From Akkermansia muciniphila (GTDB lineage Bacteria; Verrucomicrobiota; Verrucomicrobiia; Verrucomicrobiales; DEV007), in NCBI GenBank assembly GCA_945883495.1, contig CAMCXS010000021.1, forward strand, positions 1 to 64,000: a stretch of DNA of 64,000 nt, read 5' to 3'. Below the pieces are notes generated by a model. It worked only from the letters and a program-made list of their open reading frames with translations, searched no databases and was not told the origin of the DNA. The stretch's first letter is position 1. Every line of letters begins with the position of its first letter. Made by a program: the position numbers and the translations under genes. This document shows positions 1 to 64,000 of the stretch, piece by piece.

Positions 1-411
1 GATGCCGATGGCCAAAAGGCGAAGGACTGGCAGAGCGACACCACCTCTTCTTCCTATTACAACAACTGCAGTGCGGAAGAGGAATTTGCCAGGGAAGCCA
101 TGAAGCGCGCGTCCGTGAGCAACTACCGCTTGGTTCGTGGCTGGTTTGAAAACACAGTCCCTTCGCTTGAGCTCCCCAGCCCCATTGCTTTGCTGCGATT
201 GGATGGGGATTGGTACGATTCCACCATGGTGTGTTTGGACCACCTTTTCGACAAAGTGGCCGACGGCGGCATTGTGATCATCGATGACTACTTCGCCTGG
301 GACGGCTGCTCCCGCGCGGTCCACGACTTCCTGAGCAAACGCTCCGCCCTGGAACGATTGCGCACCAACGGCAATGTGTGCTATACGATCAGGGCGCGGG
401 CTGCGGATTGA
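1..411 (+). CDS. TylF/MycF-type O-methyltransferase, 5' truncated by the window edge
   Basis: The reading frame is open from base 1, so the true start lies outside the window; the first in-frame ATG at 100 is internal. The visible C-terminal part carries the motif ALLRLDGDWYDST, followed by GGIVIIDDY and a conserved W-x-GC turn. These are typical of macrocin-type (TylF) SAM-dependent O-methyltransferases, in which the Asp residues bind the divalent metal and substrate hydroxyl. The gene opens a polysaccharide locus, so methylation of a glycan sugar hydroxyl is the likely job (inference). The next methyltransferase gene follows after 39 bp on the same strand, suggesting one transcript. Confidence 0.82.
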   Translation, partial: DADGQKAKDWQSDTTSSSYYNNCSAEEEFAREAMKRASVSNYRLVRGWFENTVPSLELPSPIALLRLDGDWYDSTMVCLDHLFDKVADGGIVIIDDYFAWDGCSRAVHDFLSKRSALERLRTNGNVCYTIRARAAD

Positions 412-450
412 CCGCTATTTCGCCACTTCGATTCCTTCCGGTCCGTACCC

Positions 451-1182
451 ATGTCATTCGTCTTTGATTGGATCAAGTCGCAAGAATTCGCACCCAGCAC
501 CTTAGGGATGCTGGTAAACCCTTCCTACTTAATCCGCAGCCAACTGGCCAAGACACTCCAACGCTGGTCTCCTCAGATGCATGGAACCATGCTGGACTTT
601 GGATGCGGAACTTCGCCCTATCGAAAGTTTTTCGAGGTGGACACCTATCTTGGATTGGAGATCGTCGCTCCTGGCCACCCAGACCGCAGCCGTAGCGCAA
701 ATCTCCAATACAGCGGCGAACAGATTCCGCTCGCTGACCTCTCTGTGGACTGTGTATTGATGACCGAAGTTCTCGAGCACGTCTTCAATCCGGCGGAGGT
801 TTTGATCGAATTCCATCGCATCCTCCGGCCAGACGGAAAGGTTTTGATTACGTGCCCTTTCGTGTGGCCGCTCCACGAGGAACCTTACGATTACGCCAGG
901 TATACGCCGTATGCTTTGCGGCACCTCGCGAGCAACGCAGGTCTTGAAGTGGTAGCCATCGAAAGGACAGGTTCCTGGTGCCTAGTGCTCGCGCAGCTAC
1001 TCATCCAATACGTCGTTCAGATGACGTGCCCCTCCGATGGACGCCTGAACCGGCTGGGCAAGATCTTTTGGTGCACTCTCCTCAATCCTCTGGCCATCAT
1101 CGCCGACCGCATCTTCCCATCTAACGATCAAATCTACTTCAATAACATTCTGGTGCTCCGGAAAGCGTCAATCAGCTCCTAA
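451..1182 (+). CDS. Class I SAM-dependent methyltransferase (Methyltransf_11 type)
   Basis: A 243-residue protein with a Rossmann methyltransferase core. Motif I, LDFGCGTSPYRKFF, sits near residue 50 and binds SAM. The acidic motif II follows as YLGLEIV, and DCVLMTEVLEHV plus a later RPDGKVLIT are the usual post-motif strands. There is no signal peptide, so it acts in the cytoplasm. It follows another methyltransferase by 39 bp inside a glycan locus, so a sugar or lipid-linked glycan intermediate is the probable substrate, but the acceptor cannot be read from the sequence. The start at 451 is the first ATG after the upstream stop. Confidence 0.8.
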   Translation: MSFVFDWIKSQEFAPSTLGMLVNPSYLIRSQLAKTLQRWSPQMHGTMLDFGCGTSPYRKFFEVDTYLGLEIVAPGHPDRSRSANLQYSGEQIPLADLSVDCVLMTEVLEHVFNPAEVLIEFHRILRPDGKVLITCPFVWPLHEEPYDYARYTPYALRHLASNAGLEVVAIERTGSWCLVLAQLLIQYVVQMTCPSDGRLNRLGKIFWCTLLNPLAIIADRIFPSNDQIYFNNILVLRKASISS

Positions 1183-1258
1183 TCCTCTACCTAATGGGGT
1201 GATAATCCGTTTTGCGAGCGGAGCAGTCAATTCACTGGCAATTGTCCCCGGGATGCAC

Positions 1259-2470
1259 CTACCCCTCTGCGGGGGGCATCACGATAGATGGAACAGACGG
1301 TTCTCGGTCTGCCGCCAGCAGGATCAGTTCTTCGGCAAAGATTCGTTCCGGAGCCTCAGGGATCAGGGTGCGGATCTGGCGGGCAGCTGCCGCTGCGATT
1401 GCTGGCCATGAATCTCTCTGCTGCCAAGCCCGTTCCATCACCTCGTCGAAGAAAACTTCGCCGATGCCCGCCGCCAGAAAACCGCTTCCGGTGGCATCCA
1501 GGACCTCTTGGATGCCACCGGCTGGTTGAGCGATTACCACTCGACCAACCCACATCGCTTCGACAACGGTCAACGGCAGCCCCTCGTGTCGGGATGGCAC
1601 CAATAGAGCATCATGATCTCGCCACATCCCCTGGATATCTCCCGTATGGCCATGAAAAGTGATCTTTTTACATAAGCCATGTAGTTCAACCAGAGCACGC
1701 AGTCGATTCTCGCACGCCCCGGAACCAAAGATCGACAGGCTCCACTCTCGGTCTCTCCACTTCTGCGCCGCCAGCACCCGGATCAGGATGTCGTGCCCCT
1801 TGGTGCGCGGATGCAGGCGGCCCGGCATGCAAAATCGCACTGAATCAAGCACCGACCGCCACGGCAAGGGGGCGCCTGATGCCAAAAACGGGTTGCGCAC
1901 AATCGAAGCATTCCCAAAGCGGAAGGCAAGCTGGGTTTCCAACAATTCCAGATTGTGACGGGACACGGCCCAGAATCGTCGTGCCCCAGCGAAAAGACGA
2001 ATCATTTGGGCCGCAGTCACATCGTCTGGCCAATGATCCGGCGACACCAAGTGCGTCACGGCTCCGAAAGGAATCGAGGAACGAGAAATGACATCCAAAA
2101 GGGAAAGTCCATCAAGCGAAGTTCCCGAGCTGAACAAGATGAAGTCAGGCCCGTACACCGCCAGAAGCCGACGAAGCTCAGCCTGGACCGAAAACGCCTT
2201 CGGGAAAGCCCGGGTGAGGGCCCTACGCCATCGTCCGTCTCCATTTGCCAACGTAACGTGGTGAATTCCAGCTTTCTGCAGGGCATTGAGACGCGGATGA
2301 GAGTGAGTTGGCCAAAGAGTGACAGCGACAACCGAATGCCCCATCTTCACTAGCTCAGAAGCCGCTTGGATCCACAGCTCCTCGCTCCCGCCGGCACCTT
2401 TGTTTGCCGTCACCACGGCAAACTTCAATGGACGCGAGCCAACGGAATGATTGGCAGGAATGATATTCAT
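1259..2470 (-). CDS. Glycosyltransferase, GT4 family (GT-B fold)
   Basis: A retaining GT-B glycosyltransferase of about 403 residues, probably adding a sugar to a lipid-linked oligosaccharide at the cytoplasmic membrane face. The N-terminal half has the acceptor-side motif NKGAGGSEELW. The C-terminal half has MPGRLHPRTKGHDILI and the E-x7-E signature PSRHEGLPLTVVEAM, which binds the nucleotide sugar. I chose the ATG at 2470 because the protein similarity begins there and a GGAGG lies about 12 bases upstream. A longer open frame extends to 2647 but its first 59 residues look non-coding. It is divergent from the next gene. Confidence 0.85.
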   Translation of the reverse strand: MNIIPANHSVGSRPLKFAVVTANKGAGGSEELWIQAASELVKMGHSVVAVTLWPTHSHPRLNALQKAGIHHVTLANGDGRWRRALTRAFPKAFSVQAELRRLLAVYGPDFILFSSGTSLDGLSLLDVISRSSIPFGAVTHLVSPDHWPDDVTAAQMIRLFAGARRFWAVSRHNLELLETQLAFRFGNASIVRNPFLASGAPLPWRSVLDSVRFCMPGRLHPRTKGHDILIRVLAAQKWRDREWSLSIFGSGACENRLRALVELHGLCKKITFHGHTGDIQGMWRDHDALLVPSRHEGLPLTVVEAMWVGRVVIAQPAGGIQEVLDATGSGFLAAGIGEVFFDEVMERAWQQRDSWPAIAAAAARQIRTLIPEAPERIFAEELILLAADREPSVPSIVMPPAEG

Positions 2471-2551
2471 GAGTGGTGGTGGCCTCCGCTGCGTTTTGAG
2501 CGTCCCCGGCTCAAACCGGCGCCTCACTAGCATCACGAGCTCCATGCAGCA

Positions 2552-2568
2552 ACCGCTTTCCAAGCGGT
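2552..2568. other. Short hairpin in the divergent region 2471-2712
   Basis: A perfect 7-bp stem (ACCGCTT / AAGCGGT) with a 3-base loop lies between two divergent glycosyltransferase genes. No T-tract follows. It could be an operator or an RNA leader structure for either gene, but nothing else in the 242-bp gap supports a specific role. Confidence 0.35.
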
Positions 2569-2712
2569 GATTGGCCTTACGGCTTGCAAGGTCGGATTGC
2601 CTACAGATCCCATCATTGCAATTTGGATTGGATTCCCTCCGCAACAAAAGCTAGCCCTTGATTCAAGCAACACTTGAGATTCGCTCGATGCGGACCATGC
2701 TGAATCACCCTT

Positions 2713-3504
2713 ATGCATTCTCGCAGCGATAGGATGAGCCGCATCCCCCCAAGGGTTTCCGTTGTCATGCCCGCTTTCAACGCTGAGTCGTCCCTGCTGC
2801 CCTCAATACGGTCCCTGCAGGCCCAAGAAGAGACATCCTGGGAACTCTTGCTGGTGGTAGATTGCAATTCCCAGGATCGAACGCTCGACTTGGCTATGGG
2901 CGCTGCGTCTAATGACCCCCGCATTCGCATCATCTCCAATCTGCCGAAAGGAGGATGCGCCTACAATCGGAATCATGCTCTGCGTGAAGCACAGGGAGAC
3001 TTTGTGGCGTTCCTTGACAGCGACGATCTTTGGGAGCCCCAGAAGCTCACACTGCAACTTAGGCTCATGGAGCAAGAAGCGGTTGATTTTTCGTGCACTG
3101 GCTACCGATGGATCGACGCGCAGGGAAGCCTATTACCCATCATTGTTCGGCCGCCAAGCAGCATCACCTATCACGATTTACTAAGCAATAACAAAATCGG
3201 CTGCCTTACAGTGATGTATCGCAGAGTTCGGTTTCCAAACCTCCAGTTCGCCGACTTTCTACACGAGGACTACATTCTTTGGCTTTCAATCCTGCGTGAG
3301 ACAAGCGCAAGAGGTATACCTGACATCTTGGCTTCCTATCGCGTTGCCGATCAGAGCAGGTCGAGGAATAAGGCTAAAGCGGCAATGGCCCGATGGCGGA
3401 TTCTGAGGAAGTTCGAGAAACTCAGTCTAGTAGCATCGCTTCGCTACTTTACCGAGTATGCGATAGGCTCCCTGGTACGCCGCAGCGACCTGAACGGCCA
3501 ATGA
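2713..3504 (+). CDS. Glycosyltransferase, GT2 family (GT-A fold)
   Basis: A 263-residue cytoplasmic GT2 enzyme. It begins with the family motif VSVVMPAFNAESSL. It then has the first Asp in VVDCNSQDRT and the DSDD metal/nucleotide-binding motif near residue 98 (FVAFLDSDDLWEP). The catalytic-base region FLHEDYILWL sits near residue 180. GT2 enzymes transfer a sugar from a nucleotide donor with inversion, here probably in exopolysaccharide repeat assembly. Start at 2713 is the first ATG; an ATG at 2734, just before the conserved strand, is a plausible alternative. It stands alone on the plus strand between minus-strand genes. Confidence 0.85.
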   Translation: MHSRSDRMSRIPPRVSVVMPAFNAESSLLPSIRSLQAQEETSWELLLVVDCNSQDRTLDLAMGAASNDPRIRIISNLPKGGCAYNRNHALREAQGDFVAFLDSDDLWEPQKLTLQLRLMEQEAVDFSCTGYRWIDAQGSLLPIIVRPPSSITYHDLLSNNKIGCLTVMYRRVRFPNLQFADFLHEDYILWLSILRETSARGIPDILASYRVADQSRSRNKAKAAMARWRILRKFEKLSLVASLRYFTEYAIGSLVRRSDLNGQ

Positions 3505-3608
3505 CTGCCCTCAGAACTCTTCACAATTGACACCATAATCTGCTTGCGTGAGCGTGGGTTGGCAATTAATTCTGGTCCGGTAGTTTCACTCTTATCGGCG
3601 CAAAAATT

Positions 3609-3791
3609 ATGACACGAACTGGTTTTTGGCCTCGGCTCGCGATTGCTCTCTTGACACTAATCGCCGCGAGCGGATGCCAGCAGCGGCTGGAATGGCCTTA
3701 CTTTGGAGGAGGTTATGGGAACCTAGTTGACCCAGAGGAGTATGTTCCGAAGGAACTGCGAAACAACGCCGATCGGACGCCTCCGCCTTGA
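3609..3791 (+). CDS. Small lipoprotein in the glycan locus
   Basis: A 60-residue protein with a textbook lipoprotein signal. A short basic N-terminus is followed by a hydrophobic stretch (residues 9-20) and the lipobox ASGC with Cys23 as the lipidation site. The mature part is only about 38 residues, is rich in Gly, Tyr and Pro, and matches no family I recognise. There is no Asp at +2, so outer-membrane sorting is expected by the usual rule. It lies alone between two glycosyltransferase genes. A role in envelope anchoring of the polysaccharide export machinery is only inferred from position. Confidence 0.6.
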   Translation: MTRTGFWPRLAIALLTLIAASGCQQRLEWPYFGGGYGNLVDPEEYVPKELRNNADRTPPP

Positions 3792-3949
3792 GCGACATTC
3801 GCCCTCACAGAAGGCGTGGCACTTTCGATCAGGCGCCGAATCACTGCCCGGAAAGGGAGTAGCAGCAAGAGCTCTGCTCATTATCTTTAATGAGCTAATT
3901 TTTTGGCATTTTGGCTCCCACTGGCCGCCTCCAAGGGATCTATCGAAGG

Positions 3950-5131
3950 CTATCCCATGCTGGCTCGGCTCGAATTTTGCCCTTTCACCGCTCGAAAAAG
4001 ATCGGTGTAGTTGCGCAGCATTACTTCCATTGCAAACAGACTTTCCGCCCTCTTCCTCGCTTTCAATCCATAGGCCTTTGTAGCCACCTCATCGCAGAGC
4101 AGCTGCTCGAGAAGGCATTGAAAATCCTCTGGTTTGCAAATGGCTCCCACCAATCCGCTTTGCTCATGCGCAATCATCTCGGCCATTCCGCATGCATCGT
4201 GCGCTATAACCGGTATCCCGCATGCCATTGCTTCGAGCACTACGTTTGACATGCCCTCGTAGAGTGAAGGCACCGCCAAGTAATCCATTGCATGGTAAAA
4301 TGGCACCGGGTCGGGTTGAAATCCAGTGATGGTGATCCGATCGCAGAAAGGACTCTCTTGGACCCTTTGGATTAACGAATCCCGGCCAGTCTGGCTGTCC
4401 CCTACAAAGAGCAGCCTTACGTTTGCATACTTTTTCGCCAAGGAATCAAACGCCTCTACAAGCAAGATCTGCCTTTTGTGGGGAAACATTCGGCCTACAT
4501 TGCCAATTACAACCGATTCTGGCGGCAATCCAATCCGCACCTTGGCCGCCGACTTCGATTCAGAAGGGTGAAAGCGATCACAATCCACTCCATTCGGAAT
4601 TCCAATCATACGCTGATGCCGAAGTCCAAACGATTCGAGGTCACGGACCATCTCGCGGGAAACCGTATGCACAGCGGCGCAGTGACGAAACAGCAATCGC
4701 CGCTGTAATAATCTCCACTGCATTTCCCACCGTTTCCGATAAGCACCCTCCCAAGTGAGCTGTCCATGTTCACCATGAACAATCTGCCAAGCCGAGCCGA
4801 CGCAGAGACGCTTTGCGCACACACCGTAAATCAAAGGCCCCAAGTTATGTGTGTGCACAATATCAGCGCCCCACTCAGAGACAACTCGAGAAACTTGCTT
4901 CACCACCTCGACGCGGAACCCGCCCCTTTTCTCAAGTGCTGTAATCTCGCAATCTGGATGCAGCCTCTTAGCCAGACGGCCTGAGCCCCCCAAACACACC
5001 ACTTTAGTCTCCACGCCGTGTTCCCTTAACCCATTAGCGAGGTTCACGACTCCGTTCTCCATGCCGCCCGGCTCAAGAGTTATGACCAGCTGCGCAACAC
5101 GGACGGCAAGAGATGGGGATTTATTGACCAT
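3950..5131 (-). CDS. Glycosyltransferase, GT4 family, exopolysaccharide type
   Basis: A 393-residue GT-B glycosyltransferase. The N-terminus has LVITLEPGGMENGVVNLA, the glycine-rich acceptor-domain motif common in GT4 enzymes of exopolysaccharide clusters. Later come GNVGRMFPHKRQ and the E-x7-E motif in PSLYEGMSNVVLEAMACG. It lies 20 bp downstream of the tyrosine autokinase gene on the same strand, so the two are almost certainly co-transcribed and the transferase probably builds the polymer whose length the kinase controls. It resembles the sugar transferases found with PEP-CTERM/EpsH systems, but no exosortase gene is visible here. Confidence 0.85.
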   Translation of the reverse strand: MVNKSPSLAVRVAQLVITLEPGGMENGVVNLANGLREHGVETKVVCLGGSGRLAKRLHPDCEITALEKRGGFRVEVVKQVSRVVSEWGADIVHTHNLGPLIYGVCAKRLCVGSAWQIVHGEHGQLTWEGAYRKRWEMQWRLLQRRLLFRHCAAVHTVSREMVRDLESFGLRHQRMIGIPNGVDCDRFHPSESKSAAKVRIGLPPESVVIGNVGRMFPHKRQILLVEAFDSLAKKYANVRLLFVGDSQTGRDSLIQRVQESPFCDRITITGFQPDPVPFYHAMDYLAVPSLYEGMSNVVLEAMACGIPVIAHDACGMAEMIAHEQSGLVGAICKPEDFQCLLEQLLCDEVATKAYGLKARKRAESLFAMEVMLRNYTDLFRAVKGQNSSRASMG

Positions 5132-5151
5132 GACTTGGAGCCAGAGTCGGC

Positions 5152-7443
5152 CTAGGCCTGACGGCGACGCCGCACAGGGGCTTCGGAGCCAGATTGCTTA
5201 CCTTCCGCCCCCTCTTCGCCTTCCCCTCCCCAAGCATCATCGTAATAATAAGTCGAGTAATAATAGTAGCGATAGGCATTCAGCAGCACAGCGAAATCAA
5301 CTCGATTTAGGACTAGACCAAAGATATGGGCCTTGAGCTTCCTAAGCACACTTGCGCAGGTCGCGATGTCGTCAAGAACGGTTGTATCATAACTCGCCAC
5401 CAGAACCACTCCGTCACCATGATCTTGAATGAGCGTGGTGTCGCTGAGTCCAAGCATCGGAGGACTGTCGAAAATGATACGATCAAAACTTTGACGCCAT
5501 TTTTCGCAGAGCTCTTTAAACCTCTGACTATTCAAAGAATCAGCGGCACCACCAATGGCCAATCCCCTGGTCACGACACTTAGATTCTCAATCGAGCACG
5601 ATTGAATGAGACTATCAGCATTGGCAGTTCCATTCAAAAAGTGCGTGATCCCGGCAGTGGAATTGTCCAAGTTGAAGAGCCGATGAATCCGCCCACGGCG
5701 CAAGTCGCAATCAACCAAGAGAACCCGTTCCCCCATGGAAGCGAACGACCAAGCAATATTTGCGGAAATCGTAGTCTTGCCATCCCCTGGCTTTGGACTC
5801 GTCACCACAATTACCTGCTTCGAAGATACGTCTGAATCGAGAAGGATCTGCGTTCGGATGATGCGGAAGTTCTCCAGAAAAGCAGCGCTTCGTTCCGAAG
5901 CATCGCCACTGTCCAGCCGTGAAACTTCGATTTGTTCTCCGGGTGCAAGCGCAACAATCCCCAGCCCACGAACGCCAATGGCCCTCTCGACCTGTTCTAG
6001 CTGAGTGACGGTAGAGGACATCCGCATCAAAAGGAATGGAACACCAAAGCTGAGCGCTAGGGCGATCGCAAGCCCCTGCGTCGCAATGCCCTTTTTGGAG
6101 GGTGAAACTGGATTCTTGTTTTCCAGACGCGTAAACCCAAGATTCTCGAACTCGATAGCCTCCCGATCGACGCTGAAATCGAGCTTCTCGACTTCAGCAC
6201 TAAGGCTGGCGAACGCCTTGCTCCAAGCCATTCGCCCCCCTTCGAGCATATCATATTCCTGCGTCGTTTCGTCGAACTGGCGGGTGGCTTCGTAGTAAGC
6301 CGGTAACGATTTTTCTATATTGGCAAGCTCTTCCTGAAGTCGCAAAAACTCTAGATCGAAGGCTTTCAGGGCAATGCTCAACTCCCGCTCCAACCCCCTA
6401 TCGACCTCCGCAAGCTTCGCACGGAGATTCAACACTGAAGGGTGTTCCGTGAGAAAAGTGCCCTCCGCCTCACCCAGCTCCTCAAGAAGCCTCCTCCTTT
6501 CAACTTCAAGCTCCTCCCACTTTTCGAGACCTTTAACCATGTCCGGCTGAATCACGACCGGAGCAAGCGTAACTCCGCCTTCGGCAGCTCCAGTTGCTGT
6601 CGTAACTTGACCTTTCGCCCGGTCGGAGGGTCGCAGAACGCGTCCGACATCGCCCCCGCCATTGCCATATTTCGGCACAGCAGCAAGGAGCGAAAGCTTT
6701 CCAACGATATCAAGCTGATCTTTCCACCGATCGAGAAGTGCCCGAGTGCGCTCCATTTCCCCAAGAACATGGCGCACCCTGATCATTTCGACCGGCAGTC
6801 GACTAAGGTTGTCAAGCTCAACCTTCACCTCGGCAATAGCTGAGGCCTCTTCAAACTGCAATCGCTTCTCGAGCTGCTCGTTCATCTTCGCCCGAACCTC
6901 CTCCAGCTCTTTCACATACCGACTGACCGCCTCCTCTCGGTAAGCGCGCCGCTGCTCTTGCCTCCATGAGTAAAATGTCTCAAGCATCGCCTGGGGGTAC
7001 TTTTCAACAACCTCAGGCAAGTAAGCATACACATCCACCTGGAAGTGGGCCTCATCTAGCAATGACACTCGCATTCCCGGAAGCACATCTTGTCGCAACT
7101 CCTCCCAGCTCGTCCCCTTACCTACCGCCCCAATCGTACGGACAGTCTGCAATTGAAAGTTTCTACCACTAAGCTGCGCAATCAACGTACGCACGGCCCG
7201 ATAATTGATGCCACCCCCACTCTTCGCACCAGACGCAGCCGTCGCGGGATCGACGAACCCATAAAAGCGGATAACTGATCGCGAAGCGTATTGCCCCCGC
7301 TTGTAAATGTAGACACTCAAGCCAAGAAGGAGACCAAAGACAAAGAGCAGCCCCATCAAACGGAGATAACGCTCGTAGCCAAGGACCACGGTAAGGACGG
7401 TAGTGAAGTTGAACGGCGCCTTTGCCGACTGGCCTGCATTCAT
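5152..7443 (-). CDS. Polysaccharide co-polymerase fused to a tyrosine autokinase (Wzc/GumC-CpsD type)
   Basis: A 763-residue inner-membrane protein controlling export and chain length of the polymer. A Wzz-like region is bounded by membrane segments at about 31-47 and 453-474, with a long coiled-coil periplasmic part between (about 160-430). The cytoplasmic BY-kinase domain has Walker A SPKPGDGKTT at 549-558, Walker A' VLLVDCDLRRG and Walker B IIFDSPPMLG. The C-terminus has a tyrosine cluster (YRYYYYSTYYYDD), the expected autophosphorylation tail, followed by acidic and basic stretches. Fusion of both parts in one chain is the proteobacterial arrangement. It is the middle gene of a three-gene minus-strand unit (7747 to 3950). 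Confidence 0.93.
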   Translation of the reverse strand: MNAGQSAKAPFNFTTVLTVVLGYERYLRLMGLLFVFGLLLGLSVYIYKRGQYASRSVIRFYGFVDPATAASGAKSGGGINYRAVRTLIAQLSGRNFQLQTVRTIGAVGKGTSWEELRQDVLPGMRVSLLDEAHFQVDVYAYLPEVVEKYPQAMLETFYSWRQEQRRAYREEAVSRYVKELEEVRAKMNEQLEKRLQFEEASAIAEVKVELDNLSRLPVEMIRVRHVLGEMERTRALLDRWKDQLDIVGKLSLLAAVPKYGNGGGDVGRVLRPSDRAKGQVTTATGAAEGGVTLAPVVIQPDMVKGLEKWEELEVERRRLLEELGEAEGTFLTEHPSVLNLRAKLAEVDRGLERELSIALKAFDLEFLRLQEELANIEKSLPAYYEATRQFDETTQEYDMLEGGRMAWSKAFASLSAEVEKLDFSVDREAIEFENLGFTRLENKNPVSPSKKGIATQGLAIALALSFGVPFLLMRMSSTVTQLEQVERAIGVRGLGIVALAPGEQIEVSRLDSGDASERSAAFLENFRIIRTQILLDSDVSSKQVIVVTSPKPGDGKTTISANIAWSFASMGERVLLVDCDLRRGRIHRLFNLDNSTAGITHFLNGTANADSLIQSCSIENLSVVTRGLAIGGAADSLNSQRFKELCEKWRQSFDRIIFDSPPMLGLSDTTLIQDHGDGVVLVASYDTTVLDDIATCASVLRKLKAHIFGLVLNRVDFAVLLNAYRYYYYSTYYYDDAWGGEGEEGAEGKQSGSEAPVRRRRQA

Positions 7444-7489
7444 GAGCGTTGATTTTGATCGTTTCGCAAGTCTAAACGGATCAAGCTTG

Positions 7490-7747
7490 TCATTTCCCGA
7501 ACCGTTTGCTCCAAGAATGATCCCCCGTAATTAGGCAGAAGATAGCGTAGAGAAACAAACCAACCCACGGTATCCCAACAACTGCAAACACCCAGGCCAC
7601 TTTTCCCACGGGATGCATGGTTTGCGACGCGATACTGAACATGGTGACGGCTAGCAGGAACAACCAAAGCCCGCCGAGCAACCCGTAGACCAGGTTTGAG
7701 AGATTTAGTGGATTGAGAGTGAGAAGGTTGATGACAGCGTCTTTCAT
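7490..7747 (-). CDS. Small membrane protein with PLDc_N-type domain
   Basis: An 85-residue protein with two hydrophobic segments (about residues 18-40 and 50-73) joined by a short polar loop. It ends in the basic tail HSWSKRFGK. The pattern, including VVGIPWVGLFLYAIFCLI, resembles the phospholipase-D N-terminal (PLDc_N) two-helix module found as a stand-alone small protein. The stop lies 46 bp before the autokinase start on the same strand, so it is probably the first gene of that operon. No catalytic motif is present; a structural or assembly role in the membrane is inference. Confidence 0.65.
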   Translation of the reverse strand: MKDAVINLLTLNPLNLSNLVYGLLGGLWLFLLAVTMFSIASQTMHPVGKVAWVFAVVGIPWVGLFLYAIFCLITGDHSWSKRFGK

Positions 7748-8042
7748 TCCGACATGGTGGTTTCAGGTCGAGCCCCTATTCGAAACCGGCCTACTACGGG
7801 CCTATTCTTATCCGATCCAAACCGTTTGCAAGTCACAAACTCTCACCTTTCGAAAATTCAAAAAGACCAACGGGAATCTAATCGACATTTTGTACTCGGC
7901 TGGGTGCACTTTTCAAAACGAGCGAGAGCGGTTTTTCATTCAAATCGACCGTGGATGACATTTTTCTTGCAAAATCTGAAGTCTAGCCCCTACTAAAGTT
8001 CCCCGGCCCAGAGGTTTCAAACAACCTCTCCTCTCCAACCCC
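7748..8042. promoter_or_regulatory. Divergent intergenic region with a hairpin near the plus-strand start
   Basis: This AT-richer 295-bp gap separates the minus-strand autokinase operon from the plus-strand operon starting at 8043, so it should hold promoters for both. A 6-bp stem (GAGGTT / AACCTC, 8011-8028) lies just ahead of the 8043 start, in the expected leader RNA. I could not assign -35 and -10 boxes with confidence. Confidence 0.4.
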
Positions 8043-8318
8043 ATGCGTTGCTCCTGCACTTTCTTCTCCCGCCCCGTGGCTCCCTCTCTTCTTTCTCGTC
8101 GGCCTCACGCCTTGGCCAGCGGTTTTACCACGCTTGAATCTGCGGTCGTCTTGGTCATTCTCGTCCTGTTCGGATTGATCTTCCTCGGAATCGGCAAGAG
8201 ATGGCTGAAGGAGGGTTCATTCCCAAATGCTGAATTCCAAACGCCCAAAGCTGCGACGGTTCTGAAAGACGAGTCGGAGCCCCCAGTGAGTTCACTTTCG
8301 GCCCCGCCTAAGCGGTGA
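8043..8318 (+). CDS. Tiny prepilin-like protein with class III signal motif
   Basis: A 91-residue protein. After a 27-residue basic leader comes G27-F28-T-T-L-E32, followed by a hydrophobic stretch to about residue 50. This fits the prepilin peptidase recognition pattern: Gly at -1, Phe at +1 and Glu at +5. The rest is a short, polar, Pro/Ser-rich tail, far too short for a normal pilin globular head. The stop overlaps the GTG start of the VanZ-like gene by 4 bases (GTGA), so the two are translationally coupled. It may be a minor pseudopilin or a membrane-tethered accessory protein of the glycan system. Confidence 0.6.
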   Translation: MRCSCTFFSRPVAPSLLSRRPHALASGFTTLESAVVLVILVLFGLIFLGIGKRWLKEGSFPNAEFQTPKAATVLKDESEPPVSSLSAPPKR

Positions 8319-9241
8319 AGCTTGGCCAGCACGTCGATCGCCATCGATGGCATTCTTTACTTAGCTTTACGCCTATTGCCTTCATTGGCTGCTTGTTCCT
8401 AGTGGCACTGCCGCCCTGGTTGTCTTCTAGTTGGATTCTTCAAGCCGCTTTGGACGGACTCCACGTTCCAGCCTTCGCCGTCATCACGGCATCGACAGTT
8501 CGCGTCCTTTCGCCCCCGGATCCTTCCAAGTGTAGGCCCCGGACTCTCGTTTTGGCAGCATTCCTTTCTTCGATAGCGACTCTTCTAGTGGAGGTCGCCC
8601 AAGTCCCAGCGGGTCGTTCCGCTTCTTGGTCGGATGTCAAACTCGGGCTCGCGGGCGTCGCCGTTACCACAGGCTTTCTCTGGCCTTTTCCTCCGGGGGT
8701 TCGGACGCACATTAAAGTTTTGTTTCTTCTGGCGGGAGTTATTTGGCAGGTCTTGCCGTTTGTCCATGTCCTGTCAGTTCGCCACGACCTTAAGCGACAA
8801 CTCCCAGCACTAGGTCACGACCCGAATTTCGGCTGGTCCCGGTGCTGGCATCCTCACCCTGGATCCGCTGTGTTTCGGGATGGATCGCGACTCCGCGTGG
8901 AGTTGGGACCAGTGCAGTACGGAGGGGTATCATTTTGGGCGAATGGGCAAGACTGGAGCCAATGCATGGCGCTAGAACTTGAACTTTTCAATCCAGGCCC
9001 AGCCATGACGCTAGGACTTCGAATAGATGATACTGATTCTGGCACAGCTCACGACAACCGATTCAACGGAGAATTGCACTTACCCACCGGTATCTCTCGA
9101 CACTTGATTCCATTAAGCAAGATCGAGGCAGGGCCAAAAGGTCGTCCTCTAAACTTGTGTTCGATACTTAGACTAGTCCTTTTCTCGCCCGCCGCGCAAA
9201 CACCGCAGAGTTTCTGTTTGCAAACTGCGATCCTGCGTTGA
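8315..9241 (+). CDS. VanZ-like membrane protein fused to a C-terminal beta-rich domain
   Basis: A 308-residue protein starting at a GTG inside the previous stop. The N-terminal half has about four membrane helices with VanZ-type residues: His in LHVPAFAVI, then Glu, Gln, Arg and Asp in VEVAQVPAGRSASWSDV. After the last helix (about residue 155) comes an extracytoplasmic domain of some 140 residues, rich in beta strands, with RIDDTDSGTAHDNRFN and HLIPLSKIEAGPKGRPLNL. It resembles a carbohydrate-binding jelly roll. Such fusions occur in exopolysaccharide clusters, so glycan recognition at the membrane is likely (inference). The sugar dehydrogenase gene follows 6 bp later. Confidence 0.7.
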   Translation: MKLGQHVDRHRWHSLLSFTPIAFIGCLFLVALPPWLSSSWILQAALDGLHVPAFAVITASTVRVLSPPDPSKCRPRTLVLAAFLSSIATLLVEVAQVPAGRSASWSDVKLGLAGVAVTTGFLWPFPPGVRTHIKVLFLLAGVIWQVLPFVHVLSVRHDLKRQLPALGHDPNFGWSRCWHPHPGSAVFRDGSRLRVELGPVQYGGVSFWANGQDWSQCMALELELFNPGPAMTLGLRIDDTDSGTAHDNRFNGELHLPTGISRHLIPLSKIEAGPKGRPLNLCSILRLVLFSPAAQTPQSFCLQTAILR

Positions 9242-9247
9242 CATCGG

Positions 9248-10585
9248 ATGCGGGCTCGACAGGGTGAGCGCGTGCAAAACGGCCGCGCCATCAGTGTTTT
9301 TGGATTGGGCTACGTAGGCTCCGTCACGGCGGCATGCTGCGCCAGCTTGGGCTTTCGTGTAACGGGTGTTGACGTTCATCCGGGCAAGGTGGCGAAACTC
9401 GCTTCCGGCCAAGCGCCGATCGCTGAACCAGGCCTCGACACCTTGTTGAAAGAGCAGCACGCCCTAGGAAGAGTCCATGCTTCCTCTGACTCTGCCGCCG
9501 CCGTCCAGGCGACGGAATTATCCATAGTTTGCGTAGGAACACCATCGCTGCCATCGGGAGCACTAGACTTGAGTCACGTGGAGGCAGTGACCAGGGAGAT
9601 TGCAGCGGCAATCCAGGCAAAATCTGGCAATCACGTTCTGGTCTTCAGGAGCACAATGCTCCCCGGCTCCACGCGAAAGCTTTGCCAGGAATTCTTGGGC
9701 GATCTAGTAAACTCTGGACGCCTCAAGGTTTATTTCTTTCCCGAGTTTCTGCGCCAAGGCTCAGCTTTAGCCGATTTTCTTGACCCTAGCCTCTCCGCGC
9801 TCGGGGCAGCCTCTGCGGGCGAGCAACCTGATTCACTGCTCGAGGGCTTGATTGGACCTGACACCGCAATCGCCGCATACGAAGAGGCCGAGTTACTCAA
9901 ATATGCATGCAATGCATTTCACGCCACCAAGGTGGCGTTTGCCAACGAAATTGGCCGAATCGGCAAATCGATTTCCATCGACAGCGCTCGGGTAATGGAC
10001 CTGCTATGCAGCGACACGCGCTTGAACGTTTCACCTTATTATCTCCGACCAGGAACGCCATTCGGCGGCTCTTGCCTCCCCAAAGACGTGAGCGCCCTTT
10101 GTGTTTTCGCCCGAACGCACGATACTTCCGCTCCGTTACTAGACAGCTTGATGTCTACAAACGAGCGTCATCTGCAGTCGCTTTTGGAGTTGGTGGAGCG
10201 TACCGGAAGTCGCCGCATTCTCCTTTTGGGACTGGCCTTCAAGGCCGGTACCGACGATCTGCGTGGTAGCGCCATGTTGGAGTTGGCCGCCGCACTGTTG
10301 CTTAAGAACTTTCAAGTCTTAATTTTTGATCCGCTGGTGTCCTCTCAACAGCTGATAGGAGCGAATGAACGCTTCGCTAGACTCCGCCTTCCCAACCTTG
10401 CGTCAATGTTGACGCAAGATCTAGTCGCAGCCATCGCTGACAGCGAAGTCATAGTCGCATCCAAGAAATGCGTGGCCCCCGAAACCCTCCGCCCTTTGCT
10501 CACCAATCATCACCACGTGATCGATGTAAACGGATGGACAGAGCTGGCAGCACTAACTCCAAACTACGAGGGCCTTTGCTGGTAA
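9248..10585 (+). CDS. Nucleotide-sugar 6-dehydrogenase, GDP-mannose (AlgD) type
   Basis: A 445-residue NAD-dependent dehydrogenase performing a four-electron oxidation of a nucleotide sugar C6 to a uronic acid. It has the Rossmann motif FGLGYVGS (18-25), VCVGTPS (94-100) and the catalytic cysteine C276 in FGGSCLPKD. LLGLAFKAGTDDLRGS marks the C-terminal nucleotide-sugar domain. The stretch LKYACNAFHATKVAFANEIG and the conserved YYLRPG are closer to GDP-mannose dehydrogenase AlgD than to Ugd, so GDP-mannuronate is the likeliest product. UDP-sugar use cannot be excluded. It lies 6 bp after the VanZ-like gene and 33 bp before a GT2 gene. Confidence 0.85.
   Translation: MRARQGERVQNGRAISVFGLGYVGSVTAACCASLGFRVTGVDVHPGKVAKLASGQAPIAEPGLDTLLKEQHALGRVHASSDSAAAVQATELSIVCVGTPSLPSGALDLSHVEAVTREIAAAIQAKSGNHVLVFRSTMLPGSTRKLCQEFLGDLVNSGRLKVYFFPEFLRQGSALADFLDPSLSALGAASAGEQPDSLLEGLIGPDTAIAAYEEAELLKYACNAFHATKVAFANEIGRIGKSISIDSARVMDLLCSDTRLNVSPYYLRPGTPFGGSCLPKDVSALCVFARTHDTSAPLLDSLMSTNERHLQSLLELVERTGSRRILLLGLAFKAGTDDLRGSAMLELAAALLLKNFQVLIFDPLVSSQQLIGANERFARLRLPNLASMLTQDLVAAIADSEVIVASKKCVAPETLRPLLTNHHHVIDVNGWTELAALTPNYEGLCW
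10397..10418. repeat. Perfect 10-bp inverted repeat inside the dehydrogenase gene
   Basis: CTTGCGTCAA is followed after two bases by its exact reverse complement, within the 3' quarter of the sugar dehydrogenase coding sequence. It encodes ordinary sequence (around LASMLTQDLV). It may be a protein-binding site or chance. Confidence 0.4.
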
Positions 10586-10618
10586 ACTCCTTCACCCGTG
10601 TTCGTCTGACACAATCCG

Positions 10619-11752
10619 ATGCATCTGACCTTCGTTTTTCCCTGTCTGAATGAAGAGGGAACTCTCGCTACCTGCATCCATGCGGTTAAACAATCCCTAG
10701 AACCTGCGGCACAACGCGGGGAGCTGATCTATGAAATCGTGGTGGCCGACAACGGTAGCACGGACCGCTCCCGAGAAATTGCGCTACTGGCTGGGGCCCG
10801 CGTGGTCCCGGTAAGCGAACGAGGCTACGGAGCTGCACTACGGGGCGGCATAGAGGCCGCCCTGGGCTCTTACGTAATGTTCGCAGATGCCGATAGTACG
10901 TATCTTTATGAAGATGCCTTGGCGCTCTACCAGAAATCTATCAAGGCTGATGCTGATATGGGAATCGCCTCAAGGATGACCGGAAAAATTGAGCGCGGTG
11001 CAATGCCCCCATTACATCGCTATCTTGGAACTCCCGTACTCACTACCCTGATCAACATCCTTTTCAAAGGACGACTCTCCGACTGCAATTCCGGCTTCCG
11101 GTGTATCCGCAAGTCTGCATACGACCAATGGGGCATACGTTCCAACGGGATGGAATTCGCCTCTGAGCTGCTGATCAAAGCGCTGAAACACCGCGCGAAG
11201 ACAGTGGAGATCAAATCCGGTTTGCGGCCGGGCCCTGAGGGCCGGGTGGCTCATTTGCGAACATGGCGCGACGGCATGCGTCACCTTCTATTCATACTCT
11301 CAGAGCGGCCACGACTCTTTGAAGTCGCCGGTCTTGCCCTGGTCCTAATTTGCACCACTCTTCAATTTGCTTCACTAGTCGTTGGCCCTACCAACATCAA
11401 GGGGCTCAACATCTTTGACCTACACACCAAAGGACTCATGCTCCTCGGCGGTCTCACGGGCATGCAGGCCTACCTATTTGCTTGCGTGCTCTTCCTGAAA
11501 GAACGGGATAAGCCACTACCCATCACCCGCCGTTCGATTGAAATCGACGAAGCCAATCTCTTTTTTCTTCTCGCAGGACTTTGCCTCGTCCAAGCGATGC
11601 TGGTGGGAGCAGTCATAGCGAACTGGGCCCTTCACAACTTCGCCAACCTGGACCTTGCGCAGGTTCTCTTTCCAATCATTCACTTCCTCACTTTACCTGG
11701 GATGCTAGCCGTTGGATTACTAGCCTTGCATGTCCTTAAGAAGAGCGACTGA
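10619..11752 (+). CDS. Dolichyl-phosphate-mannose-synthase-like GT2 with C-terminal membrane helices
   Basis: A 377-residue glycosyltransferase that probably charges a polyprenyl phosphate with a sugar. The GT-A domain has FPCLNEEGTL near the start, VVADNGSTDRS, the DAD motif in MFADADSTY and SDCNSGFRC. Three or four hydrophobic segments follow after about residue 235 (FEVAGLALVLICTTLQFASLV and two or three more). This is the layout of DPM1-like enzymes such as those feeding GT39/ArnT-type transferases. A GT39-like gene lies 0.8 kb downstream at 12572, so the pair may form a polyprenyl-sugar donor route (inference). Confidence 0.85.
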   Translation: MHLTFVFPCLNEEGTLATCIHAVKQSLEPAAQRGELIYEIVVADNGSTDRSREIALLAGARVVPVSERGYGAALRGGIEAALGSYVMFADADSTYLYEDALALYQKSIKADADMGIASRMTGKIERGAMPPLHRYLGTPVLTTLINILFKGRLSDCNSGFRCIRKSAYDQWGIRSNGMEFASELLIKALKHRAKTVEIKSGLRPGPEGRVAHLRTWRDGMRHLLFILSERPRLFEVAGLALVLICTTLQFASLVVGPTNIKGLNIFDLHTKGLMLLGGLTGMQAYLFACVLFLKERDKPLPITRRSIEIDEANLFFLLAGLCLVQAMLVGAVIANWALHNFANLDLAQVLFPIIHFLTLPGMLAVGLLALHVLKKSD

Positions 11753-11773
11753 GGAGATTCCAGCCTGAGTCGC

Positions 11774-12460
11774 TTAGGCCTTCTTCGCGAGGATGAGATA
11801 CTGCCCCCCCAAGGGCAACTTGACCAAATGCTTCTCAAGCGGCCGGAAAGCGGCCATACAGCGTGGGAAGTAAAACAAAAAATCCGTGAACAGCGGCTGA
11901 AAGCCTGCGCTCCTTAGTAGCGTTTCGCCTTCTCCCGGAGCAATCACGACTGCATCTGCGTCGAACGGGACCCGGCTCATCGACCAGCGCGTGCCCGGAT
12001 TCCATGGATTGTTCTCCCAAAACGCAAAGAATCCACCGCTCCGGAGAGCCCGATACACCTGAGCAAAAGCCGACGACCGATCACAAGGGAGAATGTGATG
12101 GAAAACTCCATTGCAGAAGGCCAGATCGACACTGCCCGGCGCCACGTCATCCGCCATGCCAAACCGCACGTTGTATCGGTTTGCGAACTCGCCTGCTGCC
12201 AAAGCGAGAGACTCGGAGGAAGGGTCTGTACCGACAAGTTCCCCAATCCCCAGATGCTCAAAGAAAAACGGCGTCGCCGTCCCAGTACCGCATCCGAAGT
12301 CGAGAACGCGCACGGGCCGCACCCCGCTAGCATCCAAACGCCGACGCAACCACTTCATCCGTTCCGAAGCAAAGTACTCCTTCGTCTCGCCGCTGAGACT
12401 AAGTCCTCGGTTTAACTGTTCGTCATATTGCTTGGCAACGGCGTCAAATTCGGCATTCAT
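11774..12460 (-). CDS. Class I SAM-dependent methyltransferase
   Basis: A 228-residue soluble methyltransferase. Motif I is VLDFGCGTGTATPFFF near residue 50. The acidic residue ending strand 2 is in LVGTDPSSESL, and the post-motif strand is VDLAFCNGVFHHI. The C-terminal FAFWENNPWNPGTRW is seen in small-molecule and sugar methyltransferases. It is convergent with the upstream GT2 (21-bp gap), and a 111-bp gap separates it from the divergent GT39-like gene. The substrate is not readable; a glycan sugar is favoured by position. Confidence 0.8.
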   Translation of the reverse strand: MNAEFDAVAKQYDEQLNRGLSLSGETKEYFASERMKWLRRRLDASGVRPVRVLDFGCGTGTATPFFFEHLGIGELVGTDPSSESLALAAGEFANRYNVRFGMADDVAPGSVDLAFCNGVFHHILPCDRSSAFAQVYRALRSGGFFAFWENNPWNPGTRWSMSRVPFDADAVVIAPGEGETLLRSAGFQPLFTDFLFYFPRCMAAFRPLEKHLVKLPLGGQYLILAKKA

Positions 12461-12571
12461 TCGGGGAATTCAGGGACTCCACCTTGTTCCATGAAATTCT
12501 CTCGTTCTCAAGCTTTCATCAAATCCTTGCAGCAAAATCAAGGTCACGGATCCCTCCTTAGCAATTGATCT

Positions 12572-14143
12572 ATGGCACGCAACCTTCTATTGTTCGGAAC
12601 CTTTTGGATCCTCGCCATCCTTCTTCAGTGGAAGAACGGGGCCTACAACAGCGACCTCGGAGGCCACGCGGATGAACCCGCTCATTTCGTGACGGGCCTA
12701 ATGATTCGCGACTACGTTGCAGGACCACTTTGGAAAGGCCAATCCCCTATCTCCTTTGCGAAGAATTATTACAGTCGCTTCCCGAAAGTTGCACTTGGGC
12801 ACTATCCCCCGGGCTTTTATTTGGCTGAAGCGACTTGCCTACTCCTGCACAGGAGTATCGCCATGAGCCTGGTTTTCTGCGGCTTTGCGACTGCGTTCAC
12901 AGCTTGGCTGACAGCTCGAATCGGCGCGAGCTTAGTTGGCTGGCCGCTAGCGATTGGTGCCGCCTCCGCGTTTTGCCTTTTTCGGATCGTCCAAACCTAC
13001 ACCGCGATGGTCATGTCAGACATCCTGGTTGTTGCACTGTGCCTCCTCTCCCTCATAGCTTGGGCACGCTTTCTCGCCACCCGTAACCCTCGTTGGTCCC
13101 TCGCTTTCGGCGGCCTCGCAGCGGCTGCCATTTTGACAAAAGGCTCTGGCCTCCTGTTGACTTTTCTTCCCCCTCTGACCCTCGTGTTACGTCGCGAGCT
13201 CAGGCTTTTTCTCAACTGGAGGCTTTGGCTTGCCGTAGCCCCCGTCGCCCTTTTGGCCTTTCCATGGATGCTCGCGACCGCACACATCACCGAAGAGGGT
13301 ATGACAGGTCAAAGTGTCGGAGCGTATCTCCGTGAGGCCCTTCCGTTTTTTGCCCACCAATCTATCGCGGTATTCGGCCCGACCGTCCTCATCCTTCTGG
13401 GGTTAAGCGGATGGGGGCTGCTCTGGAGATGGTGTTGTGCACCGGCTCAGGAGTCAAAGATTTCTCCAAAGGAGGCCTGCCTATGGGCGCTAGGGGGCTC
13501 TGTCTACCTATTCTACTGCTTAGTTCCCTCAGGGCTTGACAGCCGCTACCTCCTGCCAGCCTTGCCACCAGCACTGCTGCTGGCCTGCATCACCATTCGT
13601 AAGATTATCCCCCACGACTACCACCTTCAGTACTGGAAGAGTTCAGTCTTTCGCGCTTCATTAATAGTGGCCTCAGCCGTCTTGCTGGTAATCGGCCGCC
13701 ACTCAGCTCCGGCTAAGCAGATACATGGACCATCTCGCCTAGTCACAGAGTTGCCGACAGGCAAGATCGTCATCTGCTCTGATCCGCCAGGGGAGGGGGC
13801 TTTGATAGCGGCCGCCGCACTACTTCGACCAAACCAACTGTCCGTGCAACGGGGCACAAAGGTTTTGTCGTCTTCTGACTGGATGAGGCGCGATTACAAG
13901 CAAGCCTTTAAGTCACCAGAAGATCTAGTTTCTCTGTTACAATCAGCCGGAATTGGATGGCTGGTCATTGACACTTCGGTTCCGGCAGATCGGAAACAAG
14001 CACACCAACTCCTCATCGAAGATTGGACCAAAGGCGAAGCTGGCCAAAATTACTTCAAGACCGTGTTTGAAATCCCGGCCACGCGCCGAGGGATTCATGG
14101 CTCGCTGATTGTTTACGGGGTCCCTTCCTCCACATCTAATTGA
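12572..14143 (+). CDS. GT39/ArnT-like membrane glycosyltransferase
   Basis: A 523-residue polytopic membrane protein with about ten hydrophobic helices in the first 360 residues and a soluble extracytoplasmic C-terminal part. The first periplasmic loop has HADEPAHF, matching the acidic D-E pair used by GT-C enzymes of the PMT/ArnT clan, and GHYPPGFY follows. GT-C enzymes transfer a sugar from a polyprenyl-phosphate donor to lipid or protein acceptors on the periplasmic side. The DPM1-like gene at 10619 could supply the donor. Acceptor identity is unknown. Start at 12572 gives an immediate membrane anchor. Confidence 0.78.
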   Translation: MARNLLLFGTFWILAILLQWKNGAYNSDLGGHADEPAHFVTGLMIRDYVAGPLWKGQSPISFAKNYYSRFPKVALGHYPPGFYLAEATCLLLHRSIAMSLVFCGFATAFTAWLTARIGASLVGWPLAIGAASAFCLFRIVQTYTAMVMSDILVVALCLLSLIAWARFLATRNPRWSLAFGGLAAAAILTKGSGLLLTFLPPLTLVLRRELRLFLNWRLWLAVAPVALLAFPWMLATAHITEEGMTGQSVGAYLREALPFFAHQSIAVFGPTVLILLGLSGWGLLWRWCCAPAQESKISPKEACLWALGGSVYLFYCLVPSGLDSRYLLPALPPALLLACITIRKIIPHDYHLQYWKSSVFRASLIVASAVLLVIGRHSAPAKQIHGPSRLVTELPTGKIVICSDPPGEGALIAAAALLRPNQLSVQRGTKVLSSSDWMRRDYKQAFKSPEDLVSLLQSAGIGWLVIDTSVPADRKQAHQLLIEDWTKGEAGQNYFKTVFEIPATRRGIHGSLIVYGVPSSTSN

Positions 14144-14254
14144 GACTACTTCGTCGCTTGACGCTGGACGAGACAGCGGTTCGTTGGCGAAGTGCCAGAA
14201 TTCGATAACTGCTCCCGCTACAACGCCATTCGACGTGATCTGCCCCGACAGCCC

Positions 14255-15265
14255 ATGCGGTGGCTCGTGACCGGAGGAGCAGGTTTTATTGGCTCGCACC
14301 TTGCGGCGGAACTCCTCAGCTTACACCAGGAAGTGGTGATTCTCGACAACCTCTCGTCTGGAGCCGAGGCCAACCTAGCCGCCGTTCAAAAGAAGGTCGA
14401 TCCGGAAGCATGGCAGCATCTGACCCTACTCAAGGGGGACATACGGGATGCAGCCACCTGCGCTCAGGCCATGGAAGGAGTCGATGCCATCTTACACCAA
14501 GCGGCCATCGCCTCCGTTCCAGCCTCCATGAAGGATCCCCGCACAACCCATGATGTGAATGTTACCGGCACCTTAAATCTCCTGACATCCGCCCTGAACG
14601 CCGGGGTGACCCGGTTCGTCTACGCCTCCAGCAGCGCAGTCTATGGGAGCGACGCTCGATCGACCAAGATTGAGACACAAACGGGGAGAATTCTGTCTCC
14701 CTACGCGGCCTCCAAAGCCATCGACGAGGTTTACGCACAGACGTTCGCCGAAGCCTATCAGATGACCACCGTGGGACTGAGATACTTCAATGTCTTTGGT
14801 CCCCGGCAGGATCCATCTGGCCCTTACGCCGCCGTGATTCCTCTTTGGATTCAATCCACACTCGAAGGAAAGCCAATTGTGATCAATGGAGACGGGCTCA
14901 ATACCCGCGATTTCATCCCGGTAAGAAACGTCGTGCAAGCTAACCTATTAGCAGCCACAGCCCCCCCCCTTCAGATTGCAGGGAGGGCCTTTAACGTCGG
15001 TCTAGGCAGCGGCACGGACCTTAACACCTTGGCGTCCCTTATTCGTTCCATGATCACCGAGCGCCTCGCACGGTCAGTTCCCCCGGAGCCTGTGCATCAG
15101 GATTTCCGGCCTGGCGACATTCGCCATTCCACCGCCGACATTTCGGAGGCTCGCAGGCTGCTAGAATTTGATCCTTACGTAACTTTCGAGGAGGGATTGA
15201 AGGAAACGGTAGATTGGTTTGTGGAACAGGCGACGCCTTCCCCTTCCCCTTCCCCTTCCGCTTGA
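14255..15265 (+). CDS. NAD-dependent sugar epimerase, WbpP-like (UDP-GlcNAc/GalNAc 4-epimerase type)
   Basis: A 336-residue short-chain dehydrogenase epimerase. It has the NAD motif GGAGFIGSH near the N-terminus, LHQAAIASVPASM, YASSSAVYG and the catalytic Tyr/Lys in SPYAASK. GLRYFNVFGPRQDPSGPYAAVIP and INGDGLNTRDF follow. These segments match UDP-N-acetylglucosamine 4-epimerases of the WbpP group better than plain GalE. The start at 14255 places the Rossmann strand at the N-terminus; the frame is open further upstream to 14192 but that part has no family similarity. The C-terminus ends in a low-complexity PSPSPSPSA tail encoded by a hexamer microsatellite. Confidence 0.88.
   Translation: MRWLVTGGAGFIGSHLAAELLSLHQEVVILDNLSSGAEANLAAVQKKVDPEAWQHLTLLKGDIRDAATCAQAMEGVDAILHQAAIASVPASMKDPRTTHDVNVTGTLNLLTSALNAGVTRFVYASSSAVYGSDARSTKIETQTGRILSPYAASKAIDEVYAQTFAEAYQMTTVGLRYFNVFGPRQDPSGPYAAVIPLWIQSTLEGKPIVINGDGLNTRDFIPVRNVVQANLLAATAPPLQIAGRAFNVGLGSGTDLNTLASLIRSMITERLARSVPPEPVHQDFRPGDIRHSTADISEARRLLEFDPYVTFEEGLKETVDWFVEQATPSPSPSPSA
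15236..15259 (+). repeat. Hexanucleotide microsatellite, four copies of CCTTCC
   Basis: Four perfect tandem copies lie at the 3' end of the epimerase gene and encode the Pro-Ser tail. Six-base periodicity keeps the frame when copy number changes, so slippage would lengthen or shorten the tail without breaking the gene. Confidence 0.85.
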
Positions 15266-15318
15266 TCCCTAGCGACAGATCTGACTGACAGCCCCCTATT
15301 TTTCTACATTTCTTTCCT

Positions 15319-16152
15319 ATGGCCAAACCCGATCCCCGTCCCCTGGACAGAATCCGGCATCACTACGAAGTGGAGAGAGAATTGGCCGCCCGGCTTAGAG
15401 CCTCCACCAAGGACGGCCGAACGGCACTCTTTAAGACACTCTACACAGAACTATTTGACCGAGTCCCAGATCACCCACGACTGACCCGTCGTGCGACCCC
15501 AGAAGATTCACGCAAGGCCATAGCAAACCAGCTTCGCCTCATCAGCCCCTTTTTGAGTCCCGAAGCGACATTAGTGGAGTTCGCCCCCGGCGACTGTCGG
15601 CTCTCCCGTGCGGCGGCGGAGCGCTGCGCCAGGGTAATAGGAATCGATATCTCCGATCAGCGCTCCCCTGAAGATTCCCCAGTGGAGAATTTCGATCTCA
15701 TTGTCTACGACGGTTATCACCTCGACCTGCCGGAGGAATGCGCGGACGTAGCGTTCAGTTATCAGTTTCTGGAACATTTGCACCCTGATGACGTCGAACC
15801 CCACTTTGGGATGGTGCATCGGCTGCTCAAGCCAGGCGGCGTTTATGTCTTCGATACCCCGCACCGCTATTCAGGCCCCCACGATATCTCCCGGTATTTT
15901 GGACCGGGGCTGGATTGCTTCCACTTCCAGGAGTGGACCCGCAATCAAATGCGCCGATTGCTCCGCGAGTTTGACTTTGGTCCGGTTTGGGTATACCGCG
16001 GAGGGAGACTACAACGTTCTCCTTTGGTTAATGCGGCGGATAGTTTCACGGAGGCAGTTTTAGGAACTTTTCCCCGAGCCATGCAAAAGCGACTTGGGGG
16101 CCGCCTCTACCAATCCGTTTGCCTTGCAGCGCGCAAGATGAAACAGCCTTAA
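15319..16152 (+). CDS. SAM-dependent methyltransferase with long N-terminal extension
   Basis: A 277-residue protein. A charged N-terminal region of about 75 residues is followed by a methyltransferase core. Motif I is degenerate (LVEFAPGDCRLSR in place of the usual GxGxG run). The acidic strand-2 residue is in VIGIDIS, and ADVAFSYQFLEHL and LLKPGGVYVFDTPH are clear methyltransferase strands. It follows the epimerase by 53 bp on the same strand and is the last glycan-type gene of the locus. The substrate is unknown. The degenerate motif I could reflect a relaxed SAM site or a subfamily norm. Confidence 0.78.
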   Translation: MAKPDPRPLDRIRHHYEVERELAARLRASTKDGRTALFKTLYTELFDRVPDHPRLTRRATPEDSRKAIANQLRLISPFLSPEATLVEFAPGDCRLSRAAAERCARVIGIDISDQRSPEDSPVENFDLIVYDGYHLDLPEECADVAFSYQFLEHLHPDDVEPHFGMVHRLLKPGGVYVFDTPHRYSGPHDISRYFGPGLDCFHFQEWTRNQMRRLLREFDFGPVWVYRGGRLQRSPLVNAADSFTEAVLGTFPRAMQKRLGGRLYQSVCLAARKMKQP

Positions 16153-16173
16153 CTTTTCTTAATGAGAAAAGTT
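16151..16173. terminator. AT-rich inverted repeat at the end of the glycan locus
   Basis: A perfect 9-bp stem (AACTTTTCT / AGAAAAGTT) with a 5-base loop begins at the stop codon of the methyltransferase gene. It lies where a transcript of the locus should end. No long T-run follows, so it is at best a weak intrinsic terminator. Confidence 0.45.
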
Positions 16174-16208
16174 GTCATATCTCGAAATTGCTGCTAGGGG
16201 TTTCGCTA

Positions 16209-17078
16209 ATGAAGGGCCTCACTGTGACTACTACCCTGTTGGTGATCCTCTCGACAACCGGGTTTCCCGAGGATCCACCGGCCCGCAAGCCCAACGAGAA
16301 ACCGGACACCCCAGGATCTACCAATGTCGCGAGTTCCTCTTCTGGTGACGCCGCAAAGGACGAGTCGATTCAGCCCCCTCGCACTTTTCAGCTCTCCCGG
16401 CTTCTAGCTGCCAGGAGCCCCCAAGGCGGCCACAGTGATCTTCACTCCAAGCGGATCCGATCACAGCGCTCCACTGAGGGACTCTTCCGCCCGTTCTCGC
16501 CCCCCCCTCTTCCACCCTCACAGTCAAGCCGTGGAACCGCCTCGCCGCCCAGCGGTAGCAAGGCGAGTTCACCGAATCGCAAATTCTTCATCTCCTTTCT
16601 CCACGGAGGAACTCCCCCTACCCTCGAAGTCCCTGAAAGCAGCACTTATTCTCCGGACTACTTCGTTATCCGATCGCAATCAGCGGTGTTTCACTCCGCA
16701 AACTTTGCTTCGAAATGGGATACGGCTCCAGTCCCCTTGCGTCCCGGGGTCGTGGGACGGAATCACGGAGAAGGAGCGAAATGGGCTTGGGTGGAACTTG
16801 ACGACGGCCGGGTCGGTCTTATGCGGAAAGAGGATCTCAGCCTAGCTCGTGGCGATCAGGTGGAGGCATTTCTTGATGCTGAGTCAGCTAGCATCCGCGC
16901 TACCCAACAGCGAAATTCCATTGATGTGGAACTTGTCAACGAGCCTGGACCGAGTCCTCTCGAAAGCCATGCTGACTCGATGAGTCAATTTTTGCCCTCT
17001 ACGCCGCCGACCAGAGTCCCTGTGCTCGCACCCGCACCAGCTAAAACGCCCGAAGGTCCTATGGCCCCTGCCCCGTGA
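16209..17078 (+). CDS. Secreted proline-rich hypothetical protein, SH3-like C-terminal region
   Basis: I do not recognise a family. From the ATG at 16209 the protein has 289 residues and begins with a short basic, hydrophobic signal-like segment (residues 1-18). A Pro/Ser-rich, probably disordered region follows to about residue 120. A compact part (about 140-220) contains VIRSQSAVFHSANFASKW, WVELDDGRVGLMRKEDL, which reads like a bacterial SH3-type barrel. The C-terminus is again Pro-rich. An earlier in-frame ATG at 16119 would place 30 residues before the signal, so I prefer 16209. The 3' end overlaps the convergent 17059 gene by 20 bp. Confidence 0.6.
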   Translation: MKGLTVTTTLLVILSTTGFPEDPPARKPNEKPDTPGSTNVASSSSGDAAKDESIQPPRTFQLSRLLAARSPQGGHSDLHSKRIRSQRSTEGLFRPFSPPPLPPSQSSRGTASPPSGSKASSPNRKFFISFLHGGTPPTLEVPESSTYSPDYFVIRSQSAVFHSANFASKWDTAPVPLRPGVVGRNHGEGAKWAWVELDDGRVGLMRKEDLSLARGDQVEAFLDAESASIRATQQRNSIDVELVNEPGPSPLESHADSMSQFLPSTPPTRVPVLAPAPAKTPEGPMAPAP

Positions 17079-18258
17079 GAGGCAACCCTCCACTAGACTC
17101 GGCGGGAGGCGATTGCACATCCATCCATTTGAACTTAACCGCGACAGCCCTATGCTGTGAAGGTCGCTCTTCTTCAGTCAAACAAGCGACCGGCTCCCAC
17201 CTCGAACTGCAAAAAACGTAGTCGATTCTCATCCATGGCCCTCCTCCGCTGAGCGGATTGTGGGTGGCACCGGGGAAGGTAAATCCAAACCCACTCCCAG
17301 CCTCCGCGTGAGCGTCTCGAAGGGTCGACTTAAAAAGCTGGTGGATGTAACCGCCCGATGGAGCATTCAAGTCTCCGGCCAAAATGACAGGCAATGACTC
17401 TTGTTCAATCATCAACAGAAGTTCTCTGGCCTGCTCAATTCGATCGTCCCACCATAGCTGACTTTTCTTGCGTTTCTCGTTGAACGGAGTCCCCGGTAGG
17501 CCAATCACCCCGTAGAGGAAACCACCACGGGCATAGCTTCCAAGGGTTCGCCTAGGACTGGCGAAGTGCACTGAATAGATCGCGGCATGCCTACCTCCGA
17601 GGTCCACCACATAGCGAACAGCTACCATGCGTTCCCGTTCGGCGGTCTTCGCCATGACTGGAGTTGCAGAAATAATCGGAAACCGGCTCAGAAGGGTAAA
17701 CTCCCCCAGACTCACATGTGAGGTAAACTCCTCGTAGCCCTCCGCTTTGCCATACCGCTGAGCCCGAAGAGGCGCCTCCTGGAACACGATGAAGTCCGGC
17801 TTCGTTAAGTTCTTGAAGGGCTGCAGACTCTGGTTTGCATGCTGCCCACGGTTGTAGGTAAGAACAGTGAAGATGCCTTCTTCTACGGTCCCCTTCCACA
17901 CGTTCACGCTACGCCCCTGCCATTCCATCCCAAAGGCCACAAAAGCAGCCCCGGCAGCAATCTGTAACCCGACTAACTTCCAGTCGAAAAACAGAGTCAA
18001 GACCATTATAAATGGCAACGGCAAAAGAAATGTCTGTCGAGGCAAATAAAGCAAAAAGCCTAAGGTCATATGCTGCTCGCCAATCCAACGCATCCCTCCC
18101 ACCAAGCCAGCCAACGCCAAAGCGTATCCCACCGTAATAACTAGGAATGCACGGCGGATCCACCGACCGATCACCACTCGCAAATTGCGGCGCGACTCTT
18201 CATCCCTTAGAGCTTCGCCCAGCCGGTTCAGAAAGTGATCCCAGTTCATACCCTTCAT
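17059..18258 (-). CDS. Membrane-anchored endonuclease/exonuclease/phosphatase-family protein
   Basis: A 399-residue protein. The N-terminal 130 residues hold about three membrane helices. The C-terminal 250 residues form an EEP fold: FTVLTYNRGQHAN (Asn), DFIVFQEAPL (metal-binding Glu), YSVHFASPRR, PVILAGDLNAPSG (catalytic Asp and Asn) and a terminal RIDYVF with SQHRAVAVKF (Asp and His). All core catalytic residues are present. The EEP domain should sit outside the cytoplasmic membrane and hydrolyse a phosphodiester (phospholipid, nucleic acid or similar). It is monocistronic, convergent with the previous gene and divergent from the YdcF-like gene. Confidence 0.82.
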   Translation of the reverse strand: MKGMNWDHFLNRLGEALRDEESRRNLRVVIGRWIRRAFLVITVGYALALAGLVGGMRWIGEQHMTLGFLLYLPRQTFLLPLPFIMVLTLFFDWKLVGLQIAAGAAFVAFGMEWQGRSVNVWKGTVEEGIFTVLTYNRGQHANQSLQPFKNLTKPDFIVFQEAPLRAQRYGKAEGYEEFTSHVSLGEFTLLSRFPIISATPVMAKTAERERMVAVRYVVDLGGRHAAIYSVHFASPRRTLGSYARGGFLYGVIGLPGTPFNEKRKKSQLWWDDRIEQARELLLMIEQESLPVILAGDLNAPSGGYIHQLFKSTLRDAHAEAGSGFGFTFPGATHNPLSGGGPWMRIDYVFCSSRWEPVACLTEEERPSQHRAVAVKFKWMDVQSPPAESSGGLPLTGQGP

Positions 18259-18400
18259 CGCCAGGGCGCCTCTCGCCCAGCTAGCCAGTGATCAATGGAC
18301 CAGCTTGAACGTTCTATCAAACAGTTTGCCCGAATCTTGAAAATTTGCGGACATAGCCGACCATCAAAACGGCTCACTTGGCTTTTCCCGCCGTGACTGC

Positions 18401-19165
18401 ATGCAAGATATTTTACCTTTCTTTGAACCTGTAGGTCTCGCCTGGCTCGGCCTCTGCACTTGGCTGGCGGCCGCCATCAAGCGCAATCAAGGCGTTGAGG
18501 TTTGGCTCGCATCCGGGACCTGGCTTACTTACAGCACCCTCTGTTGCACCGCGCTGCCCTCCATTCTACTTACTTCCATTGAGCAGGTTTTTCCGGTTCG
18601 TCCCGTTTCCAGCTTGCTTGCCGCCGACGCCATCATCTGCCTGGGCGGAGGAGCCTCTCCTGCCCCATCCGAACCCTTGGGCATCCACTTGCGGGGACCA
18701 GCAGACCGGCTGGCGACAGCCCTTCTCCTCGCCCAGGCCGGCAAAGCGCCCACACTTGTGCTAGGAGGCGGCCAATACCGTGTCCAAGGTGAGTGGCGTT
18801 CTGAAGCCGATGCCGTGGGTGCCGTCCTTTTTGACCAAAGGTGGAGTCCGGCGGAAATCGTCAGCCTAGGTCACTGCACCAACACCAGGGACGAGGCACT
18901 CAAAGTGGCCCGGCTGGCTCAAACTCGCGGTTGGAAGCAGCTCTATTTGGTCTCGTCCGCCTACCATCTTCCCCGGGCGGTAAGGACCTTTGAGCGCGTT
19001 GGCCTAAACGTCATCCCGATCCCATGCAACTACCAGAGCGCCATCTCTACCGGGGAGCCCCCAATCTGGCTCTCGGCCCCATCCATCTCAGCTCTGAGCC
19101 AATTCCAACTCTGGTTTCACGAGACCTTGGGCTCCATTTCGTACCGTTGGCGACGCTGGATCTGA
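18401..19165 (+). CDS. YdcF/SanA-family (DUF218) envelope protein
   Basis: A 254-residue protein with two hydrophobic N-terminal segments and a DUF218 domain. Hallmarks are ADAIICLGGGA, then RLATALLLAQAGKAPTLVLGGG, the acidic residues in NTRDEALKVA, and LVSSAYHLPRAVRTFERVG, with the conserved Ser-His pair. Members such as ElyC and SanA work in envelope maintenance at limiting peptidoglycan or enterobacterial antigen synthesis. The catalytic activity of the family is not firmly settled. It is a single gene with a 16-bp convergent gap to the next. Confidence 0.85.
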   Translation: MQDILPFFEPVGLAWLGLCTWLAAAIKRNQGVEVWLASGTWLTYSTLCCTALPSILLTSIEQVFPVRPVSSLLAADAIICLGGGASPAPSEPLGIHLRGPADRLATALLLAQAGKAPTLVLGGGQYRVQGEWRSEADAVGAVLFDQRWSPAEIVSLGHCTNTRDEALKVARLAQTRGWKQLYLVSSAYHLPRAVRTFERVGLNVIPIPCNYQSAISTGEPPIWLSAPSISALSQFQLWFHETLGSISYRWRRWI

Positions 19166-19180
19166 GGCAAGACCTGGATC

Positions 19181-19951
19181 TCAGTGGAAGCAACGCTCTA
19201 GGTCCTTTTCGAGGGATACCTTGGCTTCGTGCGCGGAGGATGTTTGCTTTCCGATGAGGATTTGATCGTAGGCGAGTGCGCCGCGGGTGGCCACGGCGAG
19301 TCTTAGCCCATCGCCCAATCCGCCGTCCTTTACCGCTTTCTGGGCGATTGTCCATGCCGTTTCAATCATCGCCCCTTTGCCTTCATCGCTGTATTTCCGA
19401 AGATTCGGAACAGTCACCAAAAAAGCCGCAGAATCCTTGGCCAGCCAACAATAGACGAGAAACTTGTCGCCTTCGATCGAAATACCCGAAGGTTTCTCAG
19501 CAAAGCTCGCCGCAAATTCTTCCATTCTCGATGCCACGCTTGCGGCTACCGCTTGGCCCTTGTCCGTGTTTCCAAAAGCCACTTCACCACCGGGTTGCGC
19601 AAAAAGGATTTTCTGTGCCTCTCCAAGCTTCGAAATCTTCATTTCTGCATTCTTCTGCCAGAAGTACAGCCCAATGATCGAGAGTCCTAGAATCACCCCG
19701 ATCCCCCCGGTGACAATCCCTCCCAGGGCAAACTGGGCGCCCTTCCACCGGTCCGCGTCTTGCGAGATTGCCTTCCTTGCGGCCACTCCCAGGAAAATCG
19801 CCACCAGCCCCAACAGTCCCCCTGGACAGAGGACCAGAGAAGTCACACCGATGACCAGCGAGGCGATAGCCCATTTGTGAATCGTCGCGTTGCCGGGAGC
19901 CTGCCGAAGGCTTGTTCCAGACGGTGAAGGCGGATTTGTTTCATCGTTCAT
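19181..19951 (-). CDS. DUF4190-type membrane protein with extracytoplasmic domain
   Basis: A 256-residue protein. A Pro-rich cytoplasmic head is followed by two helices typical of DUF4190 (WAIASLVIGVTSLVLCPGG and a second one with GGIVTGGIGVILGLSIIGLYFW). The remaining 150 residues are soluble, alpha/beta in appearance and unassigned. DUF4190 is a membrane-topology module without known function. The start at 19951 (MNDETN) is preferred; the frame is open to 19987 but the first 12 residues add nothing recognisable. It is divergent from the secreted protein gene at 20110. Confidence 0.7.
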   Translation of the reverse strand: MNDETNPPSPSGTSLRQAPGNATIHKWAIASLVIGVTSLVLCPGGLLGLVAIFLGVAARKAISQDADRWKGAQFALGGIVTGGIGVILGLSIIGLYFWQKNAEMKISKLGEAQKILFAQPGGEVAFGNTDKGQAVAASVASRMEEFAASFAEKPSGISIEGDKFLVYCWLAKDSAAFLVTVPNLRKYSDEGKGAMIETAWTIAQKAVKDGGLGDGLRLAVATRGALAYDQILIGKQTSSAHEAKVSLEKDLERCFH

Positions 19952-20109
19952 GATTGCGGGTTCCAAGGTGGCTCTGGCCGACTGCAAAAACGCACTTTAC
20001 AACAACGCGGAAGTCGATCCTGCGACCGCCTTTTGGCAACGGTTTTGGCACATGACTTCTGAACCATCCCGCCTTAGGGCCTGCCACGCATTTTCACTCC
20101 TCAAATCAC

Positions 20110-20997
20110 ATGAAAGCCACTATCACCTTCGCTTCTAGCCTCGCCTCCATAGCCGCGCCAGCCATCTTGCTCTGCGGCTTTGCTCATGCCCAGGAACCTT
20201 CTTGGGTGAAGATCCTCTCCGCAACCGGCCCGGGCAGCTTTGCGCCGATGCCGGCTTGCGAAATGACCTTTGACGCCGGTTGGAAAGACATCGCCAAAGC
20301 CGGCCAAATCAAGGTTTCCATCATCCCATCCGGAGATTCCATCAAAGTCATGGGCCAAGGCGCCGATGTCGGAGCCGCCGCTGCCCTCCTTCCGGTCGAA
20401 GGCGAGTTCGTTTCCCTCATTGATGCCGCTACGCTCCTGCCAAAGCTCAATGAGCAAACCCAAAAGCGCAAAGACAGCGTCCTCCTTAGCCAAGTCGATT
20501 TCTCCGGTGGCAAAGTGTCCTCCACCAAGTCGCTCAAGGTCGGCGGAACCGGAGAAGAAGTGAAGCACGCCAAGGAACTCATGGTCCCGAAGGCCTACGA
20601 CCTGATCTCTGCGGCTCTTTTCCTGCGCAGTCAGCCGCTCAAGGAAGTCGGCGAAACCTACACCATCGCCGTCGTTCCTCAGTCCTCGGCGAAACCGCTG
20701 ACCGCCAAAGTTGTTGAACGCGCCAAATACAGCTACAACGGCAATATGATCGACGCGATCAAAGTCGAGGTCGCCCCCGCCGTTTTCAAACCGACCGCTG
20801 AAGAAGAGGCCAAGGCCAAAGCGGATGCGGCCAACGAAAGCCTCAAGGACAAGACCAAGGAAATCTTCAAAGGGACCCTCTCCTCGGTGTATGCCTGGAT
20901 CAGTGACGACGCCGATCGCCTCCCTCTCGAGATCTCCGTCAACATCACTCCCATCGGGGCAGTTGGCGCGAAGCTCGTCGAGTTCAAGAAGAACTAA
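20110..20997 (+). CDS. Secreted hypothetical protein
   Basis: A 295-residue protein with a Sec signal peptide (hydrophobic core about residues 8-23, cleavage after AHA-Q or FAHAQ). The mature protein has no family I recognise. It is alpha/beta in composition with an alanine- and lysine-rich helical segment (about 220-255). It contains SYNGNMIDAIKVEVAP and VYAWISDDADRLPLEISV. The last motif resembles DUF3108-type periplasmic proteins, where a beta sandwich ends with a statement of this form, but the match is weak. The gene is monocistronic, followed by strong hairpins in the intergenic region. Confidence 0.6.
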   Translation: MKATITFASSLASIAAPAILLCGFAHAQEPSWVKILSATGPGSFAPMPACEMTFDAGWKDIAKAGQIKVSIIPSGDSIKVMGQGADVGAAAALLPVEGEFVSLIDAATLLPKLNEQTQKRKDSVLLSQVDFSGGKVSSTKSLKVGGTGEEVKHAKELMVPKAYDLISAALFLRSQPLKEVGETYTIAVVPQSSAKPLTAKVVERAKYSYNGNMIDAIKVEVAPAVFKPTAEEEAKAKADAANESLKDKTKEIFKGTLSSVYAWISDDADRLPLEISVNITPIGAVGAKLVEFKKN

Positions 20998-21030
20998 AAA
21001 CCTGGTTCCCTTCGCTCATTGAATGAACTT

Positions 21031-21056
21031 GCCGGGCGTCGCGGGCGACGCCCGGC
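21031..21056 (+). terminator. 12-bp GC-rich hairpin after the secreted-protein gene
   Basis: GCCGGGCGTCGC is followed after GG by its exact reverse complement, 33 bp after the stop at 20997. The position suits a transcription terminator or a 3'-end mRNA stabiliser. No T-tract follows, so a Rho-independent role is uncertain. Confidence 0.5.
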
Positions 21057-21220
21057 TCGCTTCCGGACATCGGGCCCCGAAGACCCACAGATAATAATTT
21101 TCATTATTCTGAGAATCCTATTTGCACGAAAGCTCCCTATGCGCGATTATTCTCTCATCAGCAGGTTTCACCTCTGAGAGATTTTCCAAAGTTTGTTTTC
21201 AGTCGTGTGTAGTAGTGTGT

Positions 21221-21247
21221 CGAAGGCCGGCCCGTCGCCGGCCTTCG
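21221..21247 (+). other. 11-bp hairpin upstream of the YiiX-like gene
   Basis: CGAAGGCCGGC and its exact reverse complement flank a 5-base loop. It lies about 90 bp ahead of the ATG at 21339, in the likely 5' leader, so it may be regulatory. It could equally be a dispersed repeat unit. Confidence 0.45.
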
Positions 21248-21338
21248 GTGCGTCCAGCGGAAATGATTGACCAATCGCCTGGAATCTGGGAACGTGCGGC
21301 GCCTTAGGGCCTTCGTCCATCCCAACAACAATTTCCCG

Positions 21339-22667
21339 ATGTCACCAGATTCCTTGAAACGTCCCGCCGTGATGTATTCCGCCGCCGGAATGGGCATTGC
21401 CCTCATCGCTTTTTCCCTGGGCCTTATGGTGGGCAGGAACTCAGGCGGCCCCACCGGCATGGTCGAGGTCAGCCCTGAAGTCGATCCAAATCTTTCCACG
21501 ACAAAGTTGCCGCCCGCTTGGCCGTTGCACTTCTGCAGCGTCAATGTCGAGCGGAGTTACCCGACCAGCCAGGCAATCCCCAATGCCGCCCACCTGAAAA
21601 CCGTCGGAGGCTCTGTGGCGATCCTCCCCCACCCGGATAGCACGACGGCACAGCTACGTGTCATCAAGCTTCCCGCCTCAATGCACGCCAAGCCCACCGC
21701 CGCGCGCGCTTTGGCGGAGAGCGGCGCGATCCAGGACGGCGACGTTTTGGTAGTCTTCCGCAAAGAATGGTCACGCGCCAATGCCTACGGCAACCTCCAG
21801 CTCGGCCAAGGACATGCCGCGCTGGCCACGATCTCCCAAGACGAAAAGGGGAAAATCGTCAAGACGGTCGAAAGCCCCCTGGATTACAGCAGCAATCTCG
21901 ATCACCCGGGCCACTATGGAGGCCACAAGACATTTCAAGTCATCCGTCCCAATCTCACACCCAAGCAAAAGGCCAACGTCGCCAAATGGGCCCGCCGCGT
22001 CCTCGACAAAAATCAGATCATGTTCCAACCCGACTACGGCTCCCCTTATTTCGCCCGCGTCAAGGGCAAGGACGCTCCCTCCCTCTGTACTGACTTGGCG
22101 ATCTACACTCTTTACGGCGAAGGCGATCAAATCGGCACCTTCTGCTCCGAACTGGTATGGGCGCTCTTGGGCTTGCGCAATGTCGATCCCGACGAACTCC
22201 TGAAAGCCTTCCCCAAGAATGACAACAAGGGCGGACCTCGCCAATACCTCGCCAGCAACGTCCGGCCCATCTTCAACCCAATGCCGGGAGCGACCAAGAA
22301 TCCGTTGGAGAGCCCCGGCTTGATGCAGGGCCCGGATGTGGTCCTCCGCCGCATCTTCCCGGACAATGCCAAGCGCCACGATTTCCTCGCGAACACCGTG
22401 CTTGGACCACGCAAGGTCACCCCGACGGAACTCGACGGTATCATGTCCACCGGTCACCAGAAGACCGCGATTGCCTTCCAACCCAAGATCGATCAGTTGC
22501 GCCAGTGGTATCTCGAGCAGCACGAGAACCCCAGCGCCCTCCCCGCCGTCAACGTCGGCATCAATCCGAACTATTCGCCAACTGCCTTCTCCATCCTCGC
22601 CAATTCCGACGCCAAGGGCCAGAACGGCAAGCTCCTGTTCTATGTGGGCACCGTGACCTTTGAGTGA
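21339..22667 (+). CDS. YiiX/YebB-like permuted papain-fold cysteine hydrolase, membrane-anchored
   Basis: A 442-residue protein starting at 21339, with one membrane helix (about residues 14-32) so the body is extracytoplasmic. The central region has the permuted NlpC/P60 layout. GDVLVVF is followed by His159 in LGQGHAAL, and the cysteine comes later as Cys269 in GTFCSELVWALLG, as in YiiX-like (DUF830) enzymes. These hydrolyse amide or thioester bonds in peptidoglycan or lipid substrates. The C-terminal 150 residues are unassigned. An in-frame ATG at 21267 would precede the helix with 24 unlikely residues. It is convergent with a second wall-hydrolase-like gene. Confidence 0.72.
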   Translation: MSPDSLKRPAVMYSAAGMGIALIAFSLGLMVGRNSGGPTGMVEVSPEVDPNLSTTKLPPAWPLHFCSVNVERSYPTSQAIPNAAHLKTVGGSVAILPHPDSTTAQLRVIKLPASMHAKPTAARALAESGAIQDGDVLVVFRKEWSRANAYGNLQLGQGHAALATISQDEKGKIVKTVESPLDYSSNLDHPGHYGGHKTFQVIRPNLTPKQKANVAKWARRVLDKNQIMFQPDYGSPYFARVKGKDAPSLCTDLAIYTLYGEGDQIGTFCSELVWALLGLRNVDPDELLKAFPKNDNKGGPRQYLASNVRPIFNPMPGATKNPLESPGLMQGPDVVLRRIFPDNAKRHDFLANTVLGPRKVTPTELDGIMSTGHQKTAIAFQPKIDQLRQWYLEQHENPSALPAVNVGINPNYSPTAFSILANSDAKGQNGKLLFYVGTVTFE

Positions 22668-22685
22668 TGCGGCGTTTTCCTTCGA

Positions 22686-23528
22686 TCAATTGACCTGCAG
22701 GTGCATGTGATCGTCATGCCGCGCCGCCTGCCTCTGTTGGAAGCGCAAGCGCGGATGGGAGACGTTGAGCCGCTGCTGCAAGTGGATCTCCAGAAGAATT
22801 TTGTCGGTCCCAGGTTGGCGCAGCAACGTCCTTAGCAAATCCCGAGTCCGCGCTTCGTCCAGCTCCCGGTCGCGGTTCACCCCTTGCAGAAGCGGCATGT
22901 CCCAGCGGAACAGCGACGGTTTTCCTTTGTAGGGTGCCGGCTCGCCGCGCTCGGGCGATTCGTAGATCCAATAGCCGATTGGGGAAGGCGAAACGGTATA
23001 TTTCCCTCCCTTATTGTAACAAAATGCGAGATCGATCTTGCGCCCGTCGGCATGAGACAGGTGCGGCAACATCGGAAACTTGGGGCCGTAGGGAAAGCCT
23101 CCATCGAGGTAATGGATCCGGCTTCCCGGATATTTCTGGGCCATCTGCCGTGCTGCGGCGATTACCAACTCCTTCACCTGCGGTCTCACGTAGTGGCGAT
23201 TCAGGAGACAATACAACAATGAGCGCGGAGCCACCGGTGCCTCGGTGGTTGCGAACATTGGCATTGGCACCCGTCCGAACGCCGCGGCCAACAAGGGGAC
23301 GCACAGCAGGGTCACCGCGCAATAAACTGCCGCCGAAGAGACAAAAGCCAACCAGCGGCGGGCCTCATCGGGGAAAAGCCGGTATCGGCAGACATGCCAG
23401 CAGAGCAGAAGAATCACGCCGCCCACTTGGCTCACCACCGTCAGCGCCACGAACAGGAGCGCCCCCGCCAAGAATTTGTGGAGGCGGGAGTCCGCCGGAA
23501 ATATGGAATCTTGCTTGATAGAACGCAT
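22686..23528 (-). CDS. MepA/LAS-type zinc murein endopeptidase, membrane-anchored
   Basis: A 280-residue protein with two hydrophobic segments (about 20-45 and 60-85), then a soluble domain. The zinc signature is LSHADGRKIDLAF, with His159 and Asp166 spaced seven apart, and the C-terminal HDDHMHLQV, with His271, His274 and His276. That spacing is the same as the histidines of penicillin-insensitive endopeptidase MepA (family M74), so cleavage of D-Ala-containing peptidoglycan cross-links is the likely reaction. It differs from MepA in being membrane-anchored rather than carrying a cleaved signal. It is 18 bp from the convergent YiiX-like gene. Confidence 0.72.
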   Translation of the reverse strand: MRSIKQDSIFPADSRLHKFLAGALLFVALTVVSQVGGVILLLCWHVCRYRLFPDEARRWLAFVSSAAVYCAVTLLCVPLLAAAFGRVPMPMFATTEAPVAPRSLLYCLLNRHYVRPQVKELVIAAARQMAQKYPGSRIHYLDGGFPYGPKFPMLPHLSHADGRKIDLAFCYNKGGKYTVSPSPIGYWIYESPERGEPAPYKGKPSLFRWDMPLLQGVNRDRELDEARTRDLLRTLLRQPGTDKILLEIHLQQRLNVSHPRLRFQQRQAARHDDHMHLQVN

Positions 23529-23616
23529 GCTAAGCAGCGGCCCACCGTATCGTCAAGAATCTGCCTCGCAATCGTCCCTGCGGCCACCAGATCGGTTGGC
23601 AAACTGAGGATTAACC

Positions 23617-25812
23617 TTAGCCCCGCTCGTGCTTCAATCGCCGAAGCATCGCCTCGACGGCATCGACAAGCTCTACCGGTTGATAAGGCTTGGGAAGCAC
23701 GCCGCTAAAGCCAAATCTCTGCGGCTCCGCCATCGCCGGGTCGTCATTGTAGCCACTGGAGACGATGGCGCAGGCATGCGGATCGAATTCCTTGATCCGG
23801 TGCATCGCTTCGACCCCACCCATCCCGTCCTCGATGGTAAGGTCCATGATGAGAAGGTCGTAGGGATCCCCCGAACGCGATGCCTCTTGGTAGGCACTCA
23901 CGGCGGCCTGGCCTTCCCTGCTCTCATCGACCCGATGCCCGGCTTGGGTCAACGTCGTGTGGATCAAGCGGCGGATGAGAGATTCGTCCTCCAGCACCAG
24001 AATCCGCGCCCCACCATGAGGCTGAGTTTGCGGCGCGTGCCCGGCGTGCTTGGACATTCCGTTGCGGAAGGGCTGCACCCCGGAAGATTGTCCGGGCGGC
24101 TGCGCTAAAGGCAATCTCACCATCACCTCCGTCCCCTCCCCTGGAGCCGATTTGAGCGAGACCGTGCCGCCGTGCGCGCGCGCGATCGATTCGCAAACCG
24201 TGAGTCCCAGACCGGTGGCATTGAGCGGCTGACGGGTAGAAAAGAACGGTTCAAACGCTTGGCGAATGACATCCTCGTCCATTCCCGTCCCGGCATCGAA
24301 GACCTCAATCACCAGCCAGGGAGAGCCATCCGGAGCATTCTCCGCCCGGCCCACGACTCCGATGATCCCGCCCGGTTGTGAAGCCTGCTCGGCGTTGAGC
24401 AACAGGTTCTCCACCAACCTCCGGAGCTGTTTCGGATCGGCACGAACCACGATCTCCATGGCCTCGACGTTCATCCGGTATTCAAACCCAGGATTCTCCG
24501 CTTGCCGTTCCTTGACGATTTGGCGGAGCAAAGGCGCAAGCGGCAACAGCCCTTTGATCGGCACCCCACCACGGGCGAACACCATGATTTGTTGGACCAA
24601 TCCCTGAGCCTTCCGAGCCGCTTGGCTGGCCTCTTGCAACATCCCTTTCTGGACCGCGTCCCGGCTGGCCGACTCAGCCAGCGCGATATTCCCCAGGATA
24701 ACGGTCAGCAAATTGTTGAAACCGTGGGAGAATCCACGCGCCAAATGTTCCAGCGCCTCCAGCCGTTCGCCACGCCGGACCTCCTTCTCAGAAGCTTTGA
24801 CCGCCGTCACGTCCCGTAAGATCAGGAACAAACCATCGCCCAACGCGTGAAGTTGAAATTGCAGCCAAGTCCCTTGATCCGGAATCTCAAACTCACATGT
24901 GGCCGGACGCTTCTCCCGGCGCACTTCCGCGAAAACTGGTTGGAAGCGCTCCCGGACGCCAGCGGGCAGTCCAGCCCAAAACTCGCGCCCCAAAATCTGC
25001 TCCCGCGGTAGATCAAAGAAGCTGCCCGCCGCCTCGTTGAGGAAGGCGATCCGCTCCGCCGCATCGATCACCACAACCGGATCGGCGATCGCCGTCGCCA
25101 AATCCCCAGGAGCCACTGCCGTCTCGGCCGCGGTACGGAACACCCGGACCGTGCCAAGCAGGGCACCGTCCTCACTTTCCAAAGCAGCTGCTTCCCCGGT
25201 TACCACCGCCACCGTTCCATCACGGCGCGTCAAAAGCGTTCCGGCGGCTGTGGAGTCGCCGGCCGCGAACACCTCTTGGATCGGCACCCCCTGTGCCTCT
25301 TGCAATTTCCACCCGGTCAACTCTTCAGCCGCCCGGTTCAGGAACGAAACATTGCCCGCCAGATCGGCCACCAGGATCGCTTCGCCCAGGACTTGCAATG
25401 CTTCCCGCATCGCTGGTTCGACGACACGTCCCTGGGGCAACCACTCCCGAAGCAAGTCTGGCAGATTGTTGAAGTCGAATGCCACGTCAACCACCAAGAA
25501 CGGATGCAAGCCTGCCCCATCGCGTTGCCAACGCCAGTCCCAATCCGGCCCCGCCACCAGCAGCAATGGCAACGCCGCTTCCTCTCGCCGCCACGCGCGC
25601 AACGCTTCCAGCACCGCCATCCCGGAGGGCGGACCCGGTACCAATGCAATCAGCGCCTCCGCCGACAGCTCCAAGACGTCCGCCGACAGCGTTTCAGGCA
25701 TCGCGATGACCCGGGGCACGCTGTGTCCCATCGCTACCAGCCGCGTTTGCCACTCCCGGCCACTACCGCCACTCGGCCCGATTCCGGGATCCACGACCAA
25801 AATACGCGCCAC
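23617..25812 (-). CDS. Hybrid sensor histidine kinase with N-terminal pseudo-receiver, two PAS and C-terminal receiver
   Basis: A 731-residue soluble signalling protein. Residues 1-128 look like a receiver fold but lack the phospho-Asp (the strand reads ALIALVPGPP). PAS domains follow at about 135-230 and 235-338. The dimerisation helix has His363 in RGFSHGFNNLL. The ATPase domain has the N box around 466-473, DAGTGM at 506-511 and TGLGLT at 533-538. A true receiver at 602-728 has Asp657 in LLIMDL. The H-box form GFxHxFNNLL is typical of kinases that phosphorylate their own attached receiver. No DNA-binding output is present. It is co-oriented with and 132 bp downstream of the multi-PAS gene. 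Confidence 0.88.
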   Translation of the reverse strand: MARILVVDPGIGPSGGSGREWQTRLVAMGHSVPRVIAMPETLSADVLELSAEALIALVPGPPSGMAVLEALRAWRREEAALPLLLVAGPDWDWRWQRDGAGLHPFLVVDVAFDFNNLPDLLREWLPQGRVVEPAMREALQVLGEAILVADLAGNVSFLNRAAEELTGWKLQEAQGVPIQEVFAAGDSTAAGTLLTRRDGTVAVVTGEAAALESEDGALLGTVRVFRTAAETAVAPGDLATAIADPVVVIDAAERIAFLNEAAGSFFDLPREQILGREFWAGLPAGVRERFQPVFAEVRREKRPATCEFEIPDQGTWLQFQLHALGDGLFLILRDVTAVKASEKEVRRGERLEALEHLARGFSHGFNNLLTVILGNIALAESASRDAVQKGMLQEASQAARKAQGLVQQIMVFARGGVPIKGLLPLAPLLRQIVKERQAENPGFEYRMNVEAMEIVVRADPKQLRRLVENLLLNAEQASQPGGIIGVVGRAENAPDGSPWLVIEVFDAGTGMDEDVIRQAFEPFFSTRQPLNATGLGLTVCESIARAHGGTVSLKSAPGEGTEVMVRLPLAQPPGQSSGVQPFRNGMSKHAGHAPQTQPHGGARILVLEDESLIRRLIHTTLTQAGHRVDESREGQAAVSAYQEASRSGDPYDLLIMDLTIEDGMGGVEAMHRIKEFDPHACAIVSSGYNDDPAMAEPQRFGFSGVLPKPYQPVELVDAVEAMLRRLKHERG

Positions 25813-25944
25813 GTCTAAACTTCTTGGTTTCGGTTTCGAGGTTTGCGGAAGTCGAGCACAAGCTGCTTCCAGTGGATGCGATAAACCATCTGGAAATTCT
25901 AGTCCATCAGCTTGCGCCGAAAATTTTGCTCGGCGCCCCTATGA

Positions 25945-28860
25945 CTATTCCACCGTCCTCAATGCCACCGTCCCCAACGGAACTTCCTGGTTCGTTCCAA
26001 TGATCGTCGCCGATTGTCCCGACTCATCCGGAACCGCGACGTAGTGCACCGCGCACATTCCTTGCGAACCATCGCCTCGAAAGAACGGGGTTGTTCCCGA
26101 CCAGACACCAGATCCAGCCAAGGCCGCCGCCACCATGCGATTGAATCCAAGCCGATCTTGCGGCGAGAACAGCATCGCCAGGGGTTGATCAATGAGTGCC
26201 TCCCGAGGACGTCCAAACATCCGGATCGCTGCCGGATTGCAGTCGATCACCTGGCCCGCGGCGTCCGCGATGAGCATCCCGTCGCAACTGTGCTCAAAGA
26301 TGGACGCATGCCGGTGCAACACCGTTTTCACCTGATGAATCGGGGTGACATCCTGAACAACCACCACGCACCGGTGCTCGCCAGAAGCCACGAAGCGCGC
26401 CTCAAAGTGCCGGAGAAAACCCGCCTCCAGATCGGCGGTCAGGTCGTGCAACGAAAGCGCTTGGCTGGCCAAGGTCTGGTGCACCAACTCCTTGCCCAAA
26501 CCGTGCAGCCCAGGGATCACCTCGTCCAACAGACGACCCTTGGCGCTCTCCGCATCGTCCACCAAAACGCCCGACACCGCCGGAATTAGATCCAGAATCT
26601 TGGTGTCGTCATCCACCATCAGGATCAGGTCCGGAATCGCCCGCAACAAGGCGCGATTCTCCTGGCGAGTCGCTTCCAGATCTCCACGCACCACGCGCTC
26701 CTCGCTGATGTCGGTGATGAAATAGGCATTGAACACCAGCCGGTCCGCATGATCGACAATGTGCGAAACGCTGAGCCGGCCCCAAGTCTCTCCGCCTTCC
26801 CGCGAACGAATCCGGATCTCCACCGCCGGCCCATCCGGACCAGAGTTCCCGTCACGCTGCTCACTGAGCCGCAGCGCCTGTTCCACCAGCTGCCAATCCT
26901 CGGGATGCACCCAATCCCGCATCCCGCTACGGCGCGCTTCCAAACGAACCACGCCCGTGATCGCCTCAAATACCGGGTTGACGTCAAAGAGCTGCCCGCT
27001 CGGATCTTCCAGGGCGATCGCCGCACCCGCCCCGCGAAACAGCGCCCGGAACTTCGCCTCGCTCGACCGGCGCGCCTCCTCCTCCCGCCGCCGGTCGGTG
27101 ACGTCGAACAACGTCAAAATCATCCCACCATCCACGCTTGGCCGCGGCCGGAACTCGATCTCTCGCAGCGATTGGTCCGAGGCCCGCAACGTGAAGGTAT
27201 GCGTCGTCTGCCTCCGCCAAACCGATTCCCGCCAAGCCCGCGCCGTCTCCGTCCCTAGCTCGGGTCGAGGGGCGACGGCAGCCACCCAATGTTCGATATC
27301 CGCGAAATCCTCGACATCGACCCCGAGCAACGCCCGGTGCTCGCGATTGGCAAAGACGGTGTTGCGACTCGCGTCGAGCAAGATCAGTCCGAAAGGAACG
27401 TGATCGAGGAGCTGGGGCGAAACCTGCGCAGCGGTCACGTCTCCAGCAGCGGACTCCGCAAGGTCTCCGGTGGAATCCGGCAGCACCACGCCGAAGCAAA
27501 ACACGCCGGCGAGGCGCCCCGTGCCATCATAGCGAGGCGTGTTTGCCCAGGCCACTTTGCGAACCCGTTGCCCCACTTGCAGGCGCTCCACAAAGCTTGG
27601 CGGGAAGGCGAAGCGGCCTTGCTCCCGGCTCTCTTGGGCGGCGGCCAAAAACTCGATTTTCACCGTCTCCCGGCGGCTCTCCTCCACAAACGCTTCCCAA
27701 AAACAGCGATCATTCAACGTCTTGCCCGTGCGATCTCCCGTGAGATTCGCGGCGGAGCCATTGGCGGCGAGGATCTGCCCCCGCAGATCAAGCGTCACCA
27801 CCGGAGCAAAACTTCCCTCCAGCAGAACGCGGCCCGCCTGCTCCCAGTCTTCGTTGACCTTGGCCACCGCCGGCCGTGGCGCGTGGACCTCACAGGTCAT
27901 CGTGACGCCTCCCACTCGCCCGCTAGATAGAATCCAGGGCTGCAAATCCCAACTCACCCGATGCGTCGTTCCATCACTGCGTAGCCATAAATCATCGGCC
28001 CGCCGCTGCGGCGTCCCTTCCAATGCCCGTTCCACCAAGACCGGCCAACTCGCCCCCAGGTCATTGAAGAACTCCTGGTGCAACCGTCCTCGCACCTCCG
28101 CCCCGTTGAACCGGAAGTCCTGCTTCCATCGCTCGTTGACCACGATGTAGCGCATCTGCCGATCGCACAACGCCATCGCCAAGGGCGAATTGTCGATCAA
28201 CGCCTGAAATTGCTCCGCGGGCGTCATCGAAGAGGGCTCTGCCGGAACTTGATTCCGAGGGGGAGGCGGCGCAACCGGGGCAGGAACAGGTGCGGGCGAG
28301 GCACTCGGCAACGGCAACGGCAACTGAATCCGGGCCGTCGCCGGAGGGGGCGGAAACGCCGTCACGGGAGGTTTCGCGGTGTGATGCTTGGGCGGAAACT
28401 GAACCAACGGCGCGGCATACCCCGGAGCCGCAGGACCAGCTTTTTCACGCCGCCGGTTCGCGATCCACTGTTCAATTGCAGGCAATCGCTCGGCGAGTTG
28501 CACGGGGTCGATCGGCAACGTCAAGAGGCCATCCCAATCCCTCGCCAGCGCCGTCCGCGGGACAAAGTCGCCCAACAAAGTGTCCTCAATGGCCAGGATA
28601 AAAGGACGTTCTGGCTCCGCGACAGGCTGTTCCCGCAACCAAGCAATCAGCCCGTCCGGCAGTTGCGAGTCTCGCTCCATCGTCGTGACAATGAAGGCCT
28701 GGCGCCGGTAGGCGGCTCTCCCTTCTGAAGGCGATGCACACGACTCCACGGCAAATCCGTAGCGGCGCAGGACGTCGCTCACCCGAGCCCGAATGCCGGG
28801 ATCTCGCTGCACGACGAGCGCGCTGCGTCCTTGAGTCCAGGCAGTGGTGTCGTCGACCAT
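25945..28860 (-). CDS. Multi-PAS protein with pseudo-receiver and no output domain
   Basis: A 971-residue soluble protein. Residues 10-145 resemble a receiver domain but the phospho-acceptor position reads FIVTTMER with no usable Asp. A Pro-rich linker runs to about 215. Then come six PAS-like segments, recognisable by openings such as LIDNSPLAMALCD, LLEGSFAPVVTLD, LLDHVPFGLILLD, LFRGAGAAIALED, LLRAIPDLILMVD and IFEHSCDGMLIAD. The chain ends after the last PAS with no kinase, cyclase or DNA-binding domain. It lies upstream of the hybrid kinase in the same orientation and shares its pseudo-receiver/PAS plan, so it is probably a sensory partner for that kinase (inference). Confidence 0.82.
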   Translation of the reverse strand: MVDDTTAWTQGRSALVVQRDPGIRARVSDVLRRYGFAVESCASPSEGRAAYRRQAFIVTTMERDSQLPDGLIAWLREQPVAEPERPFILAIEDTLLGDFVPRTALARDWDGLLTLPIDPVQLAERLPAIEQWIANRRREKAGPAAPGYAAPLVQFPPKHHTAKPPVTAFPPPPATARIQLPLPLPSASPAPVPAPVAPPPPRNQVPAEPSSMTPAEQFQALIDNSPLAMALCDRQMRYIVVNERWKQDFRFNGAEVRGRLHQEFFNDLGASWPVLVERALEGTPQRRADDLWLRSDGTTHRVSWDLQPWILSSGRVGGVTMTCEVHAPRPAVAKVNEDWEQAGRVLLEGSFAPVVTLDLRGQILAANGSAANLTGDRTGKTLNDRCFWEAFVEESRRETVKIEFLAAAQESREQGRFAFPPSFVERLQVGQRVRKVAWANTPRYDGTGRLAGVFCFGVVLPDSTGDLAESAAGDVTAAQVSPQLLDHVPFGLILLDASRNTVFANREHRALLGVDVEDFADIEHWVAAVAPRPELGTETARAWRESVWRRQTTHTFTLRASDQSLREIEFRPRPSVDGGMILTLFDVTDRRREEEARRSSEAKFRALFRGAGAAIALEDPSGQLFDVNPVFEAITGVVRLEARRSGMRDWVHPEDWQLVEQALRLSEQRDGNSGPDGPAVEIRIRSREGGETWGRLSVSHIVDHADRLVFNAYFITDISEERVVRGDLEATRQENRALLRAIPDLILMVDDDTKILDLIPAVSGVLVDDAESAKGRLLDEVIPGLHGLGKELVHQTLASQALSLHDLTADLEAGFLRHFEARFVASGEHRCVVVVQDVTPIHQVKTVLHRHASIFEHSCDGMLIADAAGQVIDCNPAAIRMFGRPREALIDQPLAMLFSPQDRLGFNRMVAAALAGSGVWSGTTPFFRGDGSQGMCAVHYVAVPDESGQSATIIGTNQEVPLGTVALRTVE

Positions 28861-29010
28861 GGTTCAGAGCGGGCGGAAAGGTAGACGAAAAACACCCCCG
28901 GACAACATAGAATTCCGTCAGGAAACAACGGCATCGCCCGTAAGGACCCGGACTCGGAATTCACGGGATTCCCCTTGACCTGACGAAGCATCACGGGAAG
29001 GTGCAGGCCC

Positions 29011-29691
29011 ATGTTCCCTCAAGCCCTCCGGAGTTCCCTTCCGGCACTCACCATTTTCTGTGGCCTGGCATCATCGGCCTGCCCCGTGTCGGCTCAAGAC
29101 GCCAGCCAAGAACTCACCGACCGCGCCAGCATCGCCTTCGGCACCACGATCGCTCGTGATCTGACCGAAGACGGGATCAAGCTGAACGCGGATAAGTTCT
29201 CCGAAGCTCTCCGCGCCGTGCTCGACGGCAAGACGCCGTTGGCATCCGACGAGGAGATCAAGACCACCTTCAACGACCTCCGCACCTTCATGCTTGAAGA
29301 CGTGAAGCGTAAAAACTCCGCGTTCCTTGACGAGAACAAGAAGAAGGAGGGTGTCAAAACCACCGCAAGCGGCCTGCAGTACGAGGTCCTCAAGGCGGCT
29401 CAAGGGGGCGCCAAGCCCAAGGCTACCGACAAGGTCAAGGTCCACTACCACGGCACGCTCACCAACGGGACCGTGTTCGACAGCTCCGTCGAGCGCGGCG
29501 AACCCATCACCTTCGGGCTCGATCAGGTGATCCCCGGCTGGACCGAAGGCGTCCAACTCATGTCCGTCGGAGAGAAGTATCGCTTCACAATTCCTTATAA
29601 TCTCGCTTACGGCGAACAAGGCAGCCCTCCGCGCATCCCCGGCTTCTCCACCTTGGTGTTTGAAGTCGAACTCCTCGCCGTCAATCCCTGA
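29011..29691 (+). CDS. Exported FKBP-type peptidyl-prolyl isomerase (FklB/Mip type)
   Basis: A 226-residue periplasmic folding catalyst. A Sec signal ends near residue 29 (VSAQ-D). The N-terminal helical dimerisation region follows (to about 110), with [17 protein letters not shown] as the usual bridge. The FKBP barrel then runs to the C-terminus: [34 protein letters not shown] and [11 protein letters not shown], with the aromatic and Asp/Tyr residues of the active site. This is the full Mip-like length. The divergent gap to the multi-PAS gene is 150 bp. A SLOG-type gene follows 8 bp after the stop. Confidence 0.92.
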
Positions 29692-29699
29692 GTCGCACC

Positions 29700-30209
29700 G
29701 TGGGGCTCCGCTCCGGGCTTACTCTTCGCAAAATCGTTTCCGGAGGGCAGACCGGCGCGGACTGGGCTGCCCTCGACTGGGCCATCGCCCAAAGCGTCCC
29801 ACACGGCGGTTGGTGCCCTCTCGGGCGCCTCGCCGAGGACGGGGTCATTGACCCCCGCTTCCAGCTTAAGGAAGCGCCGTCACCGAGCTATCCCGTCCGC
29901 ACTCGATGGAACGTGCGCGATTCCGACGCCACTTTGCTCTTCACTCTGGCCGCTGAACCCACCGGCGGATCCCTCCTGACCTGGAACGAAGCCGCCGCGC
30001 TCGGCAAACCTCGCCTCCACCTCAGCGCGACGATTGATGAACCCCACGCGGACATCCTGCTCCGCTTTCTCCAGACCTATCGGGTGGCCGAACTCAACAT
30101 CGCCGGGCCTCGCGCTTCCACCGAGCCAGGCATCGGCCGTTTCGTGACCCGAGTGCTCGATGAAGCCCTTCTTGACGAAGGTGGAACGGAACCTGATGCA
30201 GCCGATTGA
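29700..30209 (+). CDS. Putative molybdenum-carrier-type SLOG protein
   Basis: A 169-residue protein starting with GTG at 29700, 8 bp after the FKBP stop. KIVSGGQTGADWAALDWAI near the N-terminus is the signature of the putative molybdenum carrier family, a Rossmann-like SLOG protein related to the MoCo carrier of algae. TLLFTLAAEPTGGSLLTWNEAA and a later NIAGPRAS complete the pattern. Molybdenum-cofactor or nucleotide binding is known for relatives, but the role of bacterial members is not established. The stop overlaps the next start by four bases (TTGA), coupling it to Hsp33. Confidence 0.75.
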   Translation: MGLRSGLTLRKIVSGGQTGADWAALDWAIAQSVPHGGWCPLGRLAEDGVIDPRFQLKEAPSPSYPVRTRWNVRDSDATLLFTLAAEPTGGSLLTWNEAAALGKPRLHLSATIDEPHADILLRFLQTYRVAELNIAGPRASTEPGIGRFVTRVLDEALLDEGGTEPDAAD

Positions 30210-31072
30210 GCCGATTGGTTCTTGATCGGCCCGATTCCATCCCCCAAGCTTTCCGTACTGTGTCCTCCAGCGAAATCACAACCGTCGATGACGGTCCCAG
30301 CCTAATAAAGGTGGCAAGTCTCTTCGTCCGGGGACGCAACGCCTTGGCCGTCCGTGGCGACTTCGCGCCGCTCTATGTCGATTATTATCTCCACTGGCTG
30401 GACCAAGGGATTTCTCAGGAGGAACCCTACGATGGGCTGCTCAAGCATGCCCTCGCCGCAGTCGTCCTCCACTCCACCACCCGCCCCTGGAAAGAGACCC
30501 ACGCCTGGACCCTGAACTTCCAGAGTCCCCTCTGCAACGTCTTCGTCACCGCCGGTAGCTTGGCGGAAAGCGTCATCGGACGCGTCTTCATCCACGACGT
30601 CAAACAAGCGCCGCGCGGTCTCTTCCATGCACAAACTACGGCCAAAGGCGAGCATCCTCGCCAAAGCGCCGTCCCGTTGGATCACAACACCGTCTTTCCG
30701 GCCGTCGAGAGCTTCTACCAAATGAGCGAGCAGCGTCGCGCCCGCATCTTCGAGGTCAACGACGAGGATTACGTCATGATCAGCGCGCAACCCGATTGCG
30801 ACTTGGACTGGCTCGAATCCCTCTCCACTGAAGACGTTCGCCGGCTGGACCGCCTCGAGGAACTCAGCCTCCTCGAAACTCGGCAATTCCGCTTTCACTG
30901 CGGGTGCAGCCTCGAACGGATCTTCCCTGCCCTCGCTCCGCTCATCGCCAACGGGATCGACGATCTTTTCCAAGGCGACCACGCCATCACCGTCACCTGC
31001 CCCCGCTGCGGAACCCGCCGCCGCTTGAGCCGGGAACAACTGGAAGACGCGCAGAGGCGCAACACTGGTTGA
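30206..31072 (+). CDS. hslO: Hsp33-type redox-regulated chaperone
   Basis: A 288-residue cytoplasmic holdase. The N-terminal domain carries typical Hsp33 features such as VRGRNALAVRGDFAPLYVDYY and the interdomain region. The C-terminal zinc switch is complete, with Cys232-x-Cys234 (HCGCS) and Cys265-xx-Cys268 (CPRCG). Oxidation of these four cysteines releases zinc and activates client binding. The start is TTG at 30206, inside the stop of the SLOG gene; a later TTG at 30215 is possible. Coupled translation with the SLOG protein is unusual and unexplained. Confidence 0.85.
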   Translation: MSRLVLDRPDSIPQAFRTVSSSEITTVDDGPSLIKVASLFVRGRNALAVRGDFAPLYVDYYLHWLDQGISQEEPYDGLLKHALAAVVLHSTTRPWKETHAWTLNFQSPLCNVFVTAGSLAESVIGRVFIHDVKQAPRGLFHAQTTAKGEHPRQSAVPLDHNTVFPAVESFYQMSEQRRARIFEVNDEDYVMISAQPDCDLDWLESLSTEDVRRLDRLEELSLLETRQFRFHCGCSLERIFPALAPLIANGIDDLFQGDHAITVTCPRCGTRRRLSREQLEDAQRRNTG

Positions 31073-31357
31073 CCCTTCCACACCATCGGACATGCGGGTC
31101 CGCATCCGGCGGTTGAACCCAGCGCCGTTCACCGAGGTTTAACTTTGGCGGTCACCGCCAGCCAGGCCGCCCGGAGGTTTTCTCGCTCCAACACTCTCTC
31201 GAGTAGCCCTTCGCTACCTGTAGCGGAACGGCTGCCCGTTCCGTTTCGAAGCATGTCGGAAAAGGGCAAGCAGCGGAGCCTTGCATTTCCCCTCGCCACA
31301 GCATTGCTGTTGCGTTTTGATCTTCTTCTTTCTCGCGCCCTCCTGTCTACCGCTCTC
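31073..31357. other. 285-bp intergenic region carrying a dispersed hairpin element
   Basis: The region follows hslO and precedes a GNAT gene on the same strand. The only structure I see is the double hairpin at 31203-31243. An open frame from 31145 runs through it into the GNAT gene but has no family similarity before 31358. Confidence 0.55.
31203..31243. repeat. Dispersed double-hairpin element, copy A
   Basis: It has two adjacent stems: GTAGC/GCTAC with loop CCTTC (31203-31217), and CGGAACGG/CCGTTCCG with a 4-base loop (31224-31243). A second copy, in inverted orientation and differing by one base in the 18-base core, lies at 34212-34229. The phrase CCCTTCGCTAC also recurs at about 34147. 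This is the behaviour of a REP-like family. Confidence 0.7.
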
Positions 31358-31921
31358 ATGAACCCTCCCCCACCAAGATCGATCGAACTTGCGCGCGTCC
31401 GCCTCCGCCCAGCCACCGTGGCGGACGCGGACGCGATCTTTGAGTATGGAAGCGACCCGATCGTCGCCCGCTACACGGACTGGACCTGCCTCACCCAGGT
31501 CGAACCGCTGATTGAGTCCCTGCAACGGAGAGAGTCCACCTGGGGTCAGGATCAGGACTACTCCTGGGTCATGGCAACGCTCACGGAGGATCGCGCCATT
31601 GGTGGAGTCCGCTGCCACATCTCCGGGAATGCCGCCGAGATCGGCTTTCTGCTGAATCGACGCTTTTGGGGCCAAGGATACGCTGGCGAAGCTGCGGGTG
31701 CGGTGATGGATTGGTTGTTCTCCCTTCCGGAGATCGATCGAGTCTGGGCAACCTGCGATCCGGAGAACGCCGCCTCCATCCGGGTGCTGGAGAAGCTTGG
31801 ACTTGAGCGGGAACAAGTCCTCCGCCAAGCGATCGTGCGCCCACAGATTTCACCCGAGCCTCGTGATGCTTACCTTTACGTCCGGCACAGAGGCCAGCCC
31901 AGGGGGAAGCGTAGCGACTGA
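31358..31921 (+). CDS. GNAT acetyltransferase, RimJ/RimL type
   Basis: A 187-residue N-acetyltransferase starting at the ATG at 31358. It opens with VRLRPATVADADAIFEYGSDP, the usual RimJ/L start. The acetyl-CoA part has EIGFLLNRRFWGQGYAGEAAGAVMDW, with the R/Q-x-x-G-x-A-type loop, and ATCDPENAASIRVLEKLGLER, with the Asn and Leu residues of motif B. The likely reaction is acetylation of a protein N-terminus or a small amine; the substrate cannot be read. A longer frame from 31145 crosses a repeat and is rejected as the start. An unassigned gene follows 17 bp later. Confidence 0.85.
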   Translation: MNPPPPRSIELARVRLRPATVADADAIFEYGSDPIVARYTDWTCLTQVEPLIESLQRRESTWGQDQDYSWVMATLTEDRAIGGVRCHISGNAAEIGFLLNRRFWGQGYAGEAAGAVMDWLFSLPEIDRVWATCDPENAASIRVLEKLGLEREQVLRQAIVRPQISPEPRDAYLYVRHRGQPRGKRSD

Positions 31922-31938
31922 ACTCGCCAACACCCCAG

Positions 31939-32427
31939 ATGCCTTACATCCTGAGCGACCAGCGAGATGAAGCGCCAGTCGAGGCGTTTGCGCTCTATGC
32001 GGCTTACATCGAATCCGAGCGGCACCGTTTTCCGGCTGGGGCCCTGGCTTTGCTCGATTCGGATTGGTATTTCGGGTTCTCCGATCCCCGTGCTCCCCAT
32101 GACGCCTGGCTTCAAAGTGTTCAAGTGATCGAGACGCGAGCAGATGGAAGCGATTCCTCTCCGGAGACGAACCTTGACATCCGCTTGCTGGGCGCTTTTC
32201 ACAACGGCATCATTCAGTTCACCTACGCCGGTGTGACCTCTTATACCCTGAACATGCACGATCTCGCCAGAGGGCACCGCGATTGGCGCTACGACGAGTT
32301 TCGCATTTCGGAGTCCGGATACTTGATCCATGAGATTGAATGGTTCGGCCCGAGCGAGACGGGACGATGGCTGATTCAGGCTCGTGACGTGACTCACACT
32401 TGGCATCCGTTCTCACCCACTTCATGA
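31939..32427 (+). CDS. Hypothetical cytoplasmic protein
   Basis: I do not recognise this 162-residue protein. It has no signal peptide or membrane segment. It is acidic and aromatic-rich, with VQVIETRADGS, GIIQFTYAGVTSYTLNM and WRYDEFRISESGYLIHEIEW, suggesting a beta-rich fold. It begins 17 bp after the GNAT stop on the same strand, so they probably share a transcript. Codon use resembles its neighbours, which supports a real gene. Confidence 0.6.
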   Translation: MPYILSDQRDEAPVEAFALYAAYIESERHRFPAGALALLDSDWYFGFSDPRAPHDAWLQSVQVIETRADGSDSSPETNLDIRLLGAFHNGIIQFTYAGVTSYTLNMHDLARGHRDWRYDEFRISESGYLIHEIEWFGPSETGRWLIQARDVTHTWHPFSPTS

Positions 32428-32503
32428 TGCAGCCCTCCTCGCTTCAAGGATCAAACTTCGAAAGTCATCCATCGCCTCTCGTCCCTCGTCGAAGCCAATT
32501 CTA

Positions 32504-34117
32504 GTGAAAGCCATTGCCGTTTTAGCCACCCTGTTCTCGTGCGTCCCGGCCGGATTGACCCAAGAGAATGGCGAGGGAGGGGCTGAGGAGAGAATTCCAG
32601 CCAAATGGAAGCCAACCCCGCTTTGCTTAACCGCAAACGACCTCTCGATCGCGACCGGCCAGCCTTCGCAGGTGCTCATGTCGAATGGCTCCGTCCATGT
32701 CCCGGTCTGGTCGCTCTCGGGCGGCACCGTTGGGCAGTCGGTTGCCGGTCTGGTGGGCAGTCTCCCCCGCGGAAGCGCGGCGGTGAAGGTCGAGATCATC
32801 GTTACTACCACGGACGCGGCGACGAGCCCCGGCTTTGCGGATGTCTATCGCGTCCATTTATCGCAGATGGGGGACGAAGTGCCGTTCACCGATCCTTACC
32901 ATCTAGGCAGCCCAGTGCGCACCGCGCTGCCTGCCGCGCCGTTCCACAGCCGGACGATTCTCTTGGAATCTTACTACCCCGTGCAGCCGGACGCGCCCCT
33001 TTGGGTGCGAATCCAGCGCGAACCGGGCGATCCCGGCGACACCTTCCCCCAGCCCACCGGACTGGCGATGGTGAAGGTAACGCCCATCTCCGCTCCGGCG
33101 AAGCCTCTCGTGGTGCAGGACGTGAAGGGCTACAATTCGTGGCCGATGATTCAAGCGCTCGGCGACAAGCTGGTTTGCGTTTATGGCCGCGGCAAGGGGC
33201 ACACCATCGCTGACGACGATCGGGCCGTTTACGCGCGTACCTCCACGGACGGCGGCAAGACGTGGACGCCGGAAACGGTGGTCGCCAACGCTCCGGATTA
33301 CGGGGAGGTCGCCGTCGGGAAGGGGCTGGACGCCAGCGGGGCGATGCTCCTTTGGGTGCGTCGCATCGGCAAAGGGAGATGGCACCACGATCTTTATCGA
33401 TCCACGGATGGCATTACGTTCTCCCTGCTAGCCACGCCGAAGCTCGAGGTGAAACCGATGCAAATCACCGATGTCTTCGCCGTCCCGGATGCTGGACTGA
33501 TGGCCCTGTGGTTCGCCGGGGACTATGGGAACCAACCGACGAACGCGTGGGGTAAGGTGACCAGCAAGGACAACGGCGCGACCTGGACCCAGACGACGGT
33601 TGAGTCCCAGCTGCCCAAGAATCAGTGGCCCACCGAACCTTCCGCCGTCTCTCTCGGTTCGGGCAGAATCCTCGTCATCGCCCGTTCGGAGACCGGTCCC
33701 ACGCAATTCCAGATCGTCTCCAACGATTCCGGGGCCACCTGGAAGCGCACGCCTACCAACATCGACGATGTCGCTGCCTCCACGCCGAGCCTGATCCTCG
33801 ACGCCAAAACCGGGCTGCTCAGCAATTATTATTACTACCGTGGCAAAGGTTTTCTGAGGCGGCGGGTCGTCGATCCACAAAGCGTCTTCGAGCATCCGGA
33901 CAGCTGGCCGGCCCCTGAAACCATCGCCCTCGGGGGCACGAGCCCCTGGGACGCAGGCAACGCAAACGCCACGGTGATCGGAGACACGCACTACGTCTCC
34001 TTCTATTCCGGCATGAATCCCGAGACGGCGATCCTCGTCACGGTGCTCCCGGCGCCGACTGCGGGCGACGAGCCCAGCGACTTCCGGCCCGAACGGCTGA
34101 ACGACGAATCAAAGTGA
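32504..34117 (+). CDS. Secreted sialidase-fold (BNR/Asp-box) protein
   Basis: A 537-residue exported protein starting with GTG at 32504; the signal peptide ends near residue 20 (AGLTQ). After an unassigned N-terminal beta domain (to about 190) comes a propeller with three clear Asp-box repeats: STDGGKTW, SKDNGATW and SNDSGATW. Asp boxes stabilise sialidase-type six-bladed propellers. The catalytic Arg triad and nucleophile Tyr of true sialidases cannot be confirmed by eye, so this may be a glycan-binding or other hydrolase propeller. A 76-bp gap separates it from the previous gene. Confidence 0.75.
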   Translation: MKAIAVLATLFSCVPAGLTQENGEGGAEERIPAKWKPTPLCLTANDLSIATGQPSQVLMSNGSVHVPVWSLSGGTVGQSVAGLVGSLPRGSAAVKVEIIVTTTDAATSPGFADVYRVHLSQMGDEVPFTDPYHLGSPVRTALPAAPFHSRTILLESYYPVQPDAPLWVRIQREPGDPGDTFPQPTGLAMVKVTPISAPAKPLVVQDVKGYNSWPMIQALGDKLVCVYGRGKGHTIADDDRAVYARTSTDGGKTWTPETVVANAPDYGEVAVGKGLDASGAMLLWVRRIGKGRWHHDLYRSTDGITFSLLATPKLEVKPMQITDVFAVPDAGLMALWFAGDYGNQPTNAWGKVTSKDNGATWTQTTVESQLPKNQWPTEPSAVSLGSGRILVIARSETGPTQFQIVSNDSGATWKRTPTNIDDVAASTPSLILDAKTGLLSNYYYYRGKGFLRRRVVDPQSVFEHPDSWPAPETIALGGTSPWDAGNANATVIGDTHYVSFYSGMNPETAILVTVLPAPTAGDEPSDFRPERLNDESK

Positions 34118-34211
34118 GTCCATGATGGTTACCCGAAGAACGCAAGCCCTTCGCTACGGTTCTGGCATCGCGGCATGGCTTTCCGTTTCTTGATGATGGT
34201 TGATCGAAGTC

Positions 34212-34229
34212 GGAACGGGAAGCCGTTCC
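34212..34229. repeat. Dispersed hairpin element, copy B (inverted relative to copy A)
   Basis: A 7-bp perfect stem, GGAACGG / CCGTTCC, with loop GAAG. Read on the other strand, the 18-base core differs from copy A at 31225-31242 by one loop base, and the flanking GTAG/GTAGC is also shared. This is good evidence for a repeat family. Confidence 0.7.
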
Positions 34230-34275
34230 TCTACGGGAGGAAGAAGCGAGGGATGGGAGAAGCCAAACAGCAAGA

Positions 34276-34401
34276 GCCGAGCCCCGATCGAGCGGCTCTC
34301 CCCAAGCCCTCCCCAGAGTTCCGGACGCAAAAGTGGGTCCCTCCCTGGCCCTCGGAAAGGTTCCGAACCTAAAAGCGGGTCCCTCACGCACCAAATCAAC
34401 C
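34276..34401. repeat. 42-bp tandem array, three units, degenerate
   Basis: Units start at 34276, 34318 and 34360. The last two share GTTCCG(G/A)AC..(C/T)AAAAG(T/C)GGGTCCCTC; the first matches only in its second half. There are no spacers. The period equals that of arrays at 54896 and 63925, although the unit sequence is unrelated. Confidence 0.7.
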
Positions 34402-34528
34402 TTCAAAAATCGTCAATCGTCTCTCGAAAATCCCGCCGCTTTGTGGCGACGCTGAGATACCGCAATCGAAAGGCAGCTTGCTCGCTTTTCTCCCCGCCGT
34501 GGACGAGCTAAACGTTGCTTCCCTCACG

Positions 34529-35134
34529 ATGAGCACCGATCCATCATCCATCCTCCAGTCCTCCCTTTCGCCGAACGAAACGCTTTTGTGGAGCGGTCAG
34601 CCGCGCCAAGGGTTGCGTCTCCGGACGGCCGATGTGTTCTTAATACCCTTCAGTCTGCTCTGGGGCGGCTTTGCCATTGTGTGGGAGGTAATGGCCATCG
34701 TCATGTTCTTCGGAGCTTCATCAGCCGAGAGCTCCGCCCCCCTAGGTTTTCGGCTGATCTTCCCCCTGTTCGGGATTCCCTTCGTCCTCGCGGGACTCTA
34801 CTTCATTTTTGGTCGATTCTGGTTTGATCGCTTGCTCCGCCAGCGCACCTACTATGGGGTTACCAACGAGCGAACCCTCATCAAGACCGGAGTCTTCTCG
34901 CCCACCCTCAGGTCACTCAATTTGAGAACACTTGCGGATCTATCCCTCTCCGAGAAATCGGACGGTACGGGTTCGATCACCTTTGGCGGCACCGCCTCGA
35001 CGTTCGGATGGATGTTTGCCGGGATGGCCTGGTGGCCCGGGATGACCATGTTTTCCGGCCCTGTTCTCGATTCCATCCCGGATGCACGCACGGTCTACAC
35101 CATCATCCGCGACGCTTCTGCGAAGCACCCATGA
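34529..35134 (+). CDS. Bacterial PH-domain-like membrane protein
   Basis: A 201-residue protein from the ATG at 34529. It begins with a polar segment ending in NETLLWSGQPRQG, a common lead-in of bacterial PH (bPH2/YdbT-like) proteins. Two membrane helices follow at about residues 33-58 and 68-95. A PH-like stretch comes next: YYGVTNERTLIKTGVFSPTLRSLNL, then LADLSLSEKSDGTGSITFGG, where the strands alternate as in bPH domains. A role in membrane or envelope stress is assigned to some relatives but not to this one. It stands alone. Confidence 0.7.
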   Translation: MSTDPSSILQSSLSPNETLLWSGQPRQGLRLRTADVFLIPFSLLWGGFAIVWEVMAIVMFFGASSAESSAPLGFRLIFPLFGIPFVLAGLYFIFGRFWFDRLLRQRTYYGVTNERTLIKTGVFSPTLRSLNLRTLADLSLSEKSDGTGSITFGGTASTFGWMFAGMAWWPGMTMFSGPVLDSIPDARTVYTIIRDASAKHP

Positions 35135-35160
35135 GTCGGAGCTTGGGGAACCAAACTCCC

Positions 35161-35183
35161 GAAATCGAAATCGAAATCGAAAT
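35161..35183. repeat. Hexanucleotide microsatellite (GAAATC)3 plus a partial copy
   Basis: Three perfect GAAATC copies and one GAAAT lie in the 53-bp gap between the convergent PH-like and GNAT genes. Hexamer tracts also occur at 15236 and 54711. Confidence 0.8.
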
Positions 35184-35187
35184 GGAT

Positions 35188-35649
35188 TTATGGAGTTAAG
35201 GCGTGCCGCATCGGGATCATGGTGGACTTGGCGAAACCATGTCGCTCATAAAAGGCGTGGGCGGTTACGTTTGCGGCGTCCGCCAGGAGAGTGATCCGCC
35301 GGCAGCCCTCCGCTTTGGCTAGGTCCAGGGTGTTTTGGAGGAGCTGGGTGCCGATGCCGCGGCCCCGGTAACACGGGTGGACCACGACGTCCTCCAGCAC
35401 GGCGACTTTGCCGCCCAAGAACGTGCTCACGGAGTAAAGGAGATTGGCCGATCCGACGACCGTTCCACCTTCGTCGCGCGCCACAAGCAGCCGCCCCTTG
35501 GCGGGGTCGTTGAGAATCATTGCCAAGCCGGCCATCTGCCTTGCCGGATCTGGATGAAACTCGGCCTCTTGCGTGAAGAGGATTGTCAGCAAGTCACATA
35601 GCGCCGGAAGATCAGCCTCCGTTGCGTGGTCGATGGTGATTTTGGGCAC
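35188..35649 (-). CDS. GNAT acetyltransferase
   Basis: A 153-residue GNAT enzyme. I chose the GTG at 35649 (PKITIDHATEADLPALCDLL follows it), because family similarity begins there. The frame stays open to 36648 but that extension is antisense to the next gene. The acetyl-CoA loop is VVHPCYRGRGIGTQLL, with the R-G-x-G-x-G/A pattern, and VTAHAFYERHGFAKS supplies the usual C-terminal motif. The substrate is unknown. The divergent gap to the gene at 35779 is 129 bp. Confidence 0.83.
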   Translation of the reverse strand: MPKITIDHATEADLPALCDLLTILFTQEAEFHPDPARQMAGLAMILNDPAKGRLLVARDEGGTVVGSANLLYSVSTFLGGKVAVLEDVVVHPCYRGRGIGTQLLQNTLDLAKAEGCRRITLLADAANVTAHAFYERHGFAKSTMIPMRHALTP

Positions 35650-35778
35650 AGCGGAATTGTGTGGCAGCCCCCATCGTTTCCCGTGCCGGCCCGGTTGGCA
35701 ATGATCAATCTCGCATTCGCGGCTCGACCTGGGCACCGAAATGAGATTTGGTGAAGGGAAGCCGCAACCATCCTGGAC

Positions 35779-36912
35779 ATGAAACGCAAGATTCCCACCA
35801 TCCTCCGCTCGCTCGCTACCTTCCTCGTCCTCTCGGCCAACGTACCGGCGATGGCCGCGAACTCGTTGCTGGAATCGCCGCAGACCGGCGGCCTCAGCAT
35901 TCGCTCGATCAGTGCGCTTACCTTTGCCAAAGAAGGCGTGCTGCTCGTGGCGGATCCCAGTTCGCAAAGCGTGATCGCCATCGACACCAAGGACACCGGC
36001 CCTCTGGCCCTGCCGCCCAAAGTGGCGGACGTCACCGGCACGATCGCTCCTGGGCTGGGCACCACGGCGGAGAATCTGCTCATCAAGGACATGGCAGTGA
36101 ACCCCGCCAGCGGCAAAGTCTACCTGGCGGCACAACGGCGGCCGGACAACGCCACCCTGATCTTGACCATCGATGGCACCGGGAAGATCGAACCATTGGT
36201 TACCGATACCTTGACCTGGGCTTCCGTGACGCTGCCCGGCGGCTCCGCCAGCAAGGTGACGAACATCACCGACGTGGCATTCGATGGGGAACGAGTCTTC
36301 GCCACCGGCACCTGCAACGAGGAATTCGCCAGCCGCATTTTCAGCATCCCGGTTCCGCTCAAGCATGGCACCACGGCCAATGTGATCAGCGCGGAGACCT
36401 TTCACGTGGCCCACGGCAAATGGGAAACCAAGGCGCCGATCCAAAGCTTTATCCCTTACCACGCCGATGGCGCCAATTACATCGTTGGTGCCTTCGCTTG
36501 CACCCCGATTGTGAAATTCCGAGTCGATGACATCGCCAACGGCGCTCAGGTCAGAGGCGTCAGCATGGTCGAACTGGGGAGCGGGAACCGTCCGCTCGAT
36601 CTCTTCGATTACACGGACAAAGCTGGCAAACGCTGGCTCATCGTCCACACCCAGCGGTTCAAAGAGAATCTCTTCGGCCCCAGCAAGTTCTGGGGCGTGC
36701 GGATCGATGCCTCCCTGCTCAACAGCCCAGCGGAAAAAACCAACGAGCGTGCGGTGCGTCGCGACGTGAAGGTCAAAGCCGATCCTCAGGGGATTGAAGT
36801 CATGGATGCCCTCTTCGGCGCCGTACAGATTGATAAGATCGACAACAGCCGGGCCGTTGTCCTGCGCGATGACGCCGGAAAGCTGACGATGGAAATCATT
36901 CCCCTACCGTGA
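35779..36912 (+). CDS. Secreted beta-propeller-like hypothetical protein
   Basis: A 377-residue exported protein with a Sec signal (cleavage near PAMA-A, residue 26). Repeated strands such as ALTFAKEGVLLVADPSSQSVIAID and DMAVNPASGKVYLAAQ suggest an NHL/SMP-30-like propeller. I do not recognise a specific family or catalytic motif. The stop codon overlaps the GTG start of the next gene by four bases, so the two proteins are made together and may act together outside the cytoplasm. Confidence 0.65.
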   Translation: MKRKIPTILRSLATFLVLSANVPAMAANSLLESPQTGGLSIRSISALTFAKEGVLLVADPSSQSVIAIDTKDTGPLALPPKVADVTGTIAPGLGTTAENLLIKDMAVNPASGKVYLAAQRRPDNATLILTIDGTGKIEPLVTDTLTWASVTLPGGSASKVTNITDVAFDGERVFATGTCNEEFASRIFSIPVPLKHGTTANVISAETFHVAHGKWETKAPIQSFIPYHADGANYIVGAFACTPIVKFRVDDIANGAQVRGVSMVELGSGNRPLDLFDYTDKAGKRWLIVHTQRFKENLFGPSKFWGVRIDASLLNSPAEKTNERAVRRDVKVKADPQGIEVMDALFGAVQIDKIDNSRAVVLRDDAGKLTMEIIPLP

Positions 36913-37943
36913 ACCCGCTCACTTGGCTAATCGCGGCGGGACTGGGTGCCGCAGTGACCGCCTCGGATGCCACGAAGATCATTCTCCCGCCGGACGGCTC
37001 GCGCGTCGAGGTGACCGCCCCCGCCGCGAAGGATGCCAGTTTGACGATCCGGCCGCTCCGGGGTCCCGCGCTGCTGGGACGTATCGAAGTGCTTCCGGAT
37101 CGGTTGGTCTTTCGCCCAACCCTCCCGCTTCTGCTCGGGCAACGTTACCGGGCGGAATGGAAGGCACCTGACGGCGCTTGGTGTCGCGCGGAGTTCGAGC
37201 ACCCGCCGCACGATCGGGCCCGCCCCACCGTGCAGATGGCCCCTCCAGGTCCACTCCCGGCGAATGCCCTGAAGGTGTATCTCCACTTCTCCAAACCTAT
37301 GGAACAGGGAGTCTTCTTGCACTGCTTAAAGCTGCTCGATGCCTCGGGCACGGAAATCACCGGGCCGTTCCGGGAGACCGAACTCTGGTCGCCGGACGGC
37401 AAGCGGCTCACGGTCTGGTTTCACCCCGGCCGCCAGAAGACGGGCGTCAATCTCAACACCGACGAAGGACCGGCGCTGCGCGCTGGCGAACGCCACACGC
37501 TCGTCGTCTCGGGAGTGTGGCGTGATACGACCGGGATCCCCCTCAGCAAGGATTTCCGTTTCAGGTTCCTGGCCGGCCCCGAGGACCACGAATCGCCGGC
37601 TCTGACCACCTGGAAGGTGAAACCGCCCCGCGCTGGCAGCCGCGCGCCCTTGGTCGTGACCTTCGCCGAGCCTCTCGATCCCGCCATGCTGCCCGATGCC
37701 CTTACCGTGATTTGCCCGTCTGGCGAAGCCTTGCGGTTGTCGGAAGTGAATCCGTCGGCTGATGGAAATTCTTGGACCGCCGCAAGCCCGGAACCATGGC
37801 AGCCCGGCACGTATGAATTGCTTGCCAATCCGTTGTTGGAGGATCTTGCCGGGAACAGTTTGGCCCGACCGTTTGAAGTCAACCTAGCCGAGGAAGCGCC
37901 GGGAAAACGCGGATTTACGTTGGAGTGGACGGTCGCGCCCTAA
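36909..37943 (+). CDS. Exported Ig-like (SbsA-type) domain protein
   Basis: A 344-residue protein with a GTG start inside the preceding stop. A short signal segment (LIAAGLGAAVTA) leads to two or three Ig-like domains. SKPMEQGVFLHCLKLLDASGTEI and FAEPLDPAMLPDALTVI are classic openings of bacterial SbsA-type (Big_5) Ig domains, as in surface-layer proteins. A Trp-rich C-terminal end (FTLEWTVAP) closes the chain. No enzyme motif is present. Coupling to the propeller gene suggests an exported pair. Confidence 0.68.
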   Translation: MNPLTWLIAAGLGAAVTASDATKIILPPDGSRVEVTAPAAKDASLTIRPLRGPALLGRIEVLPDRLVFRPTLPLLLGQRYRAEWKAPDGAWCRAEFEHPPHDRARPTVQMAPPGPLPANALKVYLHFSKPMEQGVFLHCLKLLDASGTEITGPFRETELWSPDGKRLTVWFHPGRQKTGVNLNTDEGPALRAGERHTLVVSGVWRDTTGIPLSKDFRFRFLAGPEDHESPALTTWKVKPPRAGSRAPLVVTFAEPLDPAMLPDALTVICPSGEALRLSEVNPSADGNSWTAASPEPWQPGTYELLANPLLEDLAGNSLARPFEVNLAEEAPGKRGFTLEWTVAP

Positions 37944-38011
37944 GTGGGTTCCCTGCGTCTGATCGGACTGATCAGCAACGAGGTCTGAAGACCAGCTCCC
38001 CTACCTTCAAC

Positions 38012-39391
38012 TTACTTCCCAAACAACCCTTCAAGCAGTTTGTCGGCTTGGCGGGTGATTTCATCTACGGTCTTGTCTGGTAGATTGAGGAGACCACCGA
38101 CGTCACCGAACGGAGTAAGCGCTGCCACCTCAGGATCACCAAGATCGCCTTTGGAATTGAAGCGGAGGACCAGGAAATCCCCCTGTTTGACAGACCGGAA
38201 GAGGGCAGTCTTAATCGGGCCGGCCGGGCCATCGCCCATTTGTGCCCGGAGGAATTTATCGACTTCATCCTCCGCCCGGCGGGTCAGCCGCTCCGAAGCG
38301 ATGAAAGTGACGAAGAAGTCGTGGTCGTTCTTCCCAGCGTTAACCCAGCTTCCCTCTTCCAGCACGATGAAGTTCTCATCGATCGGGATCATGAAGTCCG
38401 AGGTCATCTTCAGGTTCTTCCGGCTGGCGTTGAAGCTGGCGGAGGTATCTTCCGAGAAATCGCCGCGGAGCCGGACGGAGTCGAGATTCACCCCAAAATC
38501 CTCCAACTGCCGGAGGAGTTCCTCCATATCATCAAGGAGCGGCAGGGTATCAATCCACGAATCCTTGCGCACCGTAACCTGGGCGGACAGACTGGGACTG
38601 AGTTCGCCACTTTCGGGATCAAACGGCTGAACGGCCCCAGATCCATCGAACGAAAGATCCAGATAGCGCGTGTTCTTCTCCACGCTATCCACCCCGATCC
38701 AAGCGGACATCTCAAGGTTCGCGGAGTTGTGGTCCAGCAGAGCTTTGGGGTCGATGTCCACGTCCGTGAGGTGAATGATGCAGCGGCTGACCTGGACCGT
38801 GGTGTTCGATTTCGCCACCTTGGCCAAGATGTTGGCGTCTTCAACCGACAGCGTCCCAAGGATTACCGGCAAGGGAAGTTCAGAAGCTTTCACCACGCCG
38901 AGTTCCTCGCCGTTCCCGGATGGTTGCTTGGGCTTGCCCGGCGAGGGGGTCTTCGCGGTTGGTGCTGGCTTGATCAACTCATCGAAGGTGGTGGTTCCAT
39001 CCGCGAATACCTCCATCTCAATGGAAGGCCGTTCGATCGAAATGTTCTCGATGACGAACTGCTGGGCCAACAGCGGGAAGGTGCGCAAGTCGAGGGCGAT
39101 GAAGTCGAACGAGGCGATCGACTGCAAGGGCGGGCGCTCCGATTGGGGGATCCCCTTCTCCACGGATTCGTCGCGGGGCGCCAAGGTCAGTCCAGAAATC
39201 TCCAATCGAGTGGGGAATCCGAGGGAAACATGGGACTCCATGACCTCGGCCCGCAGGTTGAACTGCTCCTCCAATCGCCGGACTAAGTTGTCCGCGTTGG
39301 CTAATTGTTGGAGCGTGAAATAGCCGATGACGAGCCCGACGAGCGGAAGAACGAGAACAGCAGCCGCTGCCGTGAGCACTACGCGCTTCAT
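38012..39391 (-). CDS. AsmA-family-like envelope protein
   Basis: A 459-residue protein with one N-terminal membrane helix (residues 5-28). The following AsmA-like start is NLVRRLEEQFNLRAEVMESHVSLGFPTRLEISGLTLA. A Pro-rich insert lies near residue 145-165 and a long beta-rich body runs to about 440. AsmA-type proteins sit in the periplasm and are thought to move or organise lipids between membranes. The end (LPDKTVDEITRQADKLLEGLFGK) is also typical. It is monocistronic; the gap to the gene on its left is 68 bp. Confidence 0.75.
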   Translation of the reverse strand: MKRVVLTAAAAVLVLPLVGLVIGYFTLQQLANADNLVRRLEEQFNLRAEVMESHVSLGFPTRLEISGLTLAPRDESVEKGIPQSERPPLQSIASFDFIALDLRTFPLLAQQFVIENISIERPSIEMEVFADGTTTFDELIKPAPTAKTPSPGKPKQPSGNGEELGVVKASELPLPVILGTLSVEDANILAKVAKSNTTVQVSRCIIHLTDVDIDPKALLDHNSANLEMSAWIGVDSVEKNTRYLDLSFDGSGAVQPFDPESGELSPSLSAQVTVRKDSWIDTLPLLDDMEELLRQLEDFGVNLDSVRLRGDFSEDTSASFNASRKNLKMTSDFMIPIDENFIVLEEGSWVNAGKNDHDFFVTFIASERLTRRAEDEVDKFLRAQMGDGPAGPIKTALFRSVKQGDFLVLRFNSKGDLGDPEVAALTPFGDVGGLLNLPDKTVDEITRQADKLLEGLFGK

Positions 39392-39595
39392 TGCTTATCT
39401 GAATACTCTGTTAGGCAGCGATGCAAGGGCATTTGCGGGGCAATTCAACAAGGAGCGCGATTCCGGACGACGGGGATTAAGACGAGACTGGGCCAAAATC
39501 CCATCAAACACACTGCATTCCCCGCAAAAGTCCAGCGGAATGAATGAGGGCACGGCAGGGTTGCATTTTCCAGGCCCTGCCCTCAACCCGACAGG

Positions 39596-43005
<3,410 letters not shown>

Positions 43006-43009
<4 letters not shown>

Positions 43010-43926
43010 TGGGCGATTTGCTTGGGCAGGGCGACCTTGCGAAGGACTTCAATTTCTAGTTCCTTGGCCTTCACCAACGGGTCGAACAGAGGGAGTTCGG
43101 CGGCGTTGTTGCCTTGCTCGTGTTTGCGGAACAGGTGGAGATAGGTCTCGTTGGCGGGACGCCACTGATGGAAATAGAGCCGATTCTTGGCGTTGATCGT
43201 CTCCCGCAAGCGATCGGCATGCATGGGTCGAGGTTCCACGGCGCTCAAGCCAAGCCCAACTACGATCTTGCCGGCGATCGCGGCGTAGCCCTCCGCGGTA
43301 TAGTGAATTCCGTTGTCCGTGAATCGTTGCGCCTTGGCTTCGCCGCCGCCGAGCGCCGCGAAGAGGTCCAAAAACCGGAGCTTGCGCGCCGCCGCCAAAT
43401 CCCGAATCACGTCCCGGTAAAGCGCCAGGTTGCGGTTGTGCCCACTCAAGTCAGGAAGCGGCGCTCCCAAACTCTCCGCCGGCGGAGGACTGATTAGGAC
43501 GATCTCCCGGGGCGCCGCCGCGCTCGTGATCCGGTCCAAGAGCCGCTCGTATCCCGTCCGGAAGGCAGGAATCCCTTCCGCGCCGCCAAACGCCGCGCTT
43601 CCGCCGTAGCCCAGAAACACCACGGAGGGCCGCAGCTCCGAAAGCGCCGAGGTCAGGCGCTCAAAGCCCTCCGCCGCCCCGTTGAAATAGCCGCGCGCCT
43701 CGCACTCCACGGTGTCCCCGCTCCATCCCAGATTGCGGAATCGAAAGTCGCCGATCCCGGCCGAGAGCAGCAACGCGGTTTCGATGTGACCGTCCCGCTG
43801 CTCCCGCTCGACCCAGGTATCGCCCAGGAAGAGCACGAGATCATTTTCTTGGAATCGGAACGGCTCCGCGGCGGGCAATGAGCCAAGGCCCGCAAGGCAC
43901 AAAAGGCAAGCAATCAGGGGTTTCAT
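43006..43926 (-). CDS. SGNH-hydrolase-like exported protein with Thr in the nucleophile position
   Basis: A 306-residue exported protein (signal to about residue 20). Block I reads LFLGDTWVERE, where the classic GDS serine is replaced by Thr. FRNLGWSGDTV matches block II. Block III (FLGYGGSAA) lacks the GxND motif. FTDNGIHYTAEGY supplies a His near the end. PVC-group relatives share these departures, so this may be a divergent esterase or a non-classical enzyme. It is cotranslated with the heme protein (ATGA overlap), and the second SGNH gene ends 9 bp upstream. Confidence 0.78.
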
Positions 43927-43935
43927 CAGATGGGA

Positions 43936-45111
43936 TCAGCGATTTACGGTGAACTGGAGAATCGGGACGCGATGTCCCATGCTGGCCGGATTTTTCCCGG
44001 AAGCAACCCGAAGAACGGCCACGTGCGGACCTTCGCTCAAGCCCTGGTGCAGCATGACCGTGCGCGGGTAGTTCAATTTGGCGCTGTGGGCGTGGTAGAG
44101 GTCGTGCGTCACAAAGGGGCCTTCATCGATGCTGCTTTCGAGATTTCCCGCATCCGGTCCGGCTAGGACAAAAACTCCGAGGGCGTTTCCCGTGAACTGC
44201 AAAGTCATCGCGGCGCCCGGTTCCGAAGCCACGGTGATCGGCTGGTCGCGAAAGGTCCCGCGGATCGCGCCCTGAGGAAGGAGTTCAGGGCCGCACGGAC
44301 CGGAAGTCCAGCCGCCCATCCAGGACGCCGACGCGGGATCAACGAAGCGCCCGCCGGAAAAAGAATGGGGATCCAAGGGCACCGGAAGCGGATGAGCGCC
44401 CTCCGTCCCAGGGTCCGCCCAGGCACGCGAAAGCAGCGAGATGACTAAGTCCGACACGAACCGGTACCCCGCTGGATTTGGATGCGTGTCTTGATAATCG
44501 CGCTCCCAGGTTTTCTTGCCTCCAGCGATCTCTTGCGCCAGAGCCAGACCTACATTCACCGAGGGGATTTGATAATGCTCCGCCACGGACTCATGAGCGG
44601 CCACACTGACGGGCGTTTCCCCTTTTTGAAAAAGCGCCAGCATCCCGGGATTCACGAAGTCGATCATCACGATATCGGCCGAAGGGCTCGCTTGGCGGAC
44701 GTGGCGGATAATCCCTTCCATGCCGCGGATGGCTTGTTCGCGGGTATGGAAGGCGTCTTGGTCGTCATTCACGGCGAACTCCACGAACAAAAGGTCGACC
44801 GGTGCTAGCGCAAGGACGTCCCGCTCCAACCGAAACGCCCCGGTGTGGGAGCAGGTCGACGAGATCCCGGCATTCACGAAGCTGAAGTCCGTCGCTGGAA
44901 ATCGCTCCTCCAGCCAAGCGGGTATCAGGGCGCAATGCCCCGTCTTGTTTTCTGTGATCGAGCCCCCCAGAAACGCCACGCGGCCCTTCTTCGTGCTTTC
45001 GAAAACCCGCTGGCTGTTTGCCAAGCTGCCCCGAAGAATCGCGGGCTCACCCGGTTCTGCCGCAAGCACGGCAACCAGAGAAAAGAAGCAGAGCGTGAAC
45101 ATGAAACGCAT
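43936..45111 (-). CDS. SGNH/GDSL hydrolase with C-terminal beta domain
   Basis: A 391-residue exported protein with a Sec signal (to about residue 18). Block I is AFLGGSITENKTG, with a proper Ser, block II Gly is in FVNAGISSTCSHTG, block III is FAVNDDQD (Asn-Asp), and the catalytic Asp-x-x-His is in YQDTHPNPAGY. All four blocks are present, so it is a likely carbohydrate or acetyl esterase. The C-terminal 150 residues form a jelly-roll-like part (VTLRF-type strands near the end). It is the first gene of the operon with the second SGNH protein and the heme dehydrogenase. Confidence 0.85.
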   Translation of the reverse strand: MRFMFTLCFFSLVAVLAAEPGEPAILRGSLANSQRVFESTKKGRVAFLGGSITENKTGHCALIPAWLEERFPATDFSFVNAGISSTCSHTGAFRLERDVLALAPVDLLFVEFAVNDDQDAFHTREQAIRGMEGIIRHVRQASPSADIVMIDFVNPGMLALFQKGETPVSVAAHESVAEHYQIPSVNVGLALAQEIAGGKKTWERDYQDTHPNPAGYRFVSDLVISLLSRAWADPGTEGAHPLPVPLDPHSFSGGRFVDPASASWMGGWTSGPCGPELLPQGAIRGTFRDQPITVASEPGAAMTLQFTGNALGVFVLAGPDAGNLESSIDEGPFVTHDLYHAHSAKLNYPRTVMLHQGLSEGPHVAVLRVASGKNPASMGHRVPILQFTVNR

Positions 45112-45385
45112 CCCGCATACACGGAACAGCGCTCCGGTTCTGTCAAGCCACCCGCAACGTCTAAAACCGACTGGAACTCAGCCAGAATCTGGCAAAAGAG
45201 GCAGAATTGACTAGCAGATCTTCCTATGGAAATTCATATATGCCGACCGCTTCACGCACAAAAATCGCTACTCTTGTGGAAAATCGCCAATTTCCACCAA
45301 CCAGACACGCCTTTTTCATTTTATTTCACTTTGTGATAAAGTTAAGCTGGCACTTTATTATGGCAGTGTTAAGAAGTGCTCGGGG
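45112..45385. promoter_or_regulatory. Divergent promoter region upstream of the secretin gene
   Basis: This 274-bp gap separates the SGNH operon start from the secretin start. From 45300 to 45365 it is AT-rich with repeated CACTTT blocks (CACTTTGTGATAAAG, CACTTTATTATGG), likely promoter material for the secretin. I could not fix boxes. The SGNH operon promoter must lie in the left half. Confidence 0.4.
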
Positions 45386-47320
45386 ATGAATACACTCGCA
45401 CTGCCATACTACTCAATCTCGATCGCGCTTCTGCTGACTGCCGCAGGAGTTCACGCTCAGGTCGCCGATTACACAATGATGCCCAACTCACCGGCCTATG
45501 AGGCCGCTGCGGAACGGCTCCGGCAAGCTGCTCCTGGGGAATACAAGTTCTCCGAAGCCAGGCTCGGGGACGTTCTCCAGCTGCTCGCTGATGAGGCTGG
45601 GCTCTCCTTCTTCTCGCTTCCCAGCGACTCAGAGGTCGCCAAGCGCATGGTGACGTTCACGATTCATTCCAGCCCGTTCCTCGCCTTGGAGACGCTTGCG
45701 AAGTCCAATGGAATCGCCCTGATTCTCGAAAATGGCATCTGGTATCTCCGGCCAGAGAACGACACCAATTTAATTGGCCGGGTCTACCAAATCCAGTACA
45801 ACTCACGGGAGCAAATCAAAGCGGCTCAATCCGGAGGGAACACGGGCACCGTAGCCTCAAATTCCAACGGAACCTCTACCACATCCTCTTCCAGCATCGA
45901 CCTCCAAGGAGCCACCGCCTCCTTTGAAGTCGAGCCCAGCCGCCTGCTTGAAGACATCAAGGATCTCCTCGGCATCAAGGGAAATGCCGTGCCGATTCTC
46001 GCTGGCTCCACCAGCGTCGATGCTCTCGCCTCTGGTGCAGGATCCGCCAGCGCGATGCTCCTTCCTCAATCGATCATCAGTCCAATGGCCCCCACCCAGG
46101 CCAAGCAACAGGACGACGCCCGCCAGTCCGCCAAGGTCATCTGGAACTCGGACTCCAACAGTCTCTACGTCGTGGCGACTCGCCAACAGCATTCCTGGAT
46201 CGAGGGCTATCTGGCCTCATCGGACAAACCCCAGGATCAGATCGCCATTGAGGTGAAGTTTATTGAAACCAACCGTGACCCGCAGCTCGAGTTTGGTGTC
46301 GATTGGACGGGCACGCTGGGCGGCGGCTACAACGTGAACGGTTTCATTGAGCCCACCGCCTTTGATCCATCGAACCCAAGCACCTTCAACTTACCCACAA
46401 CCGCCATCGTTTCCTTCGAAGCGATCAACGTGAAACTCCGGGCGCTCGCCCAAGACAAGAACACGAAGAGCGTCTCCTATCCGCGGATGGTCACCACGAA
46501 CAACCGTGAGGTCCTCTTGCGCAGCGTTGTCAACCAGCCCGTGCTCGCCGGAACCGCCAGCACATCCGTCGGCGGTGGTGCCACCAGTACCCAGGCGATC
46601 AGCTACTTGCCGATCGGCACCATGTTGAACATTCTCCCCAAACGTCTCGGTGACGGGAAAATTCAGCTTCACATCGCTCTCACCGTCTCCAGGAAAATCG
46701 GCGAGGAGATCATTTCTGGTTCTCCCTATCCCATCGCCTCTTCAAGGGTCTATCAAGCGCCGGTTGAGGTCGATGATGGCTACACGGTCGCCATCGGCGG
46801 ACTGGATGAGGCCAACTGGGAGCAGAATGAAGAGGGCGTCCCGGTGCTGCGCAAGGTTCCCGTCATTGGATATGCCTTTAAATCCCAAGGCGCCCGCCGC
46901 AACCGCCAGAGCCTCATGATCATGATTACGCCGCGCGTCATTGATAGCCGCTCCGGTGGGCTGCCTGACCGGCCAGAATCAACCATCCGCCTGACGCCCA
47001 ATGATCCCCCTCCGCCGGTGATCCTTCCAGACGGCACTCTGGCCCATCACCTTGATGGGATGGAAGATACTCTCACTCGCCTCCGCCACGAGGTGGATCA
47101 GATGGAGCAGTTCGCCAACGAGATGAAGGTCGAGCAAGAGCAGAAAGATCAGCTCTTTGCGCTGATCACCAGCGTGCGCAACACCCGTGCGAAGCTCAAA
47201 GATTGGGGCAAGACCTACCCGGAAATGGCCGAGCAGATCAAGCCATACGACTATGAGTTTGCACTCCTCGAGCAGCGGCTTGAGAAGGTTCAACGCCGCG
47301 CCCGCTGGATGCTTTATTGA
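45386..47320 (+). CDS. Secretin-family outer-membrane channel protein (PilQ/GspD type)
   Basis: A 644-residue exported protein with a signal to residue 24 (VHAQ). The N0-like region (about 50-125) has GDVLQLLADEAGLSFFSLP. An N-domain with low-complexity SSSSI and a NSLYVVATRQQHSWIEGYL loop follows. The secretin barrel core (about 275-525) carries VSYPRMVTTNNREV, LPIGTMLNILP and the hallmark VPVLRKVPVIGYAFKSQ. A charged coiled coil (560-640) closes the chain. It resembles Amuc_1098-like secretins of verrucomicrobial pili. No pilus or secretion genes flank it here, so its partners are elsewhere. The end overlaps the convergent galM by 7 bp. Confidence 0.85.
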   Translation: MNTLALPYYSISIALLLTAAGVHAQVADYTMMPNSPAYEAAAERLRQAAPGEYKFSEARLGDVLQLLADEAGLSFFSLPSDSEVAKRMVTFTIHSSPFLALETLAKSNGIALILENGIWYLRPENDTNLIGRVYQIQYNSREQIKAAQSGGNTGTVASNSNGTSTTSSSSIDLQGATASFEVEPSRLLEDIKDLLGIKGNAVPILAGSTSVDALASGAGSASAMLLPQSIISPMAPTQAKQQDDARQSAKVIWNSDSNSLYVVATRQQHSWIEGYLASSDKPQDQIAIEVKFIETNRDPQLEFGVDWTGTLGGGYNVNGFIEPTAFDPSNPSTFNLPTTAIVSFEAINVKLRALAQDKNTKSVSYPRMVTTNNREVLLRSVVNQPVLAGTASTSVGGGATSTQAISYLPIGTMLNILPKRLGDGKIQLHIALTVSRKIGEEIISGSPYPIASSRVYQAPVEVDDGYTVAIGGLDEANWEQNEEGVPVLRKVPVIGYAFKSQGARRNRQSLMIMITPRVIDSRSGGLPDRPESTIRLTPNDPPPPVILPDGTLAHHLDGMEDTLTRLRHEVDQMEQFANEMKVEQEQKDQLFALITSVRNTRAKLKDWGKTYPEMAEQIKPYDYEFALLEQRLEKVQRRARWMLY

Positions 47321-48447
47321 GGCACCACGCCAAACTGGTAAACCGTCGTCTGGCGGTAGACCTCACCGGGATTGAGCCGGGCGGATGTATATCCTGCAAT
47401 CCGCTCGGCTAAGTTTGGTGAATCCGGAAACACCTGAGCCTCCAGACAGAGTCCCGAGCGATAAGGATACGCCTTCCCACTCTTGCCCACAACGGAGCCA
47501 TCCAGGTAGTTGCCAATATAGAATTGCAATCCTGGCTCGGTCGTCAGCACCTTCAGCGTGCGACCCGATTTCGGCTCCACCACTTCAGCGGCCAACTTTG
47601 GTTCCGCGCTCCGGGAATCTGCAACGACAAATGTGTGATCGTACCCCTTCCCTGCCGTAAGTTGCTCGTGCGATTCGCCAACTCGCGCCCCGATCTCAGT
47701 GGCTTTGCGGAAATCCAACGGAGTGCCCTCCACCGAAGCCAATCCGGTCGGGATCCCGCCCGCGTCCGTCGGCGCGAAACGTTCGGCCTCAATGCGGATG
47801 ACGTGATCGAGAATGGTCCCACTCCCCTCTCCCGCCAAATTGAAATAAGCGTGGTTGGTCAAATTGAGCACCGTAGGCTTGTCGGTCGTCGCCTCGTAAC
47901 GGATTTCGATCCCATTTTCTGCCGTCAACGTGTAGGTCACCGTCATCGCTAGATTTCCCGGGTAGCCTTCGTCGCCGTCGGGACTGGTGTGCTGTAGGAC
48001 CAAGCTCGGTCCGGCCGGAGTCGTCTTCGGCTCCGCCTTCCAAATCTGCTTGTCGAGTCCCTTGAGTCCGCCGTGCAGGTGATTCTCCCCGTTGTTTTTG
48101 GCGAGGGTGTATTCTTGGCCATCCAGGCTGAATTTGCCTGCGGCGATTCGGTTGGCGTAGCGGCCGGTGATGGCGCCGAAGTAAGGATGCCCAGCGGCAT
48201 AATCCTCAGCCTTGTTGAATCCAAGGGTCACATCCGCCATCTTGCCCTCCCGGTCCGGCACCACGATCTCCGTGATGATGCCTCCGTAATTGGTGATCGA
48301 GACCCGCATGCCGTGGTCATTCGTCAAGGTGTAGAGTTGTACGGTTTGGCCATTGATTTGGCCAAAGTCCTTGGAGGTAATCGTGCCGGCGGAAGCGGAG
48401 GTTATGGTCATGAGGGGTAAAAGAAACAGGGCGGAGATGGGTTTCAT
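47314..48447 (-). CDS. galM: Aldose 1-epimerase, exported
   Basis: A 377-residue mutarotase with a signal peptide (to about residue 20, ASAG), so it works in the periplasm on alpha/beta forms of galactose or glucose. The active-site histidines are in NLTNHAYFNLAG and KNNGENHLHGG, and the catalytic Glu is in LCLEAQVFPDSPN. The galactose-binding loop GYDHTFVV is present. Length is normal. The SDR gene ends 48 bp upstream on the same strand, so they may share a transcript. Confidence 0.9.
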   Translation of the reverse strand: MKPISALFLLPLMTITSASAGTITSKDFGQINGQTVQLYTLTNDHGMRVSITNYGGIITEIVVPDREGKMADVTLGFNKAEDYAAGHPYFGAITGRYANRIAAGKFSLDGQEYTLAKNNGENHLHGGLKGLDKQIWKAEPKTTPAGPSLVLQHTSPDGDEGYPGNLAMTVTYTLTAENGIEIRYEATTDKPTVLNLTNHAYFNLAGEGSGTILDHVIRIEAERFAPTDAGGIPTGLASVEGTPLDFRKATEIGARVGESHEQLTAGKGYDHTFVVADSRSAEPKLAAEVVEPKSGRTLKVLTTEPGLQFYIGNYLDGSVVGKSGKAYPYRSGLCLEAQVFPDSPNLAERIAGYTSARLNPGEVYRQTTVYQFGVVPQ

Positions 48448-48495
48448 TTGGGGGACCCTACACAGCTTGGTCGCCTCATCGCAAGACTCTTCGAT

Positions 48496-49239
48496 TCAGA
48501 CTCGCCCGGTAGCGCCGCCATCCACCACCAGGGTTTGTCCGGTGATCATCGCCGCGGGCACGGAAGCCAAAAACACCGACGCCGCCGCCACTTCGGCCGG
48601 AGTCGCCAACCGTCCGGCGGGAATCTTAGCCAAGGCCGCCGCGAGGGCCTCCGCGTTCGGGTAAAGCTGCCGGATCCGCTCCGTATCGGTCGCTCCAGGC
48701 GCCACGCAGTTGACGGTAATCCCGTCCGCGGCCACCTCGGCGCTCAGCGTTTTGGCGAAGGCCGTCACCGCCGGCCTCAAGGCATTGGAGAGAACCAAGT
48801 TCGGAATGGGCACCAAAACCGAAGTGCTCGTCACGTGAAGAATTCTCCCCCACTTTCGCTGCCGCATTCCGGGGAGGCAAGCCCGCGCCAGCCGTACCGC
48901 GCTCATCAGCGTCAGCTCCACCGCCGCGGCCCAAGCGGCGTCATCCGGCGCCAGGGCCGATCCCGGTTGAGGCCCGCCGGCATTCACCACCAAAACGTCC
49001 GGCGCTCCCACCTGGGCCACCGTCTCCGCGACCAATCGCTCAATCTCCTCCGCCCGGCTCACGTCCGCCGGGATCGCCACCGCGCCCAGCTTGTCCGCTT
49101 CCTCGCGAAGCCGGGCCTCGCTCCGGGAGGACATCACCAACCGGACGCCCTCCGCCGCCAAGCCCTGCGCGATCGCCAATCCGATCCCCTTCGACGCGCC
49201 GGTCACCAACGCGATTCTTCCCGTCAATCCGCTTTCCAT
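48496..49239 (-). CDS. Short-chain dehydrogenase/reductase
   Basis: A 247-residue Rossmann oxidoreductase starting at 49239 (MESGLTGRIALV). It has the cofactor motif GASKGIGLAIA, VVNAGG, and the C-terminal VAPGATDTERI and LVVDGGATGR. The catalytic Y-x-x-x-K is not in its usual form: the aligned helix reads SNALRPAV after the conserved Ser in TSTSV. A subfamily of SDRs shares this LSNxxR form, so activity may be altered rather than lost. The frame extends further upstream but that part is antisense to yebC. It is divergent from yebC with a 102-bp gap. Confidence 0.83.
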   Translation of the reverse strand: MESGLTGRIALVTGASKGIGLAIAQGLAAEGVRLVMSSRSEARLREEADKLGAVAIPADVSRAEEIERLVAETVAQVGAPDVLVVNAGGPQPGSALAPDDAAWAAAVELTLMSAVRLARACLPGMRQRKWGRILHVTSTSVLVPIPNLVLSNALRPAVTAFAKTLSAEVAADGITVNCVAPGATDTERIRQLYPNAEALAAALAKIPAGRLATPAEVAAASVFLASVPAAMITGQTLVVDGGATGRV

Positions 49240-49341
49240 CCTGGTTTCGATTGTTTCACGACGGCATTCATCCGTGTGGTTGTCAGCCGCCAAATTTAGG
49301 CTACGATGAGGACCCACTGATCCCGAATCCAACCTTTTTTT

Positions 49342-50052
49342 ATGGGAAGAGCCTTCGAATACCGCCGTGCCGCCAAGGAGAAACGCTGGGACAAAATGTC
49401 CAAGGTGTTCCCGAAATTGATCCGTTCCATCACCCTGGCCGTGCGCGAGGGCGGGCCCGATCAGGCGACAAACTCGAAACTCCGCATCGCGATTCAAAAC
49501 GCCAAAGCGGAGAACATGCCCAAGGACAACATCGACGGCGCCATCAAACGCGCTTGCGCCAAGGATGCCGAGGACATCAGCGAGGTGAGCTACGAAGGCA
49601 AAGGCCCGCACGGAGTTCTTCTGTTCGTCGATTGCACCACGAACAACACGAACCGCACCGTGGCCAACCTCAAGACCATCTTCTCCAAGGGCGGTGGCAA
49701 ACTCGTGGAAAGCGGTTCCCTGGAATTCATGTTCCAGCGCAAGGCCCTCATCGAGTTTGAAGTTCCCGCCGGCCAAAACATGGAGGAGATCGAGCTCGCG
49801 CTCATCGACCACGGTCTGGAAGAGCTCGAAGTCAACGAAGGCCGCGCCTATGCGTACGCCGCCTTTGCCGACTACGGAAAAATCAGCCACGGCGTCGAAT
49901 CCCTCGGCATCGAGGCCTCCAAATCCAGCATCGTCCGCGTCCCGACTTCACCCGTCGAATTCTCCGAGGCGGAGCAAGAGGACATCGAAAAATTGATCGA
50001 CCGGATCGAGGACGACGACGACGTCCAAGCCGTGTTCACCAACATCGCCTGA
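49342..50052 (+). CDS. yebC: YebC/PmpR-family translation/regulatory protein
   Basis: A 236-residue cytoplasmic protein. The family start is truncated relative to most members: GRAFEYRRAAKEKRWDKMSKVF replaces the AGHSKW opening. The rest is canonical: AVREGGPDQATNSKLRIAIQNAK, MPKDNIDGAIKRA, YEGKGPHGVLLFVDCTTNN and VESGSLEFMF. YebC proteins were long called transcriptional regulators and are now also linked to ribosome rescue at polyproline stalls. It is only 19 bp upstream of the CnrY-like gene, so it may share a transcript with that metal-sensing module. Confidence 0.9.
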   Translation: MGRAFEYRRAAKEKRWDKMSKVFPKLIRSITLAVREGGPDQATNSKLRIAIQNAKAENMPKDNIDGAIKRACAKDAEDISEVSYEGKGPHGVLLFVDCTTNNTNRTVANLKTIFSKGGGKLVESGSLEFMFQRKALIEFEVPAGQNMEEIELALIDHGLEELEVNEGRAYAYAAFADYGKISHGVESLGIEASKSSIVRVPTSPVEFSEAEQEDIEKLIDRIEDDDDVQAVFTNIA

Positions 50053-50071
50053 CGGGACCGAGGCTGACGCC

Positions 50072-50341
50072 ATGAATCAGGAGGAATTGGACGCGTTGCT
50101 TCGCCAGAGTTCCTCCACCGTTCCCTCGCGTCCGGAACGTGACTTGGTCAGCTCCGTGCTCGGGCGTCTCGGCCGCCGGGAGCGCTGGCAAGACGTCTGT
50201 GTCGTCCTCGGCGGCGCCAGCGTGATCGCGTTTTGCTTGGCCTTGGCGGTCGCCGCGAAGAACGGTCCGGAACCCGGAGCACCGCCCGCTCTCCGGCTCT
50301 TTCAGGCCCAGCCCGCCTCCCACCCGTTTGGCACGCCGTGA
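50072..50341 (+). CDS. CnrY-like single-helix anti-sigma protein
   Basis: An 89-residue protein with a cytoplasmic head (1-40), one membrane helix (about 43-62) and a short Pro-rich periplasmic tail. No domain is visible by sequence alone. Size and topology match CnrY (about 95 residues, one helix), which holds the ECF sigma factor CnrH at the membrane until CnrX senses metal. It is followed by a CnrX-like sensor with a 4-base overlap (GTGA), and then by an ECF sigma gene, so the Cnr order Y-X-H is reproduced. The anti-sigma call rests mainly on context. Confidence 0.68.
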   Translation: MNQEELDALLRQSSSTVPSRPERDLVSSVLGRLGRRERWQDVCVVLGGASVIAFCLALAVAAKNGPEPGAPPALRLFQAQPASHPFGTP

Positions 50342-50784
50342 AGCTCACCGTCTCCCCACGAACGCTCATTTGGAGCGTGGTCACCGTCCTCGTGGCCGTG
50401 ACGGCGGCCTGGCGGGTGGTCCGGCAGACTTCGGGGGAACCTTCCGAGGCGAGCTTTCACGATTGGCTCCACGCGAACTTGGCGATGAGCCCGGCGCAGC
50501 ACCTCGCCCTCAAACCCTACGAGGCGAGTTACGAGATCGAGCGCGAACGACTCCGCCGCGAGATTCGAGAAGCGGCAGCACACCTTGCCACGGCCATCGG
50601 TGCGGACGGAGCCAGGGCGGAAACCGTCGAATCCGCGTTGCAACGGCTCCAAACCGCGCAAGGTGAACTGCAGCGCGCCACGTTGCGTCACTTCTTCCTG
50701 ATGAAGGATCACCTCGATCCCGCCCAGGCCCAAAAACTGGTCCGTTGGACCCACGACAATTTGCTGGATGGATCTGCCCCTTAA
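50338..50784 (+). CDS. CnrX-like periplasmic metal sensor
   Basis: A 148-residue protein, the same length as CnrX, starting with GTG inside the previous stop. One N-terminal membrane helix (about 9-26) anchors a helical periplasmic sensor. His41 and His45 (FHDWLHANL), Glu62, His118 and Met122 (RHFFLM) fall at the positions of the Ni/Co ligands His42, His46, Glu63, His119 and Met123 of CnrX, offset by one. Motif LQRATL before His118 is also shared. Ligand numbering of CnrX is from established knowledge; the alignment is my own by eye. It should detect a transition metal and signal through the CnrY-like protein. Confidence 0.8.
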   Translation: MKLTVSPRTLIWSVVTVLVAVTAAWRVVRQTSGEPSEASFHDWLHANLAMSPAQHLALKPYEASYEIERERLRREIREAAAHLATAIGADGARAETVESALQRLQTAQGELQRATLRHFFLMKDHLDPAQAQKLVRWTHDNLLDGSAP

Positions 50785-51388
50785 CCTCGACTTAAGCCTC
50801 GAGCTCCCGGCCGCTCCGGAGGCTGAGGTCCTGGCCAGCGCCGCCCGGGAATCCCTCATCTCCGCCGCCCAAGCAGGCGATGCGAACGCCTTCCGCCAGT
50901 TGGTCACCCTTCACCAGGAGCCGATTCTACGCTTCTGCACCCATTGGCTGCGCGATGCCGGGGACGCTCAAGAAGCCGCCCAAGACACCTTCGTGCGCGC
51001 CTGGCAAGCCCTGGACCGCTTCGAAAACCGGGGCCGTTTCACCCATTGGCTCTACCGCATCGCCCTCAACGTTTGCCGGGATCGACACAAATCCAAAGCC
51101 TCCCGCCAACGTCGTGAAACCGCCTCGCTCGGAGCGGGCGAATCCCCCCTGGCCTGTCAACGTCCCACGCCTGACGAAGTCTTAGCCCGCTCCGGTGATT
51201 TGCAAAAATTGCAACGCGGCATCGCCCGCTTGCCGGAACGGCTCCGCGTCGTTCTCATCCTCTGCGCCCAAGAAGGTCTGTCCCACGAAGAATGCGCCGA
51301 AGTCTTGAACTGCTCGTCCCGCGCCGTCGAAGGACGCCTTTACCGCGCTCGCAAGGAACTGCTGGAGTGGTGGAATCGGGAGTGCTGA
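50768..51388 (+). CDS. ECF sigma factor, CnrH-like by position
   Basis: A 206-residue sigma-70 family protein. Region 2 runs from about 27 to 100, with FRQLVTLHQEPILRFC, DAQEAAQDTFVRAWQAL and FTHWLYRIALNVCRD. Region 4 (about 145-200) carries a helix-turn-helix: LPERLRVVLILCAQEGLSHEECAEVLNCS followed by VEGRLYRARKEL. It overlaps the sensor gene by 17 bp, which fixes the start. By position it is the CnrH member of the module and should drive the module itself and nearby metal-transport genes. A terminator-like structure follows. Confidence 0.88.
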   Translation: MDLPLNLDLSLELPAAPEAEVLASAARESLISAAQAGDANAFRQLVTLHQEPILRFCTHWLRDAGDAQEAAQDTFVRAWQALDRFENRGRFTHWLYRIALNVCRDRHKSKASRQRRETASLGAGESPLACQRPTPDEVLARSGDLQKLQRGIARLPERLRVVLILCAQEGLSHEECAEVLNCSSRAVEGRLYRARKELLEWWNREC

Positions 51389-51443
51389 GACTCGTCTCAG
51401 CCTTCCCGCCCGAAGCTTGCTGAGGGACGCTTCTCTTTTTTTT
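51384..51443 (+). terminator. Hairpins with T8 tract after the sigma gene
   Basis: A 7-bp stem with CTCG loop (51384-51401) covers the sigma stop codon. A second stem GAAGC/GCTTC (51412-51433) is followed by eight T at 51436-51443. This looks like a Rho-independent terminator separating the sigma module from the TonB receptor gene. Confidence 0.6.
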
Positions 51444-51603
51444 GCATTTCGAGGCCCGATGGGCCTAAAGCATCGCAATCATCCATCGCCTCCAGAACCT
51501 CCAGCTCCTAGGTAAGGGGTAGGACAAGTCGCACGCAGTCCCACGGAGAACCGATTCCAAAAAAATTTGTGGGTTGCCGCCAGGGACTCTCGTTTCCCTA
51601 GGT

Positions 51604-53631
51604 ATGCGCGCGCTCTGTTCCCTCCTGATCTGCCTTCCCCTTGTCCTCGGCGCCCAGGAGATTCCCGAGCTTGAGGCCGTCGTGGTCGAGGGCAAAGCGG
51701 AAAACCTCCTCGGCGAAGCCCAATCCGCCTCCCAAGGGCAATCGAGCGCCAAGGAACTCCAAGAACGCCCCTTCATCCGCCGCGGGGAACTCCTCGAAGT
51801 CGTCCCCGGCCTGATCGTGACCCAGCACAGCGGCGGCGGCAAAGCCAACCAGTACTTCCTCCGCGGCTTCAATCTCGATCACGGGACCGACTTCGGCATT
51901 TTCGTGGAGGGCATGCCGGTGAACATGCGTTCCCACGGGCATGGTCAAGGCTATGCGGACGTGAACTTCATCATCCCGGAGCTGGTGGAACAGCTCGATT
52001 ACGCCAAAGGGCCGTTCTACGCCGAACTCGGCGACTTCACGACCGCTGGCGCCGCCCGGTTCAACCTTTACCGTGTCCTGCCCCAAGGCATCGCCAGCTT
52101 CACCATCGGCGAAAACAATTTTTACCGCTCCCTCATCGCCGACTCGATCGTCACGGACAAAGGCGCTTTGACTCTGGCGTTGGAATACGGCTACTACGAC
52201 GGCCCCTGGGCCCGCCCCGATCAGTTGCAACGTTGGAACGGCTTGATCCGCTACTCCGTGGGCGATGAATTCGATTTCACCTCGCTCACCTTCATGGGCT
52301 ACGACTCGATGTGGGACGCCACCGACCAAGTCCCGCAACGCGCCATCCAGAGCGGCATCATCGATCGCTTCGGGAATCTCGATTCCACCGTCGGCGGCAC
52401 CTCGCACCGTTACAGCCTTTCCGTCGATCATCGGAGCGAAGACGCTTCCGGCGTGACCACTGCCTCCGCTTACGTGGGCACTTACCACCTCGATCTCTTC
52501 TCGAACTTCACCCTCTTCCTCGACAACCCGGTCCGCGGGGATCAGTTCAACCAGTTCGACGATCGCTGGTTCTCCGGAGCCAACATCCAGCGCACCTTGC
52601 AGGACCTAAGCCTCTTCGATCGCCCCACGGAACTGACCTTCGGCGCGCAGACCCAGCAAGATCTGATCGATGGACTGGCTCTGGGCAAAACCAGCGCTCG
52701 CGAAACCATCTCCACCGTGCGCCAAGACGATGTTTTCGAATCCAGCCTTGGCGCCTATGGCCAGGCCGAGGTCCGTTGGACGGATTGGATGCGCACCCAA
52801 ACCGGCCTGCGGGGAGATCTGTATCATTTCGACGTCCAGAGCAGCCTCGCGGCAAACTCCGGCAACGCCTGGGACACCATGGTCAGCCCCAAACTAGGCC
52901 TCATTCTCGGTCCTTGGAACGAAACCGAATTCTATCTCAACGGCGGCACCGGCTTCCACAGCAACGATGCCCGCGGCGTCACCACCACCATCGATCCCTC
53001 CACCGGCGACGCCGTCTCTCCCGTCCCGCCCCTGGTGCGCACCTACGGAGCCGAAACGGGAATCCGCACCCAACGCATTGAGAACCTCACCAGCACCCTG
53101 TCGCTCTGGTACCTGCAAAGCGATTCCGAACTCGTCTACGTCGGCGATGCCGGCACCAACGAACCGGGTGATGCCAGCGAGCGTTACGGAGTGGAGTGGT
53201 CCAACTATTGGCGCCCCAGCGACCTTCTGGCGATCGATACCGAACTCTCGGTGAGCGATGCGTACTTCATCCCCACGGGTGATCTCGTGGAAAACTCGGT
53301 GCCGGTGACCTTCTCGGGAGGCGTCACCCTAGGTGAGGCGACCGGGCCGTTCGGCACCTTGCGGGCCCGTTACTTCTCTCCCCGGCCCTTGAGCCCGGAC
53401 GGCAGCATCGAATCGAAAGACGCCTTCCAGATCAGCGCCCGGACCGGTTACCGCAAAGGTTCCTGGGAAGTCGCCCTCGAAGCCCTCAACCTCCTTGATG
53501 CCGACGACAACGACATCGAATACTTCTACACCTCCCGCCTCCAAGGAGAAGCCGCCTTGGGCGTCGACGATTTCCACGTCCACGCCGTAGAACCCCGCCA
53601 ACTCCGTCTAAGCTTCATCTACAAATGGTAA
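51604..53631 (+). CDS. TonB-dependent outer-membrane receptor, probably for a metal chelate
   Basis: A 675-residue receptor. The signal ends near residue 17 (VLGAQ), and ELEAVVVEGK serves as the TonB box. The plug carries RRGELLEVVPGLIVTQHSG, FLRGFNLDHGTDFGIFVEGM and VNFIIPELVEQLDY. The barrel ends with RLSFIYKW, the aromatic C-terminus needed for outer-membrane insertion. The HG-rich plug stretch (MRSHGHGQGYADV) is shared by a receptor family linked to metal uptake. I start at ATG 51604; an in-frame TTG lies earlier at 51574. It overlaps the binding-protein gene by 7 bp and follows the CnrYXH-like module. Confidence 0.83.
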   Translation: MRALCSLLICLPLVLGAQEIPELEAVVVEGKAENLLGEAQSASQGQSSAKELQERPFIRRGELLEVVPGLIVTQHSGGGKANQYFLRGFNLDHGTDFGIFVEGMPVNMRSHGHGQGYADVNFIIPELVEQLDYAKGPFYAELGDFTTAGAARFNLYRVLPQGIASFTIGENNFYRSLIADSIVTDKGALTLALEYGYYDGPWARPDQLQRWNGLIRYSVGDEFDFTSLTFMGYDSMWDATDQVPQRAIQSGIIDRFGNLDSTVGGTSHRYSLSVDHRSEDASGVTTASAYVGTYHLDLFSNFTLFLDNPVRGDQFNQFDDRWFSGANIQRTLQDLSLFDRPTELTFGAQTQQDLIDGLALGKTSARETISTVRQDDVFESSLGAYGQAEVRWTDWMRTQTGLRGDLYHFDVQSSLAANSGNAWDTMVSPKLGLILGPWNETEFYLNGGTGFHSNDARGVTTTIDPSTGDAVSPVPPLVRTYGAETGIRTQRIENLTSTLSLWYLQSDSELVYVGDAGTNEPGDASERYGVEWSNYWRPSDLLAIDTELSVSDAYFIPTGDLVENSVPVTFSGGVTLGEATGPFGTLRARYFSPRPLSPDGSIESKDAFQISARTGYRKGSWEVALEALNLLDADDNDIEYFYTSRLQGEAALGVDDFHVHAVEPRQLRLSFIYKW

Positions 53632-54548
53632 AGTTCCCATCCCCCATTCACCAAAACTCCACCTCTCCGATACTCCACCTCTCCGCGCTGGCCATCCTCG
53701 CCCTGGCCAGCACCGCGCTCGCCAAGCCCACGGTCCAGACCAGCAACTACCCGCTGGCCTACTTTGCCCAGCGCATCGGCGGAGACCAGATCGACGTCCA
53801 GTTCCTCGCGCCGGAGGACGGAGATCCCGCCTTCTGGGAGCCCTCGGACTCGGAAATCGCCAAACTTCAAGCCTCCGCCAAAATCTTCCTCAACGGCGCC
53901 ACCTATGAAAAGTGGCTCGCGCACGTGACCCTTCCGGATTCGCTCCTCGTCGATACCTCCGAAGGCTTCGCCAAACAGTTCATCGAAATCAAAGAGACCA
54001 CGACTCACAGTCACGGCAAAGAAGGCGCGCATTCCCACACCGGCACGGCCTTCACCACCTGGATCGATTTCTCCCAAGCCCGGCAACAGGCCGAAGCCAT
54101 CCTCCCCAGCCTGGTGCGCCTTCTCCCCGGCGCCCAGGCGGCCCTGGAGGCAAATGCCAAGGCCCTCTTCGCTGACCTGGACCAACTCGACGGCGACCTC
54201 GCCACCACCGCCAAGGCGATCGGCCCCCAACCACTCATCGCCTCCCACCCGGTGTATCACTACCTGGCCCGGCGCTACGCACTTCAAATCGAATCCGTCC
54301 TCTGGGAACCCGAAGTGATCCCGGACGCACCGGCCCTGAAATCCCTCCAAGACCTCCTCGCCAAGCACCCGGCCAAGTGGATGATCTGGGAAGGCGCGCC
54401 CGCAAAGGAATCCGTCGACAAACTCGAAGCCTTGGGACTCAAAAACGTCGTCTTCGATCCCTGCGGGAATCGCCCAGAGAAGGGAGATTGGCTGAGCGTG
54501 ATGCTAGAAAACGTCGCAAATCTCAAAGCGCTGGCGCCGAATCCGTAA
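53625..54548 (+). CDS. ZnuA-like metal-binding protein lacking two canonical ligands
   Basis: A 307-residue exported protein (signal core about residues 15-33) of the zinc/manganese ABC substrate-binding family. A His-rich loop (THSHGKEGAHSH, 127-138) is present and SHPVYHYLARRYAL keeps the third ligand. But the usual D-P-H of the first ligand is DPAFWEP (67-73), and the H-x-W of the second reads TTWID (144-148), so two histidines are missing. MIWEGAP and FDPCGN match the C-terminal site. It may bind metal through the loop or have another ligand set. No permease or ATPase genes follow; the gene overlaps the TonB receptor by 7 bp. Confidence 0.8.
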   Translation: MVKFPSPIHQNSTSPILHLSALAILALASTALAKPTVQTSNYPLAYFAQRIGGDQIDVQFLAPEDGDPAFWEPSDSEIAKLQASAKIFLNGATYEKWLAHVTLPDSLLVDTSEGFAKQFIEIKETTTHSHGKEGAHSHTGTAFTTWIDFSQARQQAEAILPSLVRLLPGAQAALEANAKALFADLDQLDGDLATTAKAIGPQPLIASHPVYHYLARRYALQIESVLWEPEVIPDAPALKSLQDLLAKHPAKWMIWEGAPAKESVDKLEALGLKNVVFDPCGNRPEKGDWLSVMLENVANLKALAPNP

Positions 54549-54552
54549 GGAT

Positions 54553-54630
54553 CAACCTCCCGGCTACCTTGCGCGAGCCCCGGAGCCGAAACGTTCCGCT
54601 GCGTTCCCCATCCCCGCACCGTGGATTGGC
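54553..54630. repeat. About 75-bp direct repeat, copy 1
   Basis: It shares CCCCGGAGCCGAAACGTT, CCGCACC and GTGGATTG with the stretch at 54827-54900. The flanks AACCTCC-GGCTA-CTTGCG are shared too. It starts a few bases after the stop codon of the ZnuA-like gene. Confidence 0.7.
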
Positions 54631-54707
54631 TGCGAACCCTCCCGACTAACTCGATCCAGACCGAGCTTGGTGGAGTGGGAGTTTTGATGAACCGATTCCA
54701 ACTCGAT

Positions 54708-54810
54708 TACGAGCACGAGCACGAGCACGAGATTGAAAACGAACTTCGTCACCTTCCATCGGCCCTTCGTATCTTCCCTCGTGCTCAGCGAAGCGGTGCT
54801 CGTGCTCGTA
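54708..54810. repeat. GAGCAC microsatellite forming a 15-bp inverted repeat
   Basis: Three perfect GAGCAC copies and a GAG lie at 54711-54731. The 15 bases TACGAGCACGAGCAC (54708-54722) are the exact reverse complement of 54796-54810, so the RNA could fold into a long-looped hairpin. Confidence 0.7.
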
Positions 54811-54826
54811 GTCGAAACACCGTTGA

Positions 54827-54900
54827 ACCTCCAGGCTAACTTGCGGGCCCCGGAGCCGAAACGTTACTCTCCGTTCCACTTCCGCACCCCGTGGATTGCC
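54827..54900. repeat. About 75-bp direct repeat, copy 2, abutting the 42-bp array
   Basis: This is the second copy of the 54553-54630 repeat, with scattered substitutions and one-base indels. Its end runs directly into the first tandem unit at 54896. Confidence 0.7.
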
Positions 54901-55079
54901 AAATGACAAAAGGTCATTTCTAGCCATCGAGAGGGTCTTGCCAAATGGCAAGAGGCCATTCCCAGCCGTCGAGAGGGTCTTGCCAAATGGCAAGAGGCCA
55001 TTTCCAGCCATCCAGGGGGTCTTGCCAAATGACATCGTGACGTTTCCGTCACATTCCGGCTCATTGCCATTTGGCAGCG
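54896..55079. repeat. 42-bp tandem array, four units and a partial fifth
   Basis: Units start at 54896, 54938, 54980, 55022 and 55064, exactly 42 apart. Units 1-3 share TTGCCAAATG, a 5-base loop and a closing stem. Unit 1 pairs AAATGAC with GTCATTT and units 2-3 pair AAATGGC with GCCATT, a compensatory change. Unit 4 is diverged after its first 12 bases; the fifth reads as the complement (TGCCATTTGGCA). Confidence 0.85.
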
Positions 55080-55088
55080 TCCAGGAAG

Positions 55089-56072
55089 CTAGCTCCCGGC
55101 AGGCGGCTCTGCCTCGGGAGCGTTCCGATGCGTCTCATACGCCCGGATGATGCGTTGCACCACCGGGTGCCGGACCACGTCTCGTTGTTCCAGGTAGCAA
55201 AACTCCACGCCTTCCACGCCGTGCAACGCACTCATCGCCTCCCGCAAGCCGGAGCGCACGCCCCGCCGCAGGTCGGATTGCGTCGGGTCACCCGTAACCA
55301 CACAACGGGAATGCTCGCCCATCCGCGTCAGGAACATGAACATCTGCTCGCAGGTCGTGTTCTGCGCTTCGTCGAGAATGATGAACGCACGGTTCAGGGT
55401 TCGCCCCCGCATGTAGGCCAGCGGAGCGATCTCGATGATCTCCCGTTCCATCCAACGTTCCACCTCCACTGGGGAAACCATGTCGGAAATCGCGTCATAC
55501 AAGGGCCGAAGGTAGGGAAACACCTTGTCCTTCATGTCCCCCGGCAGGAAACCCAGCGCCTCCCCGGCCTCCACCGCTGGCCGCGCCAATACGATCCGCT
55601 CCACGCGTTTGCTCTTGAGCGCCTGGATCGCGCTGGCCACCGCGAGGAACGTCTTGCCGGTCCCCGCTGGACCAATGCCGAACACGACTTCCCGCTTCTG
55701 CATCGCCTCCGCGTAGCGCAATTGGCCTGCCGTTTTCGGCACGACCGGACGACGCGACGGAGGGGCCAGGATTTGCACGTCCGCCATATCGGCTAACGTG
55801 GGTTCTTCCTCTTCGCCGGTGGAACTCTCCACCACGTAGTGGAACGTCTGCGGACTGATATCGAGCCCTTTGCGGCGAGCATTCTCGAGGTGGCGGAAGA
55901 CTTGTTCGGCACGACGCACGGCATCGGCATCGCCTTCCAGACGAACCCAGCCATCCCGGGTCGTCAGTTTGACATCCACCACTTCCTGGAGCCGCTTGAG
56001 CAACCCGACATCGTTCGCGAAAAGCGATTGGAGAAATCGCGGGTTCTCGAATTGAAGTGTTTTGGTGGTCAT
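55089..56072 (-). CDS. phoH: PhoH-family ATPase
   Basis: A 327-residue cytoplasmic P-loop protein. A KH-like N-terminal region (about 1-70) is followed by the ATPase: Walker A GPAGTGKT at 134-141, VLARPAVEAGEALGFLPG, Walker B FIILDEAQNTT at about 230-240 and VVTGDPTQ. PhoH-like proteins bind and hydrolyse ATP and are linked to RNA metabolism and ribosome maturation with YbeY; no ybeY is adjacent here. The start at 56072 is consistent with the family. The 42-bp array lies just past its stop. Confidence 0.9.
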   Translation of the reverse strand: MTTKTLQFENPRFLQSLFANDVGLLKRLQEVVDVKLTTRDGWVRLEGDADAVRRAEQVFRHLENARRKGLDISPQTFHYVVESSTGEEEEPTLADMADVQILAPPSRRPVVPKTAGQLRYAEAMQKREVVFGIGPAGTGKTFLAVASAIQALKSKRVERIVLARPAVEAGEALGFLPGDMKDKVFPYLRPLYDAISDMVSPVEVERWMEREIIEIAPLAYMRGRTLNRAFIILDEAQNTTCEQMFMFLTRMGEHSRCVVTGDPTQSDLRRGVRSGLREAMSALHGVEGVEFCYLEQRDVVRHPVVQRIIRAYETHRNAPEAEPPAGS

Positions 56073-56090
56073 TCCCCTTGGGGTAGTGAC

Positions 56091-56558
56091 TCAGCGATAG
56101 CCATAAACTAGCGCCCAGTCGATTAATTGGACTGGTGGGTTGGTGGATTGTTCGCCGGAAGGGCGGGAAATTTGCACCAAGATATAATAGGACGCGGTTT
56201 GCGCCGGAGTCACCCGCACGCCGCGGACCGTACCATTGGTAGCGCGCTCCAAGGTCACGGGAACGCCCTCGGCGTCATAAACCTCCAATTTGATTTCGCA
56301 GCCCGGGAGGCTCGTGGCGAGCCAGAACCAATACTCGTTGCCCCGGAACAACTGGTGCCGGATGAGCTTTTTGCCTCCGGACTCCAACTCCCCTTTCCAG
56401 TATTCCTCCCGGATCGTGAACCCGTCTTCCACATGCCCCGCGACCGCTTCCATGATCGCGGCATGAGCCTCGTCCATGAAGGCATGAGCCCGGGGGGATA
56501 TCGTCAGGCCCGCCACCACGACGCACGCCATCTGGAGCAGGCATCTCCTCGTGATCAC
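56091..56558 (-). CDS. Exported hypothetical protein with twin-arginine-like leader
   Basis: A 155-residue protein from a GTG at 56558, inside the stop of the upstream gene (GTGA overlap). The leader is VITRRCLLQMACVVVAGLTI, a twin-arginine-like pattern with cleavage near AHA-F. The mature part reads EEYWKGELESGGKK, YWFWLATSLPGCEIKLEVYDAEGV and YYILVQISRP, a small beta-sandwich appearance like a C-terminal PPC or DUF-type domain. I do not recognise a family. It is coupled to the gene at 57391, so the two probably act together. Confidence 0.62.
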   Translation of the reverse strand: MITRRCLLQMACVVVAGLTISPRAHAFMDEAHAAIMEAVAGHVEDGFTIREEYWKGELESGGKKLIRHQLFRGNEYWFWLATSLPGCEIKLEVYDAEGVPVTLERATNGTVRGVRVTPAQTASYYILVQISRPSGEQSTNPPVQLIDWALVYGYR

Positions 56559-57391
56559 TTGGGAACGATTTGGTTCACGATCCCGGCGCAAATCCCGTGG
56601 ATTTGCTGGACCGACTCTGAACTCAACGACGCCTCGGCCGAGGTTCCCATGAGCTGGCGCACCGTCCGGAGCCCGGCGAGCACGGCTTGCACCGGCTCAC
56701 TATCCTTGCCCTCGCCTTCCAACTCGGAAAGCCGCTCAATAAAATGTTCCGCCAAATCCGGTTGATTGAGAATCTCCGCTTTGTCTTGGGAATAAGACTC
56801 CACGATCAAGCTCGTCAGCACCTCGGTCCCTCGCAACCACCCCGCCACGCTGACATACTGCGCGAGGTCCTCGTCCCGCATCAGCTCCATTTGCTCGCGC
56901 ACCGTCCGGTGCGTGCGATCCAATTCACGGCGGACCTTGGGCCAGTCCTTGGCTTCACAGGCATCCATGATCGCCCGGCTGTGGGGCAACACCGCGTCCC
57001 GCAAACTCAACGATTCCGCCAGCTCCAAAATCCTTCGCCCCGCTTTGTTCACGCCATCCACGTTTTCCGCCTGCACCGCGATGAACCCGTCCGCAATCAG
57101 CGTGCCAAACCAGAGCGCCAGCCGGGTCCGGTCCGTCATGGTCCCTTTTCCGAAATCCCGCCGGACCCAACTGTCCCAGTTCGGCTGGCCCGGCAGTTTA
57201 TCCATCAGCGAGAAAAGCTCGCCGGGATCTGGAACGATCACTTCCTCGATCATCAACGCCGGAAAACTCTCCAGCACCAATCGTTCTCCCACCGCCTCTT
57301 GCCCACGCGCCGGCCACAAGACCGCTAGACCCGCGACCTGCACGGCCCCGAACGTCAGTCTCCTCAAATCCCTCCAACTCAGATCGATCAC
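56555..57391 (-). CDS. Exported helical hypothetical protein
   Basis: A 278-residue protein. A basic stretch and hydrophobic core (about residues 10-28, FGAVQVAGLAVLWPARG) suggest a signal or anchor. The mature part is mainly alpha-helical with LFSLMDKLPGQPNWDSWV, TRLALWFGTLIADGFIAVQAENVDGVNKAGRRI-type helices and a helical C-terminus. I see no catalytic motif and no family I recognise. The downstream partner starts within its stop. It is divergent from kdsB with a 102-bp gap, so both transcripts start there. Confidence 0.62.
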   Translation of the reverse strand: MIDLSWRDLRRLTFGAVQVAGLAVLWPARGQEAVGERLVLESFPALMIEEVIVPDPGELFSLMDKLPGQPNWDSWVRRDFGKGTMTDRTRLALWFGTLIADGFIAVQAENVDGVNKAGRRILELAESLSLRDAVLPHSRAIMDACEAKDWPKVRRELDRTHRTVREQMELMRDEDLAQYVSVAGWLRGTEVLTSLIVESYSQDKAEILNQPDLAEHFIERLSELEGEGKDSEPVQAVLAGLRTVRQLMGTSAEASLSSESVQQIHGICAGIVNQIVPK

Positions 57392-57493
57392 GGCACTTCC
57401 TTTTCTCTTGCGGCGGCCCGCCGCTCCTCTATCTCAGCAGAAGCCCGGCCAAGCACAACCCAAAAACCGTTACAAACCTCGAAAGTTCCGCAC

Positions 57494-58231
57494 ATGTACT
57501 CATGCCTTGCCGTGATCCCCGCCCGCTGGGCCTCTTCCCGCTTTCCGGGCAAGCCTCTCGAACTCATTGCCGGCAAGCCGCTCGTCCAACACGTCTGGGA
57601 ACGCTGCCAGGAATGTTCCCACCTCGACGCCGTGGTCATCGCCACCGATGACGAACGCATTCTCGCCGCCGCCCAAGCCTTCGGCGCCGATGCCCGGATG
57701 ACGCGTCCTGATCACCCCAGCGGCACCGACCGCATTGCGGAAATCGCCGACATGTTTCCGGACCACGACGGCATTATCAACGTCCAGGGCGACGAACCGC
57801 TCATCAGCCCCGCTCTCATCGACCGGCTCGCCCTCACCTTGCGCGACCACCCAGAACTCCCGATGGTCACGGCCGCCAACCCGATCGATGACGAAGCACT
57901 GCTCGATGACCCGAACGTGGTGAAAGCGGTCCTGAACTTGGCGGGCGATGCTCTCTACTTTTCCCGGAGCCGGATTCCCTTCCCCCGGACCCGGAACGTC
58001 CCCGGCCTGCAAACACTGCGCCACAAGGGGATTTACGGGTATCGCCGCGAGTTCTTGCTCCAGTTTGTCTCCTGGCCTCCGGGCCTGTTGGAACAGACGG
58101 AAGGGCTCGAACAACTCCGGGCCCTGGAGAACGGCGCCCGCATCCGCGTCCTCTTGACGAGCGATGATTCCCCCGGCGTTGACACTCCAGAACAAGCACG
58201 GATAGTCACCGCTTTGATCAACGCGGGATGA
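57494..58231 (+). CDS. kdsB: 3-deoxy-manno-octulosonate cytidylyltransferase (CMP-Kdo synthetase)
   Basis: A 245-residue cytoplasmic enzyme making CMP-Kdo from CTP and Kdo, for the inner core of lipopolysaccharide. The nucleotide-binding start is IPARWASSRFPGKPL. GADARMTRPDHPSGTDRI and NVQGDEPLI are family motifs, and HKGIYGYRREFL and LEQLRALENGARI complete it. Length is normal. Its stop overlaps the CTP synthase start by ATGA, so the enzyme using CTP and the one making CTP are translated together. Confidence 0.95.
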   Translation: MYSCLAVIPARWASSRFPGKPLELIAGKPLVQHVWERCQECSHLDAVVIATDDERILAAAQAFGADARMTRPDHPSGTDRIAEIADMFPDHDGIINVQGDEPLISPALIDRLALTLRDHPELPMVTAANPIDDEALLDDPNVVKAVLNLAGDALYFSRSRIPFPRTRNVPGLQTLRHKGIYGYRREFLLQFVSWPPGLLEQTEGLEQLRALENGARIRVLLTSDDSPGVDTPEQARIVTALINAG

Positions 58232-59904
58232 AATACATATTCTTCACGGGAGGCGTCGTCAGCTCCCTCGGCAAAGGTTTGGCGGCCGCTTCTCTGGGGA
58301 CGCTCCTGGAACACCGTGGCTTCAAGGTCATCCTGCAAAAGTTTGACCCGTATCTCAACGTCGATCCGGGCACGATGAGCCCGTTCCAGCACGGGGAAGT
58401 CTACGTCCTCGACGACGGCGCGGAAACCGACCTCGATTTGGGCCACTACGAGCGCTTCACCTCGTGCGTGCTCTCCAAGCTCAACAACCTCACCAGCGGC
58501 CAGGTCTACTACCGCGTCATCCGCAAAGAACGCCGCGGCGAATACCAGGGCAAGACCGTCCAGGTCATCCCGCACATCACCACCGAGATCAAGGCCCGTA
58601 TCCACGAGGTCGCCAAGAAAATGGGCGGTGACATCATCATCACCGAGATCGGCGGCACCGTCGGGGACATCGAGGGTCTCCCCTTCCTCGAAGCCATCCG
58701 TCAGTTCGCCCACGACGTCGGCCCCGAGAACGTCCTCTTCGTCCACGTCACCCTCGTGCCTTACATCAAGGCCGCTGGCGAACTCAAAACCAAGCCCACG
58801 CAGCAAAGCGTCGCCAAGCTCCGCGAGATCGGGATCATGCCCCAGGTCATCGTGGCTCGTTGCGAACAGCCTCTCACCGAGGACGTCCGCAGCAAAATCG
58901 CCCTCTTCTGCAACATTCCGCGTAGTTCCGTGATCCAAGGTCTCGACGTGGCAGATACGATCTACGAAGTCCCCCTCTGGCTCCGCCAAGAAGGCTTCGA
59001 CCGGATCGTCTGCGAACGCCTCGGTTTGCAAAGCGAACTCTCCCCCATGCCGGAGTGGGAGCACTTCGTCGATCTCGTCAAAAATCCCACCCGCACCATC
59101 AAGGTCGGCCTCGTCGGCAAATACCATCTTCAAGACGCCTACAAGAGCGTCTACGAATCCCTCGATCACGCCGCCGCCCACTTCCGCTGCAAGGTGGAAT
59201 GCCATTACGTCGATTCCGGCGAACTCGAAAAAGGCGGTGCCGATGAAGCGCTCAAAGGCGTCGATGGCATTCTCATCCCCGGCGGGTTTGGCGACCGCGG
59301 GATCGAAGGCAAGATTATCGGTGCCCAATACGCCCGTGAAAATGGCCTTCCCTTTCTCGGCCTTTGTCTCGGCATGCAAATCGCCGTCATCGAGTACGCC
59401 CGCAACGTCTGCGGCTTGACCGGCGCACAGAGCACGGAGTTCGATACCCACCCGCCTCACCCCGTCATTTGCTTGATGGAGGAGCAATCCAAGGTGGTCG
59501 ATTTGGGTGGCTCGATGCGCCTGGGCGGACACGACGCCCTGATTAAAGCGGGCACACGGACCCACCAGCTTTACGGTGAACTCCAAATCCGCGAACGTCA
59601 CCGGCATCGTTACGAGTTCAACCCGGTGTACCGCGAAACCCTGGAAAACGCCGGGCTCACCATCAGCGCCGTGCACTCGGATAACGATCTCGCGGAAATC
59701 ATCGAGATCACCAATCACCCGTTCTACGTGGCCTGCCAGTTCCACCCGGAATTCCTTTCCCGCCCCAACCGCCCGCACCCGCTCTTTTCCGGTTTCGTCG
59801 AAGCCTGCCTCCGCAAACAGGACCTCCCGACCGCGCCAGCTGCCGCCCCGAAGAAGAAGAGCAAAGAACCCAAACTTCAGATTTCGACCCCACCCGTCGT
59901 ATGA
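58228..59904 (+). CDS. pyrG: CTP synthase
   Basis: A 558-residue enzyme converting UTP and glutamine to CTP. The synthetase domain begins with KYIFFTGGVVSSLGKG and continues with DPYLNVDPGTMSPFQHGEVYV-type motifs and EIGGTVGDIEG. The C-terminal class I glutaminase has the Cys in FLGLCLGMQ and the His-Glu pair in FHPEF. A short Lys-rich tail (KKKSKEP) ends the chain. It is coupled upstream to kdsB and downstream to an oxidoreductase, both with 4-base overlaps. Confidence 0.96.
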   Translation: MKYIFFTGGVVSSLGKGLAAASLGTLLEHRGFKVILQKFDPYLNVDPGTMSPFQHGEVYVLDDGAETDLDLGHYERFTSCVLSKLNNLTSGQVYYRVIRKERRGEYQGKTVQVIPHITTEIKARIHEVAKKMGGDIIITEIGGTVGDIEGLPFLEAIRQFAHDVGPENVLFVHVTLVPYIKAAGELKTKPTQQSVAKLREIGIMPQVIVARCEQPLTEDVRSKIALFCNIPRSSVIQGLDVADTIYEVPLWLRQEGFDRIVCERLGLQSELSPMPEWEHFVDLVKNPTRTIKVGLVGKYHLQDAYKSVYESLDHAAAHFRCKVECHYVDSGELEKGGADEALKGVDGILIPGGFGDRGIEGKIIGAQYARENGLPFLGLCLGMQIAVIEYARNVCGLTGAQSTEFDTHPPHPVICLMEEQSKVVDLGGSMRLGGHDALIKAGTRTHQLYGELQIRERHRHRYEFNPVYRETLENAGLTISAVHSDNDLAEIIEITNHPFYVACQFHPEFLSRPNRPHPLFSGFVEACLRKQDLPTAPAAAPKKKSKEPKLQISTPPVV

Positions 59905-61004
59905 CCCATCCCCCTGTTCGCTGGGGCTTCCTCAGCACCGCCGGCATCGCCCGGAAAAACTGGCAAGCCCTCCTCTTCTCCGGCACGGGTGAAGTGGCCG
60001 CCGTGGCCAGCCGGGACCAAGCCAAAGCCGCCGCCTTCATCGCGGATTGCCAACGCGAAGCCGCCTTCCCCACCGCTCCTCGTGCCTACGGTTCCTACGA
60101 AGAATTGCTGGCGGATCCGACAATTCAAGCGGTCTACATCCCTCTCCCCACCGGCCTTCGCAAAGAATGGGTCATCCGCGCCGCCCAAGCCGGCAAACAC
60201 GTCCTTTGCGAGAAACCGTGTGCCCTCACCGCGGAGGATTTAGCGGAAATGATCGACGCCTGCCGCCAGGCCAACGTGCAGTTCATGGACGGCGTCATGT
60301 TCATGCACACCCAGCGGCTCCAAGCCGTCCGCGCGGTCCTCGACTCCGGGGAAATCGGCACCTTGCGCCGCCTCCACGCCCAATTCAGCTTCAACGCCCC
60401 CTCGGATTTCCTCGCCGGGAACATCCGCATGAGCAGCAACCTGGAACCACAGGGCTGTCTCGGGGATCTCGGCTGGTACACCATCCGCATGAGCCTCTGG
60501 ACGCTCGGCTACCAGATGCCGGAACGCGTCTCCGGCCGCATCCTCGCCGCGCAAGGCCGTCCCGACAGCCCCAGCGCCGTGCCCATGGAATTCTCCGCGG
60601 AGCTCTTTTTTCCCGGCGGCGTGACGGCATCGTTCTACAATTCCTTCCAGACCGAGCATCAGCAGATCTTCGTGGCTAGCGGCTCCGCCGGTTACCTCAA
60701 GCTGGATGACTTCGTCCTCGGCTTCTTTGGCGGAGAAACGCAGTTCAGCGTCACGAAATCTTCTTTCCAAGTCGACGGCTGCCGTTTCAACATGGTCCCT
60801 GGCCGACGCCACGTATCGTGTCCGGAGTATTCCAACAACCACCCGACCGCGCAGGAAACCAACCTCTTCCGCACCTTCAACGCTCTCGTCGCCAACGGCA
60901 CGCTCGATCCGCACTGGCCCGAGATCGCGTGGAAGACCCAGAAGGTCATGGACGCCTGTCTCGATTCCGCCAGGAACGATGGCGCCTTTGTGAAGCTCTC
61001 GTGA
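59901..61004 (+). CDS. Gfo/Idh/MocA-family oxidoreductase
   Basis: A 367-residue NAD(P)-dependent oxidoreductase of sugar type. The Rossmann part has WGFLSTAGIARKNWQAL (a GFLSTA variant of the usual GxGxxA), AVASRDQAKA, AVYIPLPTGLRKEWVI and the signature HVLCEKPCA, whose EKP lysine is usually catalytic. The C-terminal domain has LGDLGWYTIRM, with the conserved GxxxDxG-like Asp-Tyr pair seen in dimeric glucose-fructose or trans-dihydrodiol types. The substrate is unknown. It is translationally coupled to pyrG and to the redoxin gene at 61001, which suggests an operon by chance or metabolic link. Confidence 0.85.
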   Translation: MTHPPVRWGFLSTAGIARKNWQALLFSGTGEVAAVASRDQAKAAAFIADCQREAAFPTAPRAYGSYEELLADPTIQAVYIPLPTGLRKEWVIRAAQAGKHVLCEKPCALTAEDLAEMIDACRQANVQFMDGVMFMHTQRLQAVRAVLDSGEIGTLRRLHAQFSFNAPSDFLAGNIRMSSNLEPQGCLGDLGWYTIRMSLWTLGYQMPERVSGRILAAQGRPDSPSAVPMEFSAELFFPGGVTASFYNSFQTEHQQIFVASGSAGYLKLDDFVLGFFGGETQFSVTKSSFQVDGCRFNMVPGRRHVSCPEYSNNHPTAQETNLFRTFNALVANGTLDPHWPEIAWKTQKVMDACLDSARNDGAFVKLS

Positions 61005-61615
61005 AACCGCTCCTCCTCGGCTGCCTCGCGCTATGGCTGCTGTCCGGGGAGTCCTGGGCCCAGCGCCCCGGCCGCCGTCCCATCATCGCCCAAGGCGAAC
61101 TCGCCGCCGGCGATTCCGCTCCCGATTTCGAGCTGGTAGCCCTAGACGGCAAGAGCCAGGTCAAGCTCTCGGCTCTGCGAGGCAAGCCAGTGGTCCTCAT
61201 CTTCGGGAGCTGCACTTGCCCGCCATTCGTCGCCTCGACCCAGGCCACGAGCCGCCTCTACGAAAGCTACAAGGACCGCGTCCACTTCCTCCTCGTCTAC
61301 ATCCGCGAAGCTCATCCCACCGATGGCTGGGCCGTCCCGGGCAACCAATTCGAAGTCGCTTCCCCGGAAACCACGGAGGAACGCCTCGCCATCGCCCGGG
61401 ACTTCGCCAAACGCCTGAACGTTTCCATCCCGATCGTCGCCGACGCCGCGGACGATCCAGTCGACGCCACCTACGCCGCGTGGCCCAACCGGATGTACGT
61501 CTTGGACGCCCAGGGCAAGATCGCCGACGCCGGACGCGCCGGTCCCGATGGCACCGCCAGATCGGCGCAACGCGCCCCGACGATCCTCGATTCGCTGCTT
61601 ACTTCAGCTCCTTGA
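61001..61615 (+). CDS. Exported redoxin of the iodothyronine-deiodinase type, Cys form
   Basis: A 204-residue protein from a GTG within the previous stop. The signal runs to about residue 20 (SWAQ). The thioredoxin-fold core begins GDSAPDFELVALDG. The key site is FGSCTCPPF (68-76), where Cys73 sits at the position taken by selenocysteine in animal deiodinases (GSCTUP). Cys71 could form the partner thiol. YIREAHPTDGWAVP and RLNVSIPIVADAADDP follow, also deiodinase-like. It probably acts as a periplasmic thiol reductase or peroxidase; iodine chemistry is not implied. It is convergent with, and overlaps, the DUF1080 gene by 17 bp. Confidence 0.8.
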   Translation: MKPLLLGCLALWLLSGESWAQRPGRRPIIAQGELAAGDSAPDFELVALDGKSQVKLSALRGKPVVLIFGSCTCPPFVASTQATSRLYESYKDRVHFLLVYIREAHPTDGWAVPGNQFEVASPETTEERLAIARDFAKRLNVSIPIVADAADDPVDATYAAWPNRMYVLDAQGKIADAGRAGPDGTARSAQRAPTILDSLLTSAP

Positions 61616-62237
61616 TCCGCAAATTGCGGAACCGGTAGGTCGCGCCCTTCTCGCCGTGGTGCTGGATGCCGATCACGCCGCTCGCGTCCATGCTGTCTTC
61701 GACTTCGGTAGTGACCACTCCGTTGACCTCGATCTTGAGCTTGGAGCCTTGGCACGTGATCCGGTAAGTGTTCCAATCGTTGCGCTTGAAGGCGTCGCCC
61801 GCCCGCTGACGGAACGCGGCTACGCTGGCCGGGTCTCCCTTGATTGGGCTGATGAACCACTTCCGGCGATCCTCATCGTAAAGTCCGCCCGACCACTTCC
61901 GCTCCGCATCGCCATCCACTTCGGCCTGATAGCCAAACACCTTGCCCGACACCGCGTGCGCCCGGAACATGAACCCGCTATTCGCCTTTCCCGGCGGCAA
62001 TAGAATCTCCCCTTCAAAGATGAAGTCGGAATAGGTCTTCTCAGTGACGATGAAAAACTTTTTCTCCCCCGTCAACCGGATCTCCCCATCGATGACCTCG
62101 ATCTGTCCCCAGGTGTACATGTTCTTCCAGCCCTCCATCGTTTTGCCATCAAACAACGGGGTGAATCCATCTTCCGCCCGCGCCAACGAGCTGGTGGTAA
62201 GGATGGCGGCGGCTAAGAGAAGCAGGGCTGGTTTCAT
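61599..62237 (-). CDS. DUF1080-family (3-keto-disaccharide hydrolase type) exported protein
   Basis: A 212-residue secreted protein from the ATG at 62237. The signal ends near residue 21 (LARA). The jelly-roll domain opens with GFTPLFDGKTMEGWKN, the family signature. IEVIDGEIRLTG, GEILLPPGKANSGFMFRA and NDWNTYRITCQG follow, ending in GVIGIQHHGEKGATYRFRNL. DUF1080 members of PVC bacteria cleave 3-keto glycosides or bind glycans. The catalytic identity of this member cannot be read. It is convergent with the redoxin gene, overlapping by 17 bp. Confidence 0.88.
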   Translation of the reverse strand: MKPALLLLAAAILTTSSLARAEDGFTPLFDGKTMEGWKNMYTWGQIEVIDGEIRLTGEKKFFIVTEKTYSDFIFEGEILLPPGKANSGFMFRAHAVSGKVFGYQAEVDGDAERKWSGGLYDEDRRKWFISPIKGDPASVAAFRQRAGDAFKRNDWNTYRITCQGSKLKIEVNGVVTTEVEDSMDASGVIGIQHHGEKGATYRFRNLRIKELK

Positions 62238-62279
62238 CGCAAGCCGCTGACTATCTCCAAGCGTCTCGCCAAGCAAGCA

Positions 62280-63302
62280 CTACTTTTCATCAACGAAATC
62301 AGCCAGCTCCCGCAACAACGTGGTCGCGTAAGTCCCCCGGGGCAGATCGAAGCGAAATTCCAGATCCCCGCCCTCCAAGACCCGCATCTCCGGCGTCACC
62401 GGACGCAAGCGCATGACCCGTCGCTCCTGCCGCAACCCGGCCCCTTCCAAACCCGCGCAAAGCTCCGGAAATCGCCCCATCACCTCCGCTTCCAGCTCCC
62501 GGACCGCACTCCCGCTGTGTAGCTCCCCGCAACCCCAGAGCGGCGCCGTCAGCTCCACGATCCCGCGCCGGAACCGCTCCACCTCATCCCCACGCTGATT
62601 GGACAGCAGCAAAATCGTCCCGTTGTCCGGGAATCCGTAAATCTCCCCCGGCAACGGCTCCTCCCAATTTCCCCGTGCCATCCGTTCCGCGAGGACCGCG
62701 TTGAACAGCTCACTCCGCACCGCGGACAGCAACAACCCGCGCAACAGGCGATCCCGGGGCTGAAACTCGCCCCGAAACATCGCGAGCGCCTTCTCCACAT
62801 TGCGTCCCTCGTGCCCGAAGCGCTGTTCCCCAAACAGATTCGGCACGCCCCGGCTCGCGATCGCCGCCCAGCGTTCCGCCGCCGCAACCGCCGCAAACTC
62901 CGGTTCCCGCAACCGGATGGTGAACCGGTTTCCCCAATGAATCCCCCGACGCAGCTTCCGCGTGTTCCGGGTGATGCGCAGCACACGCAAGCCCTCGGAT
63001 TCCAACGCGGCCGCTTCAGGAGATGGTTGCCCCGGAAGATGCAAACTAAACCACTGCCGGGTCACCGCCTGCCGGTCCTTCAACCCGCAATGACTCACCA
63101 AGCGGCGCCGCAACCCAATCGCATCCGCCAACCGCGCTCCGGCGGTGTTGCTGTCGAGATCCCGTTTCTCCGCCCAAACCAGACAATGCTCCCCCTCCCC
63201 AGAAGGCTCAAAGCCGAGCAGCTCCTCGACCACAAAGTCCTCCAGCTGCCGCTTGAACCCAGCCCGGCCCAAAGGACCACCATGAAGAAACGGATCCGGC
63301 AC
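62280..63302 (-). CDS. truD: tRNA pseudouridine(13) synthase
   Basis: A 340-residue RNA enzyme forming pseudouridine at tRNA-Glu position 13. The N-terminal part reads GRAGFKRQLEDFVVEELLGFEPSG-like sequence. The catalytic Asp is D76 in the family motif GLKDRQAV. IHWGNRFTIRL and VPNLFGEQRFGHEGRNV are further TruD signatures, and LPRGTYATTLLREL ends the chain. The Uma2 gene ends 3 bp upstream on the same strand, but the functions look unrelated. Confidence 0.92.
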   Translation of the reverse strand: MPDPFLHGGPLGRAGFKRQLEDFVVEELLGFEPSGEGEHCLVWAEKRDLDSNTAGARLADAIGLRRRLVSHCGLKDRQAVTRQWFSLHLPGQPSPEAAALESEGLRVLRITRNTRKLRRGIHWGNRFTIRLREPEFAAVAAAERWAAIASRGVPNLFGEQRFGHEGRNVEKALAMFRGEFQPRDRLLRGLLLSAVRSELFNAVLAERMARGNWEEPLPGEIYGFPDNGTILLLSNQRGDEVERFRRGIVELTAPLWGCGELHSGSAVRELEAEVMGRFPELCAGLEGAGLRQERRVMRLRPVTPEMRVLEGGDLEFRFDLPRGTYATTLLRELADFVDEK

Positions 63303-63305
63303 CGG

Positions 63306-63860
63306 TTACCCCTCATACAGCGAGACCAAGGGAATCCGGAAATCGATCGAGGGCAGTTCCACCACGCCGCCCGGTTCCACCGTTTCCTGGTCCCATCCGG
63401 TGGCCCGGCGGTAAATCCAGGCCTTTGGCGCGGCCGGGTCTTGGTTGATCACGAGGTAATCCTCCAGGGTATCGAGGTGCTGGTAAACCATGAATTTCTC
63501 CACGTGATCCCGCCGGAAATCGCTCATCACCTCCACAATGACTTTGGGCCGGGTCTTGAAGAGGCTCTCGCGGTCCTCGGGATCGCACACCACCATGGCA
63601 TCCGGGTAATACCCCACTTCGGCATGCTTGAGCCGGATCTGCACCTTCATGTTGGAGGTGTAGGCCCGGCAGCCCCTCCCTCGCAGATGCTGCCGTAGCT
63701 CCGCGAAGATGTTGCCAGCCACCAAATCGTGATCGTCGGTGCCGCCGGCCATGGCGAAAACCTCGCCGTCAAAGAACTCGTGCCGTTCCTCCTGCTCCAG
63801 GTCCCACTTCACATAATCCTGAAAAGACAGAATCATCTTGGCGTTTGGCTCGGCTCCCAT
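63306..63860 (-). CDS. Uma2-family (DUF820) putative endonuclease
   Basis: A 184-residue PD-(D/E)xK-fold protein. The family start is SFQDYVKWDLEQEERHEFFDGEVFAM. The core has VQIRLKHAEVGYYPDAMVVCD, where the Asp of the metal site lies in YYPDAM, and KVIVEVMSDFRRDHVEKFMVYQ, which supplies the E-x-x-D/K part. These occur in large families in cyanobacteria and PVC bacteria and are of uncertain role. A start at M9 (63836) is also possible. It is 3 bp upstream of truD. The 42-bp array of the window edge lies beyond its start. Confidence 0.85.
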   Translation of the reverse strand: MGAEPNAKMILSFQDYVKWDLEQEERHEFFDGEVFAMAGGTDDHDLVAGNIFAELRQHLRGRGCRAYTSNMKVQIRLKHAEVGYYPDAMVVCDPEDRESLFKTRPKVIVEVMSDFRRDHVEKFMVYQHLDTLEDYLVINQDPAAPKAWIYRRATGWDQETVEPGGVVELPSIDFRIPLVSLYEG

Positions 63861-64000
63861 CTCCGTACATCATAGCGGATTCCGGCCAGAAGGAAAGGTC
63901 AGAGAAACAGCCGGCAGCCACGCACCTCCGCACGCTGCAAAACCGCCGGCAATCGCCATCCACCCGCCTCCACACGCTGCAAAACGGCCGACAATCGCCA
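63861..64000. other. Start of an intergenic region with a tandem array, cut by the window edge
   Basis: The gap ahead of the Uma2 gene holds the beginning of a 42-bp array that runs into the window end. No gene start is visible in the last 140 bp. Confidence 0.6.
63925..64000. repeat. 42-bp tandem array at the window end, two visible units
   Basis: Units start at 63925 and 63967, exactly 42 apart, and share CACGCTGCAAAAC, GCCG and CAATCGCCA. The second runs off the end after 34 bases. A fragment AAACAGCCGGCAGCCA at 63905 resembles an earlier, shortened unit. The period matches arrays at 34276 and 54896. Confidence 0.8.

Follow-up and report, generated by a model that had tools for sequence, protein, structure and literature searches.

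CnrYXH is the textbook switch of metal resistance, in which a pump expels nickel and cobalt, and to our knowledge all characterised CnrYXH systems drive efflux. Import systems, on the other hand, are usually induced by starvation, following NikR or Zur logic, while in Fec-type systems import is induced by its own substrate. In the periplasmic sensor CnrX, metal frees the sigma factor, and signalling requires a methionine that is recruited by nickel and cobalt and not by zinc, such that zinc-loaded CnrX does not signal (PMC7689651). Among the promoters at which CnrH acts, cnrYp is CnrH-dependent (PMC9045368). A group of TonB-dependent receptors predicted to transport nickel or cobalt (Rodionov 2006) includes Bll6948, Daro_3944 and Daro_1684, as cited in PMC2773004 and PMC7142613. 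At the locus described here a CnrYXH-type switch seems to have been redirected from metal expulsion to metal uptake, in this genome and in many related Verrucomicrobiota. Searches of open-access literature turned up no paper in which a TonB receptor is controlled by a CnrX-type module.

The locus was analysed within a window of 64,000 nucleotides, meaning the whole stretch of DNA presented here, and all of its features lie on the forward strand. The module comprises a CnrY-like membrane anti-sigma candidate of 89 aa (50072–50341), a CnrX-like periplasmic metal sensor of 148 aa with a GTG start (50338–50784) and a CnrH-like ECF sigma factor of 206 aa (50768–51388), the corresponding proteins of Cupriavidus metallidurans pMOL28 being 95, 148 and 191 aa long. 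The anti-sigma and sensor genes overlap by 4 bases and the sensor and sigma genes by 17. These are followed by genes for a TonB-dependent receptor of 675 aa (51604–53631) and for a ZnuA-family periplasmic protein of 307 aa (53625–54548), the latter overlapping the receptor stop by 7 bases. The first-pass annotation had likened the module to CnrY-CnrX-CnrH in gene order, sizes and overlaps and had read a TonB receptor and then a ZnuA-like gene behind it; the former agreed with the open reading frame coordinates and the latter with Pfam matches to Plug (E = 7.6e-13) and PF01297 (E = 1.3e-41). Its statement that no pump is seen was likewise borne out, no RND gene being present among the neighbours of the module in the window. 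Based on annotation and comparison of neighbours, yebC (49342–50052), 19 bases upstream, is not part of the system; yebC is the neighbour of the module in both congeneric genomes as well.

The sensor matched the Pfam family Metal_resist (E = 5.6e-14) and was 31.5% identical to CnrX of pMOL28 in a global alignment (Z = 13). H42, H46, E63, H119 and M123 of CnrX aligned with H41, H45, E62, H118 and M122 of the window protein, exactly where the five metal ligands had been placed before CnrX itself was aligned. Superposition of an AlphaFold model of the sensor (pLDDT 88), the check that had been proposed for this protein, returned CnrX structures at ranks 1–8 (Z 11.3–12.4), followed by NccX (Z 10.2) and the first other protein (9.7). 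All five ligands were invariant in 16 of 16 receptor-associated sensors, which form a separate clade, and they were also invariant in CnrX, NccX and sensors found in copper contexts. Because this set of ligands is also found in sensors next to copper genes, it does not by itself pinpoint the metal.

The other two proteins of the module were assigned with differing ease. The sigma factor carries Sigma70_r2 and Sigma70_r4_2 and is 34% identical to CnrH (Z = 18), which was also the best PDB match of its profile (E = 8e-40), narrowly above other ECF factors. The anti-sigma candidate was recognised from its position, its size, a single hydrophobic segment and a PPxLxLF motif near the C-terminus that is common to the anti-sigma candidates, together with a weak similarity to CnrY (26%, Z = 3.2). 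Its profile gave no CnrY match in the PDB, and a Pfam scan assigned it no family and no FecR match. A similar open reading frame of roughly 90 aa was nevertheless found in this place in 24 of 24 modules.

The receptor had Plug as its sole Pfam match, with no signalling domain reported, and showed 42–50% full-length similarity to members encoded beside nikR, hoxN/hupN and hydrogenase genes; its relatives in Proteobacteria adjoin nikR or hoxN. From this similarity and gene context it is predicted to belong to the nickel/cobalt receptor group. Among 57 related genomes the receptor was present in 16 of the 16 with this sensor type versus 7 of the other 41, mostly directly behind the sigma gene in the sensor-bearing relatives, and in a sample of the phylum it was found in 4 of 4 genomes with this sensor type, adjacent in all of them. 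The pairing of module and receptor recurs in many genera. In two relatives (G011 and G015) the module is accompanied by exbB-exbD-tonB, and G011 adds a canonical znuABC. None of 11 named module-linked loci contained nikR, and riboswitch searches covering this region of the window plus 19 related loci gave none.

The ZnuA-like gene behaved differently in that it is lineage-specific. Outside the genus, G035 was the single genome in which it stood next to the module, and the earlier expectation that receptor and binding protein would recur there held widely for the receptor alone. In the window protein and its close orthologues the first two canonical histidine ligands are replaced (DPA, FTTW) while the third is kept (H208). 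No permease or ATPase gene lies beside the ZnuA-like gene in the window. ZnuA-like orthologues are adjoined by a MacB-type permease and ATPase.

A conserved ECF-type promoter motif, YRTGGGNT-N14/15-CGTY, was found before the receptor gene in 19 of 21 module-linked cases. One linked receptor (L062) lacks it and the motif of another (L061) has a mismatch. The window copy, TGTGGGTT-N15-CGTT, spans 51568–51594 and on this comparative evidence is the predicted promoter used by the sigma factor. In held-out genomes the motif was present in 8 of 8 with the sensor versus about 1 of 47 without it, and for two of the eight (L118 and L127) the presence of the sensor was foretold by the motif before a sensor search bore it out. 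The motif also precedes the receptor in trans, where the module is unlinked (G014, G018 and G013), while in G035 it precedes the ZnuA-like gene and the receptor alike. Upstream of the anti-sigma gene an unbiased dyad search over 24 modules returned nothing above shuffled sequences and accordingly no sign of autoregulation was observed. Of the motif proposed to be shared between the regions upstream of 50072 and 51604, only the latter part was hence recovered, in the window and before the receptors of its relatives. Scanning three whole genomes of the genus gave motif counts slightly above those of a reversed-pattern control (16 and 19 versus 11 and 12 in the window genome); as the counts barely exceed the control, no wider regulon is readable from them.

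The receptor had previously been proposed as a separate promoter target on account of a terminator-like T8 structure between module and receptor. This structure is weak, and its 5-bp stem with 12-nt loop does not form in the minimum-energy fold; it was absent from the hits of a terminator scan, which had a loop limit of 8, and the two congeneric genomes lack the spacer carrying it. Scanning for sigma-70 promoters and terminators gave nothing above chance. Separate transcription of the receptor is consequently indicated by its own conserved promoter and not by the T8 hairpin.

Taken as a route, the anti-sigma protein would tether the sigma factor to the inner membrane until the periplasmic sensor takes up nickel or cobalt via three histidines, one glutamate and one methionine, upon which the sigma factor would be freed as in CnrX. 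Using the promoter at 51568–51594, it would then transcribe the receptor gene together with the ZnuA-like gene that overlaps it. The TonB-energised receptor may import nickel or cobalt in free or complexed form, which the ZnuA-like protein may then capture in the periplasm. A sign like that in Cupriavidus would mean that the metal induces its own uptake, much as ferric citrate acts in Fec, but with a separate periplasmic protein as sensor in place of the receptor. The parts of this route differ in strength. Judged from sequence comparisons, the sigma factor very likely controls the receptor gene and the receptor substrate is likely nickel or cobalt, while a module driving an operon for nickel or cobalt import, its sign left open, is probable. 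The suggestion that the sigma factor controls import gained strong support from the recurrent receptor, the module-specific promoter and the receptor family. That the response is induced by metal and not by starvation is a view towards which we lean only slightly. Urease, NiFe hydrogenase and CbiC, looked for in the window genome as a sign of which metal it needs, all gave no match, which counts against nickel or cobalt.

A conventional resistance module, with an efflux pump elsewhere as the target of its sigma factor and the receptor as a bystander, would follow the precedent of the characterised systems. Distant sensors in the phylum do adjoin RND pumps and P-type ATPases, and the genome-wide motif scan leaves room for further targets. 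The promoter, however, stands before the receptor even when the module is unlinked and is absent from nearly all genomes that lack the sensor, and no genome examined has this sensor type without the receptor, making a bystander very improbable. The adjoining ECF sigma factor and TonB receptor might also call to mind cell-surface signalling of the FecIRA type with the receptor itself as signal transducer. Given a receptor with a Plug model only, an anti-sigma candidate without FecR match and the presence of a CnrX-type sensor, this is scarcely credible.

With the wiring retained, the system could still depart from the route above in which metal it handles or in the sign of its response. The ZnuA-family partner, the znuABC genes of G011 and the ligands common to copper-context sensors would fit a zinc-scavenging pair, or a response to copper such as sphingomonad relatives may have. 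Zinc or copper is unlikely though, since the receptor family is linked to nikR and hoxN, the signalling methionine is invariant while zinc does not trigger CnrX, and the window ZnuA-like protein is without two canonical histidines. Alternatively the apo-sensor may free the sigma factor, so that metal starvation would switch on the importer. This would conform to the usual logic of import, and the receptor-associated sensors, being a clade of their own, could have changed sign; but all five ligands including the signalling methionine are kept, it is the metal that frees the sigma factor in CnrX, and Fec-type systems show that substrate-induced import exists. We consider an inverted sign possible but rather doubtful. 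The most far-reaching reading, as a whole falling somewhat short of an even chance, is a substrate-induced nickel/cobalt importer driven by a CnrX-type sensor, in which periplasmic metal frees the sigma factor and raises the TonB receptor. Such an importer would have originated when the genes that follow the promoter in efflux modules were exchanged. An efflux-type sensor turning on import is unusual logic and speaks against the import reading in general.

In comparison with known systems, the module shares with CnrYXH of pMOL28 the order of anti-sigma, sensor and sigma genes with overlaps, the fold and five ligands of CnrX and NccX, and the ECF sigma type of CnrH, although other ECF factors score almost equally. 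Behind the promoter CnrYXH has the cnrCBA efflux pump whereas the window module has the TonB receptor. Mapped CnrH promoters have a similar layout (GGGG...CGTA), one of them in the same gap behind the sigma gene, and differ in their -35/-10 letters, AGGGGA...CGTA as opposed to TGGGGT...CGTT in the window; unlike cnrYp, the region before the window anti-sigma gene is without the motif. The ZnuA-like protein shares with ZnuA its family, one canonical histidine, a late glutamate and a His-rich loop, while two further canonical histidines of ZnuA are replaced. The receptor resembles the Rodionov 2006 group and the related icuA over its full length; those receptors are linked to nikR, in contrast to the CnrYXH-type module and promoter found here, and the module would provide a regulator for receptors of a group that is tied to NikR in Proteobacteria. 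The clade-wide partnership of a CnrYXH-type module with a predicted TonB importer, with a conserved promoter before the receptor, indicates that one metal-sensing chemistry can be turned from exporting a metal to importing it. As in FecIRA, an ECF sigma factor and a membrane anti-sigma factor are proposed to control a TonB receptor gene. The Fec signal passes via the receptor, whereas here a separate periplasmic sensor, beside a receptor without signalling domain, is proposed to sense scarce metal without a transducing receptor. If true, the substrate-induced importer would be a known efflux switch used in reverse, and a counterpart to Fec signalling that does without a transducer.

The draft genome that contains the window is 6.46 Mb in size, and a run of five forward-strand genes starts at 50072. 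These encode a protein of 89 residues with one helix or hydrophobic segment, a sensor of 148 residues, an ECF sigma factor of 206 residues, a TonB receptor and a ZnuA-family protein. yebC (49342–50052) lies 19 bases ahead of the first gene, and both congeneric genomes show the same order. The first protein is a candidate anti-sigma factor based on position, size, its single hydrophobic segment and presence in all 24 of 24 modules; its similarity to CnrY is weak. CnrH was the closest PDB match of the sigma factor profile, with a narrow lead over other ECF factors.

The sensor matched NccX and CnrX in the PDB (phmmer, E about 1e-9), and direct alignment to CnrX of Cupriavidus metallidurans pMOL28 gave 31.5% identity (143 residues, Z=13). 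H42, H46, E63, H119 and M123 of CnrX aligned on H41, H45, E62, H118 and M122, ligands that are among only thirteen invariant columns in the sensors of 16 relatives. The gene run and these five residues confirmed the CnrYXH-like module proposed in the first-pass annotation. Superposition of the AlphaFold model, suggested there as a check, returned Ni-, Co- and Zn-bound CnrX as closest matches (Z 11.3–12.4), followed by NccX at 10.2 and other helical proteins from 9.7 down; as the latter score so near NccX, identification as CnrX-like is carried by the sequence agreement. Receptor-associated sensors formed one clade in a tree of 61 sensors (support 99/95), which shows coherence rather than independent sampling since members were picked by profile score and receptor presence. 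More distant sensors adjoin RND pumps, copAB or P-type ATPases. A further group of intermediate score (about 112–129 bits; L278–L283) was observed in Verrucomicrobiota genomes without the receptor, where one sensor adjoins copB and one an RND permease.

Among 57 relatives, the receptor was found in 16/16 genomes with this sensor type versus 7/41 without it (Fisher p=4e-9, kinship uncorrected), the E-value limit for the type having been fixed after a gap from 8.8e-48 to 3.9e-24 was seen. The type occurred in four of 289 phylum genomes sampled, window genome included, with the receptor behind the sensor in each. Recurrence of the receptor next to the module, a survey of which was among the checks suggested earlier, is borne out. 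In one relative (G015) exbB-exbD-tonB is added to the module, and in another (G011) a single run comprises anti-sigma, sensor, sigma, exbB, exbD, tonB, receptor, an acidic/His-rich protein, znuA, znuC and znuB. The protein between receptor and znuA (L063, 12982–14277; 431 aa, acidic and His-rich stretches) has no Pfam match and resembles outer-membrane proteins; L062 also encodes a relative. Two large related proteins adjoin an unlinked module in G018 (L060, 9279–12798), the first with a caspase-like Peptidase_C14 domain and an FGE-sulfatase domain.

A search for a shared ECF promoter revealed YRTGGGNT-N14/15-CGTY between sigma gene and receptor in nearly all modules, in the window at 51568–51594 on the forward strand, ending 10 bases before the receptor ATG. 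The motif preceded 19 of 21 linked receptors. It was found before both the receptor and the ZnuA-like gene where the latter lies between sigma gene and receptor (G035), before receptor and exbB in G011, there overlapping the listed exbB start codon, and on the receptor's strand where the receptor is divergent (G056). It was also present in 3/3 held-out relatives whose sensor and receptor lie on separate contigs (G013, G014, G018) and in 3/3 further phylum genomes with the sensor. In two named genomes (L118, L127) the motif was seen without a sensor in the locus, and a later search of 28 genomes found this sensor type in only those two. In genomes lacking the type it preceded about 1/47 receptors (0/26 named, 0/7 order relatives, and 1/14 further phylum genomes after removal of repeats), a few genomes possibly still being counted twice, and it preceded 1/40 Proteobacteria receptors and occurred in 1–3% of shuffled sequences. 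As about 1.3 matches are expected by chance in 64 kb, the evidential weight lies in position and conservation. The motif is new evidence, and the strongest, for the import interpretation, which is supported; the terminator and ZnuA-like parts of the earlier argument proved weaker than claimed. In the window (51594–51604), L053, L054 and L106 the receptor start codon follows the promoter's -10 element by only 7–10 bases, which suggests that the receptor mRNA is leaderless or nearly so in these cases; elsewhere leaders can be as long as about 77 bases.

The ZnuA-like gene overlaps the receptor gene by 7 bases, and it is linked to the module only within the genus and in G035. The window protein and its closer orthologues have other residues in place of two of the canonical His ligands of ZnuA (DPA, FTTW) but keep H208 and a His-rich loop. 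Orthologues elsewhere often occur with a MacB-type permease and ATPase, also by a nikR-linked receptor of Methylomagnum. This recurrent ABC system of ZnuA-family binding protein, MacB/FtsX-type permease and ATPase (L074 9936–12052, L087, L089, L090, L091, L097), seen in Verrucomicrobiota and at the Methylomagnum locus, is an unusual pairing for a metal-binding protein. Short direct repeats of type TTGCCAAATGGCAAGAGGCCATTCCCAGCCGTCGAGAGGGTC lie 3' of the ZnuA-like gene in the window (54890–55035).

The receptor has a Plug domain; no signalling domain was found on it and phmmer returned no PDB relative. Full-length relatives on Proteobacterial plasmids showed 42–50% similarity, and they adjoin nikR in Methylomagnum, a Comamonadaceae and Polymorphobacter, or lie near hoxN/hupN permeases in Cupriavidus necator pHG1 and Bradyrhizobium, the latter also with hydrogenase genes. 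Among 80 named loci, nikR was nearby in 18 Proteobacterial ones, none with the sensor, and the module was directly upstream of the receptor in 11 Verrucomicrobiota loci, none with nikR. The window receptor belongs to the group for which nickel or cobalt uptake was predicted (Rodionov 2006, as cited in PMC2773004 and PMC7142613). According to PMC2732905 and PMC2773004, a query from that group identified icuA/META1_1076 in Methylobacterium, overexpression of which improved cobalt uptake. Receptor family and the signalling Met favour nickel or cobalt as the metal; the same five ligands also occur in copper-context sensors, and urease, NiFe hydrogenase and CbiC had no match in the window genome.

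CnrH-dependent starts in C. metallidurans are reported 24–25 bases before cnrY and cnrC (PMC9045368), and at that distance the DNA reads GGGGGA-N14-CGTA and AGGGGA-N15-CGTA. In the 3.4-kb region, CGT at that offset with GGGG 15–17 bases ahead occurs at only two of 6672 positions, and by coordinates these are the two mapped starts; the comparison covers few sites and was made with the motif already known. TGAGGGG...CGTA also lies directly behind the sigma genes of two sphingomonad copper modules, plasmid-borne with the same three-gene layout before copAB (L092 8339–8970, L093 8355–8960), and copper is likely a third target type for such modules. The locus is supported as a CnrYXH-type module of a new form, with a putative import receptor behind its predicted promoter. 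Given the layout shared with the mapped starts, the window promoter looks to be of CnrH type and to occupy the position of cnrCp, the receptor lying behind it where C. metallidurans has the efflux pump.
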